Part shown: one piece after another, positions 1 to 54,498 of the stretch
How the letters are laid out: every line of letters starts with the position of its first letter
Position numbering within the stretch: position 1 is the stretch's first letter
NCBI GenBank assembly: GCA_017938285.1
Contig: JAGBBW010000103.1
Span: 1-54,498 of the forward strand
Source: Lachnospiraceae bacterium
Lineage (GTDB): Bacteria; Bacillota; Clostridia; Lachnospirales; Lachnospiraceae
Length of the DNA stretch: 54,498 nt
Reading direction: 5' to 3'
Translations under genes and position numbers: made by a program
The notes under the pieces: generated by a model
What the model saw: only the letters and a program-made list of their open reading frames with translations
Told to the model about the DNA's origin: nothing
Databases searched by the model: none

Positions 1-184
1 ATAGCCGTACAATTCCTGGTGCGTGGCAATCACTTTTATCGGCATGTTCGACAAGAACGAACTGTTGTAGGAAGAGCTAGGCGGACATGGATATTTTCTC
101 TCCAAAAACTACCAGAACTGTAAAATAGTGTGAACAGTAACCGCTCCCGTTCCCACTTTCTTCAAATAACTACTCATTTTTAAC

Positions 185-412
185 CTATGCAACACCTTCT
201 TTATCATAACAAATAAAATCGACATCAAATCCATCACGGAATTCTCTGCCGATTTTCCTGTTTTTCTGCTTATCCTTCTTTCGATTATAAATCTTCCCGC
301 TGGGAACACTTCTTGTCACAGGATTTAATTCTCCCCATGTCCTCCGCTGTTTAGAATAATATTCCTTCTGCGCTTTTTTACTTCGCTTATCTATTGTCAC
401 ATACTGCTTCAC
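185..412 (-). CDS. small basic protein of unknown function
   Basis: A 75-residue, very Lys/Arg-rich protein (KRSKKAQKEYY, RKKDKQKNRK) ending in an acidic/aromatic tail. It starts at GTG and overlaps the end of the upstream gene by 26 bases, which suggests translational coupling. I do not recognise a family. Its charge would suit nucleic-acid binding, but that is only inference. Such coupled small gene pairs are often accessory-region cargo. Confidence 0.5.
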   Translation of the reverse strand: MKQYVTIDKRSKKAQKEYYSKQRRTWGELNPVTRSVPSGKIYNRKKDKQKNRKIGREFRDGFDVDFICYDKEGVA

Positions 413-728
413 TTTTCTCCCTCGCTTTCATCCCTTCCTCCATCATCTCTGCTATTTCTTTACAAACATCGGGATAATCCCTGTATCCCAACAGCAGCAT
501 CTTATTTTTAAGTTTCTCCAGCGCTTCTTCAAATTGCTCTGCATCCTTCTTTCTCACTTTGCAAAACACAATACAATATGGCGATTCTGCTTTTGCATAT
601 TCTCCCTTGAATTTCATTCTCACCTTATTCTGCACAAATAGCTGGTCCGCCTGATACGAACTATGGTCCACATACACATAAGGCACCGAACATATCGAAA
701 AATCTCTCATTCTCCAGTAATTCTTCAT
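387..728 (-). CDS. hypothetical protein, 113 aa
   Basis: A soluble alpha/beta-looking protein with an N-terminal beta-rich half (SICSVPYVYVD, YCIVFCKVRKKD) and a helical C-terminal half rich in Lys and Glu (AEQFEEALEKLKNK, EIAEMMEEG). No catalytic motif is visible. It is coupled to the small basic protein downstream through an overlapping GTG start. An internal Met at residue 7 is an alternative start. Unrecognised; the regular composition and the coupling make a real gene likely. Confidence 0.55.
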   Translation of the reverse strand: MKNYWRMRDFSICSVPYVYVDHSSYQADQLFVQNKVRMKFKGEYAKAESPYCIVFCKVRKKDAEQFEEALEKLKNKMLLLGYRDYPDVCKEIAEMMEEGMKAREKSEAVCDNR

Positions 729-753
729 CCGCTGCTCCTTCTACATTAAGATA

Positions 754-783
754 GCTGCAGAAGACCCGAAGACCTTCTGCAGC
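754..783 (-). terminator. hairpin downstream of the coiled-coil gene
   Basis: A perfect 10-bp inverted repeat (GCTGCAGAAG / CTTCTGCAGC) with a 10-base loop. It lies between the coiled-coil gene and the upstream end of the two small genes. The T tract on the minus strand is poor, so termination is plausible but unproven. The rest of 729-1010 holds no ORF; its right end contains a fragment of a repeat family seen elsewhere. Confidence 0.4.
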
Positions 784-992
784 CTGTGCTTAGAACCGAA
801 CCTCCGCACGCTTCTATGAAGCAGGTTTTCTACAAGGTACCCATCAAAGAATTTCCATCTGATTTTAAACCTACATTGAACATAAACCGATAACAAATAA
901 CGGATAACAGATATGCCCTAACCTTGAACAAAAACTTCCGGATCACCATAATCTTAGGAAGCCTTGTACGGAAAATATCCTTTAAGTAATCG

Positions 993-1010
993 CCGATTAA
1001 AGCGTTTTCC
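993..1010. repeat. fragment of the GGAAAACGCT repeat family
   Basis: Read on the minus strand this is GGAAAACGCTTTAATCGG, which matches the hairpin-1 arm of the repeat at 10151-10176 at nearly every position. It sits directly against the stop codon of the coiled-coil gene, in the same relation to a gene end as the copies near 10165 and 24956. Confidence 0.4.
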
Positions 1011-1526
1011 TTAAATATCTACTTCAAATTGCACCGTCTGATTGTACTTATCCAGTGCCATCTGCATTTCCATAATTTTCACAGAAATGCTCTCATACTC
1101 CTTCTTTATCAATTCCAGGTCATAATTGATGTATTTATATTCCGGAACTGAATTTCTGGACATGTAAGCGTGCTGCTCCACTCTTGCCTTTGGAAGCTGC
1201 TTACGCATCATATCAAGCACAGATTTTCTCTTATTTAACTGCGCCATCTTGATGAGAATTGTATCAATGCTCATTTCCACGTCCCCTACTAAAACCTTAG
1301 CAGTAGCATTTGTCACATTAAGCGCATGCTTGATAATTGCGATTTTTTCATCAATTTCTGCAATTGCAGCTGCGACTTCTGCATAGTCATATTCCGGAAC
1401 CACCGGTTCCTCATTATTCGCTACCACGTATGTGCTGGAGGCTGCCTCCTTATTCACCCAAAAAGCCTTATCTTCTTCCAGGCTTCTAAGTATTTTATTC
1501 GCATATGCTGATGTCATTGTCTGCAT
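1011..1526 (-). CDS. coiled-coil protein of unknown function, 171 aa
   Basis: A predominantly helical protein: an N-terminal helix (SAYANKILRSLEEDK), an Ala/Glu-rich segment (YAEVAAAIAEIDEKIAIIKH), a middle heptad-like stretch (LIKMAQLNKRKSVLDMMRK) and a C-terminal helix (LIKKEYESISVKIMEMQMAL). The start is supported by GGAGG nine bases before ATG. There is no signal peptide or membrane segment. The pattern loosely resembles DIP1984/septicolysin-like coiled-coil proteins, but I cannot confirm membership. It may share a transcript with the XRE gene upstream. Confidence 0.65.
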   Translation of the reverse strand: MQTMTSAYANKILRSLEEDKAFWVNKEAASSTYVVANNEEPVVPEYDYAEVAAAIAEIDEKIAIIKHALNVTNATAKVLVGDVEMSIDTILIKMAQLNKRKSVLDMMRKQLPKARVEQHAYMSRNSVPEYKYINYDLELIKKEYESISVKIMEMQMALDKYNQTVQFEVDI

Positions 1527-1589
1527 TCTGAATTTCCTCCGTTTCTTTCCTTCGTTCTGATATTAGTTTACTACCTCGCATACAATTTG

Positions 1590-1868
1590 TCATTGAACCG
1601 ATAGTTTAAAATATTTTCCCCTTAAACTAACAATATCCCCGTCAATGACGAGGATATCTTCAATACTTGTATGTAGTAATCTGCTTAAGATTACAAAATT
1701 ATCTAAGCTCGGTAATGACCTGCCGGAAATCCATTTGTAGATTGCCTGCGGATTCTCAAATCCCATGGCGCTCTGCACATCTTTTACCGTATAACCATTC
1801 TCCATGAGCAGTTTCTTAATCTGCTTTCCTGTTTCCTTTTGCTGAATTGACAAATACATTGGTTTCAT
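1590..1868 (-). CDS. XRE-type helix-turn-helix regulator
   Basis: A 92-residue single HTH_3 domain: GKQIKKLLMENGYTVKDVQSAMGF, the recognition part PQAIYKWISGRSLPSLDN, then a short helix pair ending ILVIDGD. AGGAGG lies nine bases before the ATG. It is a close relative of the protein at 6345-6596, sharing PQAIYKW, LP..DN and ILV.D. It has no partner domain, so it is probably a small transcription regulator. Its target is unknown. Confidence 0.8.
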   Translation of the reverse strand: MKPMYLSIQQKETGKQIKKLLMENGYTVKDVQSAMGFENPQAIYKWISGRSLPSLDNFVILSRLLHTSIEDILVIDGDIVSLRGKYFKLSVQ

Positions 1869-1979
1869 AAGCTTGTACCTCCTGTAAATATCTCTTCCAT
1901 CCCAAACACGATTTTACCCAAGTCTTCATTATAACACATCTTTTTCAAAAAATCATTAAACTTTTGGTTTAAACTATAA

Positions 1980-2558
1980 TTATTTTATGCAGTCCTTTCG
2001 GTAATAACTGTATTTCACCTCATATACCAGACATACACAGAACACCAACTCCACCAGAAGCATCACTCCTGCAATTACTGCTGCCGGATACTGTATTCCC
2101 ACTGCCAATGCCAGCACAGGAATTACTCCTGCAAACACATAATAGGACCTTGACAGATACAGCCAGCCATACGGCAGCAGATGTGCCCCAAAAATCATCG
2201 CATACACCATAACCAGCTTATCCGGCACTGCAGAATACACCCACATGGCAATCAACAGATAAATCATCTGATTCACCGTAAATAAAATGCCAAGACCGGT
2301 CAGTGGATTTTCCTTGTTCTGAAAATCCACTTTTATAAGTTTTGATATGGCATACGCCACCGGACATAACGGAACGGAAGCACAAAACGTAAAAAAATTC
2401 TTTGTCATCACCGGCAGCGGCAGCAGCTGTACCACCAGAATGATTGTCCAGATAAGAACCGATGTCAGAATAAAATGCAGACCCTTTTTCTGCTTTCCGG
2501 CGCAATCCAGTTTCAATTCTTTTATCACATCAAAAAGATTTTTTGTATTATTTTCCAT
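1980..2558 (-). CDS. DUF7010-like membrane protein
   Basis: A 192-residue integral membrane protein with about six hydrophobic segments after a short cytoplasmic N-terminus (NNTKNLFDVIKELKLDCAGKQ). The segment HLLPYGWLYLSRSYYVFAG recalls the DUF7010 family, an assignment made from memory. The start has GAGGAG eight bases upstream and overlaps the end of the preceding gene by 11 bases, so it is the last gene of the LytTR operon. Confidence 0.65.
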   Translation of the reverse strand: MENNTKNLFDVIKELKLDCAGKQKKGLHFILTSVLIWTIILVVQLLPLPVMTKNFFTFCASVPLCPVAYAISKLIKVDFQNKENPLTGLGILFTVNQMIYLLIAMWVYSAVPDKLVMVYAMIFGAHLLPYGWLYLSRSYYVFAGVIPVLALAVGIQYPAAVIAGVMLLVELVFCVCLVYEVKYSYYRKDCIK

Positions 2559-3015
2559 GTTCCATTCTCCTCTTTTCCTTATACTTTTCCAGCGCCTCTG
2601 TATAAAGCACCCCTTTTCGCCTGCTGTACTGCTGATAAATCAGGATACACACCAGATACAAAACCAAAATAAATCCTACAAATACCAGCCACTCCAGCCA
2701 TGTCCCGGTCCGTACAAAAAATCCAAGCCAGTAAAAGGCTGCACACTCCCACAGACTGATAACAACCATAAAACAGGACAATCTGGAAAGAAAACTCCAC
2801 TTTTTAATGAAAATTCTGGTGAACAGCGCACTGAACAAAAACACGCCTCCCACCGTCAGCACGACCAGTTTTCCCAGGGATTCCGTTGAAATCCAGGTAA
2901 TTCCGTGTGTAGCATTATAAAACAGCCATAGTATCAGAAACCAGCTGATACAAAAGGCACTGCCATTTCTCATCCAGACTAAGAAACGGACGATTTCTTC
3001 TCTCTGCTTTTTCAT
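2548..3015 (-). CDS. DUF3021-like membrane protein, LytTR partner
   Basis: A 155-residue protein with four predicted membrane helices and a charged C-terminal tail (EALEKYKEKRRMEHGK). Position and size fit the DUF3021-type partner that commonly follows LytTR regulators in Firmicutes. In that family the membrane protein is thought to control the paired DNA-binding protein. The ATG follows AGGAGG closely and lies nine bases after the LytTR stop, so the two are co-translated. The family call rests on context more than on sequence. Confidence 0.65.
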   Translation of the reverse strand: MKKQREEIVRFLVWMRNGSAFCISWFLILWLFYNATHGITWISTESLGKLVVLTVGGVFLFSALFTRIFIKKWSFLSRLSCFMVVISLWECAAFYWLGFFVRTGTWLEWLVFVGFILVLYLVCILIYQQYSRRKGVLYTEALEKYKEKRRMEHGK

Positions 3016-3024
3016 ATTTTCCTC

Positions 3025-3456
3025 CTATAAAGACAGCATACTGCGGAATTCCTTCACATACTTCCGTGATATGGAAATCTGCTCCCCATTGCACATAGTC
3101 GCCAGAATCGTGCGGTTCAGTTCCGGCTTTAATGCTTTGATTTTGTTTATATTCACAATCTGGGATTTGGATATCCTGATAAAATCCTGACCGGGCAGAC
3201 TCTCCTCCAGTTCATACAACCGCTCTCTGACTTCCATTACACTCTCTTCCGTGTAAAGGAACACCCTGTCATCCACAGATTCAAAGTACAATACTTCCAT
3301 TGTATTAACCAGACAGTAATTATCTTCCTGTTTTGCCTGTATTTTATTATCAAACATCTGGATATGAGCCTTTAACCGGTTTATCTGCCCATCCGCCTGT
3401 CTGCATTTAATCACCACCTGCAGGTCTGGTTCTTTCTCGAGAATTTGTATTTCCAT
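3025..3456 (-). CDS. LytTR-domain transcription regulator
   Basis: A 143-residue protein. The C-terminal LytTR DNA-binding domain spans about residues 45-143, with landmarks DRVFLYTEES, LPGQDFIRISKSQIVNINKI and the terminal ISRKYVKEFRSML. There is no response-receiver domain, as is typical for LytTR proteins paired with DUF3021 membrane partners. I chose the internal ATG at 3456 because it follows a GGAAGG-type site; the longer reading frame upstream has no such site. The two genes after it are membrane proteins, so the unit looks like a membrane-sensing regulatory cassette. Confidence 0.85.
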   Translation of the reverse strand: MEIQILEKEPDLQVVIKCRQADGQINRLKAHIQMFDNKIQAKQEDNYCLVNTMEVLYFESVDDRVFLYTEESVMEVRERLYELEESLPGQDFIRISKSQIVNINKIKALKPELNRTILATMCNGEQISISRKYVKEFRSMLSL

Positions 3457-3595
3457 TTCTTCCTTCCTTTCCAAATGCTCCTTCGTACGAACTCTTTTTT
3501 TCCACCTCTTTGTCTGACCTGATTGTATCACGATTCTGCAGAATTACAAGACCACTTCCGGTAAGAGGTACAAAACCGGGGAGTAAGATGCCAGA

Positions 3596-3645
3596 AACAC
3601 CGGGAGAATTCCAGACTGTCGTCCGCCTGGAATTTTCCCGGTGTT
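3596..3645 (-). terminator. hairpin after the EAL-domain gene
   Basis: A near-perfect 19-bp stem (AACACCGGGA... / ...TCCCGGTGTT) with one G-U position. It lies 50 bases past the stop of the minus-strand EAL gene. It lacks a clear T tract, but its stability and position make it the likely transcript end. Confidence 0.6.
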
Positions 3646-3696
3646 CTTATTATGTTTCCTGTATAACCTGCTGCTTTTATAATGATTATTGCTGCA

Positions 3697-6168
3697 CTAC
3701 TCCTCCCGGACCACCAGTGCCGCCGAACCATACGCCTTTACCGGATGACCCGCTTCGTCAAACTCCGTGGTATACCGGACATGGAACGGAATCCGGTTCA
3801 TCGTTAATGGAATGACTGCCTCCAGCTCTTTTGCACCTTCTTCAATCTGACGGTGCCAGTCACGGTACATATCTGCCACCTCCGGAGGAAACACACCACG
3901 CTCAATGGCACTGTCCGGATAATTTGTCAGAAGGGACGGCAGTCCCAAGTCCCGCATACAGCGGAAACATGGGCGCATTTCCTTCGTTGCCACATTATAT
4001 TCCCAGTAATAGATATTCACCTGTTCACTGGCTACCTTAAACCGCCGTTCATTATCCAGAATTTCCATATAATGATTCATTTCATTGGTTACATTACGGA
4101 TCATGGCATAAAACAGGTAACTGTCATCACTTCTTGCAATCACCTGGACACTGCTGCGGATACAGATTCTGTCCTCTCCACAGCATGCAGAACTCAGATC
4201 ACGCCAGGTATCACATTCCTGCTCCTGCAGGGAATCAATGGCACGTTTCAGCATATCCAGATACGTCTTTTTATTTTCTTCATCAAAGCTTGCCAGAAAA
4301 TCTGATTCAATAACTTCTTTTTCTGAAAGATTCATGCCGATTTCCCTCAGATACTTTTTATTGACACGAAGAATTTCCAGTTTTCCATCGTGGTAATCAA
4401 AAATTGCCGCACCACCAACATAATTATTAAAAATCAATGTCTCCTGCGATTTTGGGTCCCAGAAATCACAGGAATTTAAATTTTCTATCAAATGCATCTG
4501 TTGTGATGTGGAACCTATTTTGCTTCCCGTCAGCAGTTCCACATACTGTTCTTCCGGCAGCGGTCTGGAATACAGATATCCCTGAATATAATTACATCCG
4601 ATACTGCGCAGGAAATCCGCCTGCTTGAGTGTTTCCACACCTTCTGCAATTACCGGCACCCGGAGCCACTTTGCCATGCGGACTACAGAACTTAAAATTG
4701 TACCGCCACGGGTATTGTTGGTTTCTTCTGACAAAAACAGCATATCCAGCTTGATGATATCCATTTCGATATCCTTCAGCACATTCAGGGAAGAATAACC
4801 GCTTCCAAAATCGTCCATTTCTACAATATATCCGTACAAATGCAGACGCTTGATCATCTCATTTACATGCTCGTTGCTTCCCATAATAGCAGACTCGGTA
4901 ATCTCCACCCGGAGATATCTTGCCGGAACCCCATATCCTGAACGGATTTCTTCCAGTTTTTCCGCAAAATCCGTCATAAAAATATCCTGACGGCAGAAAT
5001 TCGTGGAAACCGGAATTAATGGAAGTCCCTGCTCCTGACAGCGTTTTAAAAATTCACAGGCATGCTCAAATACATAAAAATCCAGTTTGGATATATAACC
5101 ATTCTTTTCAAAAATCGGAATAAATAATCCCGGAGAAATCAGTCCCCTCTCCGGATGTTTCCAGCGTACCAGTGCCTCTGCTCCGATTACCGTACCATCC
5201 ACATGGTTATACTGCGGCTGATAATATAACACAAACTGTTCTTTTTCCAGTGCTGTACCGGCAATGGCCAGAATATCCTGCTCGGTCAGCATGGCAGTAC
5301 GCAGGGATTCCTGATAATAGCTGACCCGGATGGTATAACTTCCCTTAATGGTGGACTGGGCCAGCAGGGCCCGGTCTATCATCATACCGGCAGGAAGTAT
5401 GGTATCCCCGGTCACATAAATACCCATGTTGCACATAATCTCAAATGGCAGGTCATAATCCGCTATCTTATCCATCAGGCGGTCCACCATTACACCAAGC
5501 TCCTTACCTGAAGTATGGGTAAAAATAACAAAACGGTCTGCGTTGGAACGGCAGGCAAAATCCTCCGGTTTCAGCACGGAGGAAATCATATCCGCAACAT
5601 GCTTTAACAAACGGTCTCCCTGATGGGTTCCGAAAATATCATTCACTGCCTTGAAACGTAAAATATCAAAACAGGCCAGTGCATACTCTCCGGATAAAAT
5701 TTCCTTTTCCTGTCTCTTTATCAGTTCATCCACTGCTTCACAGAAACTGTTATGCCGGTACAGACCAGTCAGGTCATCACGACCGGTATTTTTCTTTATC
5801 TCTGCCAGTTCTTCGTCAATGTCTGTAATCGTGATACTGATAACTCCATCCAGTAAAGGGGAAATAAAACCTATCCGGTACCAATGCTCACCACCATTCA
5901 GACATCTCAGACAATATTCCCGGAAATAAACCTGGGGAGTATCCGCAGCCGCTATTTCTTCCAGCTTATTGCGGAACTGTTCTGCCTTCTCTGCTGAAAC
6001 CAGCTTGTCTTCTATCATAATCTGCCATAAGGGACGATCATCAAAGACAGCCGGAAGCAGACTACCGGCATTCTCCGGATACTGAAAGCGTTTCTCTGCA
6101 CTATGATACACAATCAGCAGATTATTACTATAAACCCGCGCCATTCGCTCATTGTTCCCCATAAACAT
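3697..6168 (-). CDS. PAS-GGDEF(degenerate)-EAL-PAS cyclic-di-GMP phosphodiesterase
   Basis: An 823-residue soluble signalling protein. Order: an N-terminal PAS-like region (to about 130); a GGDEF domain starting RDDLTGLYRH; an EAL domain (about 300-550); then two PAS-like regions to the end. The cyclase signature is SNADRF instead of GGDEF, so diguanylate cyclase activity is unlikely. The EAL side looks intact: EALVRW, EITES, DDFGSGYSSL, IIKLD, AEGVET and QGYLYSRPL are all present, which predicts cyclic-di-GMP hydrolysis. C-terminal PAS domains after EAL are less usual than N-terminal ones. AGGAG lies only two bases before the first ATG but eight before a second ATG two codons on, so translation may begin at 6162. 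Confidence 0.88.
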   Translation of the reverse strand: MFMGNNERMARVYSNNLLIVYHSAEKRFQYPENAGSLLPAVFDDRPLWQIMIEDKLVSAEKAEQFRNKLEEIAAADTPQVYFREYCLRCLNGGEHWYRIGFISPLLDGVISITITDIDEELAEIKKNTGRDDLTGLYRHNSFCEAVDELIKRQEKEILSGEYALACFDILRFKAVNDIFGTHQGDRLLKHVADMISSVLKPEDFACRSNADRFVIFTHTSGKELGVMVDRLMDKIADYDLPFEIMCNMGIYVTGDTILPAGMMIDRALLAQSTIKGSYTIRVSYYQESLRTAMLTEQDILAIAGTALEKEQFVLYYQPQYNHVDGTVIGAEALVRWKHPERGLISPGLFIPIFEKNGYISKLDFYVFEHACEFLKRCQEQGLPLIPVSTNFCRQDIFMTDFAEKLEEIRSGYGVPARYLRVEITESAIMGSNEHVNEMIKRLHLYGYIVEMDDFGSGYSSLNVLKDIEMDIIKLDMLFLSEETNNTRGGTILSSVVRMAKWLRVPVIAEGVETLKQADFLRSIGCNYIQGYLYSRPLPEEQYVELLTGSKIGSTSQQMHLIENLNSCDFWDPKSQETLIFNNYVGGAAIFDYHDGKLEILRVNKKYLREIGMNLSEKEVIESDFLASFDEENKKTYLDMLKRAIDSLQEQECDTWRDLSSACCGEDRICIRSSVQVIARSDDSYLFYAMIRNVTNEMNHYMEILDNERRFKVASEQVNIYYWEYNVATKEMRPCFRCMRDLGLPSLLTNYPDSAIERGVFPPEVADMYRDWHRQIEEGAKELEAVIPLTMNRIPFHVRYTTEFDEAGHPVKAYGSAALVVREE

Positions 6169-6262
6169 GTCTCCTACTCTTTAAATCTCGTCCAAACTAG
6201 TTTACTCCTATGTACTATATTATGACAAATTTCTAACGATTTTTCAACTGGGTATTATAAAA

Positions 6263-6304
6263 AAAACGCTTTTTTGGCACTTTAGGCACATACGAAAGCG
6301 TTTT
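6263..6304 (-). terminator. rho-independent terminator of the small XRE gene
   Basis: A perfect 10-bp inverted repeat (AAAACGCTTT / AAAGCGTTTT) around a 22-base loop. On the minus strand it is followed by a run of eight T. It lies about 40 bases after the stop of the XRE gene. Confidence 0.75.
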
Positions 6305-6344
6305 GGTATTCTTTATTGTGACATTTTACTGAAAACCACGGCAA

Positions 6345-6596
6345 TTATGCAGTGGCTCTGACTGTTGTAACTGTATCCATCACGAGAATTTCATCTACTG
6401 TTACAGAAAATACTGCTGCCAGCACCACCAGATTATCCACCGTTGGCAGTGCAGCACCATGCTGCCACTTATAAATTGCCTGTGGCGTCGTAAAACCAAA
6501 CACATCCTGCAGTTCCTTTACAGAAAGACCTGCCTTTTGTCTCAGCTCCATAATTTTCTGGCCCGTCTTAGCCATATTGATGGTTGGAATCGTCAT
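6345..6596 (-). CDS. XRE-type helix-turn-helix regulator
   Basis: An 83-residue protein almost entirely made of one HTH domain (GQKIMELRQKAGLSVKELQD, then TTPQAIYKWQHGAALPTVDN, ending EILVMDTV). The ATG at 6596 follows AGGAGG at ten bases; a longer reading frame upstream has no such site. It is paralogous to the protein at 1590-1868. It has its own terminator. Function beyond DNA binding cannot be inferred. Confidence 0.8.
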   Translation of the reverse strand: MTIPTINMAKTGQKIMELRQKAGLSVKELQDVFGFTTPQAIYKWQHGAALPTVDNLVVLAAVFSVTVDEILVMDTVTTVRATA

Positions 6597-6686
6597 CCTT
6601 GTTTTTCCTCCTGTTCCGGCAAAGAAGCCGGACACCAGAGTTGGGAAATCTGCAGAAAGCACAGATACACTCCCGGTAGTATGGCT

Positions 6687-7886
6687 TCAGTTTGCCTTAA
6701 AGTTATAGATTGGTTTCAGAACCTCCATGACATCTACTGATTCCCGGATTACATCAATAATATCTTCCAGTGCCTTGTATGCCATCGGAGCCTCATCTAA
6801 TGTTGCCTCATTCACAGAGGTTGTATAAATACCCTCCATTGTTTTCTTGTACTCTTCCAGGGAAAGGGTTTCTTTTGCCTTGCCTCTGGACATCAGTCGT
6901 CCTGCGCCATGGGGTGCAGAATAATTCCAGTCTGCATTTCCCCTGCCGACAGCAAGAACGCTTCCATCCCTCATATTAATTGGAATCAGCACTTTTTCGC
7001 CCTTATGGGCTGCTATGGCTCCCTTTCTCAAAATCATTTCCTTTGTATCAATATAATTATGAATGGTATGGAACGCTTCTCCACCGGTCAGACCCGAACG
7101 CTCCAGCAGAACCTCTGCTATTTTTTCACGGTTCCGTCTGGCAAACTGCTGACACAATTCCACATCATGAAGATAATCTTCCAGATACGTACCATAGAGA
7201 TAGCACAAATCCTCCGGCATAGTAGCTTCCCGTTTTTCCCAGGCAATCTGTTTTAATGCCGCCTGAATTTCACTTCGTCTTCCCTGTTCCTTATAGGTGC
7301 GGATAATTTCCTCCCTCTGCTGAAAATAGGTTTCTTTCCCTTTATTTAAATCAACCGCAAGCTGCTGATAAATTTCTGCCACCTGTTTTCCAAGATTACG
7401 GCTGCCGGAGTGGATGACCAGATATTTGGTGCCATCGGAGGCTTCCTCAATCTCAATAAAGTGATTTCCTCCTCCAAGGGTTCCAATGCTTCGCTCTAAC
7501 CATCTGGTATTTTTCAGACTCCGGTAACAACGCAGTTCTTCTAAATCAAAACGCTCCTGACGTCCCTCCCAGATATTCATCCCGGAAGGAATAAAGTGCG
7601 CTGCCTCGTCTACTTTTGCAAAGTCAATATCCACCCTGCCCAGATCCACGGTATACATACCACAGCCAATGTCCACACCCACAATATTCGGCACAGCCTT
7701 GTCTGTAATCGTCATCGTGGTTCCGATGGTACAGCCCTTTCCTGCATGTACATCCGGCATAATCCGTATCCGGCTTCCTTCCGTAAATTCATAATCACAC
7801 ATTCTCCGAATCTGCTCTATCGCCTCTTCCTCCACTACCTTTGCGTAGCAGAGTGCCGTATTTATTTTTCCTTTGATTTCAAACAT
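6687..7886 (-). CDS. rtcB: RtcB-family RNA ligase
   Basis: A 399-residue RtcB protein, the GTP- and Mn-dependent 3'-phosphate RNA ligase that seals RNA ends in repair or tRNA healing. Signature segments seen in order: MPDVHAGKGCTIG, VDIGCGMY (residues 71-78), GGGNHFIE, HSGSRNLG, INMRDGS, SAPHGAGRLMSR and VNEATLDEAP. The Cys and His residues expected to bind metal, and the active-site histidine of PHGAGR, are present. The length fits the shorter bacterial RtcB class. AAAGGA precedes ATG by seven bases. A tRNA-Leu gene lies 73 bases upstream on the same strand. No archease or RtcA gene is nearby. Confidence 0.92.
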   Translation of the reverse strand: MFEIKGKINTALCYAKVVEEEAIEQIRRMCDYEFTEGSRIRIMPDVHAGKGCTIGTTMTITDKAVPNIVGVDIGCGMYTVDLGRVDIDFAKVDEAAHFIPSGMNIWEGRQERFDLEELRCYRSLKNTRWLERSIGTLGGGNHFIEIEEASDGTKYLVIHSGSRNLGKQVAEIYQQLAVDLNKGKETYFQQREEIIRTYKEQGRRSEIQAALKQIAWEKREATMPEDLCYLYGTYLEDYLHDVELCQQFARRNREKIAEVLLERSGLTGGEAFHTIHNYIDTKEMILRKGAIAAHKGEKVLIPINMRDGSVLAVGRGNADWNYSAPHGAGRLMSRGKAKETLSLEEYKKTMEGIYTTSVNEATLDEAPMAYKALEDIIDVIRESVDVMEVLKPIYNFKAN

Positions 7887-7959
7887 AACCGTTTCCTTTC
7901 CGGGAAGTGTTTTTCACCGTTCCCTGAATTATAGTATTGACCAATTTTACTGGCAGCAA

Positions 7960-8041
7960 TGCGCCTGGAGGGAGTCGAACCCCCACGCCTTACGGCTGAT
8001 GAGCCTAAATCACCCGCGTCTTCCAATTCCGCCACAGGCGC
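7960..8041 (-). tRNA. tRNA-Leu, anticodon UAG
   Basis: A complete class II tRNA fold. The 7-bp acceptor pairs GCGCCTG with CAGGCGC. The D arm contains GGAATTGGAAGAC. The anticodon loop is TTTAGGC, giving UAG, which reads CUN leucine codons. A long variable arm follows, then a T arm with GGTTCGACTCC. The discriminator base is A and CCA is not encoded. Confidence 0.95.
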
Positions 8042-8084
8042 AAGATACAAAATGGACAAGTCTGCTTCCGTCTATTTAAATAAC

Positions 8085-8117
8085 AAAAAGACCGCCTACC
8101 CATACAGATAAGCGGTC
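8085..8117 (-). terminator. terminator of the short transcript upstream of tRNA-Leu
   Basis: A GACCGC/GCGGTC stem, extended by further weak pairs to about 11 bp, followed by five T on the minus strand. It closes a transcription unit starting near 8385. A second perfect hairpin (CAAATGGC / GCCATTTG, 8144-8163) lies between it and the 47-codon ORF. Confidence 0.75.
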
Positions 8118-8174
8118 CTGAAATCCATGTATAGAAGTTACACCAAATGGCTCCTGCCATTTGCCCTGTCCTTG

Positions 8175-8318
8175 TCAGGTCTGGTCATTCCTACAGTTTT
8201 TTCGCCTTGCTCTTACCTTATATGAGTGCATCAAATCCAAGCCCTGTTCTTTATCATAACGCAGCGCTTCGAGGTACTGTTCACTATAGAGGTTCTTCGC
8301 TATCATAACTGTTCTCAT
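8175..8318 (-). CDS. 47-residue small protein, unknown
   Basis: The ORF begins ATG AGA ACA GTT and encodes MRTVMIAKNLYSEQYLEALR and onward, ending RNDQT. AAAGGAAAC lies just before the start, much as at the neighbouring rtcB gene. The protein is charged and soluble, with a helix-like middle and a very basic tail (KVRARRKNC). It is bracketed by its own sigma-A-type promoter (8392-8420) and terminator (8085-8117). I recognise no family. The unit could instead act as a structured small RNA. Confidence 0.5.
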   Translation of the reverse strand: MRTVMIAKNLYSEQYLEALRYDKEQGLDLMHSYKVRARRKNCRNDQT

Positions 8319-8391
8319 GACGTTTCCTTTCTGGACCTGTGTCCGTTTTTTTATCCTGCTTTACTATCAAGCATTTCACTTTACATATCGG

Positions 8392-8420
8392 AGTATAACA
8401 CAAAAAACTTTAGGTGTCAT
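8392..8420 (-). promoter_or_regulatory. sigma-A promoter of the 47-codon unit
   Basis: Minus strand: -35 ATGACA (8415-8420), a 17-base spacer, -10 TATACT (8392-8397). Each box matches consensus at five of six positions. It lies about 70 bases upstream of the small ORF. Confidence 0.65.
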
Positions 8421-8446
8421 TCAACCTGTGGTATAAATTTTCTTTT

Positions 8447-9952
8447 TTATTCCTGCATCAGGGAATTTATCAGTTCCATCGCTCTGTCCACGGTTGCCAC
8501 ATCTTTTGACTTTCCTTCGGAAGCAGTAAACACGGCAAACAGATACGGGTCATTATCCCACAGAATACCTGCATCGTGGTAGGAAGCCAGATAGCCAAAG
8601 CAGTCTCCTGACTTGTGGGAATAATCAATTCCTGTCAGTGTTTCTGTACCATAATTAAATGGTGTATTTGTACAGGCAGTTTTCAATACCGATGCCATTT
8701 CTGCACCGGACACCAGATAATCATATACTTCATTCCAGATTATAATGTAATCCTTTACTTTTACGGAATATCCCCATAGGTCCGACAATTTCAGGGAATT
8801 ACAGCCCAGCTCTGATACCATGGCATTATATTCGTCATAGCCGAAGTAATCCGTCAGTATTTCATACGCCACATTATCACTAATGGACAGACAGTAATTA
8901 ATCAGTTCACTGATGGTATACTGCGTTCCAAACGGCTGGTAGCGAATCTGTCCGGAACCTGTATGGTAATGTTTTTCTTCATAGGTCAGCAGCGTATTTC
9001 CATCTGCCAGCCCCGCATCAATCATCCGGCAGATATTCAGCATATAGCCAATTTTAATTGTACATGCAGAAAAATAGCCCTGGTTGGTATTGTAACTTAC
9101 TGCCTTTGTTCCGTCTTTTCTCCAGACAGCAATGGAGATTTTCTTATCATATCCTGCCAGAAGCGTTTCCAGCTCTGCCACCCTGGAATCTTCCGGAGTA
9201 ATATCTCCATACAACTGCAATGTTTTATCGTGTGAAGCCAGGTCCGTTGTCTGTACTGGTCCAATAAATTCAATAGCGGATGGCTCCTTTGGCGGTTCCG
9301 GCCGTAAACTTTCCTCCGGCAGTTCGGTCGTACCCAGGGCATCCACGGAAACATATTCATAAAATACATAACCGGAACGGATTCTTCCTCTGTCCGGGTA
9401 GGAAATATAGTACCAGTAATATCCGGTCGCCGGGTCCTGCTTTGCCTCCCAGATATTTACCTGGGTATGCTGATATACCTGGGAAACCCGGGAAAAATAT
9501 TTTCCGGCATCAGATCTGACATTTAACGCCTCTACATTAATAGTTCCCGTTCTCGGAAAAGTTCCCGCCACCACCTCTTCCACCGGGTCAATCAAAGGAT
9601 TGCTGGTCGGAGCCGGTGTTGGTTTACTCGTCGGCATTGCTGTTGGCTCCGGTACTGGTGTCGGAGTCACCGTCGGTTCCGGAACAGATGTTGCTGTCGG
9701 AGCAGTTGTTGGCTCCAAAGTAAGCGTTGGTTCCGGCGCAGGAGTTTTAGCAGCCGTCGGTTCCGGTGTTACTGTTGCCGTTACTGTTGGTGTCAGTGTT
9801 GGTTCCGGCAGCGGTGTTGATGTTGGTTCCGGTACTATTATTGTAATCGGTAGTTCTGTTGGTGTTGGTACTGCGGCTTTTTCTTTTGTTCCACAGCCAC
9901 CCAGCGCAGCCAGAGCCCCCATTAACAGAATCAGCTTTACTTTCTTTTTCAC
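8447..9952 (-). CDS. lipoprotein with SH3-like and class A beta-lactamase-like domains
   Basis: A 501-residue surface lipoprotein. A signal peptide ends in the lipobox LGGC (Cys-20). A Pro/Thr linker spans about 25-118. An SH3b-like segment covers about 135-205 (LNVRSDAG...YYWYYISYP). The C-terminal half is a beta-lactamase-like hydrolase fold. SDN (358-360) and KSG (447-449) are present and Lys-300 is kept, but the serine expected three residues before it is Cys-297 (SACTIK, codon TGT at 9062-9064). The protein may be a thiol enzyme or a non-catalytic cell-wall binding protein. The GTG start at 9952 follows AGGGGG by six bases. A cell-wall role is inferred from the SH3b domain. Confidence 0.85.
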   Translation of the reverse strand: MKKKVKLILLMGALAALGGCGTKEKAAVPTPTELPITIIVPEPTSTPLPEPTLTPTVTATVTPEPTAAKTPAPEPTLTLEPTTAPTATSVPEPTVTPTPVPEPTAMPTSKPTPAPTSNPLIDPVEEVVAGTFPRTGTINVEALNVRSDAGKYFSRVSQVYQHTQVNIWEAKQDPATGYYWYYISYPDRGRIRSGYVFYEYVSVDALGTTELPEESLRPEPPKEPSAIEFIGPVQTTDLASHDKTLQLYGDITPEDSRVAELETLLAGYDKKISIAVWRKDGTKAVSYNTNQGYFSACTIKIGYMLNICRMIDAGLADGNTLLTYEEKHYHTGSGQIRYQPFGTQYTISELINYCLSISDNVAYEILTDYFGYDEYNAMVSELGCNSLKLSDLWGYSVKVKDYIIIWNEVYDYLVSGAEMASVLKTACTNTPFNYGTETLTGIDYSHKSGDCFGYLASYHDAGILWDNDPYLFAVFTASEGKSKDVATVDRAMELINSLMQE

Positions 9953-10051
9953 TCTATACCCCCTGTACATTTCCGTGTTAAAAATCGCACCTGTGGTTCG
10001 AATTATAGCATACATCCTTTATGATATCAATATTTCCCAGCTATTCTTTTC

Positions 10052-10176
10052 CTAAGGAAGCACTGATTAATTCATTGCTTCCTTAGAAGCCTCCGGCGGA
10101 TCGCACGAATTTGCAGTAGAATTTGCAGCTTCGCTGCGCAAATTCGGCGTGGGAAACGCTTTAATCAGCGTTTCCC
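10052..10176. repeat. three-hairpin intergenic repeat element
   Basis: Three consecutive perfect inverted repeats: CTAAGGAAGCA/TGCTTCCTTAG (10052-10086), GAATTTGC/GCAAATTC (10119-10145) and GGGAAACGCT/AGCGTTTCCC (10151-10176). The outer arms are related to one another, like terminal inverted repeats. Partial relatives occur at 993-1010, 24931-24956 and 26152-26212. It overlaps the last codons and stop of the SDR gene. Confidence 0.7.
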
Positions 10177-10932
10177 TAACTTCCTTCTCTGCTGTCCCGA
10201 TGTAATCATCACGGACAGCTTTCTTGGGGAAATACGTCCCAGGGTTGTAGAAAGCTTCATCAGCAGAGTCGGTACAATCACCGTCCGGCGCTCTGCCATC
10301 TGATGCAGCGCATACCTGACACAATACTCCGGAGTGATTCCAGGCAGGGCAAATTCCACATTTGCCACCTCATTAAATTCTGTATCCACCGGTCCGGGAC
10401 AAAGCACTCCCACATAAACTGCGCTTTTCTGCTCCTTCAGTTCCTGTGCCACCGCCTGGGTCAGGCTGGTGACATAGGCCTTGGTTGCATAATACGTTGC
10501 CATATAAGGTCCTGCCGGAAGCAGACCAGCAGAGGAAGCCACATTTAAAATGTAACCCCGGTTCTCATTTTGAAGCTTCTGCAACATGAGTTTGAACAGC
10601 GTGTGCACTGCTTTCACATTCACATCTACCATAGAAAGCTCCTTGTCCAGGTCACCTTTCAAAAACAGACTACAGTCACCAAAACCCGCATTATTAATAA
10701 ATATATCAATTTTTTTGTCCCTGACTGCTTCGAAGAAACGCAGACATTCCTCTGTGCTGGATAAGTCCGCAGGAATGATTTCACACTCTGTCCCCAGTTC
10801 CTCCGCCAGTTGTTTCAGCCGGTCCTCTCTTCTTGCTGTCAGTATCAGTTTATAACCTTTTGCTGCCAGTTGTCTGGCAAACTCTGTTCCAAGACCGGCG
10901 CTGGCCCCGGTAATTACGGCATATTGTTTCAT
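10165..10932 (-). CDS. short-chain dehydrogenase/reductase
   Basis: A 255-residue classical SDR. The NAD(P)-binding motif TGASAGLG lies near the N-terminus. The adenine-ring Asp is in PADLSS, the NNAG motif in FINNAGFG, the catalytic Ser in NVASSAG and the YxxxK pair in YYATKAY. The ARRE after the second strand suggests NADP preference. The substrate is unknown; the family covers many alcohols and ketones. The ATG at 10932 has GGAGAGG six bases upstream. The C-terminal residues (RRKLGKR) and the stop are encoded inside a repeat hairpin, so the original tail may have been replaced. Confidence 0.88.
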   Translation of the reverse strand: MKQYAVITGASAGLGTEFARQLAAKGYKLILTARREDRLKQLAEELGTECEIIPADLSSTEECLRFFEAVRDKKIDIFINNAGFGDCSLFLKGDLDKELSMVDVNVKAVHTLFKLMLQKLQNENRGYILNVASSAGLLPAGPYMATYYATKAYVTSLTQAVAQELKEQKSAVYVGVLCPGPVDTEFNEVANVEFALPGITPEYCVRYALHQMAERRTVIVPTLLMKLSTTLGRISPRKLSVMITSGQQRRKLGKR

Positions 10933-10980
10933 AACACACCTCTCCTTTTCCATCATTTTCAGAGGATTCCATCTTGTCTT

Positions 10981-11526
10981 TTATAATATGATCCAATATT
11001 TCTCCAGCCATACACCTTCAATATGTTCATATACTTTTTCTTCAAATACACCGCCACAGGCCAGTATTGTCCGCCGGCTTGGCTCATTCTCCACCAGACA
11101 GGACACCAGGACTTTATCCAGATGCAGTTCCTCCCGGCAGTAATTCAGCGCCAGCTTCAGCATTTTAATTGCGTACCCCTTCCGGCGTTCTGTCGGCCGC
11201 ACGGAATACCCGATGTTTCCAGCAAAATTACGCAGATACTCATTCAGATGATGACGCACCTGAATCATACCATAAATTCGTTTTGATTCCGTATCGGTCA
11301 GTACAAACTGCGTCGCCGGGACCCGGTCCTCCGGTGTAGTTTTCGGATTTTCCCGCAGTTTATTATAATTCAGCCATTCCAGTGGATTCTCCGTTCGCTT
11401 TAATACTCCGGTTCCATCCATGGAACTGTCCGCCAGCAGCATTTCTTCCCGGTAGGACTTTATTTCCTCCGCATAAGTAATGTCTGGTCTGACTAATATT
11501 ACATTGTCTTTCCCCCAAGGTACCAT
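10981..11526 (-). CDS. GNAT-family N-acetyltransferase
   Basis: A 181-residue GNAT protein. The acetyl-CoA binding region reads SVRPTERRKGYAIKMLKLAL, with the R/Q-x-x-G-x-G/A pattern (RRKGYA). Motif B follows (LVSCLVENEPSRRTILACGG). The Asn and Arg of NEPSRRTI resemble the RimJ/RimL side of the superfamily. The substrate cannot be told. AAGGA lies shortly before the ATG. It sits between the MATE exporter and the SDR gene on the same strand and may be co-transcribed with them. Confidence 0.85.
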   Translation of the reverse strand: MVPWGKDNVILVRPDITYAEEIKSYREEMLLADSSMDGTGVLKRTENPLEWLNYNKLRENPKTTPEDRVPATQFVLTDTESKRIYGMIQVRHHLNEYLRNFAGNIGYSVRPTERRKGYAIKMLKLALNYCREELHLDKVLVSCLVENEPSRRTILACGGVFEEKVYEHIEGVWLEKYWIIL

Positions 11527-11551
11527 GTTATTCCTTCTCTTTTCCTATTGC

Positions 11552-12949
11552 TTATCTGACATCAGCCATTCCGAACGCTTTCTTTTTCCATTTTCCCCTG
11601 ATATAAAAGAACGTTGTCAGCAGTGCACCCAGCAGCCAGGAGCAGAGCAGGGAAATAAATACGCATCTCTGGTCTCCATTTGGCATTTCCGGAGTTTTCG
11701 TCACATGTGCCAGTGTATAAGCAATCGGCACACGTACCAGAACGGTTGTAAACAGAGAAATCCACATCGGAGTCAGTGTATCTCCGGCACCACGCATAAC
11801 ACCGGACAAACTCTGGGTCACTGCCATGGCAATATAACCGGCTGCAATAATTCCCATCATGTTACGGCTTAACTCCACCAGTTCTGCCGTATCTGTAAAA
11901 ATTCCCATCAGCTGCTTACCAAACAGAAGAATCATGGTAGTCATAAACGTAGAAGTGAGTACTGCCACCAGCGTACCCTGTTTGGCACCTTTCACTACAC
12001 GGTCATATTTTCCGGCACCTACATTCTGCCCGGCGTAGGTAGTCATAGCTGTACCAAAGGAAAAGTTCGGCAGCATGGCAAAACCATCCACACGCATAAC
12101 AATAACATTCGCCGCAATAAACATTTCACCAAAGCTGTTGGTCAGAGACTGTACAATAATCATTGCCAGGGACATAATTGCCTGGGTCAGACCAGATGGT
12201 ACACCCAGTTTAATCACACCCATGGAAAACTTTTTGTTTAACTTCATATACTGTGGCTTCATATCAAACAAATCCATCATTTTTGTCAGACGGCGGTAAC
12301 AAAGCATTGCAGAAACCGCCTGTGCAATAATCGTTGCCCAGGCTACTCCGGCAACACCCATGCCAAACTGTGCCACAAATAATAAGTCCAGTACAATATT
12401 AATCACCGTCGCAACCAGCAGATATAGCAAAGAGGAAAACGCATCGCCAAGACCACGCAGTATACCGCCCAGAATATTATAGTAGGCACTGCCGATACAA
12501 CCCACCAGCAGAATCAGCAGATAAGAGTGACACCAGTCCAGAATACTTTCCGGTGTTTTTAACATTACAAGCATCGGACGGGTCACAAAGACTGCCAGTA
12601 TCATGATAATTACTGACGCAATGGCCGTCAGGGTAATACAGTTTCCAATTGTATACGAAAGTTCTTCCCTCTGCTTCGCACCGAAATACTGGGAAACCAA
12701 AATTCCGGCACCCATACTGATACCAACAAATAATACCAGCAGCAGATTCAGAATCGGCGCAGAACTTCCAACCGCCGACAATGCGTTATCGCCCACATAT
12801 TTTCCAACTACAATACTGTCTACTGTACTGTACAACTGCTGTGCAATATTTCCAATCAGCATTGGCAGGGTAAACATCACAATCTGCTTCCACGGTGCGC
12901 CAACGGTCATATCCGTAGCCTGAAACAACTTCTTCACACGTGCTAACAT
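11552..12949 (-). CDS. MATE-family multidrug/Na+ antiporter
   Basis: A 465-residue protein with about twelve membrane segments in two similar halves, as in MATE (NorM/DinF-type) exporters. Typical opening: WKQIVMFTLPMLIGNIAQQLYSTVDSIVVGKYVG. The second half has VIKLGVPSGLTQAIMS and FGTAMTTYAGQNVGAGK. It probably exports cationic compounds using a Na+ or H+ gradient. AAGGAG lies nine bases before the ATG. No local regulator is adjacent. Confidence 0.92.
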   Translation of the reverse strand: MLARVKKLFQATDMTVGAPWKQIVMFTLPMLIGNIAQQLYSTVDSIVVGKYVGDNALSAVGSSAPILNLLLVLFVGISMGAGILVSQYFGAKQREELSYTIGNCITLTAIASVIIMILAVFVTRPMLVMLKTPESILDWCHSYLLILLVGCIGSAYYNILGGILRGLGDAFSSLLYLLVATVINIVLDLLFVAQFGMGVAGVAWATIIAQAVSAMLCYRRLTKMMDLFDMKPQYMKLNKKFSMGVIKLGVPSGLTQAIMSLAMIIVQSLTNSFGEMFIAANVIVMRVDGFAMLPNFSFGTAMTTYAGQNVGAGKYDRVVKGAKQGTLVAVLTSTFMTTMILLFGKQLMGIFTDTAELVELSRNMMGIIAAGYIAMAVTQSLSGVMRGAGDTLTPMWISLFTTVLVRVPIAYTLAHVTKTPEMPNGDQRCVFISLLCSWLLGALLTTFFYIRGKWKKKAFGMADVR

Positions 12950-13077
12950 GTTCTTTTTCTCCTTTTCTTCCTGGAAGCCATTTCTTCGTTCTGTGCTTCC
13001 TTTCGTATCCGGGATTTCCTGCCGCAGCAGACAAAATCCTTTTTAAATTCTGTGTTCTTACAATTTCCTGACTTTTA

Positions 13078-14658
13078 CTACTTCTTGTTCGCTGGCTCCA
13101 CATTAATGCTCTTGCCTTTAATTTTAGAGTTTTTCATCACCTGGATGACTTCTGCGGCATACTCTCTTGGAACCTCAACAAACGTATATTTATCGTACAT
13201 GTCAATGCTGCCAATCAGTTTGCCCGGCATACCGGTTTCCCCTGCAATGGCACCAAGAATATCGCCTGGACGCACCTTCTGCTTCTTACCAAGATTAATG
13301 AACAGACGGACCATTCCGGCTTCTGCACCGGTATCACCAAATTCCATTCCCGCCTGCTGCTCCAGGGAAGTATCCGAATCACCCATCTGCATTTTTAAGA
13401 AAGCTGCTGCCACTTCCAGGGAGGTAATTTCACACTCGTTCACCCGCTCCTCAATCAGACGCATCATTTCCTCTAAATCATTATTTTCAATAACATCACA
13501 GACACGGTCCATAATTTTCTCTGCCTTGATGGCGCTGACATCGTTTAAGGACGGAATCGGCTGTAAATGAATCTTTGTTTTACAGTAGCGCATGATATCC
13601 TTTAATTTGTAAATTTCACGCCCTACCACAAAGTTAAACGCACGACCGGTTCTTCCCGCACGGCCGGTACGTCCGATACGATGCACATAATACTCGTCAT
13701 CCTGCGGAATATCATAGTTGAATACCGCTTCCACATCATCCACGTCAATACCTCTGGCCGCCACATCCGTTGCCACCAGAATATCCGTCTTACCGTTACG
13801 GAACGTGTCCATGACACGGTCACGCTGCACCTGTTTTAAATCTCCATGCAGAGCCTCGGCAAAATATCCACGCAGCTGCAGGGCAGACACCAGCTCATCC
13901 ACCTGCCTCTTGGTATTACAGAATACAAGAGAAAGCTTTGGGTCATACATATCCAGCAGACGGCAAAGCACTTCCAGCTTGGTATTTGGTCTTACTTCAT
14001 AATAATACTGCTCAATCTTCGGTACGGTAAGCTCTTTCTTTACTACTTTTACCAGAGCTGCATCCTTCTGATAAGTGCCTACAATCTCCATAATCGGCTT
14101 TGGCATGGTAGCAGAAAACAGCAGTGTCTGACGTTCTTCCGGCAGATCCTTCAGTATTGTTTCAATATCTTCACGGAATCCCATGTTTAACATTTCGTCC
14201 GCCTCATCCAGTGTAATCATACGAACCTGGTCCATCTTTAACGTATGACGGCGCATGTGATCCATGACACGTCCCGGCGTACCAATCACAATCTGCACGC
14301 CGCCCTTTAAGGACCGGATCTGCTTGGAAATATCCTGACCGCCGTAAATCGGCAGAACTTTAATGCCATGCAGGAATTTTGCCAGTTTTCTGATTTCTTC
14401 TGCCACCTGGATGGCAAGTTCCCTGGTCGGACACAAAATCAGTGCCTGCAATGCCTTACTCTTTGGATTTACCATCTGTAACATCGGAATACCAAAAGCG
14501 GCTGTCTTTCCAGTACCAGTCTGGGCCTGACCGATAATATCCCTTCCTTCCAGAACCACCGGAATGGCTTCTGCCTGAATCGGTGTCATTTCTTCAAATC
14601 CCATTTCCTGTACAGCACGCAGAATCGGTGCCTGTAATTCCATTTCATCAAATCTCAT
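13078..14658 (-). CDS. DEAD-box ATP-dependent RNA helicase, DeaD/CsdA-like
   Basis: A 526-residue RNA helicase. Motifs in order: Q motif (TPIQAEAIP), Walker A (AQTGTGKT), PTRELAIQ, GTPGR, DEAD (TLDEADEML), SAT (LFSATMP), VATDVAARGID and HRIGRTGRAGRTG. The C-terminus (about 440-515) is a DbpA/CsdA-type RNA-binding domain (VRLFINLGKKQKVRPGDILG...). It probably remodels rRNA or structured mRNA. GGAGAG lies ten bases before the ATG. Confidence 0.93.
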   Translation of the reverse strand: MRFDEMELQAPILRAVQEMGFEEMTPIQAEAIPVVLEGRDIIGQAQTGTGKTAAFGIPMLQMVNPKSKALQALILCPTRELAIQVAEEIRKLAKFLHGIKVLPIYGGQDISKQIRSLKGGVQIVIGTPGRVMDHMRRHTLKMDQVRMITLDEADEMLNMGFREDIETILKDLPEERQTLLFSATMPKPIMEIVGTYQKDAALVKVVKKELTVPKIEQYYYEVRPNTKLEVLCRLLDMYDPKLSLVFCNTKRQVDELVSALQLRGYFAEALHGDLKQVQRDRVMDTFRNGKTDILVATDVAARGIDVDDVEAVFNYDIPQDDEYYVHRIGRTGRAGRTGRAFNFVVGREIYKLKDIMRYCKTKIHLQPIPSLNDVSAIKAEKIMDRVCDVIENNDLEEMMRLIEERVNECEITSLEVAAAFLKMQMGDSDTSLEQQAGMEFGDTGAEAGMVRLFINLGKKQKVRPGDILGAIAGETGMPGKLIGSIDMYDKYTFVEVPREYAAEVIQVMKNSKIKGKSINVEPANKK

Positions 14659-14781
14659 ATATTCTTTATTCTCTCCATTTCTAATTGCACTAAAGAATTA
14701 GTTTAACATGGATTTTTATGAACGTCAAGAGGCGGATTTCAATTCCTTTCCGTTGTTACTGTAAAACCAATATATAAAACA

Positions 14782-14949
14782 AAGTGGACAAGTCCACTTC
14801 AGCTCCCTGAATCCCTCACACATGAGGGACTTGTTCCCTTTGCGCGCCGAGCACGGTCAGCCTTGCTGACATTTTCCTTTCGTGCGAGTGCGCATCAAAT
14901 TTTTATTACATAGGACAGTTCTTTGAACTGTCCTATGTAATAAAAATTT
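14782..14949. repeat. array of four perfect hairpins
   Basis: The 14659-15010 gap holds no gene but four successive inverted repeats: AAGTGGAC/GTCCACTT (14782-14799), CCCTCA/TGAGGG (14813-14828), GTCAGC/GCTGAC (14856-14870), and a 24-bp perfect palindrome arm pair with a 5-base loop (14897-14949; core TACATAGGACAGTT). The last stem is A/T-rich at its base and can terminate transcription from either side. A related hairpin lies at 51811-51853. Confidence 0.75.
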
Positions 14950-15010
14950 CTCCTGTGGAAGATAACAAATATCCTGCCACAGGAGAACCAGACTACTGCC
15001 CTATTGTAAA

Positions 15011-16381
15011 TTATTCCAATTCGATAATTTTATATCCCCGTTTTCCGTTCCGCTTTACGTGATACATCAGTTCATCTGCTGCCTGATACAGCTTATTTAT
15101 CTCTGTCGTTCCCGACCCTGTCACACAGCCAATGGAAAGTGAAGACTGACTATCCGGATAATGCGCTTCAATAAAAGCACAGTAACTCCTCTGCAGGGAC
15201 TGGAATACTCTCTCAATAAACCGCTTATCCAGCTGGAACGGAACAAACGCAATAAACTCATCTCCGCCAAACCGTGCCAGTAAAGTCCGTCTGCCAAAAT
15301 GTCTTTTTGCCAGCTCCGCAAAGGTCTGCAGGGCATGATCCCCTGCCTGATGATTATACAAATCATTCAGTTGCTTTAAATTGTCCACATCCAGTATCGC
15401 AAATGTACAGGATGTTCCTGGCAGCAGCACTTCTTTCATGTTGCGAAGAGCGCCCCGGCGGTTATACAGCCCGGTTAGTTCATCCCGGACAGACTCCTGC
15501 AGCAGCACATCCCGCAGCTTCACATTTTCCGTCATATCCAGCAATACACAGATGACAATTTCCCTCTGGTCCGGTGTGGTTACAATACGACCCATATCAT
15601 ATACGGACATATACTCTCCGTTTTTCCTCTGTATTCTGTACTCGATTTCATACTGCGTACCAACCGCACAGCTCTCCATAATTTTCTGGCTTACCAAAGC
15701 CTGGTCCTCCGGATGAATTCCGTTCAACGCCAGTCCGCCTACTGCTTCGTTATATTCCTCATAGCTGGAATATCCAAGCATTTCCAGAAACTTATCATTT
15801 ACAAAATAAATCGGGAAACCATCTTCGGCATAGCCACTGATAATACCTCCCGGCATATTCTGGCACATAATATCAAAGACCCGCTGTGCCTCCCGCACTT
15901 TATCCATCGTCGTATTCTCTGTGGCAAACCGTAAAGGAAACATCGTTTTAACCGCAGAAAAGTAACTTGTCTCCGACATATGCAGGGATGTCAGTTTCCC
16001 AGAGGATCCGTTCTGTTTCAGACATCCGGAAAAATGTGTTGCATAATATTGTTTCTCCCCCTGCTCATCCAGAAAAACCAGATTGAGATTTGCAAAAAAT
16101 TCCCATATTCCTTCTGTGATTTCCTTGGCATGAAATGCTTTAATTTCATAGGGAATTGTCTCTGGAAACAGATTCTGCTTCCTTTGCAGCATCTGAAAGA
16201 CTTCACCACGTCCTACTGCAACATCACTCTCCCCGGTTCCGGAACTAAATACTTCCTCATCCAGCATGGCAAACGTTTTTTCCAGATTTCTTTCTGCAAA
16301 ATGACTGTCTAAAAAAGTTTTCAATGTCAGATATACCGGAAACTCTTTATATCCTTCTGTTTTATGCGAAAAGTAGTTCAT
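15011..16381 (-). CDS. NTF2-like/PAS/GGDEF diguanylate cyclase
   Basis: A 456-residue soluble protein. Residues 1-150 resemble an NTF2/SnoaL-like sensory fold (FLDSHFAERNLEKTFAMLDEE). A PAS domain follows (about 165-285; VFDIMCQNMPGG...YRIQRKNGEY). The C-terminal GGDEF domain (from DELTGLYNRRG) has an intact ARFGGDEF signature, so cyclic-di-GMP synthesis is expected. The RxxD inhibitory site is not seen at the usual place before the motif. It is not operonic with the divergent MarR gene. Confidence 0.88.
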   Translation of the reverse strand: MNYFSHKTEGYKEFPVYLTLKTFLDSHFAERNLEKTFAMLDEEVFSSGTGESDVAVGRGEVFQMLQRKQNLFPETIPYEIKAFHAKEITEGIWEFFANLNLVFLDEQGEKQYYATHFSGCLKQNGSSGKLTSLHMSETSYFSAVKTMFPLRFATENTTMDKVREAQRVFDIMCQNMPGGIISGYAEDGFPIYFVNDKFLEMLGYSSYEEYNEAVGGLALNGIHPEDQALVSQKIMESCAVGTQYEIEYRIQRKNGEYMSVYDMGRIVTTPDQREIVICVLLDMTENVKLRDVLLQESVRDELTGLYNRRGALRNMKEVLLPGTSCTFAILDVDNLKQLNDLYNHQAGDHALQTFAELAKRHFGRRTLLARFGGDEFIAFVPFQLDKRFIERVFQSLQRSYCAFIEAHYPDSQSSLSIGCVTGSGTTEINKLYQAADELMYHVKRNGKRGYKIIELE

Positions 16382-16507
16382 TTCTTCCTCCAGATGTATT
16401 AGTTCTCTAAATACACATACTGCTTTTATTATAACACTTTTTTATCTGGCAGGAAAGAAATTTTTCCATTTTTCCGCTATTCAATATTTCCTATTGACAA
16501 CATTTAA

Positions 16508-16540
16508 GTAATATGTTACCATTTTTCAGTAATATATTAC
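16508..16540 (+). promoter_or_regulatory. twin palindromic operator before the marR gene
   Basis: Two 12-bp sites, GTAATATGTTAC (16508-16519) and the perfect palindrome GTAATATATTAC (16529-16540). Their centres are 21 bp apart, two helical turns, so they face the same side of the DNA. A TTGACA box lies just upstream (16494-16499). The sites lie 26 bases before the marR start, which fits MarR autorepression. Confidence 0.7.
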
Positions 16541-16565
16541 CTATTGGTTTAAAAAGGAGCACCCC

Positions 16566-17045
16566 ATGGATTTTAAAGAGATTATGCAGCATAAAAATAT
16601 TGATTTTACCGGAATGGAAGAATCCTATTTTCTTCTTGGACTTCTCAGTGCCTTTGACAACCGCTTTCAGGCAGTTGCCGACAGGCTGATTGGAGAAATC
16701 AGCTGGAAGCAGTTTTTTGCCATTATCTGTATCAATTTATGTAAGGAAAGTCCATCATTAAAAGAACTGGCAGACATTATGGGCGGCTCCCACCAGAACA
16801 CCAAACAGATTTTACTCAAACTGGAGAAAAAGGGGTTCGTTTCCATCACTCCGGACCCGGACGACAAACGAAAACAGCGTATTTCCCTCACGGAACAGTG
16901 CCTACAGTTCTGTGCGGAAAATGACGAACAAAGTACCCTTGCCATTAATACCATGTTTCACAATATTCCAAACGAGCAGCTGCGAATTACGATTCAGACC
17001 ATTATGCAGATGGAAGAGAATTTGAAAAATTTATACGGTGAATAA
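16566..17045 (+). CDS. MarR-family transcription regulator
   Basis: A 159-residue winged-helix protein of MarR type. The recognition helix region is PSLKELADIMGGSHQNTKQI and the wing is PDPDDKRKQRISLTE, the usual D-x-R-D-K-R-x-x-x-x-L-T pattern. A long C-terminal dimerisation helix follows. AAAGGAG precedes the ATG at 16566. It heads a three-gene plus-strand group with a flavodoxin-like protein and a methyltransferase, which are its probable targets. Twin palindromes upstream suggest autoregulation. Confidence 0.9.
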   Translation: MDFKEIMQHKNIDFTGMEESYFLLGLLSAFDNRFQAVADRLIGEISWKQFFAIICINLCKESPSLKELADIMGGSHQNTKQILLKLEKKGFVSITPDPDDKRKQRISLTEQCLQFCAENDEQSTLAINTMFHNIPNEQLRITIQTIMQMEENLKNLYGE

Positions 17046-17125
17046 GTTTTATACCAGCCGCCATTGCCACTATAAAAACACAGCATTGCATTTTTCAATT
17101 ACCAGAAAACAAGGAGGACTCACTT

Positions 17126-17653
17126 ATGAGCAAAGGAATCATTTTATACCAATCCAAATACGGAGCAACCAAAAAATACGCCGACTGGCTGAAGGAAGCC
17201 ACCGGCTTTGACTGCATAGAAACCAAAAAGGCAGATATTCAGACGGTCCGGAACTATGATACCATCCTTCTTGGCGGAGGCGTATACGCCTCCGGAATCG
17301 CTGGTCTGTCTTTCCTGCGTAAGCATATTGCGACTCTGAAAGATAAGAAAATTGCGGTATTCTGCGTTGGTGCTTCCCCTTATGACAAAACTTCTTTTGA
17401 AGCAGGTTACAGGCACAATTTCAAAGACGCCCTGGAAGGTATCACCTGCTTTTACTGCCGCGGCGCATGGAATGAAGCAGCCATGAGCTTTAGTGACAGA
17501 ACGTTGTGCAAACTGCTGCAAAAGGCCGTGGCAAAGAAAAATCCGGCGGACTATGAGCCTTGGGAACAGGCACTGGTGAGTGCCATGGGACAAAGCTGTG
17601 ACTGGACGGAGAAAAAATATCTGGAACCACTGTTAAATTATATAAAAGAATAA
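17126..17653 (+). CDS. flavodoxin-domain protein
   Basis: A 175-residue protein with an FMN-binding flavodoxin-like fold. The phosphate loop is LYQSKYGATKKYADWL and the second loop is LLGGGVYASGIAG, as in the HemG/Flavodoxin_5 group. The family includes menaquinone-dependent protoporphyrinogen oxidase, but many clostridial members are of unknown role. AGGAGG-type spacing before ATG is good (AAGGAGGACTCACTT). Position after a MarR regulator suggests a stress or redox role, which is inference. Confidence 0.85.
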   Translation: MSKGIILYQSKYGATKKYADWLKEATGFDCIETKKADIQTVRNYDTILLGGGVYASGIAGLSFLRKHIATLKDKKIAVFCVGASPYDKTSFEAGYRHNFKDALEGITCFYCRGAWNEAAMSFSDRTLCKLLQKAVAKKNPADYEPWEQALVSAMGQSCDWTEKKYLEPLLNYIKE

Positions 17654-17675
17654 CTCAAGTGGAAAGGACCTTGCC

Positions 17676-18293
17676 ATGACAGAACAAGACTGGGAACAAA
17701 AACTGAATATCAGCACTACCGGCCGGGATGATACCCATGCCGACCAGTTCCACCACCCTTACGAGCCTACGCCCTACTGTGTACTGGAACGACTGGCTGA
17801 CAGCAGTTACATTACAGCCAGAAACACGTTAGTGGATTACGGCTGTGGCAAAGGCCGTGTCGATTTTTTCTTTGCACACAAGCTGGGCTGTAAGTGTGTC
17901 GGTCTGGAATATGACCAACCCATTTACCAGCAGGCCAGGGAAAATTGGAACACCTTTGCCAGGCAGCACCAATCCGCCGAAAACATTACGTTTTTCTGTG
18001 AAAATGCAGAGAAATATGAAGTCACCACCGCCGACTGCTTTTACTTTTTCAACCCCTTTACCGTAGAAATCCTCCGCTCCGTCATGCAGCAGATTATCAG
18101 CTCCTACTATGAGAACCCACGGACCATGCGGCTGTTTTTCTACTATCCTGACCCGGAATATGTAAGTTATTTACTGACTGGAGATTCTTCCGGAATGCTG
18201 GACGCCCTTTATTTTCTGGATGAAATCGACTGCCGTGATTTGTTCGATGGAAAAGATGAGCGGGAGAAAATTATGATTTTTGAACTGACATAA
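17676..18293 (+). CDS. class I SAM-dependent methyltransferase
   Basis: A 205-residue Rossmann-type methyltransferase. Motif I is LVDYGCGKGRVDFF, with the acidic residue of motif II in GLEYD. The motif IV region reads DCFYFFNPF, where NPF replaces the DPPY/NPPY of nucleic-acid methylases, so the substrate may be small. It starts 22 bases after the flavodoxin gene, so the two are co-transcribed. Confidence 0.82.
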   Translation: MTEQDWEQKLNISTTGRDDTHADQFHHPYEPTPYCVLERLADSSYITARNTLVDYGCGKGRVDFFFAHKLGCKCVGLEYDQPIYQQARENWNTFARQHQSAENITFFCENAEKYEVTTADCFYFFNPFTVEILRSVMQQIISSYYENPRTMRLFFYYPDPEYVSYLLTGDSSGMLDALYFLDEIDCRDLFDGKDEREKIMIFELT

Positions 18294-18333
18294 GTTCTGC
18301 TGCTGACCGCATTAGAGAATATGGCATAAAACA

Positions 18334-18379
18334 CCGCTCCTATCCGGTACTTGTTATATGAAGTACCAGACAGGAGCGG
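18334..18379. terminator. bidirectional terminator between methyltransferase and tldE
   Basis: A long stem with arms CCGCTCCT/AGGAGCGG outside and GGTACTT/AAGTACC inside, between convergent genes. A second 9-bp inverted repeat (CGTAATTAT/ATAATTACG) follows within 50 bases. Confidence 0.75.
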
Positions 18380-18468
18380 AAATTATTTCTTCGTAATTAT
18401 TCAGTACCTTCATAATTACGATTCACAAATCCATGAAAATCAGCTTCGCTGAACAGTTACATTTCTTC

Positions 18469-19818
18469 TTATTTTCCTGCAATCGTCATTTCCTTAATCA
18501 GCACCGAAGGAGAACCACATCGGCTGGACCCCAGGGCAAATGGATTGAACTTCAGATCCTCGCCAATCCTTGCAATTTCCTTCAGCAGTGTGAAGAAATT
18601 TCCGGACACGGTAATACTCTTTACCGGTCTGCCTTTCTTTCCATCTTCGATGCAGAATCCGGAAGCTGCCAGAGAAAAGTCACCAGTCACCGCATTTGCA
18701 CCGGCATGCATACCTTCCACGCTGGTAATGTAAATACCATTTCCTGCCTCTGCCATCAGATCGTCCAGACTGCCCTTCACCGGATTGATATAAAAGCTGT
18801 ACGGACGAATGCCTACATTGGACGCATAGGAAGCCTTATGCCCATTACCGGTTGTCTTCACACCTGCCGCAGCTGCCGTCTTTAAATTGTGGAGTAGTGT
18901 CACAAACTGACCGCCCTCGATAACATTTTTCTTGTAAGTCGCCACACCCTCATCATCGAAGGTCGCCTTTACCAGTGCATCTTCCTTCATCGGGTCATCG
19001 GTCAATGTCACAATATCTGCCGCAATCTGCTCTCCTTCCTTGTCCTTTAACAGGGAAAGTCCCTTCTGGGCTGCTTCTGCTGAAAATACCGAAGCATAGG
19101 TAGACAGCATACTTGCCATAACCTTATTGGAGAACACCACCGGATATTTGCCGCTTGGCACAGACTCCGCACCAATCGTATCCACGGCATCCTTCACTGC
19201 TTCTTTTGCAATCTTTTCCACATTAAACGAATCAAACTTACCGGACGCAACTTCCATGCCGTCATACATTTCCCCGTTATCAGCCACTACTGCCATACCA
19301 TAAGTAAAGGAAAAAGCGGCACTGTCTTCCAGGTCAAGTCCGTTGGAATTATACAAAGCGGACTTACTCTCTACAAAACCTGCATACGCCTGGGTTCCAT
19401 CCACCACACGGTTATCGGTGGCATATAACTGATTCTGTAAAGACATGGAAAAATCAATCAGTTCTGCTGCTGTTGGAAGCTTTGCTTCTTCCTTTGGAAG
19501 CACTGCATAGGTATCCCCCTTGGTATGGATGAAAGCCTGTTCTTCACTTTCAATGGATTTCGCATTTTCCAGAGCCCGCTCCACTAAAGACACTGCTTCT
19601 TCCTCTGACAAATGCTCGGTGGAAGCATACCCCATTTTTCCATCCACAAGACACTTGAAGCACACACCAAGACGGCTGCTTGTATTAAAGCCCTTTACCT
19701 CTGTCTTAAAAATTTCTGTCTGGGTTTCCGCAGACTCACTATAATAAAGTTCGTAATCTTTTACCTGTTTTGCTTCGGCAGCCTGAATCACTGCCTGTTT
19801 AAAATCCTGATAATTCAT
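18469..19818 (-). CDS. tldE: TldE/PmbA-family protease subunit
   Basis: A 449-residue member of the TldD/PmbA superfamily lacking the HExxxH zinc motif, which marks it as the TldE-type subunit. Typical segments: FNTSSRLGVCFKCLVDGKMGYAST, NGLDLEDSAAFSFTYGMAV and the C-terminal GDFSLAASGFCIEDGKKG. With TldD it forms a heterodimeric metalloprotease that degrades unfolded peptides and matures certain peptides. The ATG at 19818 follows GGAGG. It lies 74 bases after tldD on the same strand. Confidence 0.9.
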   Translation of the reverse strand: MNYQDFKQAVIQAAEAKQVKDYELYYSESAETQTEIFKTEVKGFNTSSRLGVCFKCLVDGKMGYASTEHLSEEEAVSLVERALENAKSIESEEQAFIHTKGDTYAVLPKEEAKLPTAAELIDFSMSLQNQLYATDNRVVDGTQAYAGFVESKSALYNSNGLDLEDSAAFSFTYGMAVVADNGEMYDGMEVASGKFDSFNVEKIAKEAVKDAVDTIGAESVPSGKYPVVFSNKVMASMLSTYASVFSAEAAQKGLSLLKDKEGEQIAADIVTLTDDPMKEDALVKATFDDEGVATYKKNVIEGGQFVTLLHNLKTAAAAGVKTTGNGHKASYASNVGIRPYSFYINPVKGSLDDLMAEAGNGIYITSVEGMHAGANAVTGDFSLAASGFCIEDGKKGRPVKSITVSGNFFTLLKEIARIGEDLKFNPFALGSSRCGSPSVLIKEMTIAGK

Positions 19819-19892
19819 AGTTTCCTCCATTTCCGGAACATTCTTTATTTTTTATTGTCCATCCGCCATCACAAATAGTAACGCCTTATTTC

Positions 19893-21275
19893 CTAGCGTC
19901 CTCCTACCGTAATTGATGATACACGGATGAGCGGCTGGCCTACATCCGTTGGAATGCTGCCGGAGGAAGCTCCGCACATACCCTGTCCACGATCCAGGTT
20001 TTTGCCTACCATATCAATGTTCATCAGAATATCAGAGCCCTTGCCTATCAGGCTGGCACCACGTACTGCCTCACAGATTTCACCATTTCTGATAATGTAA
20101 CCTTCTGCCACGGAGAAATTGAACTGTCCGGTCAGTGGATTTACGGAACCACCACCCATCTTCTTTGCATAAAGACCATTTTCGATGGATGCAATGATAT
20201 CCTTATCTTCGTCCTCACCCGCAGCAATAAACGTGTTAGTCATACGGGAAGTCGGCTCATAAGCGTAACTCTGGCGGCGGCTGTTGCCGGTCGGAGCCAT
20301 GCCCATACGTCTGCCGTTTAACTTGTCCACCATGTAGGACTTTAAAATACCATTCTCAATGAGGACATTTCTCTGGGACGGAGTACCCTCATCATCGATG
20401 TTAATGGAACCCCATCCATTTGGAATCGTACCGTCATCAATGGCAGTAACCTTTTCATTGGCAATCTGTTCTCCCAGTTTTCCTGCAAATACGGACTGGC
20501 CAAGTGCCACACTGGAAGCCTCCAGGGCATGACCACATGCCTCATGGAAAATAACACCACCAAACGCATTTTCAATGGCAACCGGCATAACACCTGCCTC
20601 TATGTAGCCTGCGTTAATCAAAGTCATTGCCTGCCTTGCAGCCTCAATACCAACTTCCTTTGGCGGGAACAAATCAAATAATTCCATACCGACTCTGGCA
20701 CCCGGAGAACAGCTGCCGGTCTGATTTTCACCATCCCTGCTGGCAATGGCACTGCATACAATTCTTGTACGAATCTGGCGGTCTTCCGCAAACAGTCCCT
20801 CACTGTTGGCAATCATGATATTGTGGTCCACATCCAGGAAAGAACCTGTCACCTGGGAAATATCCTGATGATACTCCTTTGCTGCCAGACAGGCTTCCTT
20901 TAAAAAATCCACCTTATACGAATTTTCTACAGACACCGGAACAATTTTTACCGGATGAATGTCGCCAAATCTGCGCTCCCTGAGCACCACATTGGCAATA
21001 GCGGCACTTCCTGTACCAAGGGCGTCTGCCACCCGTCTTGCACAGGCAAGAACTGCTCCTCTCTCTAAGGAAGAAGCAGAACCGGAAACACATCTTGTCC
21101 CCTTAAATACCCGGATGCCAACACCGGCAATCACCGCATCCTCAATTTTATCAACTTTCGTAGAAACCATCTGAATGGATTTCTGGTTCGTGTGTTCCGC
21201 GAACACTTCTGCATAATCCGCACCAGTCGATAATGCAATGCCCAGTGCTTCTTTTACCAGGGTTTGTGGTAACAT
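19893..21275 (-). CDS. tldD: TldD-family zinc metalloprotease
   Basis: A 460-residue catalytic subunit. The HExxxH zinc site is seen as HEACGHALE, and the third ligand is probably the Cys in RGQGMCGASSG. The TldD landmarks SEGLFAEDRQIRTR and SYAYEPTSRMTNTFI are present. The start at 21275 is set by AAGGAGG; a longer upstream frame would run through a terminator-like hairpin. Partner of tldE. Confidence 0.92.
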   Translation of the reverse strand: MLPQTLVKEALGIALSTGADYAEVFAEHTNQKSIQMVSTKVDKIEDAVIAGVGIRVFKGTRCVSGSASSLERGAVLACARRVADALGTGSAAIANVVLRERRFGDIHPVKIVPVSVENSYKVDFLKEACLAAKEYHQDISQVTGSFLDVDHNIMIANSEGLFAEDRQIRTRIVCSAIASRDGENQTGSCSPGARVGMELFDLFPPKEVGIEAARQAMTLINAGYIEAGVMPVAIENAFGGVIFHEACGHALEASSVALGQSVFAGKLGEQIANEKVTAIDDGTIPNGWGSINIDDEGTPSQRNVLIENGILKSYMVDKLNGRRMGMAPTGNSRRQSYAYEPTSRMTNTFIAAGEDEDKDIIASIENGLYAKKMGGGSVNPLTGQFNFSVAEGYIIRNGEICEAVRGASLIGKGSDILMNIDMVGKNLDRGQGMCGASSGSIPTDVGQPLIRVSSITVGGR

Positions 21276-21301
21276 AATAATCCTCCTTGTTTTTCCGAAG
21301 G

Positions 21302-21327
21302 AAAAATGCCCACCCGTTTTGCGGGCA
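21302..21327 (-). terminator. terminator-like hairpin in the tldD leader
   Basis: Minus strand: TGCCC/GGGCA stem followed by five T, then a second small TTTTTCC/GGAAAAA hairpin. It lies about 27 bases before the tldD start. It may limit read-through from clpB or act as an attenuator. Confidence 0.5.
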
Positions 21328-21380
21328 GAGGATTTTCCTCCTTGTTTTTTACTCTTTTTACTATCATAATTAATCAAATC

Positions 21381-21406
21381 TGCCCCACCTTACAACAGAT
21401 GGGGCA
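21381..21406 (-). terminator. terminator after clpB
   Basis: A TGCCCCA/TGGGGCA perfect 7-bp stem with a 12-base loop, followed on the minus strand by a T-rich stretch. It lies about 40 bases past the clpB stop. Confidence 0.7.
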
Positions 21407-21446
21407 AATGTTACAGCAATGAAACATATAATGAAACTTTCTTTTT

Positions 21447-21767
21447 CTATGCCTCTACCCGCGCTGTCAGACTTCCGTTCTCCACATCCAGCACAATGGT
21501 CTGACCCGGTGCCACTGCGTCCGACAAAATGAGCCGTGCGCTCATGGTTTCCACCGTTTTCTGCAGATACCGCTTCAAAGGTCTTGCACCATAGGCCGGA
21601 TCGTAGCTCTGGGAAATGGCAAAGTCCTTTGCCGCCTCCGTCATACGGATGGAAATTTCCCTGTCTGCCAGTCTCTTGTTCAAATCGGAAATCAACAACT
21701 CCATGATACCACAAACATCGTTTTTTGTCAGTGGGCTAAATGTAATAATTTCATCAAGACGGTTCAA
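21447..21767 (-). pseudogene. clpB: C-terminal part of ClpB, out of frame with the rest
   Basis: It encodes the end of the AAA2 module and the D2 small domain ([12 protein letters not shown]..., SYDPAYGARPLKRYLQK with the sensor-2 GAR motif). It continues the ClpB coding sequence one base out of frame. The normal junction would read FRPEFLNRLDEI; here the T run is four bases, where five would restore the frame. Either one T is missing in this strain or the assembly lost it. As written, this part lacks a proper ribosome binding site and is probably not translated alone. Confidence 0.85.
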
Positions 21768-24031
21768 AATTCCGGACGGAACTGTCCGCGCAGCTCGTTC
21801 ATGACAAACTGTACATTCTCTTCGGCAATACTGCCGTCCTCCCTGGCACCGTCTAACAGGTACTGGGAACCAATGTTGGAGGTCATAATGAGAATCGTGT
21901 TCTTAAAGTCCACGGTTCTGCCCTGGGAATCAGTCACACGTCCATCATCCAGAATCTGCAGCATAACATTGAACACATCCGGATGGGCCTTTTCAATTTC
22001 GTCAAACAATACCACGGAGTAAGGCTTTCTGCGAACTGCTTCTGTCAACTGGCCGCCCTCTTCGTAACCGACATATCCTGGAGGCGCTCCAATCAGTCTG
22101 GATACCGAGTACTTCTCCATATATTCGCTCATGTCAATACGGACCATATTCTGTTCATTATCAAACAGCGCTTCCGCTAAAGACTTGGCAAGCTCCGTCT
22201 TGCCGACACCGGTCGGTCCCAGGAATAAGAAGGAACCGATTGGCTTGGTCGGGTCCTTAATACCAGCCTTGGAACGAAGGATGGCGTCCGCCACCTTTTC
22301 CACCGCTTCCTCCTGGCCAATCACTCTCTTATGAAGTTCTTCGTCCAGGTGCAGGGTCTTGTTTCGTTCACTTTCCGTCAGCTTCGCAATCGGAATGCCG
22401 GTCCAGCGGGACACAATCTTCGCTATTTCTTCCTCGTCCACATTTTCATGCACCAGCGTATGTCCTTCTGCTGCCACCTTCACTTCTTCCTCTTCCAGCT
22501 GTTTCTTCACTTCCGGCAGCTTGCCGTACTTTAATTCTGCGGCTTTATTTAAGTCGTAGTTGCGCTCTGCCATGGCGATTTCCGCATTAATATCCTCCAG
22601 CTGCTCCCGGAGCTTCTGCACACGTTCCACGGATGCCTTTTCATTATCCCACTTTGCTTTCTGTCCGGCAAATTCTTCCCGGAGCTCTGCCAGTTCTTTC
22701 TGCAGATTCGTAAGACGCTCCCGGCTTAACCGGTCGTCCTCTTTCTTTAAGGCCGCCTCTTCAATTTCCATCTGCATAATGCGGCGTTTCACATCGTCCA
22801 GTTCAGTCGGCATGGAGTCTAACTCTGTCTTAATCAGCGCACAGGCTTCATCCACCAGGTCAATCGCCTTATCCGGCAGAAAACGGTCGGAAATGTAACG
22901 GTTCGATAAGGTTGCTGCGGAAACCAGCGCACCGTCATTGATTTTTACGCCATGGTAAACCTCGTAACGCTCCTTTAAACCACGGAGAATGGAAATCGTG
23001 TCCTCCACCGTCGGTTCGTCTACATGCACCGGCTGGAACCTTCGCTCCAAAGCAGCGTCTTTTTCCACATACATACGGTACTCATTTAACGTGGTGGCAC
23101 CGATACAATGCAGCTCACCACGGGCAAGCATTGGCTTTAACATATTTCCGGCATCCATGGACCCTTCGGTCTTTCCGGCACCTACAATCGTATGCAGCTC
23201 ATCAATGAAAAGAATGATTTTTCCATCACTTTTTTTCACTTCCTCTAACACTGCTTTTAACCGCTCTTCGAATTCGCCACGGTACTTTGCTCCGGCAACC
23301 AGAGCTCCCATATCCAGGGCAAACAACGTCTTATCCTTTAATCCCTCCGGCACATCCCCGGCAACAATACGCTGGGCAAGACCTTCCACCACGGCGGTTT
23401 TACCAACACCCGGCTCGCCAATCATCACCGGATTGTTTTTTGTTTTTCTGGACAAAATGCGGATCACATTCCGGATTTCCGAATCTCTGCCAATGACTGG
23501 GTCCAGCTTCTGTGCCCTAGCACGCTCCACCAAATCGTAACCGTACTTTTCCAGTGTATCATAGGTTGCTTCCGGATTATCCGTGGTCACTCTCTGGTTG
23601 CCCCGGACTTCGGAAAGCACCTGTAAGAAACGCTCCCGGTCAATACGGAAGGTTTTCAGTAATTCCTTTAACTCCCTGCCGGCGTTTTTCAGAAGGCTTA
23701 AGAATAAATGCTCTACGGACACATACGCATCGCCCATGTGCTTTGCCTCGTCCTCCGCATAAATCAATACCTTATTCAAATCATTGCCAACGTACACCTG
23801 TCCGCCGGACACCTTCGGTCTCTTATTCAACAGACCACGAAGCTGCGCTAAAAATACCTCCGGTGAAATTTCCATTTTTTCAAACAGCTTTGCAATCAGA
23901 CTGTCTTCTGTCGTGAGCAAGCTGTAAAGCAAATGCTCCGGTACCAGTTCCTGATGACCGTAGTCGTAGGCTAACTTTTCACAATCCTGTACTGCCTGTA
24001 ACGATTTCTGGGTGAATTTGTTAATGTTCAT
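21764..24031 (-). CDS. clpB: ClpB disaggregase, truncated by frameshift
   Basis: The Hsp100 AAA+ chaperone that rescues aggregated proteins with DnaK. An N domain (1-150, [16 protein letters not shown]), first AAA module (Walker A GEPGVGKT, Walker [10 protein letters not shown]), middle coiled coil (about 400-525), and second AAA module ([22 protein letters not shown]) are intact. The frame ends early at [11 protein letters not shown], about 105 residues short of normal, because of a T-run frameshift near 21767. The missing part continues at 21447-21767. Loss of the D2 small domain would block hexamer function. Expression is under a CIRCE/HrcA-controlled promoter. Confidence 0.93.
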
Positions 24032-24112
24032 AATACAGCCCCTCTTTCTCCTGTTCTTTTTTTAGTATAACCAACTATGATTTCGCTGAAACAATTTCTT
24101 GTTTCTAGAAAC

Positions 24113-24141
24113 GTTATATCATGTTTTATTAGCACTGTCAA
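24113..24141 (-). promoter_or_regulatory. sigma-A promoter of clpB
   Basis: Minus strand: TTGACA (24136-24141), 17-base spacer, TATAAC (24113-24118). The -35 box lies inside the CIRCE element, so HrcA binding would block RNA polymerase. Confidence 0.8.
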
Positions 24142-24155
24142 GTGGTGAGTGCTAA
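24129..24155. promoter_or_regulatory. CIRCE operator (HrcA binding site)
   Basis: TTAGCACTG, nine bases, GAGTGCTAA: matches the CIRCE consensus TTAGCACTC-N9-GAGTGCTAA with one mismatch. It predicts heat-shock control of clpB by HrcA. HrcA itself is not in the window. Confidence 0.92.
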
Positions 24156-24338
24156 AATTGTCAGACTTTAATTGAATTTTAATCTTTAAGCCGTTTATTT
24201 ATACGCTTTGTAGGTGTTCCGCAAACACCTGCATTAGAAAAAGAAAGAGTTTTTGATGATTGATGAAAAGAACATAACTGGTACAGTCCTTTCTTTTGTA
24301 CCAACATCCTTCACCGACCGCTGTCAGTATTTTCTATG

Positions 24339-24599
24339 TTATAACGTATCCAGTATCTCCAGATATCGTTTTTCTATTTCTTCTTTCATTCTGCAATATG
24401 CCGGAATATACGTATCAATAATCGTTTTTACCAGTTCTTTTGCTTCGTTCCCAAATTCTTTTAATACTTTCCATCCCAGTTCAAACTGAATAAAAAATTT
24501 ATCAATAATTCCGCTGATAATAAATTCATTTTCCAGATTTTCAGCATACGCATTCGAAAGTACTGCCAGATTCGAACAAAAAATATCAAACTTTTTCAT
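24339..24599 (-). CDS. HEPN-type nucleotidyltransferase partner, internally deleted
   Basis: An 86-residue protein like the HI0074/TIGR01987 'nucleotidyltransferase substrate binding' HEPN family: FIQFELGWKVLKEFGNEA, then AKELVKTIIDTYIPAY. Family members are about 125-140 residues. The segment that normally carries the catalytic R-x4-6-H (around RNLTSH) is absent, as if about 35 residues were deleted between the two conserved helices. It overlaps the MNT gene by 14 bases, which is the normal order. As a toxin it is probably inactive. Confidence 0.75.
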   Translation of the reverse strand: MKKFDIFCSNLAVLSNAYAENLENEFIISGIIDKFFIQFELGWKVLKEFGNEAKELVKTIIDTYIPAYCRMKEEIEKRYLEILDTL

Positions 24600-24879
24600 A
24601 CAAAATTTTTCCTTTCTTACTGATTGCGTCCACAAATGCTGGTTTACCTGCCTTTTTCATATCTACAATATCATACGTCAGCAAAGTAGATGTATTCTCT
24701 TCCACATCCAGGGAAAAACCTGTTATATCTCCCCCATATACCGCTAAATCAATATCACTCGCCCGGTGATAGTCTCCTCTGTCTCTGTAACCAAATAACA
24801 CCACTTTTTCTAATCCATGCTGCTGTGCTAACTCTATAATTTCTTTGATTACTATTTCTTTGATACCTGTATCATTCAT
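24586..24879 (-). CDS. MNT-type nucleotidyltransferase (antitoxin-like)
   Basis: A 97-residue minimal nucleotidyltransferase. The active site is VVLFGYRDRGDYHRASDIDLAV. The two Asp of D-x-D are present, but the usual Ser after Gly is Tyr (GYR for GSR). In MNT/HEPN toxin-antitoxin pairs the MNT protein AMPylates and silences the HEPN RNase. GAGAGGG lies six bases before ATG. Paired with a truncated HEPN gene. Confidence 0.82.
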   Translation of the reverse strand: MNDTGIKEIVIKEIIELAQQHGLEKVVLFGYRDRGDYHRASDIDLAVYGGDITGFSLDVEENTSTLLTYDIVDMKKAGKPAFVDAISKKGKILYEKV

Positions 24880-24930
24880 CCGAAACCCTCTCTGCCTGCT
24901 GAAACATACTCTGAATAACCGCCATATTTC

Positions 24931-24956
24931 AGAAAACGCTGATTCAAGCGTTTTCT
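24931..24956 (-). repeat. GGAAAACGCT-family hairpin
   Basis: A perfect 10-bp inverted repeat (AGAAAACGCT / AGCGTTTTCT, loop GATTCA) touching the stop codon of the zinc-ribbon gene. It matches hairpin 1 of the element at 10151-10176. It may serve as a terminator but lacks a T tract. Confidence 0.55.
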
Positions 24957-25903
24957 CAGCTTTGCTGATACAAGGTCGCTGTTATCTTACATTCTTTACA
25001 TATCTGAACATAGATATTTCCATAACCGGTATATTCTTCTCCAAGCTGCGCCAGATGTCTCATCCTTTTTCCACACTCCGGACAAATCGCATAATTGGCA
25101 TCATCCACATATTTCGGTGCTCCGCCAACCGCACTGCCTTCCCATTCAGAACAATAATGTTTCGCAACAGACGACTCAGAAAGCACAAAGCATTTTTCTG
25201 TCTTCCAGTTTTCATCCTCAATCCGCCTGCCTGCTCCACTCTCCTGATAAATAATCCTGCTTTCTCCATTCTCTTCGTATTTCGAAAATATGTATTTCTC
25301 CCATGGAAGACATGCCTTACAGGTTTTAATCTTAATTGTACCATCTATCCCCAGAAATGCCAGCCGTGAATCCTTACCATCTAATACCAGAATTTCTTCA
25401 TACTTAGAGCCACAATGAGGACAACGGTCCTTTGACGGTCCTCCGTATACATTCCCATTAGTTTCACATGCCTGCACTCTCTGTAATGCATAACAACTAT
25501 CATGTGTCAGCTCTTTTTTATTGCCATTTTCTATACACCAGCCAGATTCCATGGCATACTCTGCTGGTCCCACATAAATTTTACTGCGCCAGGCCGGAGG
25601 ATTCTCTTCCCATTTTTTAAATGCCTCTACCACCACTTCATCTCCAATTGCAGCTAGTGCAAGGAGAATTCCATTGATATTTAACGTATTATTTTTTTCT
25701 CCCTCAAGAAGCTCAATCAAGTTATCGCGAACCTTTGGAGATGCAGCTTTATATAGTTCAGCCGGACAGAAAATCCCCTGTTTCAAGGCTTCTTCCGCAA
25801 ATGCAGGCTCCTGAATATCTTCCTTGCGCATAAGCTCCTCGTATAAATCAGTATCTTTATTTTCTATCAATGCATTTAGTGCTTCCTTTATTTTCTCCGT
25901 CAT
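24956..25903 (-). CDS. zinc-ribbon protein of unknown function
   Basis: A 315-residue soluble protein. The N-terminal third is helical and repeat-like (EELMRKEDIQEPAFAEEALKQG, LLALAAIGDEVVVEAFKKWEE), resembling HEAT-type helices. The C-terminal two thirds carry two four-cysteine zinc ribbons: CPHC...CKAC and CPEC...CKEC. The start at 25903 is set by AAAGGTGG ten bases upstream. I do not recognise a family. No catalytic motif is visible. It ends against a repeat hairpin. Confidence 0.7.
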   Translation of the reverse strand: MTEKIKEALNALIENKDTDLYEELMRKEDIQEPAFAEEALKQGIFCPAELYKAASPKVRDNLIELLEGEKNNTLNINGILLALAAIGDEVVVEAFKKWEENPPAWRSKIYVGPAEYAMESGWCIENGNKKELTHDSCYALQRVQACETNGNVYGGPSKDRCPHCGSKYEEILVLDGKDSRLAFLGIDGTIKIKTCKACLPWEKYIFSKYEENGESRIIYQESGAGRRIEDENWKTEKCFVLSESSVAKHYCSEWEGSAVGGAPKYVDDANYAICPECGKRMRHLAQLGEEYTGYGNIYVQICKECKITATLYQQS

Positions 25904-25987
25904 CTTATCACTTCCACCTTTCAAATCCCAAACAATCCCTCCGGCATTTTTTGCCATTTCCATGAACTAATCAATATTATGCCATTC

Positions 25988-26151
25988 TAGAGCGTGTTTG
26001 AACATTGCTTTCTGCCAGATGTGCGTCCCGGTTAGTGGGAGATTTGAGGCAAATAAGGGCGGCGTAGTGGGGCTACGCCAACCGAATTTGGCCCAAATAT
26101 ACCGCAAGTGGGGCGTACAGATTGCAGGAATGAATTTTAAAACACGCTCTA
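25988..26151. mobile_element. MITE-like element with TA-bounded inverted repeats
   Basis: A 164-bp sequence without an ORF. Ends are perfect 12-bp inverted repeats (TAGAGCGTGTTT / AAACACGCTCTA), imperfectly extended to about 28 bp. The outermost TA on each side fits a TA target duplication of IS630/mariner-type elements. An internal hairpin GGCGTAG/CTACGCC is present. No transposase is nearby, so it would depend on one elsewhere. Confidence 0.7.
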
Positions 26152-26212
26152 TGGAAGCACGGACTAATTCCTTGCTTCTTTAGAAGCTTCTGGCGAATTG
26201 CACGAATTTCCA
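26152..26212. repeat. partial copy of the three-hairpin repeat
   Basis: It matches the left part of the element at 10052-10115 (GGAAGCAC, TAATTC, TTGCTTC, TTAGAAGC, GCACGAATTT) with scattered substitutions. It abuts the MITE-like element directly. The rest of 26213-26391 is A/T-rich with no ORF or strong signal. Confidence 0.6.
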
Positions 26213-26391
26213 CATCCATCTTAATTTTACCTATCCTCTGGATTATTGTCAATTTTAAAAACATATCAAATCTATAACTACCATAGAAAAGAGACGAAAA
26301 TATACATTCGCCCCTTTTCTTCACAAAATTATTTTAACTTATAACCTCGCAGGCAGTTCTCCGTTTGCCTTTTTCACTGTCTGCCCTCTGC

Positions 26392-27135
26392 TTATACACT
26401 CAGCTTCTTATCCAGCAGCCACGCCGTTCCAAAGAAAAAGACTAAATCCAGACCAATCAGATACACATAGCTGAAAATATCCTTTCCAAGCTCTGCCCAG
26501 TCCAGTCCAAGGATAAATTCTTCAAACCCTGCAATCAGCCAGAAACAGACAAAATACAACACACATACCAGTACTGTTGTCAGCTTATTTTTGTTTAATA
26601 CCGTATTCATCACTGTAGTAAGAAATACACCCAGCATTACAACAAATACCCACAGGATAAACAGTTCAAAACATGTTTCTAATACCAAAGCCATATCCAG
26701 CTTAATATTTAAAACTGCTTCCAGAAAAAGCTTTACTTCCTCAAAAAATGCCTGCATTCCTTCGTACTTCATACAATACAGAGAAAAGCACAATGCAATT
26801 GCTCCCCCAAACATTACAAACGTAACGAAAATCTGTAAAATTGCGGACAGCATCTTGGCTCCCAGAATGCTTTTCGCCCCCTTTGGCACTAAAAACAACA
26901 TATAACTCTGCTTCGTTGTCAAATCCTTTTCATAGACAGTCAGATACTCGAATATGGCATAAACCACAGAAATCATCATTCCCATAGCCATCAGTGCCAT
27001 CATTGCCTCGGCACCATTCTGCTTCCCTGTATAATTAAAAATCAAAAAAACAATTCCCAGTACACCAAGTCCGATACCCATAATCAACTTGGAAAACATC
27101 TGCTTTTGAAATTCGTATTTCATCAACTTTAACAT
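26392..27135 (-). CDS. ABC-2-type transporter permease
   Basis: A 247-residue integral membrane protein with about six hydrophobic segments. It opens MLKLMKYEFQKQMFSK, typical of ABC-2 permeases (MLxLxKYExxK). The last segments (VLVCVLYFVCFWLIAGF, YVYLIGLDLVFFFG) are hydrophobic. It follows its ATPase by 12 bases and forms a YtrABC-like export system with it. The substrate is unknown. Confidence 0.85.
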   Translation of the reverse strand: MLKLMKYEFQKQMFSKLIMGIGLGVLGIVFLIFNYTGKQNGAEAMMALMAMGMMISVVYAIFEYLTVYEKDLTTKQSYMLFLVPKGAKSILGAKMLSAILQIFVTFVMFGGAIALCFSLYCMKYEGMQAFFEEVKLFLEAVLNIKLDMALVLETCFELFILWVFVVMLGVFLTTVMNTVLNKNKLTTVLVCVLYFVCFWLIAGFEEFILGLDWAELGKDIFSYVYLIGLDLVFFFGTAWLLDKKLSV

Positions 27136-27147
27136 TGCTCTTCCTCC

Positions 27148-27843
27148 CTACGCATAAATCTCTTTGTAAATATCCACAATGGACTTACCCTGCTCTTCAC
27201 GGATGGTCTCTGCATCACCATTCAGTACATTTTTTCCGTCCTTAATGAAAATAACGCCATCCACTACCGTTTCCAGTTCTTCCACCAGATGACTGGATAA
27301 CACAATCGTATTGTCCTCCGCTGCCACACTTAATATGGTAGAAATGATTTTCTCCCTGGCAATTAAATCAATTCCATTCAGCGGTTCATCCAGAAGATAC
27401 AGTTTTGCTTTTCTGGACAATGTAGCCGCCAGCTTCACCTTTGCCATCATACCGGAGGAAATCTTACCCACCTTATCCTTAACATCCAGCTCCATCTCGC
27501 TAATCATTCTCTTATAGGTCTCCATATCAAAGTCTGCAAAAAAATCCTGATAATACTTTCCCACATCCTCCACCGTCATGAAATTATAAAAATAGGGCTC
27601 TGTGGACATATACGCTACTTCTTTTTTGGACTCTATTCCGATTAGCTGATTTTTATACAACAGCTCTCCCTGGCTTGGCTTTACCAGTCCGGCAATCATT
27701 TTCATAAAGGTGGTCTTACCGCTGCCGTTCGGACCAAGCAGTGCATAAATCCTTCCTTCTTCCAGCTCCAGTGTAATATCTTCCACTGCTGTTTTTTTAA
27801 TAAACTTCTTTCTTAAATTCTGACATTTTAACATTTTCTCCAT
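27148..27843 (-). CDS. ABC transporter ATP-binding protein
   Basis: A 231-residue ATPase. Walker A GPNGSGKT, signature KISSGMMAKVKLA (SSGMM in place of LSGGQ), Walker B LYLLDEPLNGID, and switch His in SSHLVEELE. The altered signature is common in YtrB-like ATPases. It lies between the GntR regulator and the permease in one operon. M4 is an alternative start. Confidence 0.9.
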   Translation of the reverse strand: MEKMLKCQNLRKKFIKKTAVEDITLELEEGRIYALLGPNGSGKTTFMKMIAGLVKPSQGELLYKNQLIGIESKKEVAYMSTEPYFYNFMTVEDVGKYYQDFFADFDMETYKRMISEMELDVKDKVGKISSGMMAKVKLAATLSRKAKLYLLDEPLNGIDLIAREKIISTILSVAAEDNTIVLSSHLVEELETVVDGVIFIKDGKNVLNGDAETIREEQGKSIVDIYKEIYA

Positions 27844-27854
27844 CCCATCCCTTC

Positions 27855-28217
27855 TTACGCCTGCTCTTCCAGACGTTTACCAATCATTGTTATTAACTCT
27901 TCCCTGGAAAAACCAAGGTCCCGCATTTCCTTCACAAAACCATCCAGCAGTTCCTCTGCCATTGCTTCTTTCATTGTCCTGATTACCTCCCTGTCCTCTG
28001 TCACAAACGTCCCCAGTCCCCGCCTGGTGTAGCACATATTCAGCTGCTCCATCTCTTTATAAACACGCACTGCCGTATTGGGATTAATCTGGTACTGCAC
28101 CGCCAGTTCCCTGGTAGAGGGAAGTTTTGCTCCCATGGGCAGCCTTCCCTGAATCATATCCTTTTTTATCTGGTTGATAACCTGTAAATAAATCGGGAGG
28201 TTATTATTATATTCCAC
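27855..28217 (-). CDS. GntR/YtrA-family regulator
   Basis: A 120-residue short GntR protein: winged helix (GAKLPSTRELAVQYQINPNTAVRVYKEME, then GLGTFV) plus a short C-terminal helix pair, as in YtrA. It heads an ABC-transporter operon. A perfect inverted repeat overlapping its promoter -10 predicts autorepression. YtrA-type regulators often respond to cell-wall antibiotics, but no such link is shown here. Confidence 0.9.
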   Translation of the reverse strand: MEYNNNLPIYLQVINQIKKDMIQGRLPMGAKLPSTRELAVQYQINPNTAVRVYKEMEQLNMCYTRRGLGTFVTEDREVIRTMKEAMAEELLDGFVKEMRDLGFSREELITMIGKRLEEQA

Positions 28218-28242
28218 TGTCTCACTTCCTTCCGTGTATCGC

Positions 28243-28283
28243 TGTACTAGTTAGATAGTACACTAGTTTTCTAATATTGTCAA
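28243..28283 (-). promoter_or_regulatory. promoter and GntR operator
   Basis: Minus strand: TTGACA (28278-28283), 17-base spacer, TACTAT (28255-28260). A perfect dyad TGTACT-N8-AGTACA (28243-28262) overlaps the -10 box, the expected place for a YtrA-type repressor. Confidence 0.8.
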
Positions 28284-28401
28284 TACCATATTTTAAAATT
28301 TTCGTAGTATATAAAAATCTTCTCTTGCTATTCCTGTCTTTTTCCTTTATGATAATGAATAAAATTACCTAAATTTTTTTAACTATTCTGGAGGATACAT
28401 C

Positions 28402-29115
28402 ATGGACCTAAAAGCAGTTTTATTTGACCTGGACGGTACCCTGCTCCCAATGGACCAGGACCTTTTTATGAAATATTACTTTGGCGAGCTGGCAAAAAAA
28501 ATGGCTCCGCTGGGTTATGACCCTAAAAAACTCATTGATGATGTCTGGACCGGCACAAAAGCCATGGTCATGAATGACGGCAGCCAGACTAACGCCGATG
28601 CCTTCTGGAACAAATTTGCGGAACTGGTAGGCAAAGACTGCCGCAAGGACGAGCCGGTATTTGATTCCTTTTACAGAAATGAGTTCTGCAAGGCAAAGGC
28701 AGCCTGCCAGCCAACCCCTGCCACAAAGGAACTGATTGACTACTTAAAAGGCTGTGGCAGACGTGTTATTCTTGCCACCAATCCACTGTTTCCTTCTGTT
28801 GCGACCGAGAACAGAATCCAGTGGGCAGGACTTTCCACCGATGATTTCGAACTGATTACCACCTATGAAAACAGCCACTACTGCAAACCAAATCCAAAGT
28901 ATTATCAAGAAATTCTGGAAAACATCGGCTGTGCACCGGAAGAATGCCTGATGGTGGGAAATAATGCCGAAGAAGATATGATTGCAGAAACACTGGAAAT
29001 GAAAGTGTTTCTTTTAACGGATTGTCTGATTAATGAAAAAAATGCGGATATTTCTGGATATCCGCAGGGTGGATTTAAGAAACTGAAACAGTATATCGAC
29101 ACTCTTTTACAGTAA
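28402..29115 (+). CDS. HAD-superfamily hydrolase
   Basis: A 237-residue HAD phosphatase. Motif I is LFDLDGTLLP, motif II is ILATN, motif III Lys is in HYCKPNPKYY, and motif IV is MVGNNAEEDM. An inserted helical cap lies between motifs I and II. The N in GNNAEED replaces the usual first Asp. Probably a small-molecule phosphatase. GGAGG lies before the ATG. Single-gene unit with a strong terminator. Confidence 0.88.
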   Translation: MDLKAVLFDLDGTLLPMDQDLFMKYYFGELAKKMAPLGYDPKKLIDDVWTGTKAMVMNDGSQTNADAFWNKFAELVGKDCRKDEPVFDSFYRNEFCKAKAACQPTPATKELIDYLKGCGRRVILATNPLFPSVATENRIQWAGLSTDDFELITTYENSHYCKPNPKYYQEILENIGCAPEECLMVGNNAEEDMIAETLEMKVFLLTDCLINEKNADISGYPQGGFKKLKQYIDTLLQ

Positions 29116-29137
29116 AAAAACAGTTTTACTGCAAAAA

Positions 29138-29188
29138 TGGGGCTGTAAAAAATAATGCACTACTTCGTACAATTATTTTACAGCCCCA
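29138..29188 (+). terminator. terminator after the HAD gene
   Basis: A long stem (TGGGGCTGTAAAA / TTTTACAGCCCCA) with an A/T-rich upper part. It lies between convergent genes and can work in both directions. Confidence 0.8.
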
Positions 29189-29225
29189 CCTTCTGACAGT
29201 AACTATTCTGATCTGTCCTGACCTG

Positions 29226-29429
29226 TTACTTTTCTTCTTTATTTTTCTGGCTCTTATATTCCACGAAACCAAAAATGGTATACATTACCACCGCAACAAT
29301 AATTCTTATCATAAAAGTATCCAGCTGGAACCCTTCTCCCTTGACCAAATCCACGATAGTGAGTCCTATAATCAAACCAAGTCCCATAATACTGTATCTT
29401 TTTATCAGTTCCTTCATTTTCTCTTTCAT
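29226..29429 (-). CDS. mini membrane protein, paralogue 1
   Basis: A 67-residue protein with a basic N-terminus (MKEKMKELIKRY) and two membrane helices separated by DLVKGEGFQLDTF. The ATG at 29429 follows AAGGAG by seven bases. It is clearly paralogous to the next gene upstream, sharing the spacing and the DLVKGEGF...DTF loop. Unrecognised family. Last gene of the DUF6773-like operon. Confidence 0.7.
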   Translation of the reverse strand: MKEKMKELIKRYSIMGLGLIIGLTIVDLVKGEGFQLDTFMIRIIVAVVMYTIFGFVEYKSQKNKEEK

Positions 29430-29458
29430 ACGTTTTCTCCTTGTTTCCTTATTTTTCC

Positions 29459-29653
29459 TTACTTTTCTTTCCGACCCCGGTATTCCAGCAAGCCTATAAT
29501 CGTCAGTAATACTGCCTCTATAATAATTCTTACAATAAACGTATCCCAATGAAATCCTTCTCCTTTTACTAAATCCCTGATAGCAAAGGAGGCTATCACA
29601 CAGATTCCCAACAGGACATATCTTCTTATAATTTCCTTTAACCGTTCATTCAT
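29459..29653 (-). CDS. mini membrane protein, paralogue 2
   Basis: A 64-residue protein starting MNERLKEIIRRYVLLG, with two membrane helices around RDLVKGEGFHWDTF and a charged C-terminus. It is a tandem duplicate of its downstream neighbour. It sits between an XRE regulator and that paralogue. Unknown function; possibly a small membrane partner of the DUF6773-like protein. Confidence 0.7.
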   Translation of the reverse strand: MNERLKEIIRRYVLLGICVIASFAIRDLVKGEGFHWDTFIVRIIIEAVLLTIIGLLEYRGRKEK

Positions 29654-29711
29654 ATCAGGTCCCCTCTCCTTTTTTTACTTTATCTCCCTATCTGCCGTTA
29701 CCATATTTCCC

Positions 29712-29909
29712 TTACTCTGCCGGCCAGAACAGTTCATCCAGCGTCCGGTTCAGTGCCCTGCAGATATCAATGCAAAGGCTGATGGTAGGATTATACTTTC
29801 CTGCCTCAATCAGTCCAATGGTCTGTCTGGTTACCCCGATTTTTTCCGCCAGCTGTTCCTGTGTCAGATCACATTCCACTCTTGCTATTTTCATATTTTT
29901 ATTCTTCAC
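29712..29909 (-). CDS. XRE-family regulator (YozG-like)
   Basis: A 65-residue single HTH_3 domain: RVECDLTQEQLAEKIGVTRQ, then TIGLIEAGKYNPTISL, ending LDELFWPAE. This compact type is normally linked to a membrane-protein gene. The GTG start overlaps the upstream gene by 11 bases; an ATG five codons later is the alternative. It probably represses this operon through the inverted repeat at 30751-30778. Confidence 0.88.
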   Translation of the reverse strand: MKNKNMKIARVECDLTQEQLAEKIGVTRQTIGLIEAGKYNPTISLCIDICRALNRTLDELFWPAE

Positions 29910-30630
29910 TCTCTTCTTCCTTCTCTTTCACTGCTTTATCTGCATTCTTTTCGGAAATCTTAACAACCGCAATCATGGCAAAATAGAACAGGACTCCCCA
30001 GGCGGCACCCATGCCTAACATCATAAGAACTGTTTCCAGGCGTAAGCCACCCTCTTTAAACACCTCCGGAAGTCCCATAAGCACACCAAACACCAATGCA
30101 CCAAGAACCGTTCTCTTTGCGAACTCTTTTTTACCAGTAACCTCACGTTTTTTGCTACCCCAGACAAGCCAGCCCTTTTTCACAGAAAAAATCGAAATAA
30201 TCAGTGCCGGAATCAGATTTGTTGCCAGATACACCAGTTCCCAGTTCATTTCCATGCACCAGCGGATACCATCTGCCATAACCACACACATCACATAATA
30301 CATATAAACCAGCTGGCCTGTAGTTAAAATCCAGAACCCTGTCATATATGCCTTGGACGCAATTTCATCCCGGATACCGCAGAGTGCCTCATCCTTTTCT
30401 TTCAGCCATAATACCCCATTGGAACTTCCTTTGACCAGCAGATATGCCCAGGATGGTACCAGGCAGAGAATTTCCAGAAGAAAATTCTGCCATGGCTCCC
30501 CAAGCACCAGCTTTACCACCAGTCCTGCCAGCAGTGCTGCGGAAAACAGATAAAATACCGGCCGCACCACCTTGTTGGTTTCTTTTTCAATACGTTCATC
30601 TTTGATTTGGTTTTTCTTTTTGAATAACAT
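29899..30630 (-). CDS. DUF6773-like membrane protein
   Basis: A 243-residue protein with a charged N-terminus (KKKNQIKDERIEKETNK) and about six membrane helices. The motif KDERIEKETNKVVRP resembles DUF6773, an assignment made from memory. Such proteins usually lie next to small XRE regulators, as here. GAGGAG precedes the ATG at 30630. The C-terminal tail is strongly acidic and basic (EKEEESEE). Confidence 0.75.
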   Translation of the reverse strand: MLFKKKNQIKDERIEKETNKVVRPVFYLFSAALLAGLVVKLVLGEPWQNFLLEILCLVPSWAYLLVKGSSNGVLWLKEKDEALCGIRDEIASKAYMTGFWILTTGQLVYMYYVMCVVMADGIRWCMEMNWELVYLATNLIPALIISIFSVKKGWLVWGSKKREVTGKKEFAKRTVLGALVFGVLMGLPEVFKEGGLRLETVLMMLGMGAAWGVLFYFAMIAVVKISEKNADKAVKEKEEESEE

Positions 30631-30731
30631 GTTTCTTCTCCTCACTTCCTGCTTTTTCGCTGCCCTCTGTGGATTCCCTTTTCTACTTTCCACAGACAGG
30701 CATTGTTTCAAGTTCCCTTCGAAGTGATTTT

Positions 30732-30778
30732 ACTATAACATATTATTTTGCAAAATGCAAGATATATTTTACATTTTG
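30732..30778 (-). promoter_or_regulatory. promoter and operator of the DUF6773/XRE operon
   Basis: Minus strand: -35 TTGCAT (30755-30760), 17-base spacer, -10 TATAGT (30732-30737). An inverted repeat CAAAATG/CATTTTG (30751-30778) and an overlapping TTGCA-N3-TGCAA surround the -35 box. This suits autorepression by the operon's XRE protein. Confidence 0.65.
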
Positions 30779-30883
30779 TTTAATTTATTTTTCTATGTGC
30801 AATTTAAACATGCTTTTTCAGCGTATATCATAGTATCTATTACCAATACTGCTGTAATTGTAGTCCGGGAGATTCCCAAAAAA

Positions 30884-30944
30884 GAAGGATACCGTATACT
30901 TTGCAGCAAACATCATTTCACTGCAAAAAACACCAGTATCCTTC
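30884..30944 (-). terminator. terminator of the phosphodiesterase gene
   Basis: A nested hairpin: GAAGGATAC/GTATCCTTC outside, TTTGCAG/CTGCAAA inside. On the minus strand it is followed by six T. It lies about 70 bases past the stop at 31014. No gene is seen in 30779-31013. Confidence 0.8.
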
Positions 30945-31013
30945 CGTTTCTAAATTATGATAAAATTTTCTTGTAACAGCACCTGTTTGGAATTGCGGTA
31001 TTCCGCACTTCTC

Positions 31014-31571
31014 TTACTCTGCCAGATAACGCCTATGTTCCGTTCCCTCAAAATCCTTCCAGAGAAACAATCCATCCTCCAGCACCATATATCCATGATG
31101 GCTGTCCTCTTTCGGCAGGGACGCTGAGCCCGGATTCATATACACAAAACCATCATGCTCCACGCACTTTGGCACATGGGTATGACCACAGAGCAGAATA
31201 TCTCCCTGCTGCAATGGCGGCGGATTCTGCTCCCCGTACACATGTCCGTGAGTCGCATACACCAGCTTCTTTCCAAGGTCTATGACACAATAGTCCGCCA
31301 AAACCGGAAACTCCAGTACAAACTGGTCCACCTCAGCGTCACAGTTTCCCCGGACACAAAGAATCTCTCTCTTTCTTTCATTTAACAAGGCAGTTACTTT
31401 CTTTGGTGCGTAGTCCTTCGGCAGATCGTTGCGGGGACCATGATATAAAATATCCCCAAGAAGAAGCAGACGGTCGGCCCCCTCCTTTTCGTACGCCTGT
31501 AACACTTCTTTGCAATAATATTCGGAACCATGAATATCCGAAGCAATTAACCATTTCATACCTGTTTTCAC
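31014..31571 (-). CDS. YfcE/MJ0936-family phosphodiesterase
   Basis: A 185-residue calcineurin-like metallophosphoesterase. Metal-binding motifs: DIHG, GDILYHG, RGNCD (for GNHD), THGH and CGHTHVP, plus NPGS. These fit the YfcE group, active on phosphodiesters in vitro; the natural substrate is unknown. The start is GTG at 31571 or ATG four codons later. Followed by a strong terminator. Confidence 0.9.
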   Translation of the reverse strand: MKTGMKWLIASDIHGSEYYCKEVLQAYEKEGADRLLLLGDILYHGPRNDLPKDYAPKKVTALLNERKREILCVRGNCDAEVDQFVLEFPVLADYCVIDLGKKLVYATHGHVYGEQNPPPLQQGDILLCGHTHVPKCVEHDGFVYMNPGSASLPKEDSHHGYMVLEDGLFLWKDFEGTEHRRYLAE

Positions 31572-31672
31572 AGAAGCCGATGCCCCATATTTTCAGGCTA
31601 AAGCCCTGCTTTCCTCCTTCTCATATCGAAATTTTATTGTTGCACCTATATTTCACCTTTTTCTGCCATCCC

Positions 31673-34600
31673 TTATTCAAACAACGCCAGAAAATCTTCC
31701 CTGCTCATTTCACTTAACTGATTGGTGTCACCCTGTACAATCTGGTCAGACAACTGCTTCTTGCTCTCCTGTATCTTCTGGATTTTTTCTTCCATGGAGT
31801 CTTTCGCCAGCAGCTTATATACTACAACCTTCTTTGTCTGCCCGATACGGTGAGCCCGGTCGGTGGCCTGATTCTGTGCTGCCAGATTCCACCACGGATC
31901 GTAGTGGATTACCACATCAGCCCCGGTCAGATTCAGTCCCACGCCGCCTGCCTTTAAGGAAATCAGAAATACCGGAACATCTCCTTCATTAAATTCTTTC
32001 ACCAGCTGCAGCCGCTTCTCCTTCGGCACATCCCCGGTTATGGTAAAGTACGGTATTTTCTGTTCTTCCAGTTTCTTTTTCAAAATATCCAGCATGGAGG
32101 TAAACTGGGAAAACACCAGCATCCGGTGTCCGCCCTCCATGGCACTTTCTATCAGATCCATACAGGCCTCCAGCTTTGCCGACTCTCCCTTATAATTTTC
32201 AAAACAAAGTCCAGGATCGCAGCAGATCTGACGTATCTTCGTAATCTCTGCCAGTACCCGCAGCTTATTTTTCTGGAACTCCTCTGCATCCTGGGACGCA
32301 ATGGTCTGCTTCAAATACTGCACCTGGGCATCATACAGTTTTTTCTGCTCTCCTGACAGTTTTACATAACGGTGTTCTTCCAGTTTTTCCGGCAGATCCT
32401 TTAATACCTGTTCCTTTAACCGGCGGAGAATAAATGGAGAGGTCATCTTCTTCAACCGCCCCATGGCATTTTCGTCCTCTCCCCGCACAATCGGTGACTC
32501 GAACTCTTTCCGGAACGTTTCGTATCCATAGAGATATCCCGGCATCAGATAATCAAAAATACTCCATAGCTCGCTCAGACGGTTTTCCATCGGCGTTCCG
32601 GTCAATGCAAAGCGTGTCCGGCTTTCCACCACCTTCACTGCCTTTGCCGCTGCTGTGGAATGATTTTTAATATACTGCGCCTCATCAATAATCTGGTACT
32701 CAAACACTTTATCATGATAAGAAGCGATGTCCCTTTTCAGCAGATCATAGGAAGTCACAAATACATCTGCTTTTCCAAACTGCTTCAGCTTCTGCTTCCT
32801 TTCTTCCTGCGTTCCGGTTATCAGTTCTGCTTTAAGTTCCGGTGCAAATCTACGCAGTTCCTCTCCCCAGTTAAATACCAGGGAAGCAGGCGTCACTATC
32901 AGGGAAGTACCCTTTCTTCCGTTTTTCTTTGCCGCCAGCAAAACTGCAATCGCCTGCAGCGTCTTTCCAAGCCCCATATCATCTGCCAGAATTCCACCCA
33001 TCTGATATTCCTCCAGTGTTCTCAGCCACTGGTAACCATACTTCTGATATCCCCGCATGATCTTTTGAAGCTGCTCCGGCACTTCAAAATCGGAGTCCTT
33101 TACTGTTTTAAAACTCTTGATAATTTTCCGGAAATGATTGTCCCTGTTGGAATAAATCTCCTCATTTTTTTCCAGAACCTTGTCCACATACAATGCCCGG
33201 TACAGCGGCAGCTGCACTTCCTCCTGCAGCAGTTCCGTTACTGACATCCGGAGTGCTCTTGTGAGTTCTTCCAGTGTCGCCACCGACTCATCGGCCATAC
33301 TCAGAAAGCTTCCATTCTTCAGCTGGTGATATTTCTTTTTTGCCCGGTAGCTTCCCAGAATTTCTTCCATTTCCTCTTTGGAAATATCTTCCGTAGCAAT
33401 GTTCAGATTCAATAGGCCCTGGGACACAGAAATTCCTACCGACAAATTCAGTTTCCGACTGATTCCCATGCTGCGGAACCGGCTGGTACACTGTACTTCT
33501 CCGGCGTTTAACAGAACTTCCAGTCCTTCCTGCAAAAAGGAATACACCCGGTCTGTATCCTGTCCTGTGGAATACTCCCCTGTTTCCGGCTGATACTCCG
33601 GAAACCAGTTTCTGGCAATATAAACGGCCTCCTGCTCCCTCATACGTTCCCGGAACGACTCCGTTGCCCTGAAATTCACCGAATCAGAAGCGTCAAACTC
33701 TTTCTGTCCATATCTGGCACCAATCCGGCACACAATATCCGAATCCGCTGCATCCAGATAAAAAATAATTTTCCCCTGTGGCGGCAGATACTTCTGAATT
33801 TCTTCGCTGTCTTCCTCAAAAATCTCCACAACACCTTCCAGCTGCGGAAGCACTGTATAATAAAAGTCCGCCAGATGATTCCGTCCAATCTGGAAACTGA
33901 ACTCTCCGGCCCCTGCCAGCCTGCTCAATAACTGGATTTTCTTTAAAAATTCATCTTCCAGCTGTATCAGTTGTCTGTCTGCTAAATAATAAGCTTTGCC
34001 AACTCCCTGATAAAATTTCGGCAGTTTTCCAGATACGGTTATCCCCTGGAATTCCTCTGCGTTTCCTTTTTTCGGCTTTGTACGGCGGATGGTCAGTTGA
34101 ACGGACGGATTGCCAACACCTGTCACCAGATGTCCTTTTCCTTCTTCCGGATTGTCCTTATTTTCAAAATCTATCGGATGTTTTCCCACATACTCATAAA
34201 AATCATCCAGTTTCCATCCATGCAGTTCAATGCTGCCCTGCTTATAAATGGACTTAGGAAGATATCCCCCGGAATCCTGCACCCGTTTTTCCAGTTCATT
34301 CACTTCTTTAAACGAACGCTCAATAAAATCAATCCAGTTCTGGCTCTCTTTGGTAAAATTACTTCTCTGGTGGTTTAACTCCGTATTGTTTCCATAGGTT
34401 GCCATCCGGGAATTTTTCACATTCTCTATAAACTCCGGCAGATTTTTCACCACATAAAGCTTTGATTCACCTACCCGGAAAGAAAGCTGCAGTTTTCCGC
34501 ATGCTTTTACCAGACGTGGAACAAGCTGCATGCTGTTCTGCTTTGCTGCAGAAGAGGCCACTACACGATTCGCCCTTTGTTCGCTGAAAGCACCCAGAAT

Positions 34601-35128
34601 CAGCTGTCCGCCATAATCCGTGGCATCCCCCAGCCGGTTCTGCTCCACATGCTTCTGAACTTTTTCCAACAGTGCATAAATAAAGGCACAACGGGAGCCA
34701 TTATAATGGGACACATAATAATTTCTGTTACACTGGTAGCAGTCACATTCTGCATACAACACTTTTTCCCGTCCCACCACCAGATGTATTTCAAACGGAT
34801 ATGCCCGCTCCTTGCCCATGGCATAGGCTTCCACCAACGCTTCTGCCCCTCTTCCATAACCAAACTGGATACTTTTTACCTGAATTTTTTTCTGCTCCAG
34901 AAGTTCCACAGCCTTTTTCTCTGTTCCTGCGGGAAAATTCCAGTTTTTCCGCAGCTCTTTAAATTTGAAATACTCATAATTTTCAAACGCTTCCTGGTTC
35001 CACTTTTCCCATTTTTCCAATTCTTCCGCAGATTCGGAAGGATTCAGTATTTCATATTCCTTTTGTGTATTATCCAGCTGCAGACTCATCTGTCCTGTTG
35101 TTTGTTTCTGTTTTTTTCGTTTTTCCAT
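31673..35128 (-). CDS. SNF2-family DNA-dependent ATPase/helicase
   Basis: A 1151-residue Swi2/Snf2 protein. An N-terminal SWIM-like Cys region (CDCYQCNRNYYVSHY...C) and a long bacterial SNF2-associated region come first. The ATPase domain lies at about 695-1120: Walker A ADDMGLGKTLQ, DEAQ box IIDEAQYIK, TGTPMENRLSELW, then SLKAGGVGLNLTGA and DRAHRIGQ. The single-gene unit starts at 35128, after GGAGAG. Related bacterial proteins (HepA/RapA-like) act on RNA polymerase or DNA; the target here is unknown. Confidence 0.92.
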   Translation of the reverse strand: MEKRKKQKQTTGQMSLQLDNTQKEYEILNPSESAEELEKWEKWNQEAFENYEYFKFKELRKNWNFPAGTEKKAVELLEQKKIQVKSIQFGYGRGAEALVEAYAMGKERAYPFEIHLVVGREKVLYAECDCYQCNRNYYVSHYNGSRCAFIYALLEKVQKHVEQNRLGDATDYGGQLILGAFSEQRANRVVASSAAKQNSMQLVPRLVKACGKLQLSFRVGESKLYVVKNLPEFIENVKNSRMATYGNNTELNHQRSNFTKESQNWIDFIERSFKEVNELEKRVQDSGGYLPKSIYKQGSIELHGWKLDDFYEYVGKHPIDFENKDNPEEGKGHLVTGVGNPSVQLTIRRTKPKKGNAEEFQGITVSGKLPKFYQGVGKAYYLADRQLIQLEDEFLKKIQLLSRLAGAGEFSFQIGRNHLADFYYTVLPQLEGVVEIFEEDSEEIQKYLPPQGKIIFYLDAADSDIVCRIGARYGQKEFDASDSVNFRATESFRERMREQEAVYIARNWFPEYQPETGEYSTGQDTDRVYSFLQEGLEVLLNAGEVQCTSRFRSMGISRKLNLSVGISVSQGLLNLNIATEDISKEEMEEILGSYRAKKKYHQLKNGSFLSMADESVATLEELTRALRMSVTELLQEEVQLPLYRALYVDKVLEKNEEIYSNRDNHFRKIIKSFKTVKDSDFEVPEQLQKIMRGYQKYGYQWLRTLEEYQMGGILADDMGLGKTLQAIAVLLAAKKNGRKGTSLIVTPASLVFNWGEELRRFAPELKAELITGTQEERKQKLKQFGKADVFVTSYDLLKRDIASYHDKVFEYQIIDEAQYIKNHSTAAAKAVKVVESRTRFALTGTPMENRLSELWSIFDYLMPGYLYGYETFRKEFESPIVRGEDENAMGRLKKMTSPFILRRLKEQVLKDLPEKLEEHRYVKLSGEQKKLYDAQVQYLKQTIASQDAEEFQKNKLRVLAEITKIRQICCDPGLCFENYKGESAKLEACMDLIESAMEGGHRMLVFSQFTSMLDILKKKLEEQKIPYFTITGDVPKEKRLQLVKEFNEGDVPVFLISLKAGGVGLNLTGADVVIHYDPWWNLAAQNQATDRAHRIGQTKKVVVYKLLAKDSMEEKIQKIQESKKQLSDQIVQGDTNQLSEMSREDFLALFE

Positions 35129-35258
35129 ATTCTTTTCTCTCCAGACAGAAACTGCTGTTTCCCATTCGCACAACAGCAGCCGCTTCTTTCTCTAACCTGG
35201 TGCAAAGGGTTTCTGCACATCCGGCTGTTCCGTTATGCAAAAACCCTCTTTTTCCGAT

Positions 35259-36335
35259 TTACTCCATATTCTTTTTTATTGCACACTCAAATAACTTTAC
35301 AATTTCCTGGGCCACACTCCACTTACTGATGCCTCCATAATATACACAGGCATATTCATGACCGTCAGCTCCCAGCACAACCGCTGCCAGACACTGTCCG
35401 GCTGGTGTTGTAAATCCGGTCTTTCCGGCTACCGCAGTAAACAACTCACTCCCATACTCCTTTGGATGTGTCAGCAACAGATTGGAGTTGTAGATAGTGT
35501 GGGAATAAATTCCATCCGTAGCCGGCACCTGATAACTGGCTTTTGACGTAATCTCCCTCACGGTTGGATTCTTCATTGCGGCAATCAGAATCTGCATCAT
35601 TTCCCCGGCAGTACTATACGTTTTGTCAAAACCATCTACATAGTCCAGCCCGATGGCATTATCCACAGAAGTAGCGGTCAGTCCAAGACCGGCAGCATAT
35701 TCATTCATCCATACCGTAAACTGCTCCAGGGAACCTGCCGTACCAGCAGCAATCGTATCCGCAGCATCTGCATAAGAACGAATCAACAGCAAATGCAGCC
35801 ATACTTCCAGGGAATAGGTCGTTCCTGCAGGAACACCCATCTGGGCAGCCTCGGGATCAATTGCCCTTAATATTTCTTCCTCTGCCGTCAGCAGTATATC
35901 CGGTTCTGCATGATCCAGGACTGTCAGAGCTGTCAGAAGCTTTAATGTACTGGCTGGATATATCTGCATATCACTTTGATAAGACAAAATTACTTCCTCT
36001 GTTTCTAAATCCACCACCATGTAAGACTTTCCAGTAAAGAAACTCTCTTTCACCACATCCGGCGTTGGTGTTGGGGTACTGGTCGGTGTCGGAGTATTTG
36101 TCGGCACTGGAGTCGGGGAATTCGTCGGTGTCGGGGTTGGCGTACTTGTCAGTACCGGTGGATCTGTCGGTATTGGAGTCGGGAGATTCGTCAGCGTCGG
36201 TGCCGGCATATTCGTCGGCTCCTGCTCAAAACACAGACTTCTGCCCGAAGCTTCACTGGAAACCATACTGACCATTCCCAATATCACAAATGCTGCAATA
36301 ACAGCAAATAATGTAACAATTCCCTTCTTTTTCAT
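35259..36335 (-). CDS. D-alanyl-D-alanine carboxypeptidase-like (DacA/PBP5 family)
   Basis: A 358-residue protein: an N-terminal signal anchor, a Pro/Thr-rich linker (about 40-92), then a peptidase S11 domain. The SxxK site is STLK (Ser-129, Lys-132) and the KTG site is GKTGFT. The middle motif reads SYAD where SGND is usual, so the conserved Asn of SxN is Ala. Activity may be reduced or altered. The linker type is the same as in the lipoprotein at 8447-9952. GAGGAG lies eight bases before ATG. It would act outside the membrane in cell-wall trimming. Confidence 0.85.
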   Translation of the reverse strand: MKKKGIVTLFAVIAAFVILGMVSMVSSEASGRSLCFEQEPTNMPAPTLTNLPTPIPTDPPVLTSTPTPTPTNSPTPVPTNTPTPTSTPTPTPDVVKESFFTGKSYMVVDLETEEVILSYQSDMQIYPASTLKLLTALTVLDHAEPDILLTAEEEILRAIDPEAAQMGVPAGTTYSLEVWLHLLLIRSYADAADTIAAGTAGSLEQFTVWMNEYAAGLGLTATSVDNAIGLDYVDGFDKTYSTAGEMMQILIAAMKNPTVREITSKASYQVPATDGIYSHTIYNSNLLLTHPKEYGSELFTAVAGKTGFTTPAGQCLAAVVLGADGHEYACVYYGGISKWSVAQEIVKLFECAIKKNME

Positions 36336-36449
36336 TTGTACTGCTCCTCTTTCCGTCAATCAGTAATCGTTTTCTCAAAACACTATTCGTTATTTTAGCA
36401 CATTACCCTCTAAAACACAACAGAAATTGCACAAAGCCGGCACTCTTTT

Positions 36450-37361
36450 TCAATGCCAGCTTTGAAACAGCAACGATATTTTTAATGTTCCATCGGTTAG
36501 TTCTGCCCGGATACTGCCTCCCATTTTCTCCATAAATTCTCTCGCAATGGTCAGCCCCAGACCCGCAGACCCATCCCCTCTGGAAAAATCCCTTGTATAA
36601 AAACGATCAAACAGTCTTTCTGCTTCCTGCTCTGTCATTTCTTCCACCGCATTCAGAAAGCATACCTCGATCCTGTCTTCTTCTTTCCTGATGGAAACCT
36701 TCAGAAAATCCACTGCATATTTCACTGAATTCTGCAGCAGATTCTGAATTACTCTTTTTAATGCCTGCTGGTTTCCTGCTACATATACCGGTGTGTCCGG
36801 CAGTTCTGCCTCCACCTCCAGTTGTTTTTCTGACAATTCCCCATACGAGTCCGCCAGCGCCTCCCGCAGCATTCTCGTAATCTCCACACACTCCGGATCC
36901 AGCAGATACTCTTTCGCTGTTGCCCTGGAATAATCATAAAACTGGGTAATCAGTTCCTGTAACTGCTCTGCTTTCCGGAGTACTCTCTGCAGATCTTCCT
37001 GCTCTTCTTCACCAAATCCTGTTTTATCCATCAGCTTCAGATATCCCAGCATGGAAGTCAGCGGTGTCCTCAGATCATGGCTGATATTTTCTATCTGCTG
37101 TTTGAACTCGGTTTCCCGTCTGGCATATCCAATCCGCTCCTGACGGATTTTCTTTAAAGAACGATTGATTTCTTCCAGAAGTTCTTCCAGCTCCTTATCC
37201 GGTGCCAAAAGCATCATTTCCCGGTTTTCTCCCATCTGCCCATTAATTTCCATCAGTTGCTGTTTTGCTGACTTGATGGATTTTTTCAATATCAGCAGAC
37301 GTACAGCAAAATACAGCATTCCTGCTGCTCCGCATAATATCAGCACATAATCCATTGCCAT
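36450..37361 (-). CDS. sensor histidine kinase
   Basis: A 303-residue kinase with one N-terminal membrane helix and almost no extracellular part. H box: ISHDLRTPLTSMLGYL; N box: NLLQNSVKYA; G box: GDGSAGLGLTIARE. It is the short type that pairs with ABC transporters in antimicrobial-peptide resistance. It is the last gene of the response regulator/ABC operon. Its stop lies in the loop of an imperfect hairpin (36433-36463) which probably ends the transcript. Confidence 0.9.
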   Translation of the reverse strand: MAMDYVLILCGAAGMLYFAVRLLILKKSIKSAKQQLMEINGQMGENREMMLLAPDKELEELLEEINRSLKKIRQERIGYARRETEFKQQIENISHDLRTPLTSMLGYLKLMDKTGFGEEEQEDLQRVLRKAEQLQELITQFYDYSRATAKEYLLDPECVEITRMLREALADSYGELSEKQLEVEAELPDTPVYVAGNQQALKRVIQNLLQNSVKYAVDFLKVSIRKEEDRIEVCFLNAVEEMTEQEAERLFDRFYTRDFSRGDGSAGLGLTIAREFMEKMGGSIRAELTDGTLKISLLFQSWH

Positions 37362-37398
37362 GGCTCCTTCCTGCTGTTTTTCTTTCCGTTTTACTGCC

Positions 37399-38172
37399 CT
37401 ATACTTCCTGCCTTCTGCAGAGTCTCATACCTGCCAGCACAAACACCAGCAGCCCGATTCCTCCGGAAATCAGACATTTCGCAACACCTTCCGGAGTATC
37501 CCACAATGCACTCCAGCCACTCATATTAATCATCACTTCATTGTTTAAATAATTTGCCGGCATCCAGGACGCTATCCTTTTCAGCACATTAAATCTTAAT
37601 CCCAGAAGATTCACCAGCTTCGGAACCACACTGATTACCAGATACCAGACTATATACCCTGTTACATTGTTTTCAAAATAGTCAAACAAAGCAACCGCCA
37701 GTACTTCCGCAGCCACTGCCATCACTAACAGACTGGCAATTCCCTTTAACAGACCAGGTATGGCATCCGAAGCCACCCCCTGTTCCAGCAAAAGTACCGC
37801 ACTACCAATGTAAGCTGCCAGAATTACTACCAGACTGCACAAAGAAGCGACTGCACTGACAATTCCTTTTCCAATAAAAATTTTTTCTCTGGAGATTCCA
37901 AAAGCTACTGCATTTTTCATCACACCATTTTTATTATTCGTAAAAAACAATGCAACAATAATGGCACCTGTTAAAAACAACAGTGTCATATCCGCTGCCA
38001 GAAAGCTTAACGAGAAAGAAACCGTACCATAAGGAAAACCTACGTCCATTTTACTAAACAGAAACAATACCACATTAAAGATTACGGAAAGCACCGACAG
38101 AATTCCGGTAAATACATACATATCCTTCATATGGGTAATGCGGTACCACTCACTTTTCACATAATTAAGCAT
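37399..38172 (-). CDS. ABC-2-type permease
   Basis: A 257-residue membrane protein with six hydrophobic segments. It opens MLNYVKSEWYRITHMKDMYVF, the cytoplasmic N-terminus of lantibiotic-immunity or bacitracin-type permeases (EpiE/BcrB-like). The start overlaps its ATPase by eight bases. Substrate unknown; a peptide antibiotic is a reasonable guess from the operon. Confidence 0.85.
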   Translation of the reverse strand: MLNYVKSEWYRITHMKDMYVFTGILSVLSVIFNVVLFLFSKMDVGFPYGTVSFSLSFLAADMTLLFLTGAIIVALFFTNNKNGVMKNAVAFGISREKIFIGKGIVSAVASLCSLVVILAAYIGSAVLLLEQGVASDAIPGLLKGIASLLVMAVAAEVLAVALFDYFENNVTGYIVWYLVISVVPKLVNLLGLRFNVLKRIASWMPANYLNNEVMINMSGWSALWDTPEGVAKCLISGGIGLLVFVLAGMRLCRRQEV

Positions 38173-39088
38173 GCTTCTTTCCCTCCTCCTTTAAATTCAT
38201 ATAATAATCTTCCAGTGTACACTGCTTCATTGCCATGGATAAAATTCCTATCCCATTTTTTCCTGCTGCCGCACTGTACCGTTCTACTTCCTGCCCCGGA
38301 TTAAAAATCCGGACCGTTCCATCTTCCAGCACCAGATACCGGTCATGTGACATCTGTTTTTCCAGAAGTACTGTAAAACGTTCGGTATCCGTCACTTTCA
38401 TTTCCAGATAATTTCCACACTTTTCCTGCAGCGCCCTTGCTGAAATCTGCTCCATCAGATGTCCTTTTTCCAAAAATCCATAGGTGGTCGCCAGCTGTTC
38501 CAGTTCACTCAGAATATGACTGGAAATTACAATCGTAATGTGTTTTTCCTGATTCAGCCGCCGCAAAAGATTCCGTATTTCAATAATTCCTGCGGGGTCC
38601 AGTCCATTAATAGGCTCATCCAGTAAAAGCAGCTCCGGTTCTCCTATCAGGGCAATGCCCAGACCAAGCCGCTGCTTCATACCAAGTGACAACGTTTTTC
38701 CCTTCTTCTTTCTGACATCCCACAGTCCTACCAGCTTTAAAGTTTCCTCTATTGCCCGTTTTCCCGGAATTCCCTTCTGAATGCGGTAATACTCCATGTT
38801 CTGTTCAATGGAAAGCTGTGGATAAAATCCTGGCTGCTCAATAATTACCCCCGTCCTTTTTCTCTGTCGCTCCTGCTCCTTCTGTTCATGGGTTCCAAAC
38901 AGCATAAGCTCCCCTTTGGTTGGAAAGCTCTGCCCTGCCACAAGTTTTAAAAATGTTGTTTTTCCGGCACCATTTGCTCCGATTAAACCATAGATTTCCC
39001 CACGCTGTACGATGATATCCGCATGTTCCAGCGCAGTACAGTCTTTATACTGTTTTGTCAGATTTTTTGTTTCAATTATGTTTTCCAT
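38165..39088 (-). CDS. ABC transporter ATP-binding protein, BcrA-like
   Basis: A 307-residue ATPase. Walker A GANGAGKTT, signature LSLGMKQRLGLG, Walker B LLLLDEPINGLDPAG, switch SSHILSELE. The C-terminal extension of about 85 residues is usual in BcrA/lantibiotic-immunity ATPases. Operon order: regulator, ATPase, permease, kinase. Confidence 0.9.
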   Translation of the reverse strand: MENIIETKNLTKQYKDCTALEHADIIVQRGEIYGLIGANGAGKTTFLKLVAGQSFPTKGELMLFGTHEQKEQERQRKRTGVIIEQPGFYPQLSIEQNMEYYRIQKGIPGKRAIEETLKLVGLWDVRKKKGKTLSLGMKQRLGLGIALIGEPELLLLDEPINGLDPAGIIEIRNLLRRLNQEKHITIVISSHILSELEQLATTYGFLEKGHLMEQISARALQEKCGNYLEMKVTDTERFTVLLEKQMSHDRYLVLEDGTVRIFNPGQEVERYSAAAGKNGIGILSMAMKQCTLEDYYMNLKEEGKKHA

Positions 39089-39187
39089 AATCCTTTCCTT
39101 TCGTCTTATTGCTGTTTTCTGTTTCCTATCTTACCCTGTCATTTTTAATAAGTCCTCAAGAAAGTTTAAAGAAATCATAAAGAACTC

Positions 39188-39898
39188 TTATACCATCTTA
39201 AAACCAATCCCCCAGACCGTTTTTATATATTCTTCCTCCGGGTCTGCCGCCGCAATTTTTTTACGAATGTTACTTACATGGACGTTCACCGTATTATCTT
39301 CTCCAAAATATCCATTGTTCCAGACCATTTCATACAGTACCTCCCTGGAAAACACCTTATCCGGCTGTTTCAAAAGCACCAGTAAGATTTCATATTCATG
39401 GGGTGTTAATGCCAGTTCCTTTCCCATGACCACAACCTTTCTGGAAACGGTATTCAGCGACAACTTCTTATACCGGTGTTCCGTTTCTTCCGCATTTGCT
39501 GCTTTTTCTTTTTGCTGCTTCTCCCCGCCTGCGGCCGTTCTCCTCAGCACTGCCATTACACGCACCAGTACTTCCTGCGGTTCAAACGGTTTTGTAATAT
39601 AATCATCCGCCCCCATGGTAATCAGTTCTACCTTATGTTCCAGCGCCGCTTTGGCAGACAACACAATTACTGGAATACTGCTCCCCTTTTCCTCTCTCAG
39701 ATACCGGATCAGCTCCTCTCCCTTCATCCCAGGCAGCATAAGATCCGTCAGCATCAAATCCGGAAGTTCCTGATCCAGCCGGAGTTTTGCTTCTGTACCG
39801 GAATAAGCGGAAATCACTTCATACCCTGCCTTCTTCAATATTCTGCCAAGCAGATGATTGATGTCCTCATCATCTTCGATAATTAAAATCCTGCCCAT
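39188..39898 (-). CDS. OmpR-family response regulator
   Basis: A 236-residue protein. The receiver domain (IIEDDEDIN, phosphoacceptor Asp in LMLTDLMLPG, Thr/Ser in VLSAK, Lys in TKPFEP) is followed by a winged-helix domain (LTPHEYEILLVLLKQPDKVFSREVLYEMVW, VHVSNIRKKI). The ATG at 39898 follows GGGAGG. First gene of the RR/ABC/HK operon. Confidence 0.93.
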   Translation of the reverse strand: MGRILIIEDDEDINHLLGRILKKAGYEVISAYSGTEAKLRLDQELPDLMLTDLMLPGMKGEELIRYLREEKGSSIPVIVLSAKAALEHKVELITMGADDYITKPFEPQEVLVRVMAVLRRTAAGGEKQQKEKAANAEETEHRYKKLSLNTVSRKVVVMGKELALTPHEYEILLVLLKQPDKVFSREVLYEMVWNNGYFGEDNTVNVHVSNIRKKIAAADPEEEYIKTVWGIGFKMV

Positions 39899-39925
39899 CG
39901 TTACACCTCCCACTTCACTATACCA

Positions 39926-39955
39926 ATAATATGTGCTTTTACAGAAACTTGTCAA
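39926..39955 (-). promoter_or_regulatory. promoter of the response-regulator operon
   Basis: Minus strand: TTGACA (39950-39955), 18-base spacer, TATTAT (39926-39931), just upstream of the response-regulator gene. Confidence 0.55.
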
Positions 39956-40021
39956 GATAAACCGTGCTCTGTAAACAGTAAACACAGTTCTCCTGACTAT
40001 TCCATCGGTACTGAGAAATGA

Positions 40022-40050
40022 TTGAATATTTATGAACGTTTTGGTATAAT
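40022..40050 (+). promoter_or_regulatory. sigma-A promoter of the hydrogenase-like sensor gene
   Basis: TTGAAT (40022-40027), 17-base spacer, perfect TATAAT (40045-40050), giving a leader of about 60 bases. Confidence 0.75.
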
Positions 40051-40116
40051 AAATACAACTAATTTTTCTGACTACACCTATGTAAAAACCTACTCCAAGG
40101 AGGGACTACCCATTAT

Positions 40117-42042
40117 ATGCGTCCGAATACATTAATCTATACCAACGATAACTGCCAGGGCTGCAACCGCTGTATTTCTGTCTGCCCGGTTCTGACCGCC
40201 AACTACTCCGTACCATCAAAGGACGGTGATAACCGCCGCATTGAAGTACATAGTGAAAACTGCATCAGCTGTGGTGCCTGCTTTGATGCCTGTGAACACC
40301 AGGCCCGGAGTTTTTATGACGATACGGAACAGTTTTTTCATGATTTAAACTTAGGAAAACAGATTTCCGTCATTCTCGCACCAGCTTTCAAAGCCAACTA
40401 CCCGGATCAGTACGAACAGGTACTGGGTGGACTGAAAAAAATGGGCGTCCGGCATATCTACAGTGTCAGCTTCGGTGCGGATATTACTACCTGGGCTTAT
40501 ATTAATTACATTACAAAGCATAAATTCCAGGGAGGTATTTCCCAGCCATGCCCTGCTGTTGTAAATTATATCGAGCACTACGAACCAACACTGATAGAAA
40601 AACTGATTCCTATCCATAGTCCTATGATGTGCACTGCCATCTATATCAAAAAATATTTAAAGAATAATGACAGTCTGGCCTTTATCAGCCCCTGCATTGC
40701 CAAAAAAACTGAGATTACCGACCCAAATACCCAGGGATATGTCTCCTACAATCTGACCTTTTCCCATCTGATGGCCTATGTCAGAAAACACAACCTTTGG
40801 GGAAATAAAGTATCCGATGAAACAAACTATGGTCTCGGCTCCATCTATCCAATGCCGGGAGGCTTAAAAGAAAATGTTTACTGGTTTTGTGGTGAAGAAG
40901 TATTCATCCGGCAGGTAGAAGGTGAGAAACGTGCCTATGAATTTTTACGGGACTACCAAAAACGTGTCCAGACTGGTTCCACTCTTCCATTTATGGTAGA
41001 CATTTTAAACTGTGACAAAGGCTGTCTTTACGGAACCGGAATCGAAGAATCCAAAAATCATTCCGAAGACAATTACTATGCGATTGAAAAAATCAAAGCC
41101 CGCAGCAAAACGAAGGGTATGTTTCATCCATTCTCACGCCTTCTGTCCCCGAAACAGAGGCTGCGGCTGCTGAACCTGAAATTTGCAAGACTGAACATTC
41201 GGGATTTTATGCGCAGCTATACCAATAAATCCGGTATGATTTCCCTGCAGCAGCCTGCCCCAGCAGAATTAAATACCGTATTTAACCAGATGGGTAAACA
41301 CACACCAATGGAACGAAACATCAACTGCGGCGCCTGTGGCTACAGCAACTGTACTGAAATGGCCTCTGCCATATTTAACGGATGTAATACCCCCGCCAAC
41401 TGTATTCATTATATCAAAAATGAAGTACAGCAGTTTTCCAGGCAGCTGGAACTCCAGAACAGTACCATCCTGAAAAAAAATGAAGAACTGGCACATTTTA
41501 TTGCAGAAGATTTTGAGTCCCTGAATACCTCTATTAACGGAGTAGTCCAGGGCAATATGGTAAATGCCGAAGAAAGCAGTGCCATTAATGCCGCTATGCA
41601 GAAAATATCGGACTTCTGCAGTATTCTGGACGCTTCTTTTTCTGAAATCCAGGAACTGCTGCACCAGCTTGAAAAGAATAACGAGTCGATCTCCAAAATT
41701 GCAGACCAGACCAATATTCTTTCGTTAAATGCTTCCGTAGAAGCTTCCCGCAGTGGTACTGCCGGAAAAGGTTTTGCAGTTGTTGCCGGTGAAGTACGTT
41801 CTCTGGCAGAAGCCAGCCGTACCATGGCGGAACAAAGCGATTATAACCGGTCAGAAATTGTGCAGGCGGTTCAGTCCTTAATGCAGAGAACCGAAGAACT
41901 GACCCACTCCATCACCGATATCAACGACCGGCTGACAAATCTGGCTACCAGCACCCAGGAAGTTCTTGCAGAAGCCGATGTGGTAAAACACATTTCCGGC
42001 ACAGTAAAAAACCGACTGGAAGAACTGAACCGGAACATTTAA
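40117..42042 (+). CDS. [FeFe]-hydrogenase-like / chemoreceptor-signalling fusion protein
   Basis: A 641-residue soluble protein without membrane helices. Domain order: (1) two ferredoxin-type [4Fe-4S] sites (Cys 13/16/19/23 and 49/52/55/59); (2) a domain like the [FeFe]-hydrogenase large-subunit C-terminus, about 80-330, with counterparts of the three H-cluster motifs: QPCPA (Cys-145), SPCIAKKTE (Cys-193) and NCDKGC (Cys-299/303); (3) a small Fe-S domain with CGACGYSNC and a distal Cys (404-429); (4) a coiled coil leading to an MCP signalling tip (about 527-570: [35 protein letters not shown]). The H-cluster motifs are degenerate (no TSCCPxW, no GGG in motif 3), so H2 sensing or redox sensing is more likely than turnover. 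The tip predicts output through CheA/CheW. AAGGAGG lies before ATG. Single-gene unit. Confidence 0.88.
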
Positions 42043-42078
42043 TTTATCATCCACGCAGAATACTCTCTGCAATAATAA

Positions 42079-42134
42079 ATATCCCCGGACCCTGACCATA
42101 CAGTTTTTCTGTTTCTATGGACTCCCGGGGATAT
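42079..42134 (+). terminator. terminator of the hydrogenase-like sensor gene
   Basis: A 10-bp perfect stem ATATCCCCGG/CCGGGGATAT followed by TTTTAT on the plus strand, between convergent genes. Confidence 0.75.
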
Positions 42135-42136
42135 TT

Positions 42137-42784
42137 TTATGCTTCTGCTGTTTTCTTCTTTTCTATCCTAATATCAAACAATTCCATTATCTGTTCTTCT
42201 TCTGCCTTTTTTTCTATCCATCTCATAATACCATAACCAATCAAACCGCCCAGCGTATTTATCATTAAATCGTCCACATCACCCAGACGGTAAGCACCAG
42301 GGAAAAGAAAAAACAGTCCGGTCAGCTGTCCAATCTCAATAAAGCAACTGAACAGAAACGAAATAACAACCACCTTTTTCCCTGTAAAATGAAAATTAAA
42401 ACGTAAATACAATCCCAGCGGTACAAACATAGCCACATTGAATACCACCTGAAGTACTGCCCAGTCCGTTATTGCGGAAAGATAGGTCCGTGGCTGATTC
42501 CAGATAAAAGGAGTTTCCCGTAGAATGTCCTTTATAAACTGAAATGGAACCGGCTGAACCCGGAAATATTCCTTTACCCCTGCTCCCGTCATTCCCGGCA
42601 ACGGAAAAAATACCAGCCCGATAACACACAGTATATATAACAGAAATACATAATTTACACCAAGCCGGACAAAATTCAGCTTTTTCTTCCCTATCTGAAA
42701 CAACACAAATGGAATCGTAAATAACCCGGCATAAACAATAAAATGATTCATCGCCAATGAAATACCTGTAATCAAACCTGACAT
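42137..42784 (-). CDS. VanZ-family membrane protein
   Basis: A 215-residue protein with about five to six membrane helices and the VanZ landmarks NVAMFVPLGLYLRF and the late SFLFSCFIEIGQLTGLF...GDVDDLMINTLGGLIGYG. VanZ-like proteins are linked to glycopeptide tolerance in some hosts, but most have unknown roles. The ATG at 42784 follows GAGGAGG. No van genes are nearby. Confidence 0.88.
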   Translation of the reverse strand: MSGLITGISLAMNHFIVYAGLFTIPFVLFQIGKKKLNFVRLGVNYVFLLYILCVIGLVFFPLPGMTGAGVKEYFRVQPVPFQFIKDILRETPFIWNQPRTYLSAITDWAVLQVVFNVAMFVPLGLYLRFNFHFTGKKVVVISFLFSCFIEIGQLTGLFFLFPGAYRLGDVDDLMINTLGGLIGYGIMRWIEKKAEEEQIMELFDIRIEKKKTAEA

Positions 42785-42924
42785 ACTAAAAACCTCCTCA
42801 AAAAAATATCTGTACCTGTCAGTCTTTCCTGCGTTCTGACAAGTACAGTATACTTTCTGAAGACCATCTCTTTCCATTGATGCTGCTTACATTTCACCGG
42901 AACTTCTTACAAAACCGTAAGATA

Positions 42925-43257
42925 TCATCTTTCCTGCAGATTCAGTCCCAGCAGAACCCCCTGTGCCACCAGACGTTTTTCCCTGGTCAGTTTTCTGTAT
43001 TGGTGCAGCAATTCCGCCTCCTCCTGTGATATACCGGACTGTAGTAAAATATCCAGAGGCTGCCGGATATCCGAATATCCAACCAGATAATCAATCGAGG
43101 TATTAAACAGACGTGCCATTTCTTTCAGAATCTGTATCCCAGGCTCATTTTTTTCGTTTTCATAGGCACTAATCATTTTCTGTGAAACATTCAGTTCCAT
43201 TCCCAGACTAATCTGGCTTATTTTCTTTTCCTTACGCAGTTCTGCTATACGGTTCAT
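42925..43257 (-). CDS. XRE-family regulator
   Basis: A 110-residue protein: HTH (IAELRKEKKISQISLGMELNVSQKMISAYENEKNEP) followed by a helical tail (LLQSGISQEEAELLHQYRKLTREKRLVAQG). The ATG at 43257 follows AAGGAG. It is divergent from the PH-like gene and shares an intergenic region with two TATACY-N5-GGTATA sites, which are probably its own operators. Confidence 0.9.
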   Translation of the reverse strand: MNRIAELRKEKKISQISLGMELNVSQKMISAYENEKNEPGIQILKEMARLFNTSIDYLVGYSDIRQPLDILLQSGISQEEAELLHQYRKLTREKRLVAQGVLLGLNLQER

Positions 43258-43340
43258 AACATCTCCTTTTGTTTCATTATTGTCTTCTGTCCACAATTTT
43301 TTCCCGAAGTCCTGTAATTCTTTTATGAACATTCTTAAGA

Positions 43341-43402
43341 TATACCTTACAGGTATAATATTATTCATTTTTATTGACTTTTTTATACTTAAGAGGTATA
43401 CT
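43341..43402 (+). promoter_or_regulatory. paired XRE operators and promoter of the PH-like gene
   Basis: Operator 1: TATACC-TTACA-GGTATA (43341-43357), perfect. Operator 2: TATACT-TAAGA-GGTATA (43384-43400), one mismatch. Centres are 43 bp apart, about four turns. Promoter: TTGACT (43374-43379), 17-base spacer, TATACT (43397-43402), with its -10 box inside operator 2. XRE binding should repress the PH-like gene and perhaps its own. Confidence 0.75.
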
Positions 43403-43477
43403 TCTACTCAGATATTCAGTATATCCGCCGTTTTTCTTTATTCAGACGGCAAATCTTACAAAAAGGAGTATAAACAA

Positions 43478-43849
43478 ATGGCCTTAAGCGAAAAAGACAA
43501 AGCAAACTGGGAAAAAACCCTGAAAGAATTAAAACTCATGGAAGAGGGCGATGAAGTAGAAGCCCAGGTCGTTGCCGACTATTATGAAAAAGTACTTATT
43601 TTTAGAAATCAGGTGAAAGGTAATCTTCTTTTTACCAGAGACCGTTTTGTATTCTGCAGTACCTTCGGTGTAAACAATGTTTCCGTTCCATATAAAGAAA
43701 TTAAAACCATCAGCAACTGTAAAGCCGGTCTTATGCCAGGATTTGAAATTACGATTTACGACAACAAAAAAAATAAAGATATCAGTTATATTTTCGGCAT
43801 GATGCAGCGCGACCAGTGGGTGGAGCTCATCGAAGAAAAACGACGTTAA
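43478..43849 (+). CDS. PH/GRAM-like domain protein
   Basis: A 123-residue soluble protein: a helical N-terminus (SEKDKANWEKTLKELKLMEE) and then a PH-like core typical of bacterial PH/GRAM domains (LLFTRDRFVFCSTFGVNNVSVPYKEIKTI, a 'VPYKEI' strand). The ATG at 43478 follows AAAGGAG; a longer upstream frame runs through the operator region. It is controlled by the divergent XRE protein. Role unknown. Confidence 0.75.
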   Translation: MALSEKDKANWEKTLKELKLMEEGDEVEAQVVADYYEKVLIFRNQVKGNLLFTRDRFVFCSTFGVNNVSVPYKEIKTISNCKAGLMPGFEITIYDNKKNKDISYIFGMMQRDQWVELIEEKRR

Positions 43850-43868
43850 TCTCTATTCTTTTTTCAAA

Positions 43869-43896
43869 GGCAGCTGCCAGAACAACCGCAGCTGTC
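43869..43896 (+). terminator. terminator after the PH-like gene
   Basis: GGCAGCTGC/GCAGCTGTC stem (one G-U pair) followed by seven T. Confidence 0.8.
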
Positions 43897-43926
43897 TTTT
43901 TTTAAACTTCTTTTCTATCAAAACAG

Positions 43927-43955
43927 CACACCTTTTCACCTGCACGCATATTTTA
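43927..43955 (+). promoter_or_regulatory. sigma-K-like promoter of dpaAB-asnB
   Basis: A CACA -35 element, 15 bases, then GCATATTTTA, which matches the sigma-K -10 pattern GCATAnnnTA. It lies 26 bases before dpaA. Late mother-cell expression is what is known for dipicolinate synthase genes in Bacillus. Confidence 0.6.
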
Positions 43956-43981
43956 AACAGAAGATACCAGGAGATACTGTT

Positions 43982-44857
43982 ATGAATAAGTTTGATTTTG
44001 CAATCGTGGGTGGTGACAAACGTACAGCACATATGTCATCTATATTATCCAGAAAAGGATACCGTGTTGTCTGCTTTGGCACTTCAGAAAACTTTACTGA
44101 CAACACAATAGCTACCGCCCATACCTTACAGGAAGCAGTTACGAATGCCTCCATTATTGTTTGCGGTATTCCATTTCAAAAAAATGGCTGTCTCTATTTT
44201 GAAAAAGAAAACTCCAGCATCCCACTCTCTGAATTACAGCGGGTACTCAGAAAACACCATACGGTATTTGGTGGTATGATACCGGAAGATTTCAGAAAGA
44301 TATGTGAAGCCCGTGAAATTGCCTGTTACGATTTTTTGTCAGAAGAACCCCTGACCATAAGAAATGCTGTTGCGGCAGCAGAAGGTGCCATTATAGAGGC
44401 CTTATTACACAAAGATACCCTGCTCCACCTAAGCAAAACCCTTGTTCTCGGCTATGGCAGATGTGCAAAGGTTCTGGCAGACAAACTGAAAGGACTTTCT
44501 GCACAGGTCACGGTCTGCTCTGAACAGCCTCTGGAACTTGCCTACGCCCACTCCTTAGGGTTTCCTGCCTTTCCTTTATCTGAATTACAGGAAAAAATCA
44601 ACTGTTTTGAATATATATTTAATACCATTCCCTCAAAAGTCCTTACAAAAAACTGTCTGGAACAAATGCAGACCGACAGTCTGATTATTGACATCGCCTC
44701 TAACCGGATCGGCGTTGATTATGAAGCTGCCCGTCTGCTGCAAAGAACTGCCATTTTCTGCCCTGGACTGCCTGGCAAATATGCCAGCCTTAGTTGTGCA
44801 GAACAATTGACTGAATTTGTTTTAAAAAACGCCAAAAAACCTGGCAGTCATCATTGA
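43982..44857 (+). CDS. dpaA: dipicolinate synthase subunit A
   Basis: The NAD(P)-dependent subunit of dipicolinate synthase (SpoVFA), which makes the spore-core chelator dipicolinic acid from the lysine pathway. 291 residues, near the family length. The N-terminus has FAIVGGDKRTAHMS and the second dinucleotide fold has TLVLGYGRCAKVLADKL. AGGAG lies eight bases before ATG. Followed by dpaB after 30 bases. Confidence 0.93.
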   Translation: MNKFDFAIVGGDKRTAHMSSILSRKGYRVVCFGTSENFTDNTIATAHTLQEAVTNASIIVCGIPFQKNGCLYFEKENSSIPLSELQRVLRKHHTVFGGMIPEDFRKICEAREIACYDFLSEEPLTIRNAVAAAEGAIIEALLHKDTLLHLSKTLVLGYGRCAKVLADKLKGLSAQVTVCSEQPLELAYAHSLGFPAFPLSELQEKINCFEYIFNTIPSKVLTKNCLEQMQTDSLIIDIASNRIGVDYEAARLLQRTAIFCPGLPGKYASLSCAEQLTEFVLKNAKKPGSHH

Positions 44858-44887
44858 ATCCCTAAAATTGCAGAAAGGAATCCTATT

Positions 44888-45475
44888 ATGAATCTTAACG
44901 GAAAAAAAATCGGAGTTGCATTAACCGGCTCTTTTTGCACCTTTGAAAAAATGTTTTTGGAACTCCAAAAACTCAGGAATGCCGGTGCAGACATCTATCC
45001 TATTTTATCTAACGCTGCCCAGTCTATTACCAGCCGCTTTGGAACTCCCGAACAGTATAAAGAAAAAATCAAAGAAATCACCGGTAAAGAACCGATTATC
45101 TGCATTGAAGGTGCGGAACCGATTGGCCCAAAGGGATATCTGGATGTCCTCACCATTCTTCCCTGTACCGGAAATACCGCAGCAAAACTTGCCAATGGAA
45201 TTACAGACACTCCTGTTTTAATGGCAGCCAAGGCACATCTGCGCAATAATAAACCTCTTGTCATTTCCATTTCCACCAACGATGGGCTTGGAATGAACAT
45301 GAAAAATATCGGTCTTTTACTGAATTCCAAAAACATCTATTTTGTACCTTTCGGACAGGATGATTTTGAAAAGAAACCAAACTCTCTGGTTGCCCACACG
45401 GAACTTCTCATTCCTACACTGGAAGCAGCACTGGAACACAGACAATACCAGCCGTTACTTCAGTCTTACCACTAA
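44888..45475 (+). CDS. dpaB: dipicolinate synthase subunit B
   Basis: The flavin-type (UbiX-like fold) subunit SpoVFB. Landmarks are VALTGSFCTFEKM, PILSNAA, ILPCTGNTAAKLANGITDTPVLMAAKAHLRN and PLVISISTNDGLG. 195 residues, full length. It partners with DpaA to oxidise the heterocycle to dipicolinate in the mother cell. Next gene after 45 bases is asnB. Confidence 0.93.
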   Translation: MNLNGKKIGVALTGSFCTFEKMFLELQKLRNAGADIYPILSNAAQSITSRFGTPEQYKEKIKEITGKEPIICIEGAEPIGPKGYLDVLTILPCTGNTAAKLANGITDTPVLMAAKAHLRNNKPLVISISTNDGLGMNMKNIGLLLNSKNIYFVPFGQDDFEKKPNSLVAHTELLIPTLEAALEHRQYQPLLQSYH

Positions 45476-45520
45476 AAACCTACCATCTTATTCTATCAGA
45501 AAGGACTTTAATACATCATT

Positions 45521-47374
45521 ATGTGTGGAATCGCAGGCTTTAGCAATTTTACGATGAATTATCAAGAGAACACTGGAAAATGGTACTATATTTTACAAGA
45601 AATGAACCAGCTCCAGCGACACAGAGGACCTGACGAAGAAAATATCTGGCTCAGCCGCCACTGCGGTCTTTCCCATGTCCGCCTGTCCATTCTGGATTTA
45701 TCCTGTGGCAGACAGCCCATGACCCGGCAGTCCGGCGGTCATTGCGCCACCATTGTCTATAATGGAGAAATTTACAATATGCCAACACTTCGTAACAAGC
45801 TCATCGCAGAAGGCGCCCAGTTTGAAACCACCTGTGATACCGAGGTCATTTTATTCGGATATTTATACCACGGAATTGATTATGTACAGGAACTAAACGG
45901 AATCTTTTCCTTCTGTATCTGGGATGAATCCCTGGAAAAACTGTATCTGTGCCGGGACCGCCAGGGAGTAAAACCTTTGTTTTATACCATGCAGCAGAAT
46001 ACCCTGATTTTTTCATCAGAATTAAAAGGTCTTCTCTCCTTCCCCGGTGTGGAAGCGGTCATAGACAGGGAAGGACTATGTGAAGTCTTTGGAGTGGGAC
46101 CTGCCAAAACCTACGGCAAAGGTGTTTTTCAAAACATCCAGGAACTGCTGCCAGGACATTTTCTGGAATTCCACGATGGAATTCTGCAGACAAAATGTTA
46201 CTGGCACCTGGAAAGTCATCCCCATGAGGATTCCTGGGAAGAAACCGTGGAAAAAACCCGTTACCTTGTCACCGATGCCATTAAACTTCAGATGCTTTCT
46301 GATGTGCCCATCTGCACCTTCCTTTCCGGCGGCGTAGACAGCAGCCTTGTAACTTCGGTCTGCAGCAGGGAACTTCAAAAGCAGGGAAAACAGCTTGACA
46401 CCTACTCCTTTGATTTTAAAGATAACAACATTAATTTTCAGGCCAATGCCTTCCAGCCATCGGAAGACCGCCCTTGGGTAGACAAAATGGTCGCACACTG
46501 TAACACCAGCCATCACTATCTGGAATGCTGCAACACCGATCTTTATCAATATTTGTTTAAAGCAGTAGATGCCAGGGATTTACCCTGTATGGCAGATGTA
46601 GAAGCTTCCATGCTCTACTTCTGTGAAAAAGTATCCCGCCACAACAAAGTGACCCTGACAGGAGAATGTGCAGACGAAATTTTTGGCGGTTATCCGTGGT
46701 TTCACAAGAAAGAATGCTTTGATGCAGACATTTTTCCATGGTCCATGGATTTTACCCCACGAACCATGCTTTTAAAAGACGACATAGCCTCACTTTTGCC
46801 TTTGGAAGAATATGCAAGAGCCGCTTATCAGAAAACTATCTCCGAAACGCCGGTTTTAGAAGGAGAATCTCCAGTTGAAAGAAGACGACGTGAAATTTCT
46901 TATCTTAATCTGAAATGGTTTATGCAGACCTTACTGGACCGCATGGACCGAACCAGTATGCATACCGGTCTGGAAGCCCGTGTTCCCCTGGCTGACCACC
47001 GCATTGTAGAATATGTCTGGAACGTTCCGTGGGATATGAAATGTAAAAATGGTGTAGTCAAGGGACTGCTGCGGGAAGCTGCCAAAGACTACCTTCCAGA
47101 TGAAATACTGTATCGCAAAAAGAGTCCTTATCCAAAAACCTATGACCCGGCTTATGAACTATTGCTCCGCAGGGAGCTTCTTAACGTACTCGCCAACAGC
47201 ACCTCGCCTTTAAATGAACTGATTGATTCCAAAAAGGTAAAAGAGTTCCTGCAATGTCCTTCCGACTACGGAAAACCATTTTATGGCCAGCTTATGGCAG
47301 GACCGCAGTTACTGGCGTATCTGTTACAGATTAATTACTGGCTGGAGAAATATAGCATAAGGCTCTCAATTTGA
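45521..47374 (+). CDS. asnB: asparagine synthase (glutamine-hydrolysing)
   Basis: A 617-residue two-domain enzyme. The N-terminal glutaminase has catalytic Cys-2 (MCGIAGF), RHRGPD and YNGEIYN. The synthetase half has the SGGVDSS pyrophosphate loop and GECADEIFGGY. It converts aspartate plus glutamine to asparagine. Its position 45 bases after dpaB, with no separate terminator, suggests sporulation-linked expression, recalling AsnO in Bacillus subtilis. Confidence 0.94.
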   Translation: MCGIAGFSNFTMNYQENTGKWYYILQEMNQLQRHRGPDEENIWLSRHCGLSHVRLSILDLSCGRQPMTRQSGGHCATIVYNGEIYNMPTLRNKLIAEGAQFETTCDTEVILFGYLYHGIDYVQELNGIFSFCIWDESLEKLYLCRDRQGVKPLFYTMQQNTLIFSSELKGLLSFPGVEAVIDREGLCEVFGVGPAKTYGKGVFQNIQELLPGHFLEFHDGILQTKCYWHLESHPHEDSWEETVEKTRYLVTDAIKLQMLSDVPICTFLSGGVDSSLVTSVCSRELQKQGKQLDTYSFDFKDNNINFQANAFQPSEDRPWVDKMVAHCNTSHHYLECCNTDLYQYLFKAVDARDLPCMADVEASMLYFCEKVSRHNKVTLTGECADEIFGGYPWFHKKECFDADIFPWSMDFTPRTMLLKDDIASLLPLEEYARAAYQKTISETPVLEGESPVERRRREISYLNLKWFMQTLLDRMDRTSMHTGLEARVPLADHRIVEYVWNVPWDMKCKNGVVKGLLREAAKDYLPDEILYRKKSPYPKTYDPAYELLLRRELLNVLANSTSPLNELIDSKKVKEFLQCPSDYGKPFYGQLMAGPQLLAYLLQINYWLEKYSIRLSI

Positions 47375-47420
47375 TAACTTCGTTTTTACTTTTACAAAAA
47401 CAGCCAGAACGAGCTTACGA

Positions 47421-47453
47421 CAGGGGAGGGCTGCATTAATGCTTCCTCCCCTG
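47421..47453. terminator. terminator between asnB and the HD gene
   Basis: A perfect 9-bp stem CAGGGGAGG/CCTCCCCTG between convergent genes, with an internal CATTAATG palindrome in the loop. The T tract is weak. Confidence 0.65.
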
Positions 47454-47502
47454 ATACATTCTTCCACAACGACAGATTGTTATCCCAGCAATAAATGATT
47501 TC

Positions 47503-48102
47503 CTACTCTGTTATATTACCTTTTCTTACATTTTCCTCAATCAGACCCTTGGTATATTCCCAGATTTCCTCAGAGCCGGCACCTGACGTCTGCTGTCTGC
47601 CGACAACCTGTGACTTCGTCACTTTATGCTCACGCCAATCTGCTCCACCGTTGGAGTTATTGAGCAGAAGCGGCTGGAAATTATCCATTACTTTTGCAAA
47701 CCTTGCTTCCGGGGATTCGCCGGATTCAAATTCTTCAAATAATGCCCGAAGTTCGTCACGCTGATCGTCCGGGAGTATCCCAAAGATACGCTCGGCAGCA
47801 CGTTCCTCTCTCTCTTTCTGGCTTTCCAGGCCCTTCGTGTCATAAGCGTAAGTATCTCCTGCATCAATTTCAACAATATCATGGATTAAGGCCATCATCA
47901 TCGCTTTGGCAACATCAATTTCATCGTTGGAATACTCCTTTAGCAGATAAATCATCATTGCCATATGCCAGGCATGCTCCGCATCATTTTCCCGTCTGCC
48001 ATGTCCGGTGAGATGGGTCTGCCGCAGTATATTCTTTTCTTTGTCAGCTTCCAGTATAAAAGCCAGCTGTTTTTCAAAGCGTTCTCTGTTCATTTCAGAC
48101 AT
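47503..48102 (-). CDS. HD-domain phosphohydrolase (YfbR/HDDC2-like)
   Basis: A 199-residue HD enzyme. Metal ligands: His in NDAEHAWHMA, the HD pair in ALIHDIVEIDAGD, and the distal Asp in KVMDNFQPLLL. Family members remove phosphate from deoxynucleotides. It lies six bases after niaR as the last gene of the NAD operon, so it could act on a pyridine or other nucleotide, which is inference. Confidence 0.88.
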   Translation of the reverse strand: MSEMNRERFEKQLAFILEADKEKNILRQTHLTGHGRRENDAEHAWHMAMMIYLLKEYSNDEIDVAKAMMMALIHDIVEIDAGDTYAYDTKGLESQKEREERAAERIFGILPDDQRDELRALFEEFESGESPEARFAKVMDNFQPLLLNNSNGGADWREHKVTKSQVVGRQQTSGAGSEEIWEYTKGLIEENVRKGNITE

Positions 48103-48108
48103 CCTCCA

Positions 48109-48621
48109 TCATAATTCGGGAACAATGTAGTTTCTCTCGGTGAGTGCAGCTTCTATACGATCCAGAACCGCTTCACTATCCGCACGAACCGTATGATAGT
48201 GATATCCGCCCGTTATATGCATAAGTTCGGTGGACTGGCCCGTTCTCACACCCTCCAGAAACTGCCTGATATGCATTGGAGAGAAGATATTAAGTGCTGC
48301 TTCAATTTTTCCGTATACCTTATGCCACACGAACACATCCACCACTGTACCGCCAAGAGCAACAATACAGGAAAGTTCATCCTCTGTCTGTTCTGTTGTA
48401 TGACGAACCTTAAATACTCTTTCCGCAAGAGGGGATTTCTGCATGACGTAACCCTGGTTCGTAGAAAGTATCTCGTATCCCGTTCCTTTCAGCACAGTAA
48501 TATCCTGCACGATAATCTGACGGGATATATCAAACTTCTGCGCAAGCTCACCACCTGAAACAGGTTCCTTTGCAGACAGAAGGATGTTTACGATTGCTTT
48601 TCTTCTTTCGGCTACTTTCAT
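48109..48621 (-). CDS. niaR: NiaR-type NAD biosynthesis repressor
   Basis: A 170-residue repressor: N-terminal HTH_11 domain (RRKAIVNILLSAKEPVSGGELAQKFDISRQIIVQDI) and C-terminal 3H domain with the His residues of VRHTTEQTEDE, ITGGYHYHTV and nearby. NiaR represses NAD genes when nicotinic acid is present. It lies in the operon with nadABC and presumably acts on the site at 51726-51745. Confidence 0.92.
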   Translation of the reverse strand: MKVAERRKAIVNILLSAKEPVSGGELAQKFDISRQIIVQDITVLKGTGYEILSTNQGYVMQKSPLAERVFKVRHTTEQTEDELSCIVALGGTVVDVFVWHKVYGKIEAALNIFSPMHIRQFLEGVRTGQSTELMHITGGYHYHTVRADSEAVLDRIEAALTERNYIVPEL

Positions 48622-48631
48622 TGCCTCCTCC

Positions 48632-49483
48632 TTATACTGCGTGCAGATTTTTCAGCGAAAGATCAAGAATAGGCGAAGAATGTGTCAGGGCACCGCTTGA
48701 AATATAATCTACACCTATATCGACAAGTCTTGCCACGTTTTCTCTCGTTACATTACCGCTGCACTCCGTTTCCGCTTTGCCACGACAGAGCTCCACAGCC
48801 TTTTTCATATCCTCTACACTCATATTGTCAAGCATAATGATATCCGCACCTGCTTCCAGTGCTTCCATCAGCATATCAAGATTCTCCACCTCAATTTCAA
48901 TTTTACGGACGAAAGGAGCATATTCTTTCGCCATTCTGACAGCTTCTTTCACACCGCCTGCCGCACCAATATGGTTATCCTTCAGAAGAATACCATCACT
49001 CAGATTATATCTGTGGTTATATCCGCCGCCAACCTTGACCGAGTATTTTTCAAAAATACGCATATTAGGCGTTGTCTTTCTTGTATCCAGAAGTTTTGTT
49101 TTCGTTCCTTTAAGTAAATCCGCAATCTCCCGTGTATAAGTTGCAATACCACTCATTCTCTGCAAATAATTAAGAGCCGTTCTCTCACCGGAAAGAAGCA
49201 CACGAATATCTCCGTGAACCAGGCCGATTTTCTCGCCTTTTTTCACAACATCGCCATCCTTGCAATAGAAAATCACTTCTGTCTTCTCATCAAGAAGCTC
49301 GAACACTCTCTTAAAAACATCAAGACCTGCTATAATACCGTCCTGCTTGCAGATAAGATCCACTTCGCCTGCCTGGTAATGAGGCATAACAGAGTTGGTA
49401 GTAATATCCTCGCTTGTAATATCCTCTCTAAGAGCCTGTAAAATCAGTTCATCTGCGTTCATTTTCATTGTTATATTATTCAT
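48632..49483 (-). CDS. nadC: nicotinate-nucleotide pyrophosphorylase (carboxylating)
   Basis: A 283-residue quinolinate phosphoribosyltransferase, third step of de novo NAD synthesis. Landmarks: GERTALNYLQRMSGIAT, LLDTRKTTPNMR, KVGGGYNHRYNLSDGILLKDNHI, EIEVEN and DYISSGALTHS. Full length. Overlaps nadB by eight bases. Confidence 0.95.
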   Translation of the reverse strand: MNNITMKMNADELILQALREDITSEDITTNSVMPHYQAGEVDLICKQDGIIAGLDVFKRVFELLDEKTEVIFYCKDGDVVKKGEKIGLVHGDIRVLLSGERTALNYLQRMSGIATYTREIADLLKGTKTKLLDTRKTTPNMRIFEKYSVKVGGGYNHRYNLSDGILLKDNHIGAAGGVKEAVRMAKEYAPFVRKIEIEVENLDMLMEALEAGADIIMLDNMSVEDMKKAVELCRGKAETECSGNVTRENVARLVDIGVDYISSGALTHSSPILDLSLKNLHAV

Positions 49484-50750
49484 GGCTTAATCTCTCCTTT
49501 TCAATTGCCGCAAGAACGGCCTCTTTATATTCTTCTTTATAGTTTTTATATCTTGTTTCATCAATGGTAATTTCTGTGCCGGCTGACACCTCCATATATC
49601 CTTCCATGATATGACGTGCGGCACGTTTTGCAAATACCAGACTTTCCAGTAGCGAATTACTTGCCAGCCGGTTTCTGCCGTGAACCCCATTGCAGGCAGT
49701 TTCTCCCGCTGCATACAGACGATTCATTGATGTTTTGCTGTACCTGTCAACAGCAATACCACCCATAAAATAATGCTGTGACGGAACGACCGGTATCGGC
49801 TCTTTCGTTACATCATAACCCTCTTCCAGACAACGCTGACAAATATTTGGGAAATGTGTTCTTATTTCTTCTACAGGAATCGGTGCCATAGAAAGCCAGA
49901 CGTGCTTGCTTCCTTCCTTTTTCATTTCCGCAAAAATGGCATTTGCCACTACATCACGCGGCAGTAATTCATTGACGAACCGTTCTCCCTTTGCATTCAG
50001 AAGAACTGCACCTTCCCCACGCACTGACTCGGAGATTAAAAACTTCCGACCTTCCTTTTCAGTATAAAGCGTCGTAGGATGAATCTGGATATAGTCGATA
50101 TGCTGAAGCCTGATACCGTATTTCAGGGCAAGCGCAACCGCATCACCTGTAAGATGCCTGTAATTGGTGGAGTGCTCAAAGATTCCACCGATTCCGCCTG
50201 TTGCCAGAACGGTATAATCCGCCTGAATTGCAGAATAAACTCCGTTTTCATCCTGTCCAATAATACCATGACATTCCTTATTCTCACAGATGAGGTCAAC
50301 CATCGTATAGTTTTCCATGATGGTGATATTTTCCCTGCTTTCTGCCTCTTTCAGAAGATGGGAAGTAATCTCTTTCCCGGTTTCATCCTCATGGAACAGG
50401 ATGCGGGAATTCGTATGTGCACCTTCCCGTGTATATGCAAAATTCCCACCATTCTTCTCAAAGCGGACGCCGAAGGATACCAGGTCAGAGATAACCTCCC
50501 GGGAAGAATGAATCATTATGTGGACAGAATCCGGATTATTTTCATAATGTCCCGCCTTCATCGTATCCTCATAGAACGCATCGTAATCCGCTTCATCACG
50601 CAAAACACAGATACCACCCTGGGCAAGATAAGAGTCGCTTCTGCGTGCTATGTTCTTTGTTACAATGATTATGTTTTTTTCTTTCGGGAGATTCAGCGCA
50701 CAGTAAAGACCTGCAACACCGCTTCCCACCACTAAAATATCTGTTTTCAT
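49476..50750 (-). CDS. nadB: L-aspartate oxidase
   Basis: A 424-residue FAD enzyme that oxidises aspartate to iminoaspartate. FAD site: ILVVGSGVAGLYCAL. Others: ARRSDSYLAQGGI, HPTTLY, RGEGAVLLNAKGERF, and AAGETACNGVHGRNRLASNSLLE. It is shorter than E. coli NadB (about 540) because the C-terminal helical domain is nearly absent, as in some clostridial forms. The start at 50750 lies four bases after the nadA stop, with GAGG before it. Confidence 0.93.
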   Translation of the reverse strand: MKTDILVVGSGVAGLYCALNLPKEKNIIIVTKNIARRSDSYLAQGGICVLRDEADYDAFYEDTMKAGHYENNPDSVHIMIHSSREVISDLVSFGVRFEKNGGNFAYTREGAHTNSRILFHEDETGKEITSHLLKEAESRENITIMENYTMVDLICENKECHGIIGQDENGVYSAIQADYTVLATGGIGGIFEHSTNYRHLTGDAVALALKYGIRLQHIDYIQIHPTTLYTEKEGRKFLISESVRGEGAVLLNAKGERFVNELLPRDVVANAIFAEMKKEGSKHVWLSMAPIPVEEIRTHFPNICQRCLEEGYDVTKEPIPVVPSQHYFMGGIAVDRYSKTSMNRLYAAGETACNGVHGRNRLASNSLLESLVFAKRAARHIMEGYMEVSAGTEITIDETRYKNYKEEYKEAVLAAIEKERLSHE

Positions 50751-50754
50751 TCCA

Positions 50755-51666
50755 TTACCTCGCAAGTTCCAGCATCCTGTCCAGCGGAACGAGAGCGGAC
50801 TTTCTCAATTCATCGTTTACTTTAATCTCGTTTTCTTCTGTCTTTAAGACATGGAGGAGCTTTTCCAGCGTGTTGAGTTTCATATCCGAACAACAAGGAC
50901 ATGTTTTTGGGAAATAGAATTTCTTTGTGGGATTATCCCCCATCAGTTTAAATTCTACTCCATATTCTGTACAGATAATAAACTCTTCACAAGTGCTTTC
51001 CAATACATAAGCAATAAGTTCTGCTGTACTTCCAATGTAGTCAGAGATATCCAGAATTTCTGCCTCACATTCCGGATGCGTCAGCACAAGAGCATTCGGA
51101 TGCTGTTGTTTTTCTTCCTTTACTTCTTTTGCGGTGATTGCCGCATGGATAGGACAACAGCCGTCATTCAAAATGATATTCTTTTCAGGAACATTCTCTG
51201 CAACAAAGCTGCCAAGGTTCTTGTCAGGAATAAAGAATATATTCTGGTTCGGTAATGATTTCACAATAGAAATGGCGTTTGAGGATGTCACACAGACATC
51301 GCTTTCTGCTTTGAGTCCAGCCGTGGAATTGATATAACAGACAACGGCAAGATCCTCATATTGATTCCGCATTTCTTCTATCTTCCCAATGGACGCCATA
51401 TGAGCCATAGGGCAGTCTGCCGTAAGATCCGGCATAAGAACCTTTTTGTCTGGATTCAGTATTTTTGCACTTTCGCCCATAAAATACACGCCGCAGAATA
51501 CTATGATGTCTGCCGTACTTTTTCTGGCAACTTTCGCAAGATAAAAGGAATCTCCCACATAATCCGCAATTTCCTGAATTTCATCAGGAGCATAGTAATG
51601 TGAAAGAATAACGGCATTCTTTTCTTTTTTCAATTTCAGAATTTCTGTTTTCATTTGCTCTTTCAT
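50755..51666 (-). CDS. nadA: quinolinate synthase A
   Basis: A 303-residue [4Fe-4S] enzyme that condenses iminoaspartate with dihydroxyacetone phosphate. Landmarks: ILSHYYAPDEIQEIADYVGDSF, FCGVYFMGESAKIL, LPDLTADCPMA, CYINSTAGLKAESDVCVTSSNA, HPECEAEI, and the C-terminal FPKTCPCCSDMK. Cluster cysteines are present. First gene of the nad operon. Confidence 0.95.
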   Translation of the reverse strand: MKEQMKTEILKLKKEKNAVILSHYYAPDEIQEIADYVGDSFYLAKVARKSTADIIVFCGVYFMGESAKILNPDKKVLMPDLTADCPMAHMASIGKIEEMRNQYEDLAVVCYINSTAGLKAESDVCVTSSNAISIVKSLPNQNIFFIPDKNLGSFVAENVPEKNIILNDGCCPIHAAITAKEVKEEKQQHPNALVLTHPECEAEILDISDYIGSTAELIAYVLESTCEEFIICTEYGVEFKLMGDNPTKKFYFPKTCPCCSDMKLNTLEKLLHVLKTEENEIKVNDELRKSALVPLDRMLELAR

Positions 51667-51704
51667 ATGCCACCTCAGGTTAGAAAAGATTTTTAATCTC
51701 CACT

Positions 51705-51745
51705 ACTATACCATGATGTTTGTCAGGTGTCAAGTTTAGTGTAAA
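51705..51745 (-). promoter_or_regulatory. nad operon promoter and candidate NiaR site
   Basis: Minus strand: TTGACA (51728-51733), 17-base spacer, TATAGT (51705-51710). Two direct half-sites TTTACACT and TTGACACC, 12 bases apart, cover 51726-51745 and overlap the -35 box. This is a sensible place for the NiaR operator; the match to the published motif was not checked. Confidence 0.7.
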
Positions 51746-51810
51746 GTTTTATTTATGAAGCATTACGAGTGCAAGTGAAATCCAAAATTTCGCTTTATCC
51801 TTGCGAAATA

Positions 51811-51853
51811 TTTTTATGACATAGGAAAAAGCACTTTCCTATATCATAAAAAA
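51811..51853. repeat. A/T-based hairpin related to 14897-14949
   Basis: Arms TTTTTATGACATAGGAAA and its near-perfect complement (one mismatch), loop AAGCAC. The TTTTTAT...ACATAGGA arm and the GAGTGC-type sequence before it recall the large hairpin at 14897. Confidence 0.55.
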
Positions 51854-51884
51854 GGTGGCAGAAAAAGTTCATCTCCCTGCCACC
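51854..51884 (-). terminator. terminator after the chemoreceptor gene
   Basis: Perfect GGTGGCAG/CTGCCACC stem followed on the minus strand by six T. About 70 bases past the stop at 51953. Confidence 0.8.
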
Positions 51885-51952
51885 ACAATCAGTTATTTGT
51901 AAAACATATCATTATACACAACTTCTGTACTTTTGCTACGAAGCGGTTTCTT

Positions 51953-53476
51953 CTACACTTCCAGTATTTTTTCCAATTCTGTTATCATATCATTGATGCT
52001 GTCTACCTGTTTCAATAACGTTTTCACATCCTCTGCATTATTTTGTACCATGCCCGCAATATTAGCAAATTCTGTATTTTCTCTGGTAATACTTTTTACA
52101 ATATCTTCATTAATCGATACTGTTTCCTGAATCGCCATATTCTGTGTATTGCGGATATGGTCTGCCTCATTCACAGCTTCCACTGATTTTTTCAACAGTT
52201 CCAGCATCATACGTATGTCTTTTACTGTATCCACAATAAGTTTATTCTGTGCCATCAGCTGTTTTGCATTTTCATTCATAAACTCAGAAACTTCCGTTGC
52301 TCCATTCTGCACACGGGCTACCACATTCGTTACATTTTGCAGCGAATTTTTGGTACTGGCAGCGAGATGCCCTACTTCCTGCGCAACTACTCCAAATCCT
52401 CTTCCAGCTTCTCCTGCACGTGCTGCCTCGATGGACGCATTCAAAGAAAGTAAATTAATGGATTCCGCAATCTCATTAATAATATCCAATGTCGCACCTA
52501 TTTCGCCAGATTCCTGTAAAAGTTTCTCCGTTACTTCCCTTGTTCTGTTAGTAGAATTTTCCACTTCTTCACTCATTGCCATCAGATTATTCAACGCCTG
52601 TTCGTTAGACACTGAAATATCTACTAACTCTTTGGAAATCTGATCTACATCCAACATTTTCCGCTCCATGTGCTGACTGCTCTCTTCCAGATCCACCAGA
52701 TTCCGTTTACTCTCTTTGGATTTTTCCATCATGTTCGTATTACTTTCCAGTAATACTTCACTAATTGCAGAAAGTTCCTCTGTCGATGTTCTTTCTTTCT
52801 GAGTTGTTTCCACTAATGCATTACTGGCTTCTCCCAGCTGCCCCAGTACAATAGTTACCTTATCCAATAACATATTGACTCTCACATTATTTTTTTCCAG
52901 CTGTTCCTTTTTTACATTCAATAAAAACTTGTTTATAAAAATAACAAAAACAATTACCCCAAAAATACTTAAGGTAATGCAGATAATCCGCAGTATTGCA
53001 TCTGACCAGAAGAGATTCTCCACCGGATGTGTGACTGCATTAAACATAAATAAAACAATCAAAGAAACAACTTCTGCCACACCACATTTCACCACAAAGG
53101 CTATATCCAGAAAAAATGACATCAGTATAATAAAATAAAACACAAACATCCACGATTCTTTTGAAGGAAAGAACCATGTAATCATATTGATATTAAGAAT
53201 TAATATCAGCAACAAATAATTTTTCACAAAACTTTCCAGGGAATGAGATAACGTCTCCTGTTTAATACTTTGCCTGATTAGATATATCCCTACTATATCC
53301 TCTGCTACAATAAGAGCTATGAAAATTCCACATATTGCCATAGAAACTGTCGGATATAGTCCCATCAATGTCATACCTGGAAGCACCACTGCTGCGGCTG
53401 TAGCGCTAAAACAAACGATTGCAAGAACTAAAATTACTACTTTCTTTCTGTACTCCTTTAAAAGTTCTTCACCCAT
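51953..53476 (-). CDS. methyl-accepting chemotaxis protein with multi-pass membrane sensor
   Basis: A 507-residue chemoreceptor. The N-terminal 190 residues form about six membrane helices with no large extracellular domain. There is no clear HAMP. A long coiled coil carries the signalling tip NEIAESINLLSLNASIEAARAGEAGRGFGVVAQEVGHLAASTK. Ligand unknown; it may sense membrane or internal state. AAAGGAGG lies before ATG. Confidence 0.92.
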   Translation of the reverse strand: MGEELLKEYRKKVVILVLAIVCFSATAAAVVLPGMTLMGLYPTVSMAICGIFIALIVAEDIVGIYLIRQSIKQETLSHSLESFVKNYLLLILILNINMITWFFPSKESWMFVFYFIILMSFFLDIAFVVKCGVAEVVSLIVLFMFNAVTHPVENLFWSDAILRIICITLSIFGVIVFVIFINKFLLNVKKEQLEKNNVRVNMLLDKVTIVLGQLGEASNALVETTQKERTSTEELSAISEVLLESNTNMMEKSKESKRNLVDLEESSQHMERKMLDVDQISKELVDISVSNEQALNNLMAMSEEVENSTNRTREVTEKLLQESGEIGATLDIINEIAESINLLSLNASIEAARAGEAGRGFGVVAQEVGHLAASTKNSLQNVTNVVARVQNGATEVSEFMNENAKQLMAQNKLIVDTVKDIRMMLELLKKSVEAVNEADHIRNTQNMAIQETVSINEDIVKSITRENTEFANIAGMVQNNAEDVKTLLKQVDSINDMITELEKILEV

Positions 53477-53576
53477 ATTTTCTCCTCCTTTACTTTAGCT
53501 ACGATATCGTACCATACTTTTCTTATCTGGCAATGTAATTACAAATCACACTCCTGATTGATACATAATATATTAT

Positions 53577-53605
53577 ATTATACTCTGATTTTTCTTTAAA
53601 AGCAA
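53577..53605 (-). promoter_or_regulatory. promoter of the chemoreceptor gene
   Basis: Minus strand: TTGCTT (53600-53605), 17-base spacer, perfect TATAAT (53577-53582), giving a leader of about 95 bases. Nothing else is coding in 53477-53794. Confidence 0.6.
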
Positions 53606-53695
53606 TATCAACCCCAGATGAATTATTTTCGATGTTGTGATTTGGTTACTGTTCACTCGCGGAAGTTTGACAGTTAAATAATCAAAAAATCCCCC

Positions 53696-53721
53696 GCAGG
53701 TCAATAAAACCTGCTTTTTTT
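53696..53721 (+). terminator. orphan terminator hairpin
   Basis: GCAGGT/ACCTGC stem with a 7-base loop followed by seven T on the plus strand. No gene precedes it on this strand, so it is probably left over from a lost gene or element. Confidence 0.65.
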
Positions 53722-53746
53722 ATGTCAAATTTCCTGTTTTGCTGTA

Positions 53747-53774
53747 TTGTATTTATGGCAATGCGTTATATAAT
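53747..53774 (+). promoter_or_regulatory. promoter of the transposase remnant
   Basis: TTGTAT, 16-base spacer, TATAAT, about 20 bases before the ATG at 53795. Confidence 0.5.
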
Positions 53775-53794
53775 AAGGTATCGGGGGTTTTACC

Positions 53795-53998
53795 ATGAGA
53801 ATAACTACACCAAAATCGAAAAATGCAGAATCTTTTTATATCACAAAAGGCTATATCAACTACAAAGGAGTCAGCACTTCTGTCATTATAAGAAAACTGG
53901 GCACCTTGACGGATCTGCTGAAAGAACACGGACCAACCCGTGACGATGTAATGGTCTGGGCAAAAGAAGAAGCCCGCATTGAAACTTTAAAACTATAA
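53795..53998 (+). pseudogene. N-terminal remnant of an IS1634-type transposase
   Basis: 67 residues matching the usual start of IS1634-type transposases (MRITTPKSKNAESFYITKGY, then VIIRKLGTLTDLLKEHG and VMVWAKEEARIE). Intact members exceed 500 residues; here the frame stops at LKL and another transposase sequence follows at once. Broken by a later insertion or deletion. Confidence 0.7.
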
Positions 53999-54080
53999 AT
54001 GAGCAAGTTCGTGATTTTGCATAAAAAGAAAGACACCTTGGTTCAAAAATGTTGTATAATGAAAGTGACCAAACAAACAT

Positions 54081-54497
54081 TTGCAGCATTCAGGCAAGAA
54101 GGTGTCTCTCGCAAATACTATAATACATCATTCTTCATTCATTTACAACCAGTTAAAAAAATTAAACTTATGCAAAAGTTACTCGAACCGGGTAATCAAT
54201 CATTTCATGAGTATCCTGGTCAGTATTTTTATCTCAGGATACCATGGAAAAACCACGGACTTTGCCAAAAACAGTCCTTGCCACAGAACTACGATTGCCC
54301 ATTTTCTCAACTCTGGAAAATGGGATGATTCACTGCTGGAATGCCCGAAATGCAGGCCAACCATGGTTCCCCTCGGCCTGTACTTTAACCATAAACACGT
54401 TTCGCTGACTGAACAATACGAAAGGGTAATGGCAAAAGCACGCTGCCGTTCCAGTGGTACATCTGCTTGCATTTCTTCTCCGTCTGGTGCATACTAG
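54081..54497 (+). pseudogene. N-terminal part of a DDE transposase, decayed
   Basis: The first 90 residues look like a clostridial transposase N-terminus (VSLANTIIHHSSFIYNQLKK, ISGYHGKTTDFAKNSPCHRT, HFLNSGKWDDSLLE). After that the sequence no longer follows the family (no IDDT catalytic Asp motif) and stops. The start is TTG at 54081 or GTG at 54102. The last bases of the window give no further gene. Confidence 0.6.
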
Positions 54498-54498
54498 A

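Follow-up and report, generated by a model that had tools for sequence, protein, structure and literature searches.

A soluble chemoreceptor with a hydrogenase-like sensor module tracks chemotaxis genes, not H-cluster maturation genes, in the Lachnospiraceae

Introduction

What does a chemoreceptor sense when its input module resembles an [FeFe]-hydrogenase and its genome has no detectable means of maturing the hydrogenase cofactor? The question is raised by one open frame of 641 aa (40117-42042, + strand) in a Lachnospiraceae genome, within a stretch of 54,498 nucleotides that is called the window below. The initial annotation of this frame proposed a sensor of H2 or redox state that signals through CheA/CheW. 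HydDB lists a kind of this sort as group C2, 'Chemotactic (putative)', states that its role is undetermined, and proposes H2 sensing (PMC5037454). In the open-licence papers that we searched, chemoreceptor-type members are neither the subject of a biochemical study nor said to be without maturases; in Clostridium acetogens, group C2 candidates are described as being among those discarded by catalytic-subunit checks (PMC9431212). The receptor is real and well conserved and, as far as the literature searched shows, belongs to a kind that has been named and is uncharacterized. Surveys tally group C2 genes as sensory hydrogenases, e.g. in a rumen study one cattle breed is reported to have them at 3.2-fold higher abundance (PMC10811737), and such counts would not be a measure of H2 sensing if many of these proteins were without a diiron site.

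Domain architecture of the sensor protein

Pfam and motif scans agree with the initial annotation on the parts of the protein, i.e. two ferredoxin-type sites, an H-domain, a further Fe-S domain and an MCP tip. The two ferredoxin-type [4Fe-4S] motifs lie in a Fer4_10 match at residues 7-59 (40135-40293, + strand; E 1.2e-9), and are the two CxxCxxCxxxC motifs of the protein, starting at residues 13 and 49 (C13/16/19/23 and C49/52/55/59). The H-domain (Fe_hyd_lg_C, PF02906) covers residues 82-306 (40360-41034, + strand) and scores 116.7 bits against a cut-off of 22.1. A Cx2Cx4Cx16C cluster motif (C404, C407, C412 and C429; 41326-41403, + strand) is matched exactly within an FeS match (PF04060, residues 402-430, 27.6 bits against a cut-off of 23), and the signaling domain (MCPsignal, PF00015) occupies residues 509-631 (41641-42009, + strand; 74.7 bits against a cut-off of 34.6). 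The maximum mean hydropathy (Kyte-Doolittle, 19-residue windows) is 1.14 and therefore no membrane segment is indicated, so the whole frame can be described as a soluble chemoreceptor with an [FeFe]-hydrogenase-like sensor module, as had been proposed. Among NCBIfam models, that of the group B1 hydrogenase matches best, with 141.8 bits far under its cut-off of 450.

Two N-terminal [4Fe-4S] motifs with a C-terminal Cx2Cx4Cx16C motif make up the layout described for groups C and D, and the latter motif is described for sensory [FeFe]-hydrogenase subclasses (PMC8163306); the sensor protein has this layout. It also has an H-domain with cluster cysteines in L1, L2 and L3, PF00015 fused on the same chain, and CheA and CheW in its own genome, as expected of a methyl-accepting chemotaxis protein. 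Judged by its predicted domains, its layout is that of HydDB group C2 and it is probably a member of that named kind. For group C2 the proposal is an H-domain protein that works via methyl-accepting chemotaxis proteins, and here the two are one polypeptide; the difference is that HydDB suggests H2 sensing, whereas here the maturases were not found in the draft genome.

Residues of the H-site

Alignment to solved hydrogenases places cysteines at all three H-cluster motif positions, as the initial annotation had read them. Cys145 in L1 (SQPCPA; 40549-40551, + strand) aligns with CpI C300, the second cysteine of TSCCP, with P144 on the first. Cys193 in L2 (SPCIAKKTE; 40693-40695, + strand) falls on MPCxxKxxE and aligns with CpI C355. 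In L3 (LNCDKGC), Cys299 (41011-41013, + strand) and Cys303 (41023-41025, + strand) fall on CxxGC, in low-scoring side matches only, and align with CpI C499 and with CpI C503, the bridging cysteine in enzymes. All four are Cys in 81/81 close-family rows and in a paralog in the same genome, and because they are kept across 80 relatives from other genomes the pattern is not due to chance.

The motifs had been called degenerate. This is correct for the surroundings of the diiron site, where CpI C299, M353 and M497 are replaced by P144, S191 and L297, and incorrect for the four cluster cysteines, which are intact. The idea that the altered pocket excludes a diiron site, and with it the use of the altered motifs as an argument against an H-cluster, was dropped, since TamHydS is reported to have the same Leu/Ser at the M497/M353 positions, to be active once artificially matured and to turn over H2 (PMC8163306). 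CpI M497L is described as being without a properly integrated diiron unit, and Pro at the C299 position as occurring in ∼10% of HydDB sensory hydrogenase sequences (PMC10055695). Because TamHydS shares the Leu/Ser pair and ∼10% of sensory hydrogenases share the Pro, the pocket is uninformative, and in our analysis its residues appear to favor neither an empty site nor a diiron site.

That the protein is a catalytic hydrogenase with an incidental MCP fusion is hardly credible. Its PF02906 score is well over the cut-off, but the proton-relay position (CpI C299) is Pro in 81/81 close-family rows, which sets the sensor protein and all its aligned close relatives apart from group A catalytic enzymes; the maturases were not found in its own draft genome, and fusion of an MCP domain to an H-domain recurs in dozens of genomes.

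A more serious alternative is a genuine H2 sensor, in which a complete H-cluster would be reduced by H2 and the change relayed to the MCP domain. The invariance in the close family of the four H-cluster cysteines and of the lysine aligned with CpI K358 argues for it, as do the Leu/Ser changes shared with TamHydS, the exact Cx2Cx4Cx16C motif of the sensory subclasses and a Tyr at the F417 position, which TmHydS is also reported to have (PMC10055695). Three residues suited to a diiron site (K196, E199 and Y244) are invariant even in maturase-less genomes. In the MCP-A rows, mean conservation of the pocket columns (33 positions picked by the analyst, with four rows from genomes having a partial maturase set excluded) was 0.978, against an H-domain mean of 0.763-0.774, and was equal in the 25 maturase-less rows (0.978) and the 18 full-maturase rows (0.978). 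At 202 of the 225 H-domain positions the commonest residue was identical in the two sets. Equal pocket conservation with and without maturases is as expected if the cofactor is independent of them.

TmHydS (group C, Thermotoga maritima) resembles the sensor protein further in having two N-terminal clusters and a C-terminal Fe-S domain (PMC13104023, PMC8163306) and an H-domain without the proton-relay cysteine (PMC10055695). As described in these sources, it differs in that a PAS domain stands at the C-terminal end in place of the MCP domain, in that it has Ala/Gly/Ser where the sensor protein has Pro/Ser/Leu, and in that its genome encodes three [FeFe]-hydrogenase types. TamHydS (group D, putative sensory) shares the Cx2Cx4Cx16C motif in addition to the Leu/Ser pair (PMC8163306, PMC13104023); unlike the sensor protein, it is described as having no PAS or MCP part, as encoded upstream of a bifurcating hydrogenase, and as a protein for which uptake of the diiron unit has been demonstrated.

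H-domain proteins, maturases and chemotaxis genes in the same genome

The draft assembly amounts to 3.2 Mb (154 contigs, completeness 86.7%), and its contig 90 is identical with the window. It contains 39 matches to the sensor protein: the protein itself, one full-length paralog, and 37 other MCPs that match from residue 373 onward. PF02906 is found in the sensor protein and the paralog only. The paralog (L002; contig 89, 1492-3387, - strand) is 45% identical; at the C172 position it has Ala, in contrast to the Cys found in 81/81 close-family rows. Two CheA-CheW clusters are present, one with a CheC-like gene and the other with an MCP, so the proposed signaling partners, on whose presence the initial annotation depended, are both encoded.

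The initial annotation had found no maturation genes nearby, and a search for hydE, hydF and hydG across the whole draft genome (86.7% complete) found none either. HydE gave no match at E 1e-60. The best HydF match reached 99.9 bits over the GTPase part only; a lax HydF search of 22 genomes showed a clean gap, with four positive genomes at 558-579 bits and the remaining eighteen at 102 bits or less. The best match to the HydG model (180 bits) was rejected as HydG, as it is ThiH by TIGR02351 (511.5 bits).

Co-occurrence across the family

We searched 298 genomes of the family, evenly drawn and, except for the sensor's own, at least 90% complete. The sensor protein (P0001) had matches in 84 genomes at 1e-30 and in 60 at 1e-50, and the latter 60 were taken as carriers. 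HydG was detected in 133/298 genomes (1e-75), HydF in 164/298 (1e-50) and HydE in 166/298 (1e-60), and 128/298 had none of the three. CheA was present in 58/60 carriers as against 93/238 non-carriers (p=7e-18, with kinship ignored, as in all of these co-occurrence tests), in line with the proposed signaling through CheA/CheW. CheA is missing from two carriers (G042 and G069), in which all three sensors that were fetched end in histidine kinases.

Maturases behaved differently. They were all missing from 29/60 carriers and 99/238 non-carriers (p=0.38, kinship ignored), and carrier status was also unrelated to maturases within CheA-positive genomes (p 0.24-0.50), whereas among genomes with a HydS-type protein only 3/27 had no maturase, as against 125/271 of the others (p=0.0004, kinship ignored). 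The sensor tracks chemotaxis genes, not H-cluster maturation, and this is the new part of the analysis. Three maturase-less carriers that are 99-100% complete, in 60-280 contigs (G195, G212 and G287), each yield one PF02906 match only at 1e-10, and each has a sensor with an H-domain and an MCP domain; genome G000 has two PF02906 matches, which are both sensors. Since maturases were not found genome-wide and the sensor is independent of them in the family, redox is favored over H2 as the stimulus. Of the two stimuli named in the initial annotation, redox state is thus the one toward which the claim narrows, and H2 sensing is less likely than redox sensing.

These observations bear directly on the H2 sensor outlined above. 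All three maturases are present in the genomes of 18/46 MCP-A rows, but they are undetected in the sensor's own genome and in nearly half of the carriers, the three near-complete genomes have a single H-domain protein and no maturase, and the statistical tie seen in the HydS-type family is missing. We regard H2 sensing as a real possibility of which we are doubtful.

The absence of HydE, HydF and HydG alone is no proof of an empty H-site, because maturase-less genomes keep intact group-A-like hydrogenases. A PF02906 protein is present in 110/128 maturase-less genomes (29/29 carriers and 81/99 non-carriers). Among 31 loci read for motifs (the 30 top-scoring PF02906 places plus one from G241), eight belong to maturase-less genomes (G144, G184, G127, G079, G048, G181, G112 and G241; loci L126, L128, L136, L140, L141, L145, L147 and L152), and the group-A-like proteins of these genomes have intact L2 and L3 motifs in 8/8 cases. 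The G241 protein closely resembles the bifurcating HydA1 whose structure is solved (entry 7q4v), and both have the TSCSPGW motif. Either these hydrogenases are empty too, or an unidentified maturation route exists. If the latter, a diiron unit or other cofactor could reach the sensor by the same undescribed route that serves the hydrogenases of its maturase-less relatives. The eight intact proteins are consistent with such a route, as is the detection of HydE and HydF but no HydG in 31/298 genomes, among them the single-contig G267 and G194, whose best HydG-model matches (172 and 190 bits) stay below the cut-off of 312. In G195, G212 and G287, however, the sensor would be the only protein for such a route to serve, and we consider the route unlikely.

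Relatives and output domains

In the genome collection 164 relatives were confirmed, of which the best 80 were kept. By their printed titles these are mostly Lachnospiraceae, some from goat, water-deer and other gut samples, and their best segments are 55-77% identical over almost the full length. Among plasmid records, one of 2.6 Mb from Acetoanaerobium noterae encodes a relative that is 36.8% identical across 94% of the protein, and a second, weaker relative comes from Ruminococcus albus. In a quick tree built from 105 sensor modules, a HydS-type clade (n=27, SH-aLRT 98) was separate from a chemoreceptor-type clade (n=74, 99); the tree has long branches and four outgroup rows that did not group together.

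Long forms are scattered within the chemoreceptor-type clade. Fifteen rows were classed as long form and nine were scanned for output domains (eight, then L212): five end in a histidine kinase (L166, L157, L159, L160 and L212), three in GGDEF and EAL domains (L158, L170 and L169) and one in EAL alone (L168). L185, a long form outside these nine, has the MCP tip motif. The one MCP-B protein scanned ends in MCPsignal, and the one HydS-type protein scanned has no output domain. The sensor module thus appears, from these predicted domains, to be portable between outputs.

At least one long-output relative, an 873-aa protein in a genome without detected maturases (L156, G207), is without one of the L3 cluster cysteines. 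Such a loss would fit a vestigial receptor, whose Fe-S domains are no more than structural remnants and whose MCP part is constitutive or driven by a partner. Against this, the close family shows no variation at the cluster cysteines, and conservation of the pocket columns is well above the H-domain mean, which makes a vestigial receptor very improbable.

A proposed Fe-S redox receptor

The data are most simply read as an Fe-S sensor with four cubanes that drives an MCP hairpin, i.e. an [FeFe]-hydrogenase module re-used as the input of a cytosolic chemoreceptor. Most likely the protein would bind four [4Fe-4S] clusters of the ordinary kind, of which two belong to the ferredoxin-type motifs, one to the H-site and one to the Cx2Cx4Cx16C domain. 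Apo-hydrogenases made without HydEFG are reported to retain the [4Fe-4S] part of the H-site (PMC6984386), and a point on four [4Fe-4S] clusters in PMC8163306 was counted for the cubane-only reading; the C-terminal cluster of TamHydS is described as not being reduced by H2 (PMC13104023). The stimulus would be the redox state or integrity of the clusters, as determined by reduced ferredoxin, by some other donor inside the cell, or by oxidants, e.g. O2. The signal would pass from the C-terminal Fe-S domain to the MCP hairpin and alter CheA activity, and cells would steer by redox conditions; we infer the direction of the response, as we do the cluster content and the stimulus. In our judgment there is about an even chance that the protein serves chemotaxis as an Fe-S redox sensor and that its H-site, in this organism, contains a cubane but no diiron subcluster.

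Aer, with its FAD-PAS module, is a redox or energy chemoreceptor. As proposed here for the sensor protein, it couples an intracellular redox cofactor to an MCP output; its sensor fold is unrelated. If the redox reading is true, strict gut anaerobes gain a cytosolic redox receptor for swimming, and the protein is a natural case of an H-domain retained without its catalytic half.

Extended to the family, the same reasoning suggests, tentatively and at slightly worse than even chances, that Lachnospiraceae group C2 proteins are largely not H2 sensors. In this view the hydrogenase fold would have turned into a redox sensor that relies on Fe-S clusters alone. It would have been coupled time and again to outputs of the chemoreceptor, histidine-kinase and GGDEF/EAL types, and would survive in lineages that have no genes for H-cluster maturation.

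Upstream region and genomic neighborhood

Read by eye, the sensor gene is preceded by a promoter-like TTGAAT-N17-TATAAT (40022-40050, + strand) and a ribosome-binding site, AAGGAGG (40097-40103, + strand). A motility-type sigma-28 promoter was rejected, as a search of 80 upstream regions (those of the sensor gene and relatives) for sigma-28-like motifs gave matches no better than those in shuffled sequences.

When the loci of the 80 relatives were surveyed together with that of the sensor gene (81 in all), 21 neighbor families were found at four or more of them. The ten commonest, with one protein of each scanned, include glycoside hydrolase 3, SHMT, homoserine dehydrogenase, LUD, PALP, carbamoyl-phosphate synthase, arginyl-tRNA synthetase, QueH and one family without a match. 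None of these ten is a hydrogenase or chemotaxis family, and a functional gene neighborhood was rejected on this ground. An amino acid kinase with an ACT domain, another of the ten, lies directly upstream of the sensor gene at 35 of the 81 loci.

In the window itself, one flank of the sensor gene holds a response regulator, an ABC transporter ATPase, a protein without a Pfam match and a histidine kinase, and the other a VanZ-like protein and, further off, dipicolinate synthase genes. The latter (43982-45475, + strand) are dpaA (243 bits, slightly below the cut-off of 261) and dpaB, next to an asparagine synthase gene, and their predicted products suggest spore formation. A further MCP-like match lies at 52307-52486 (- strand), inside a 513-aa open frame.
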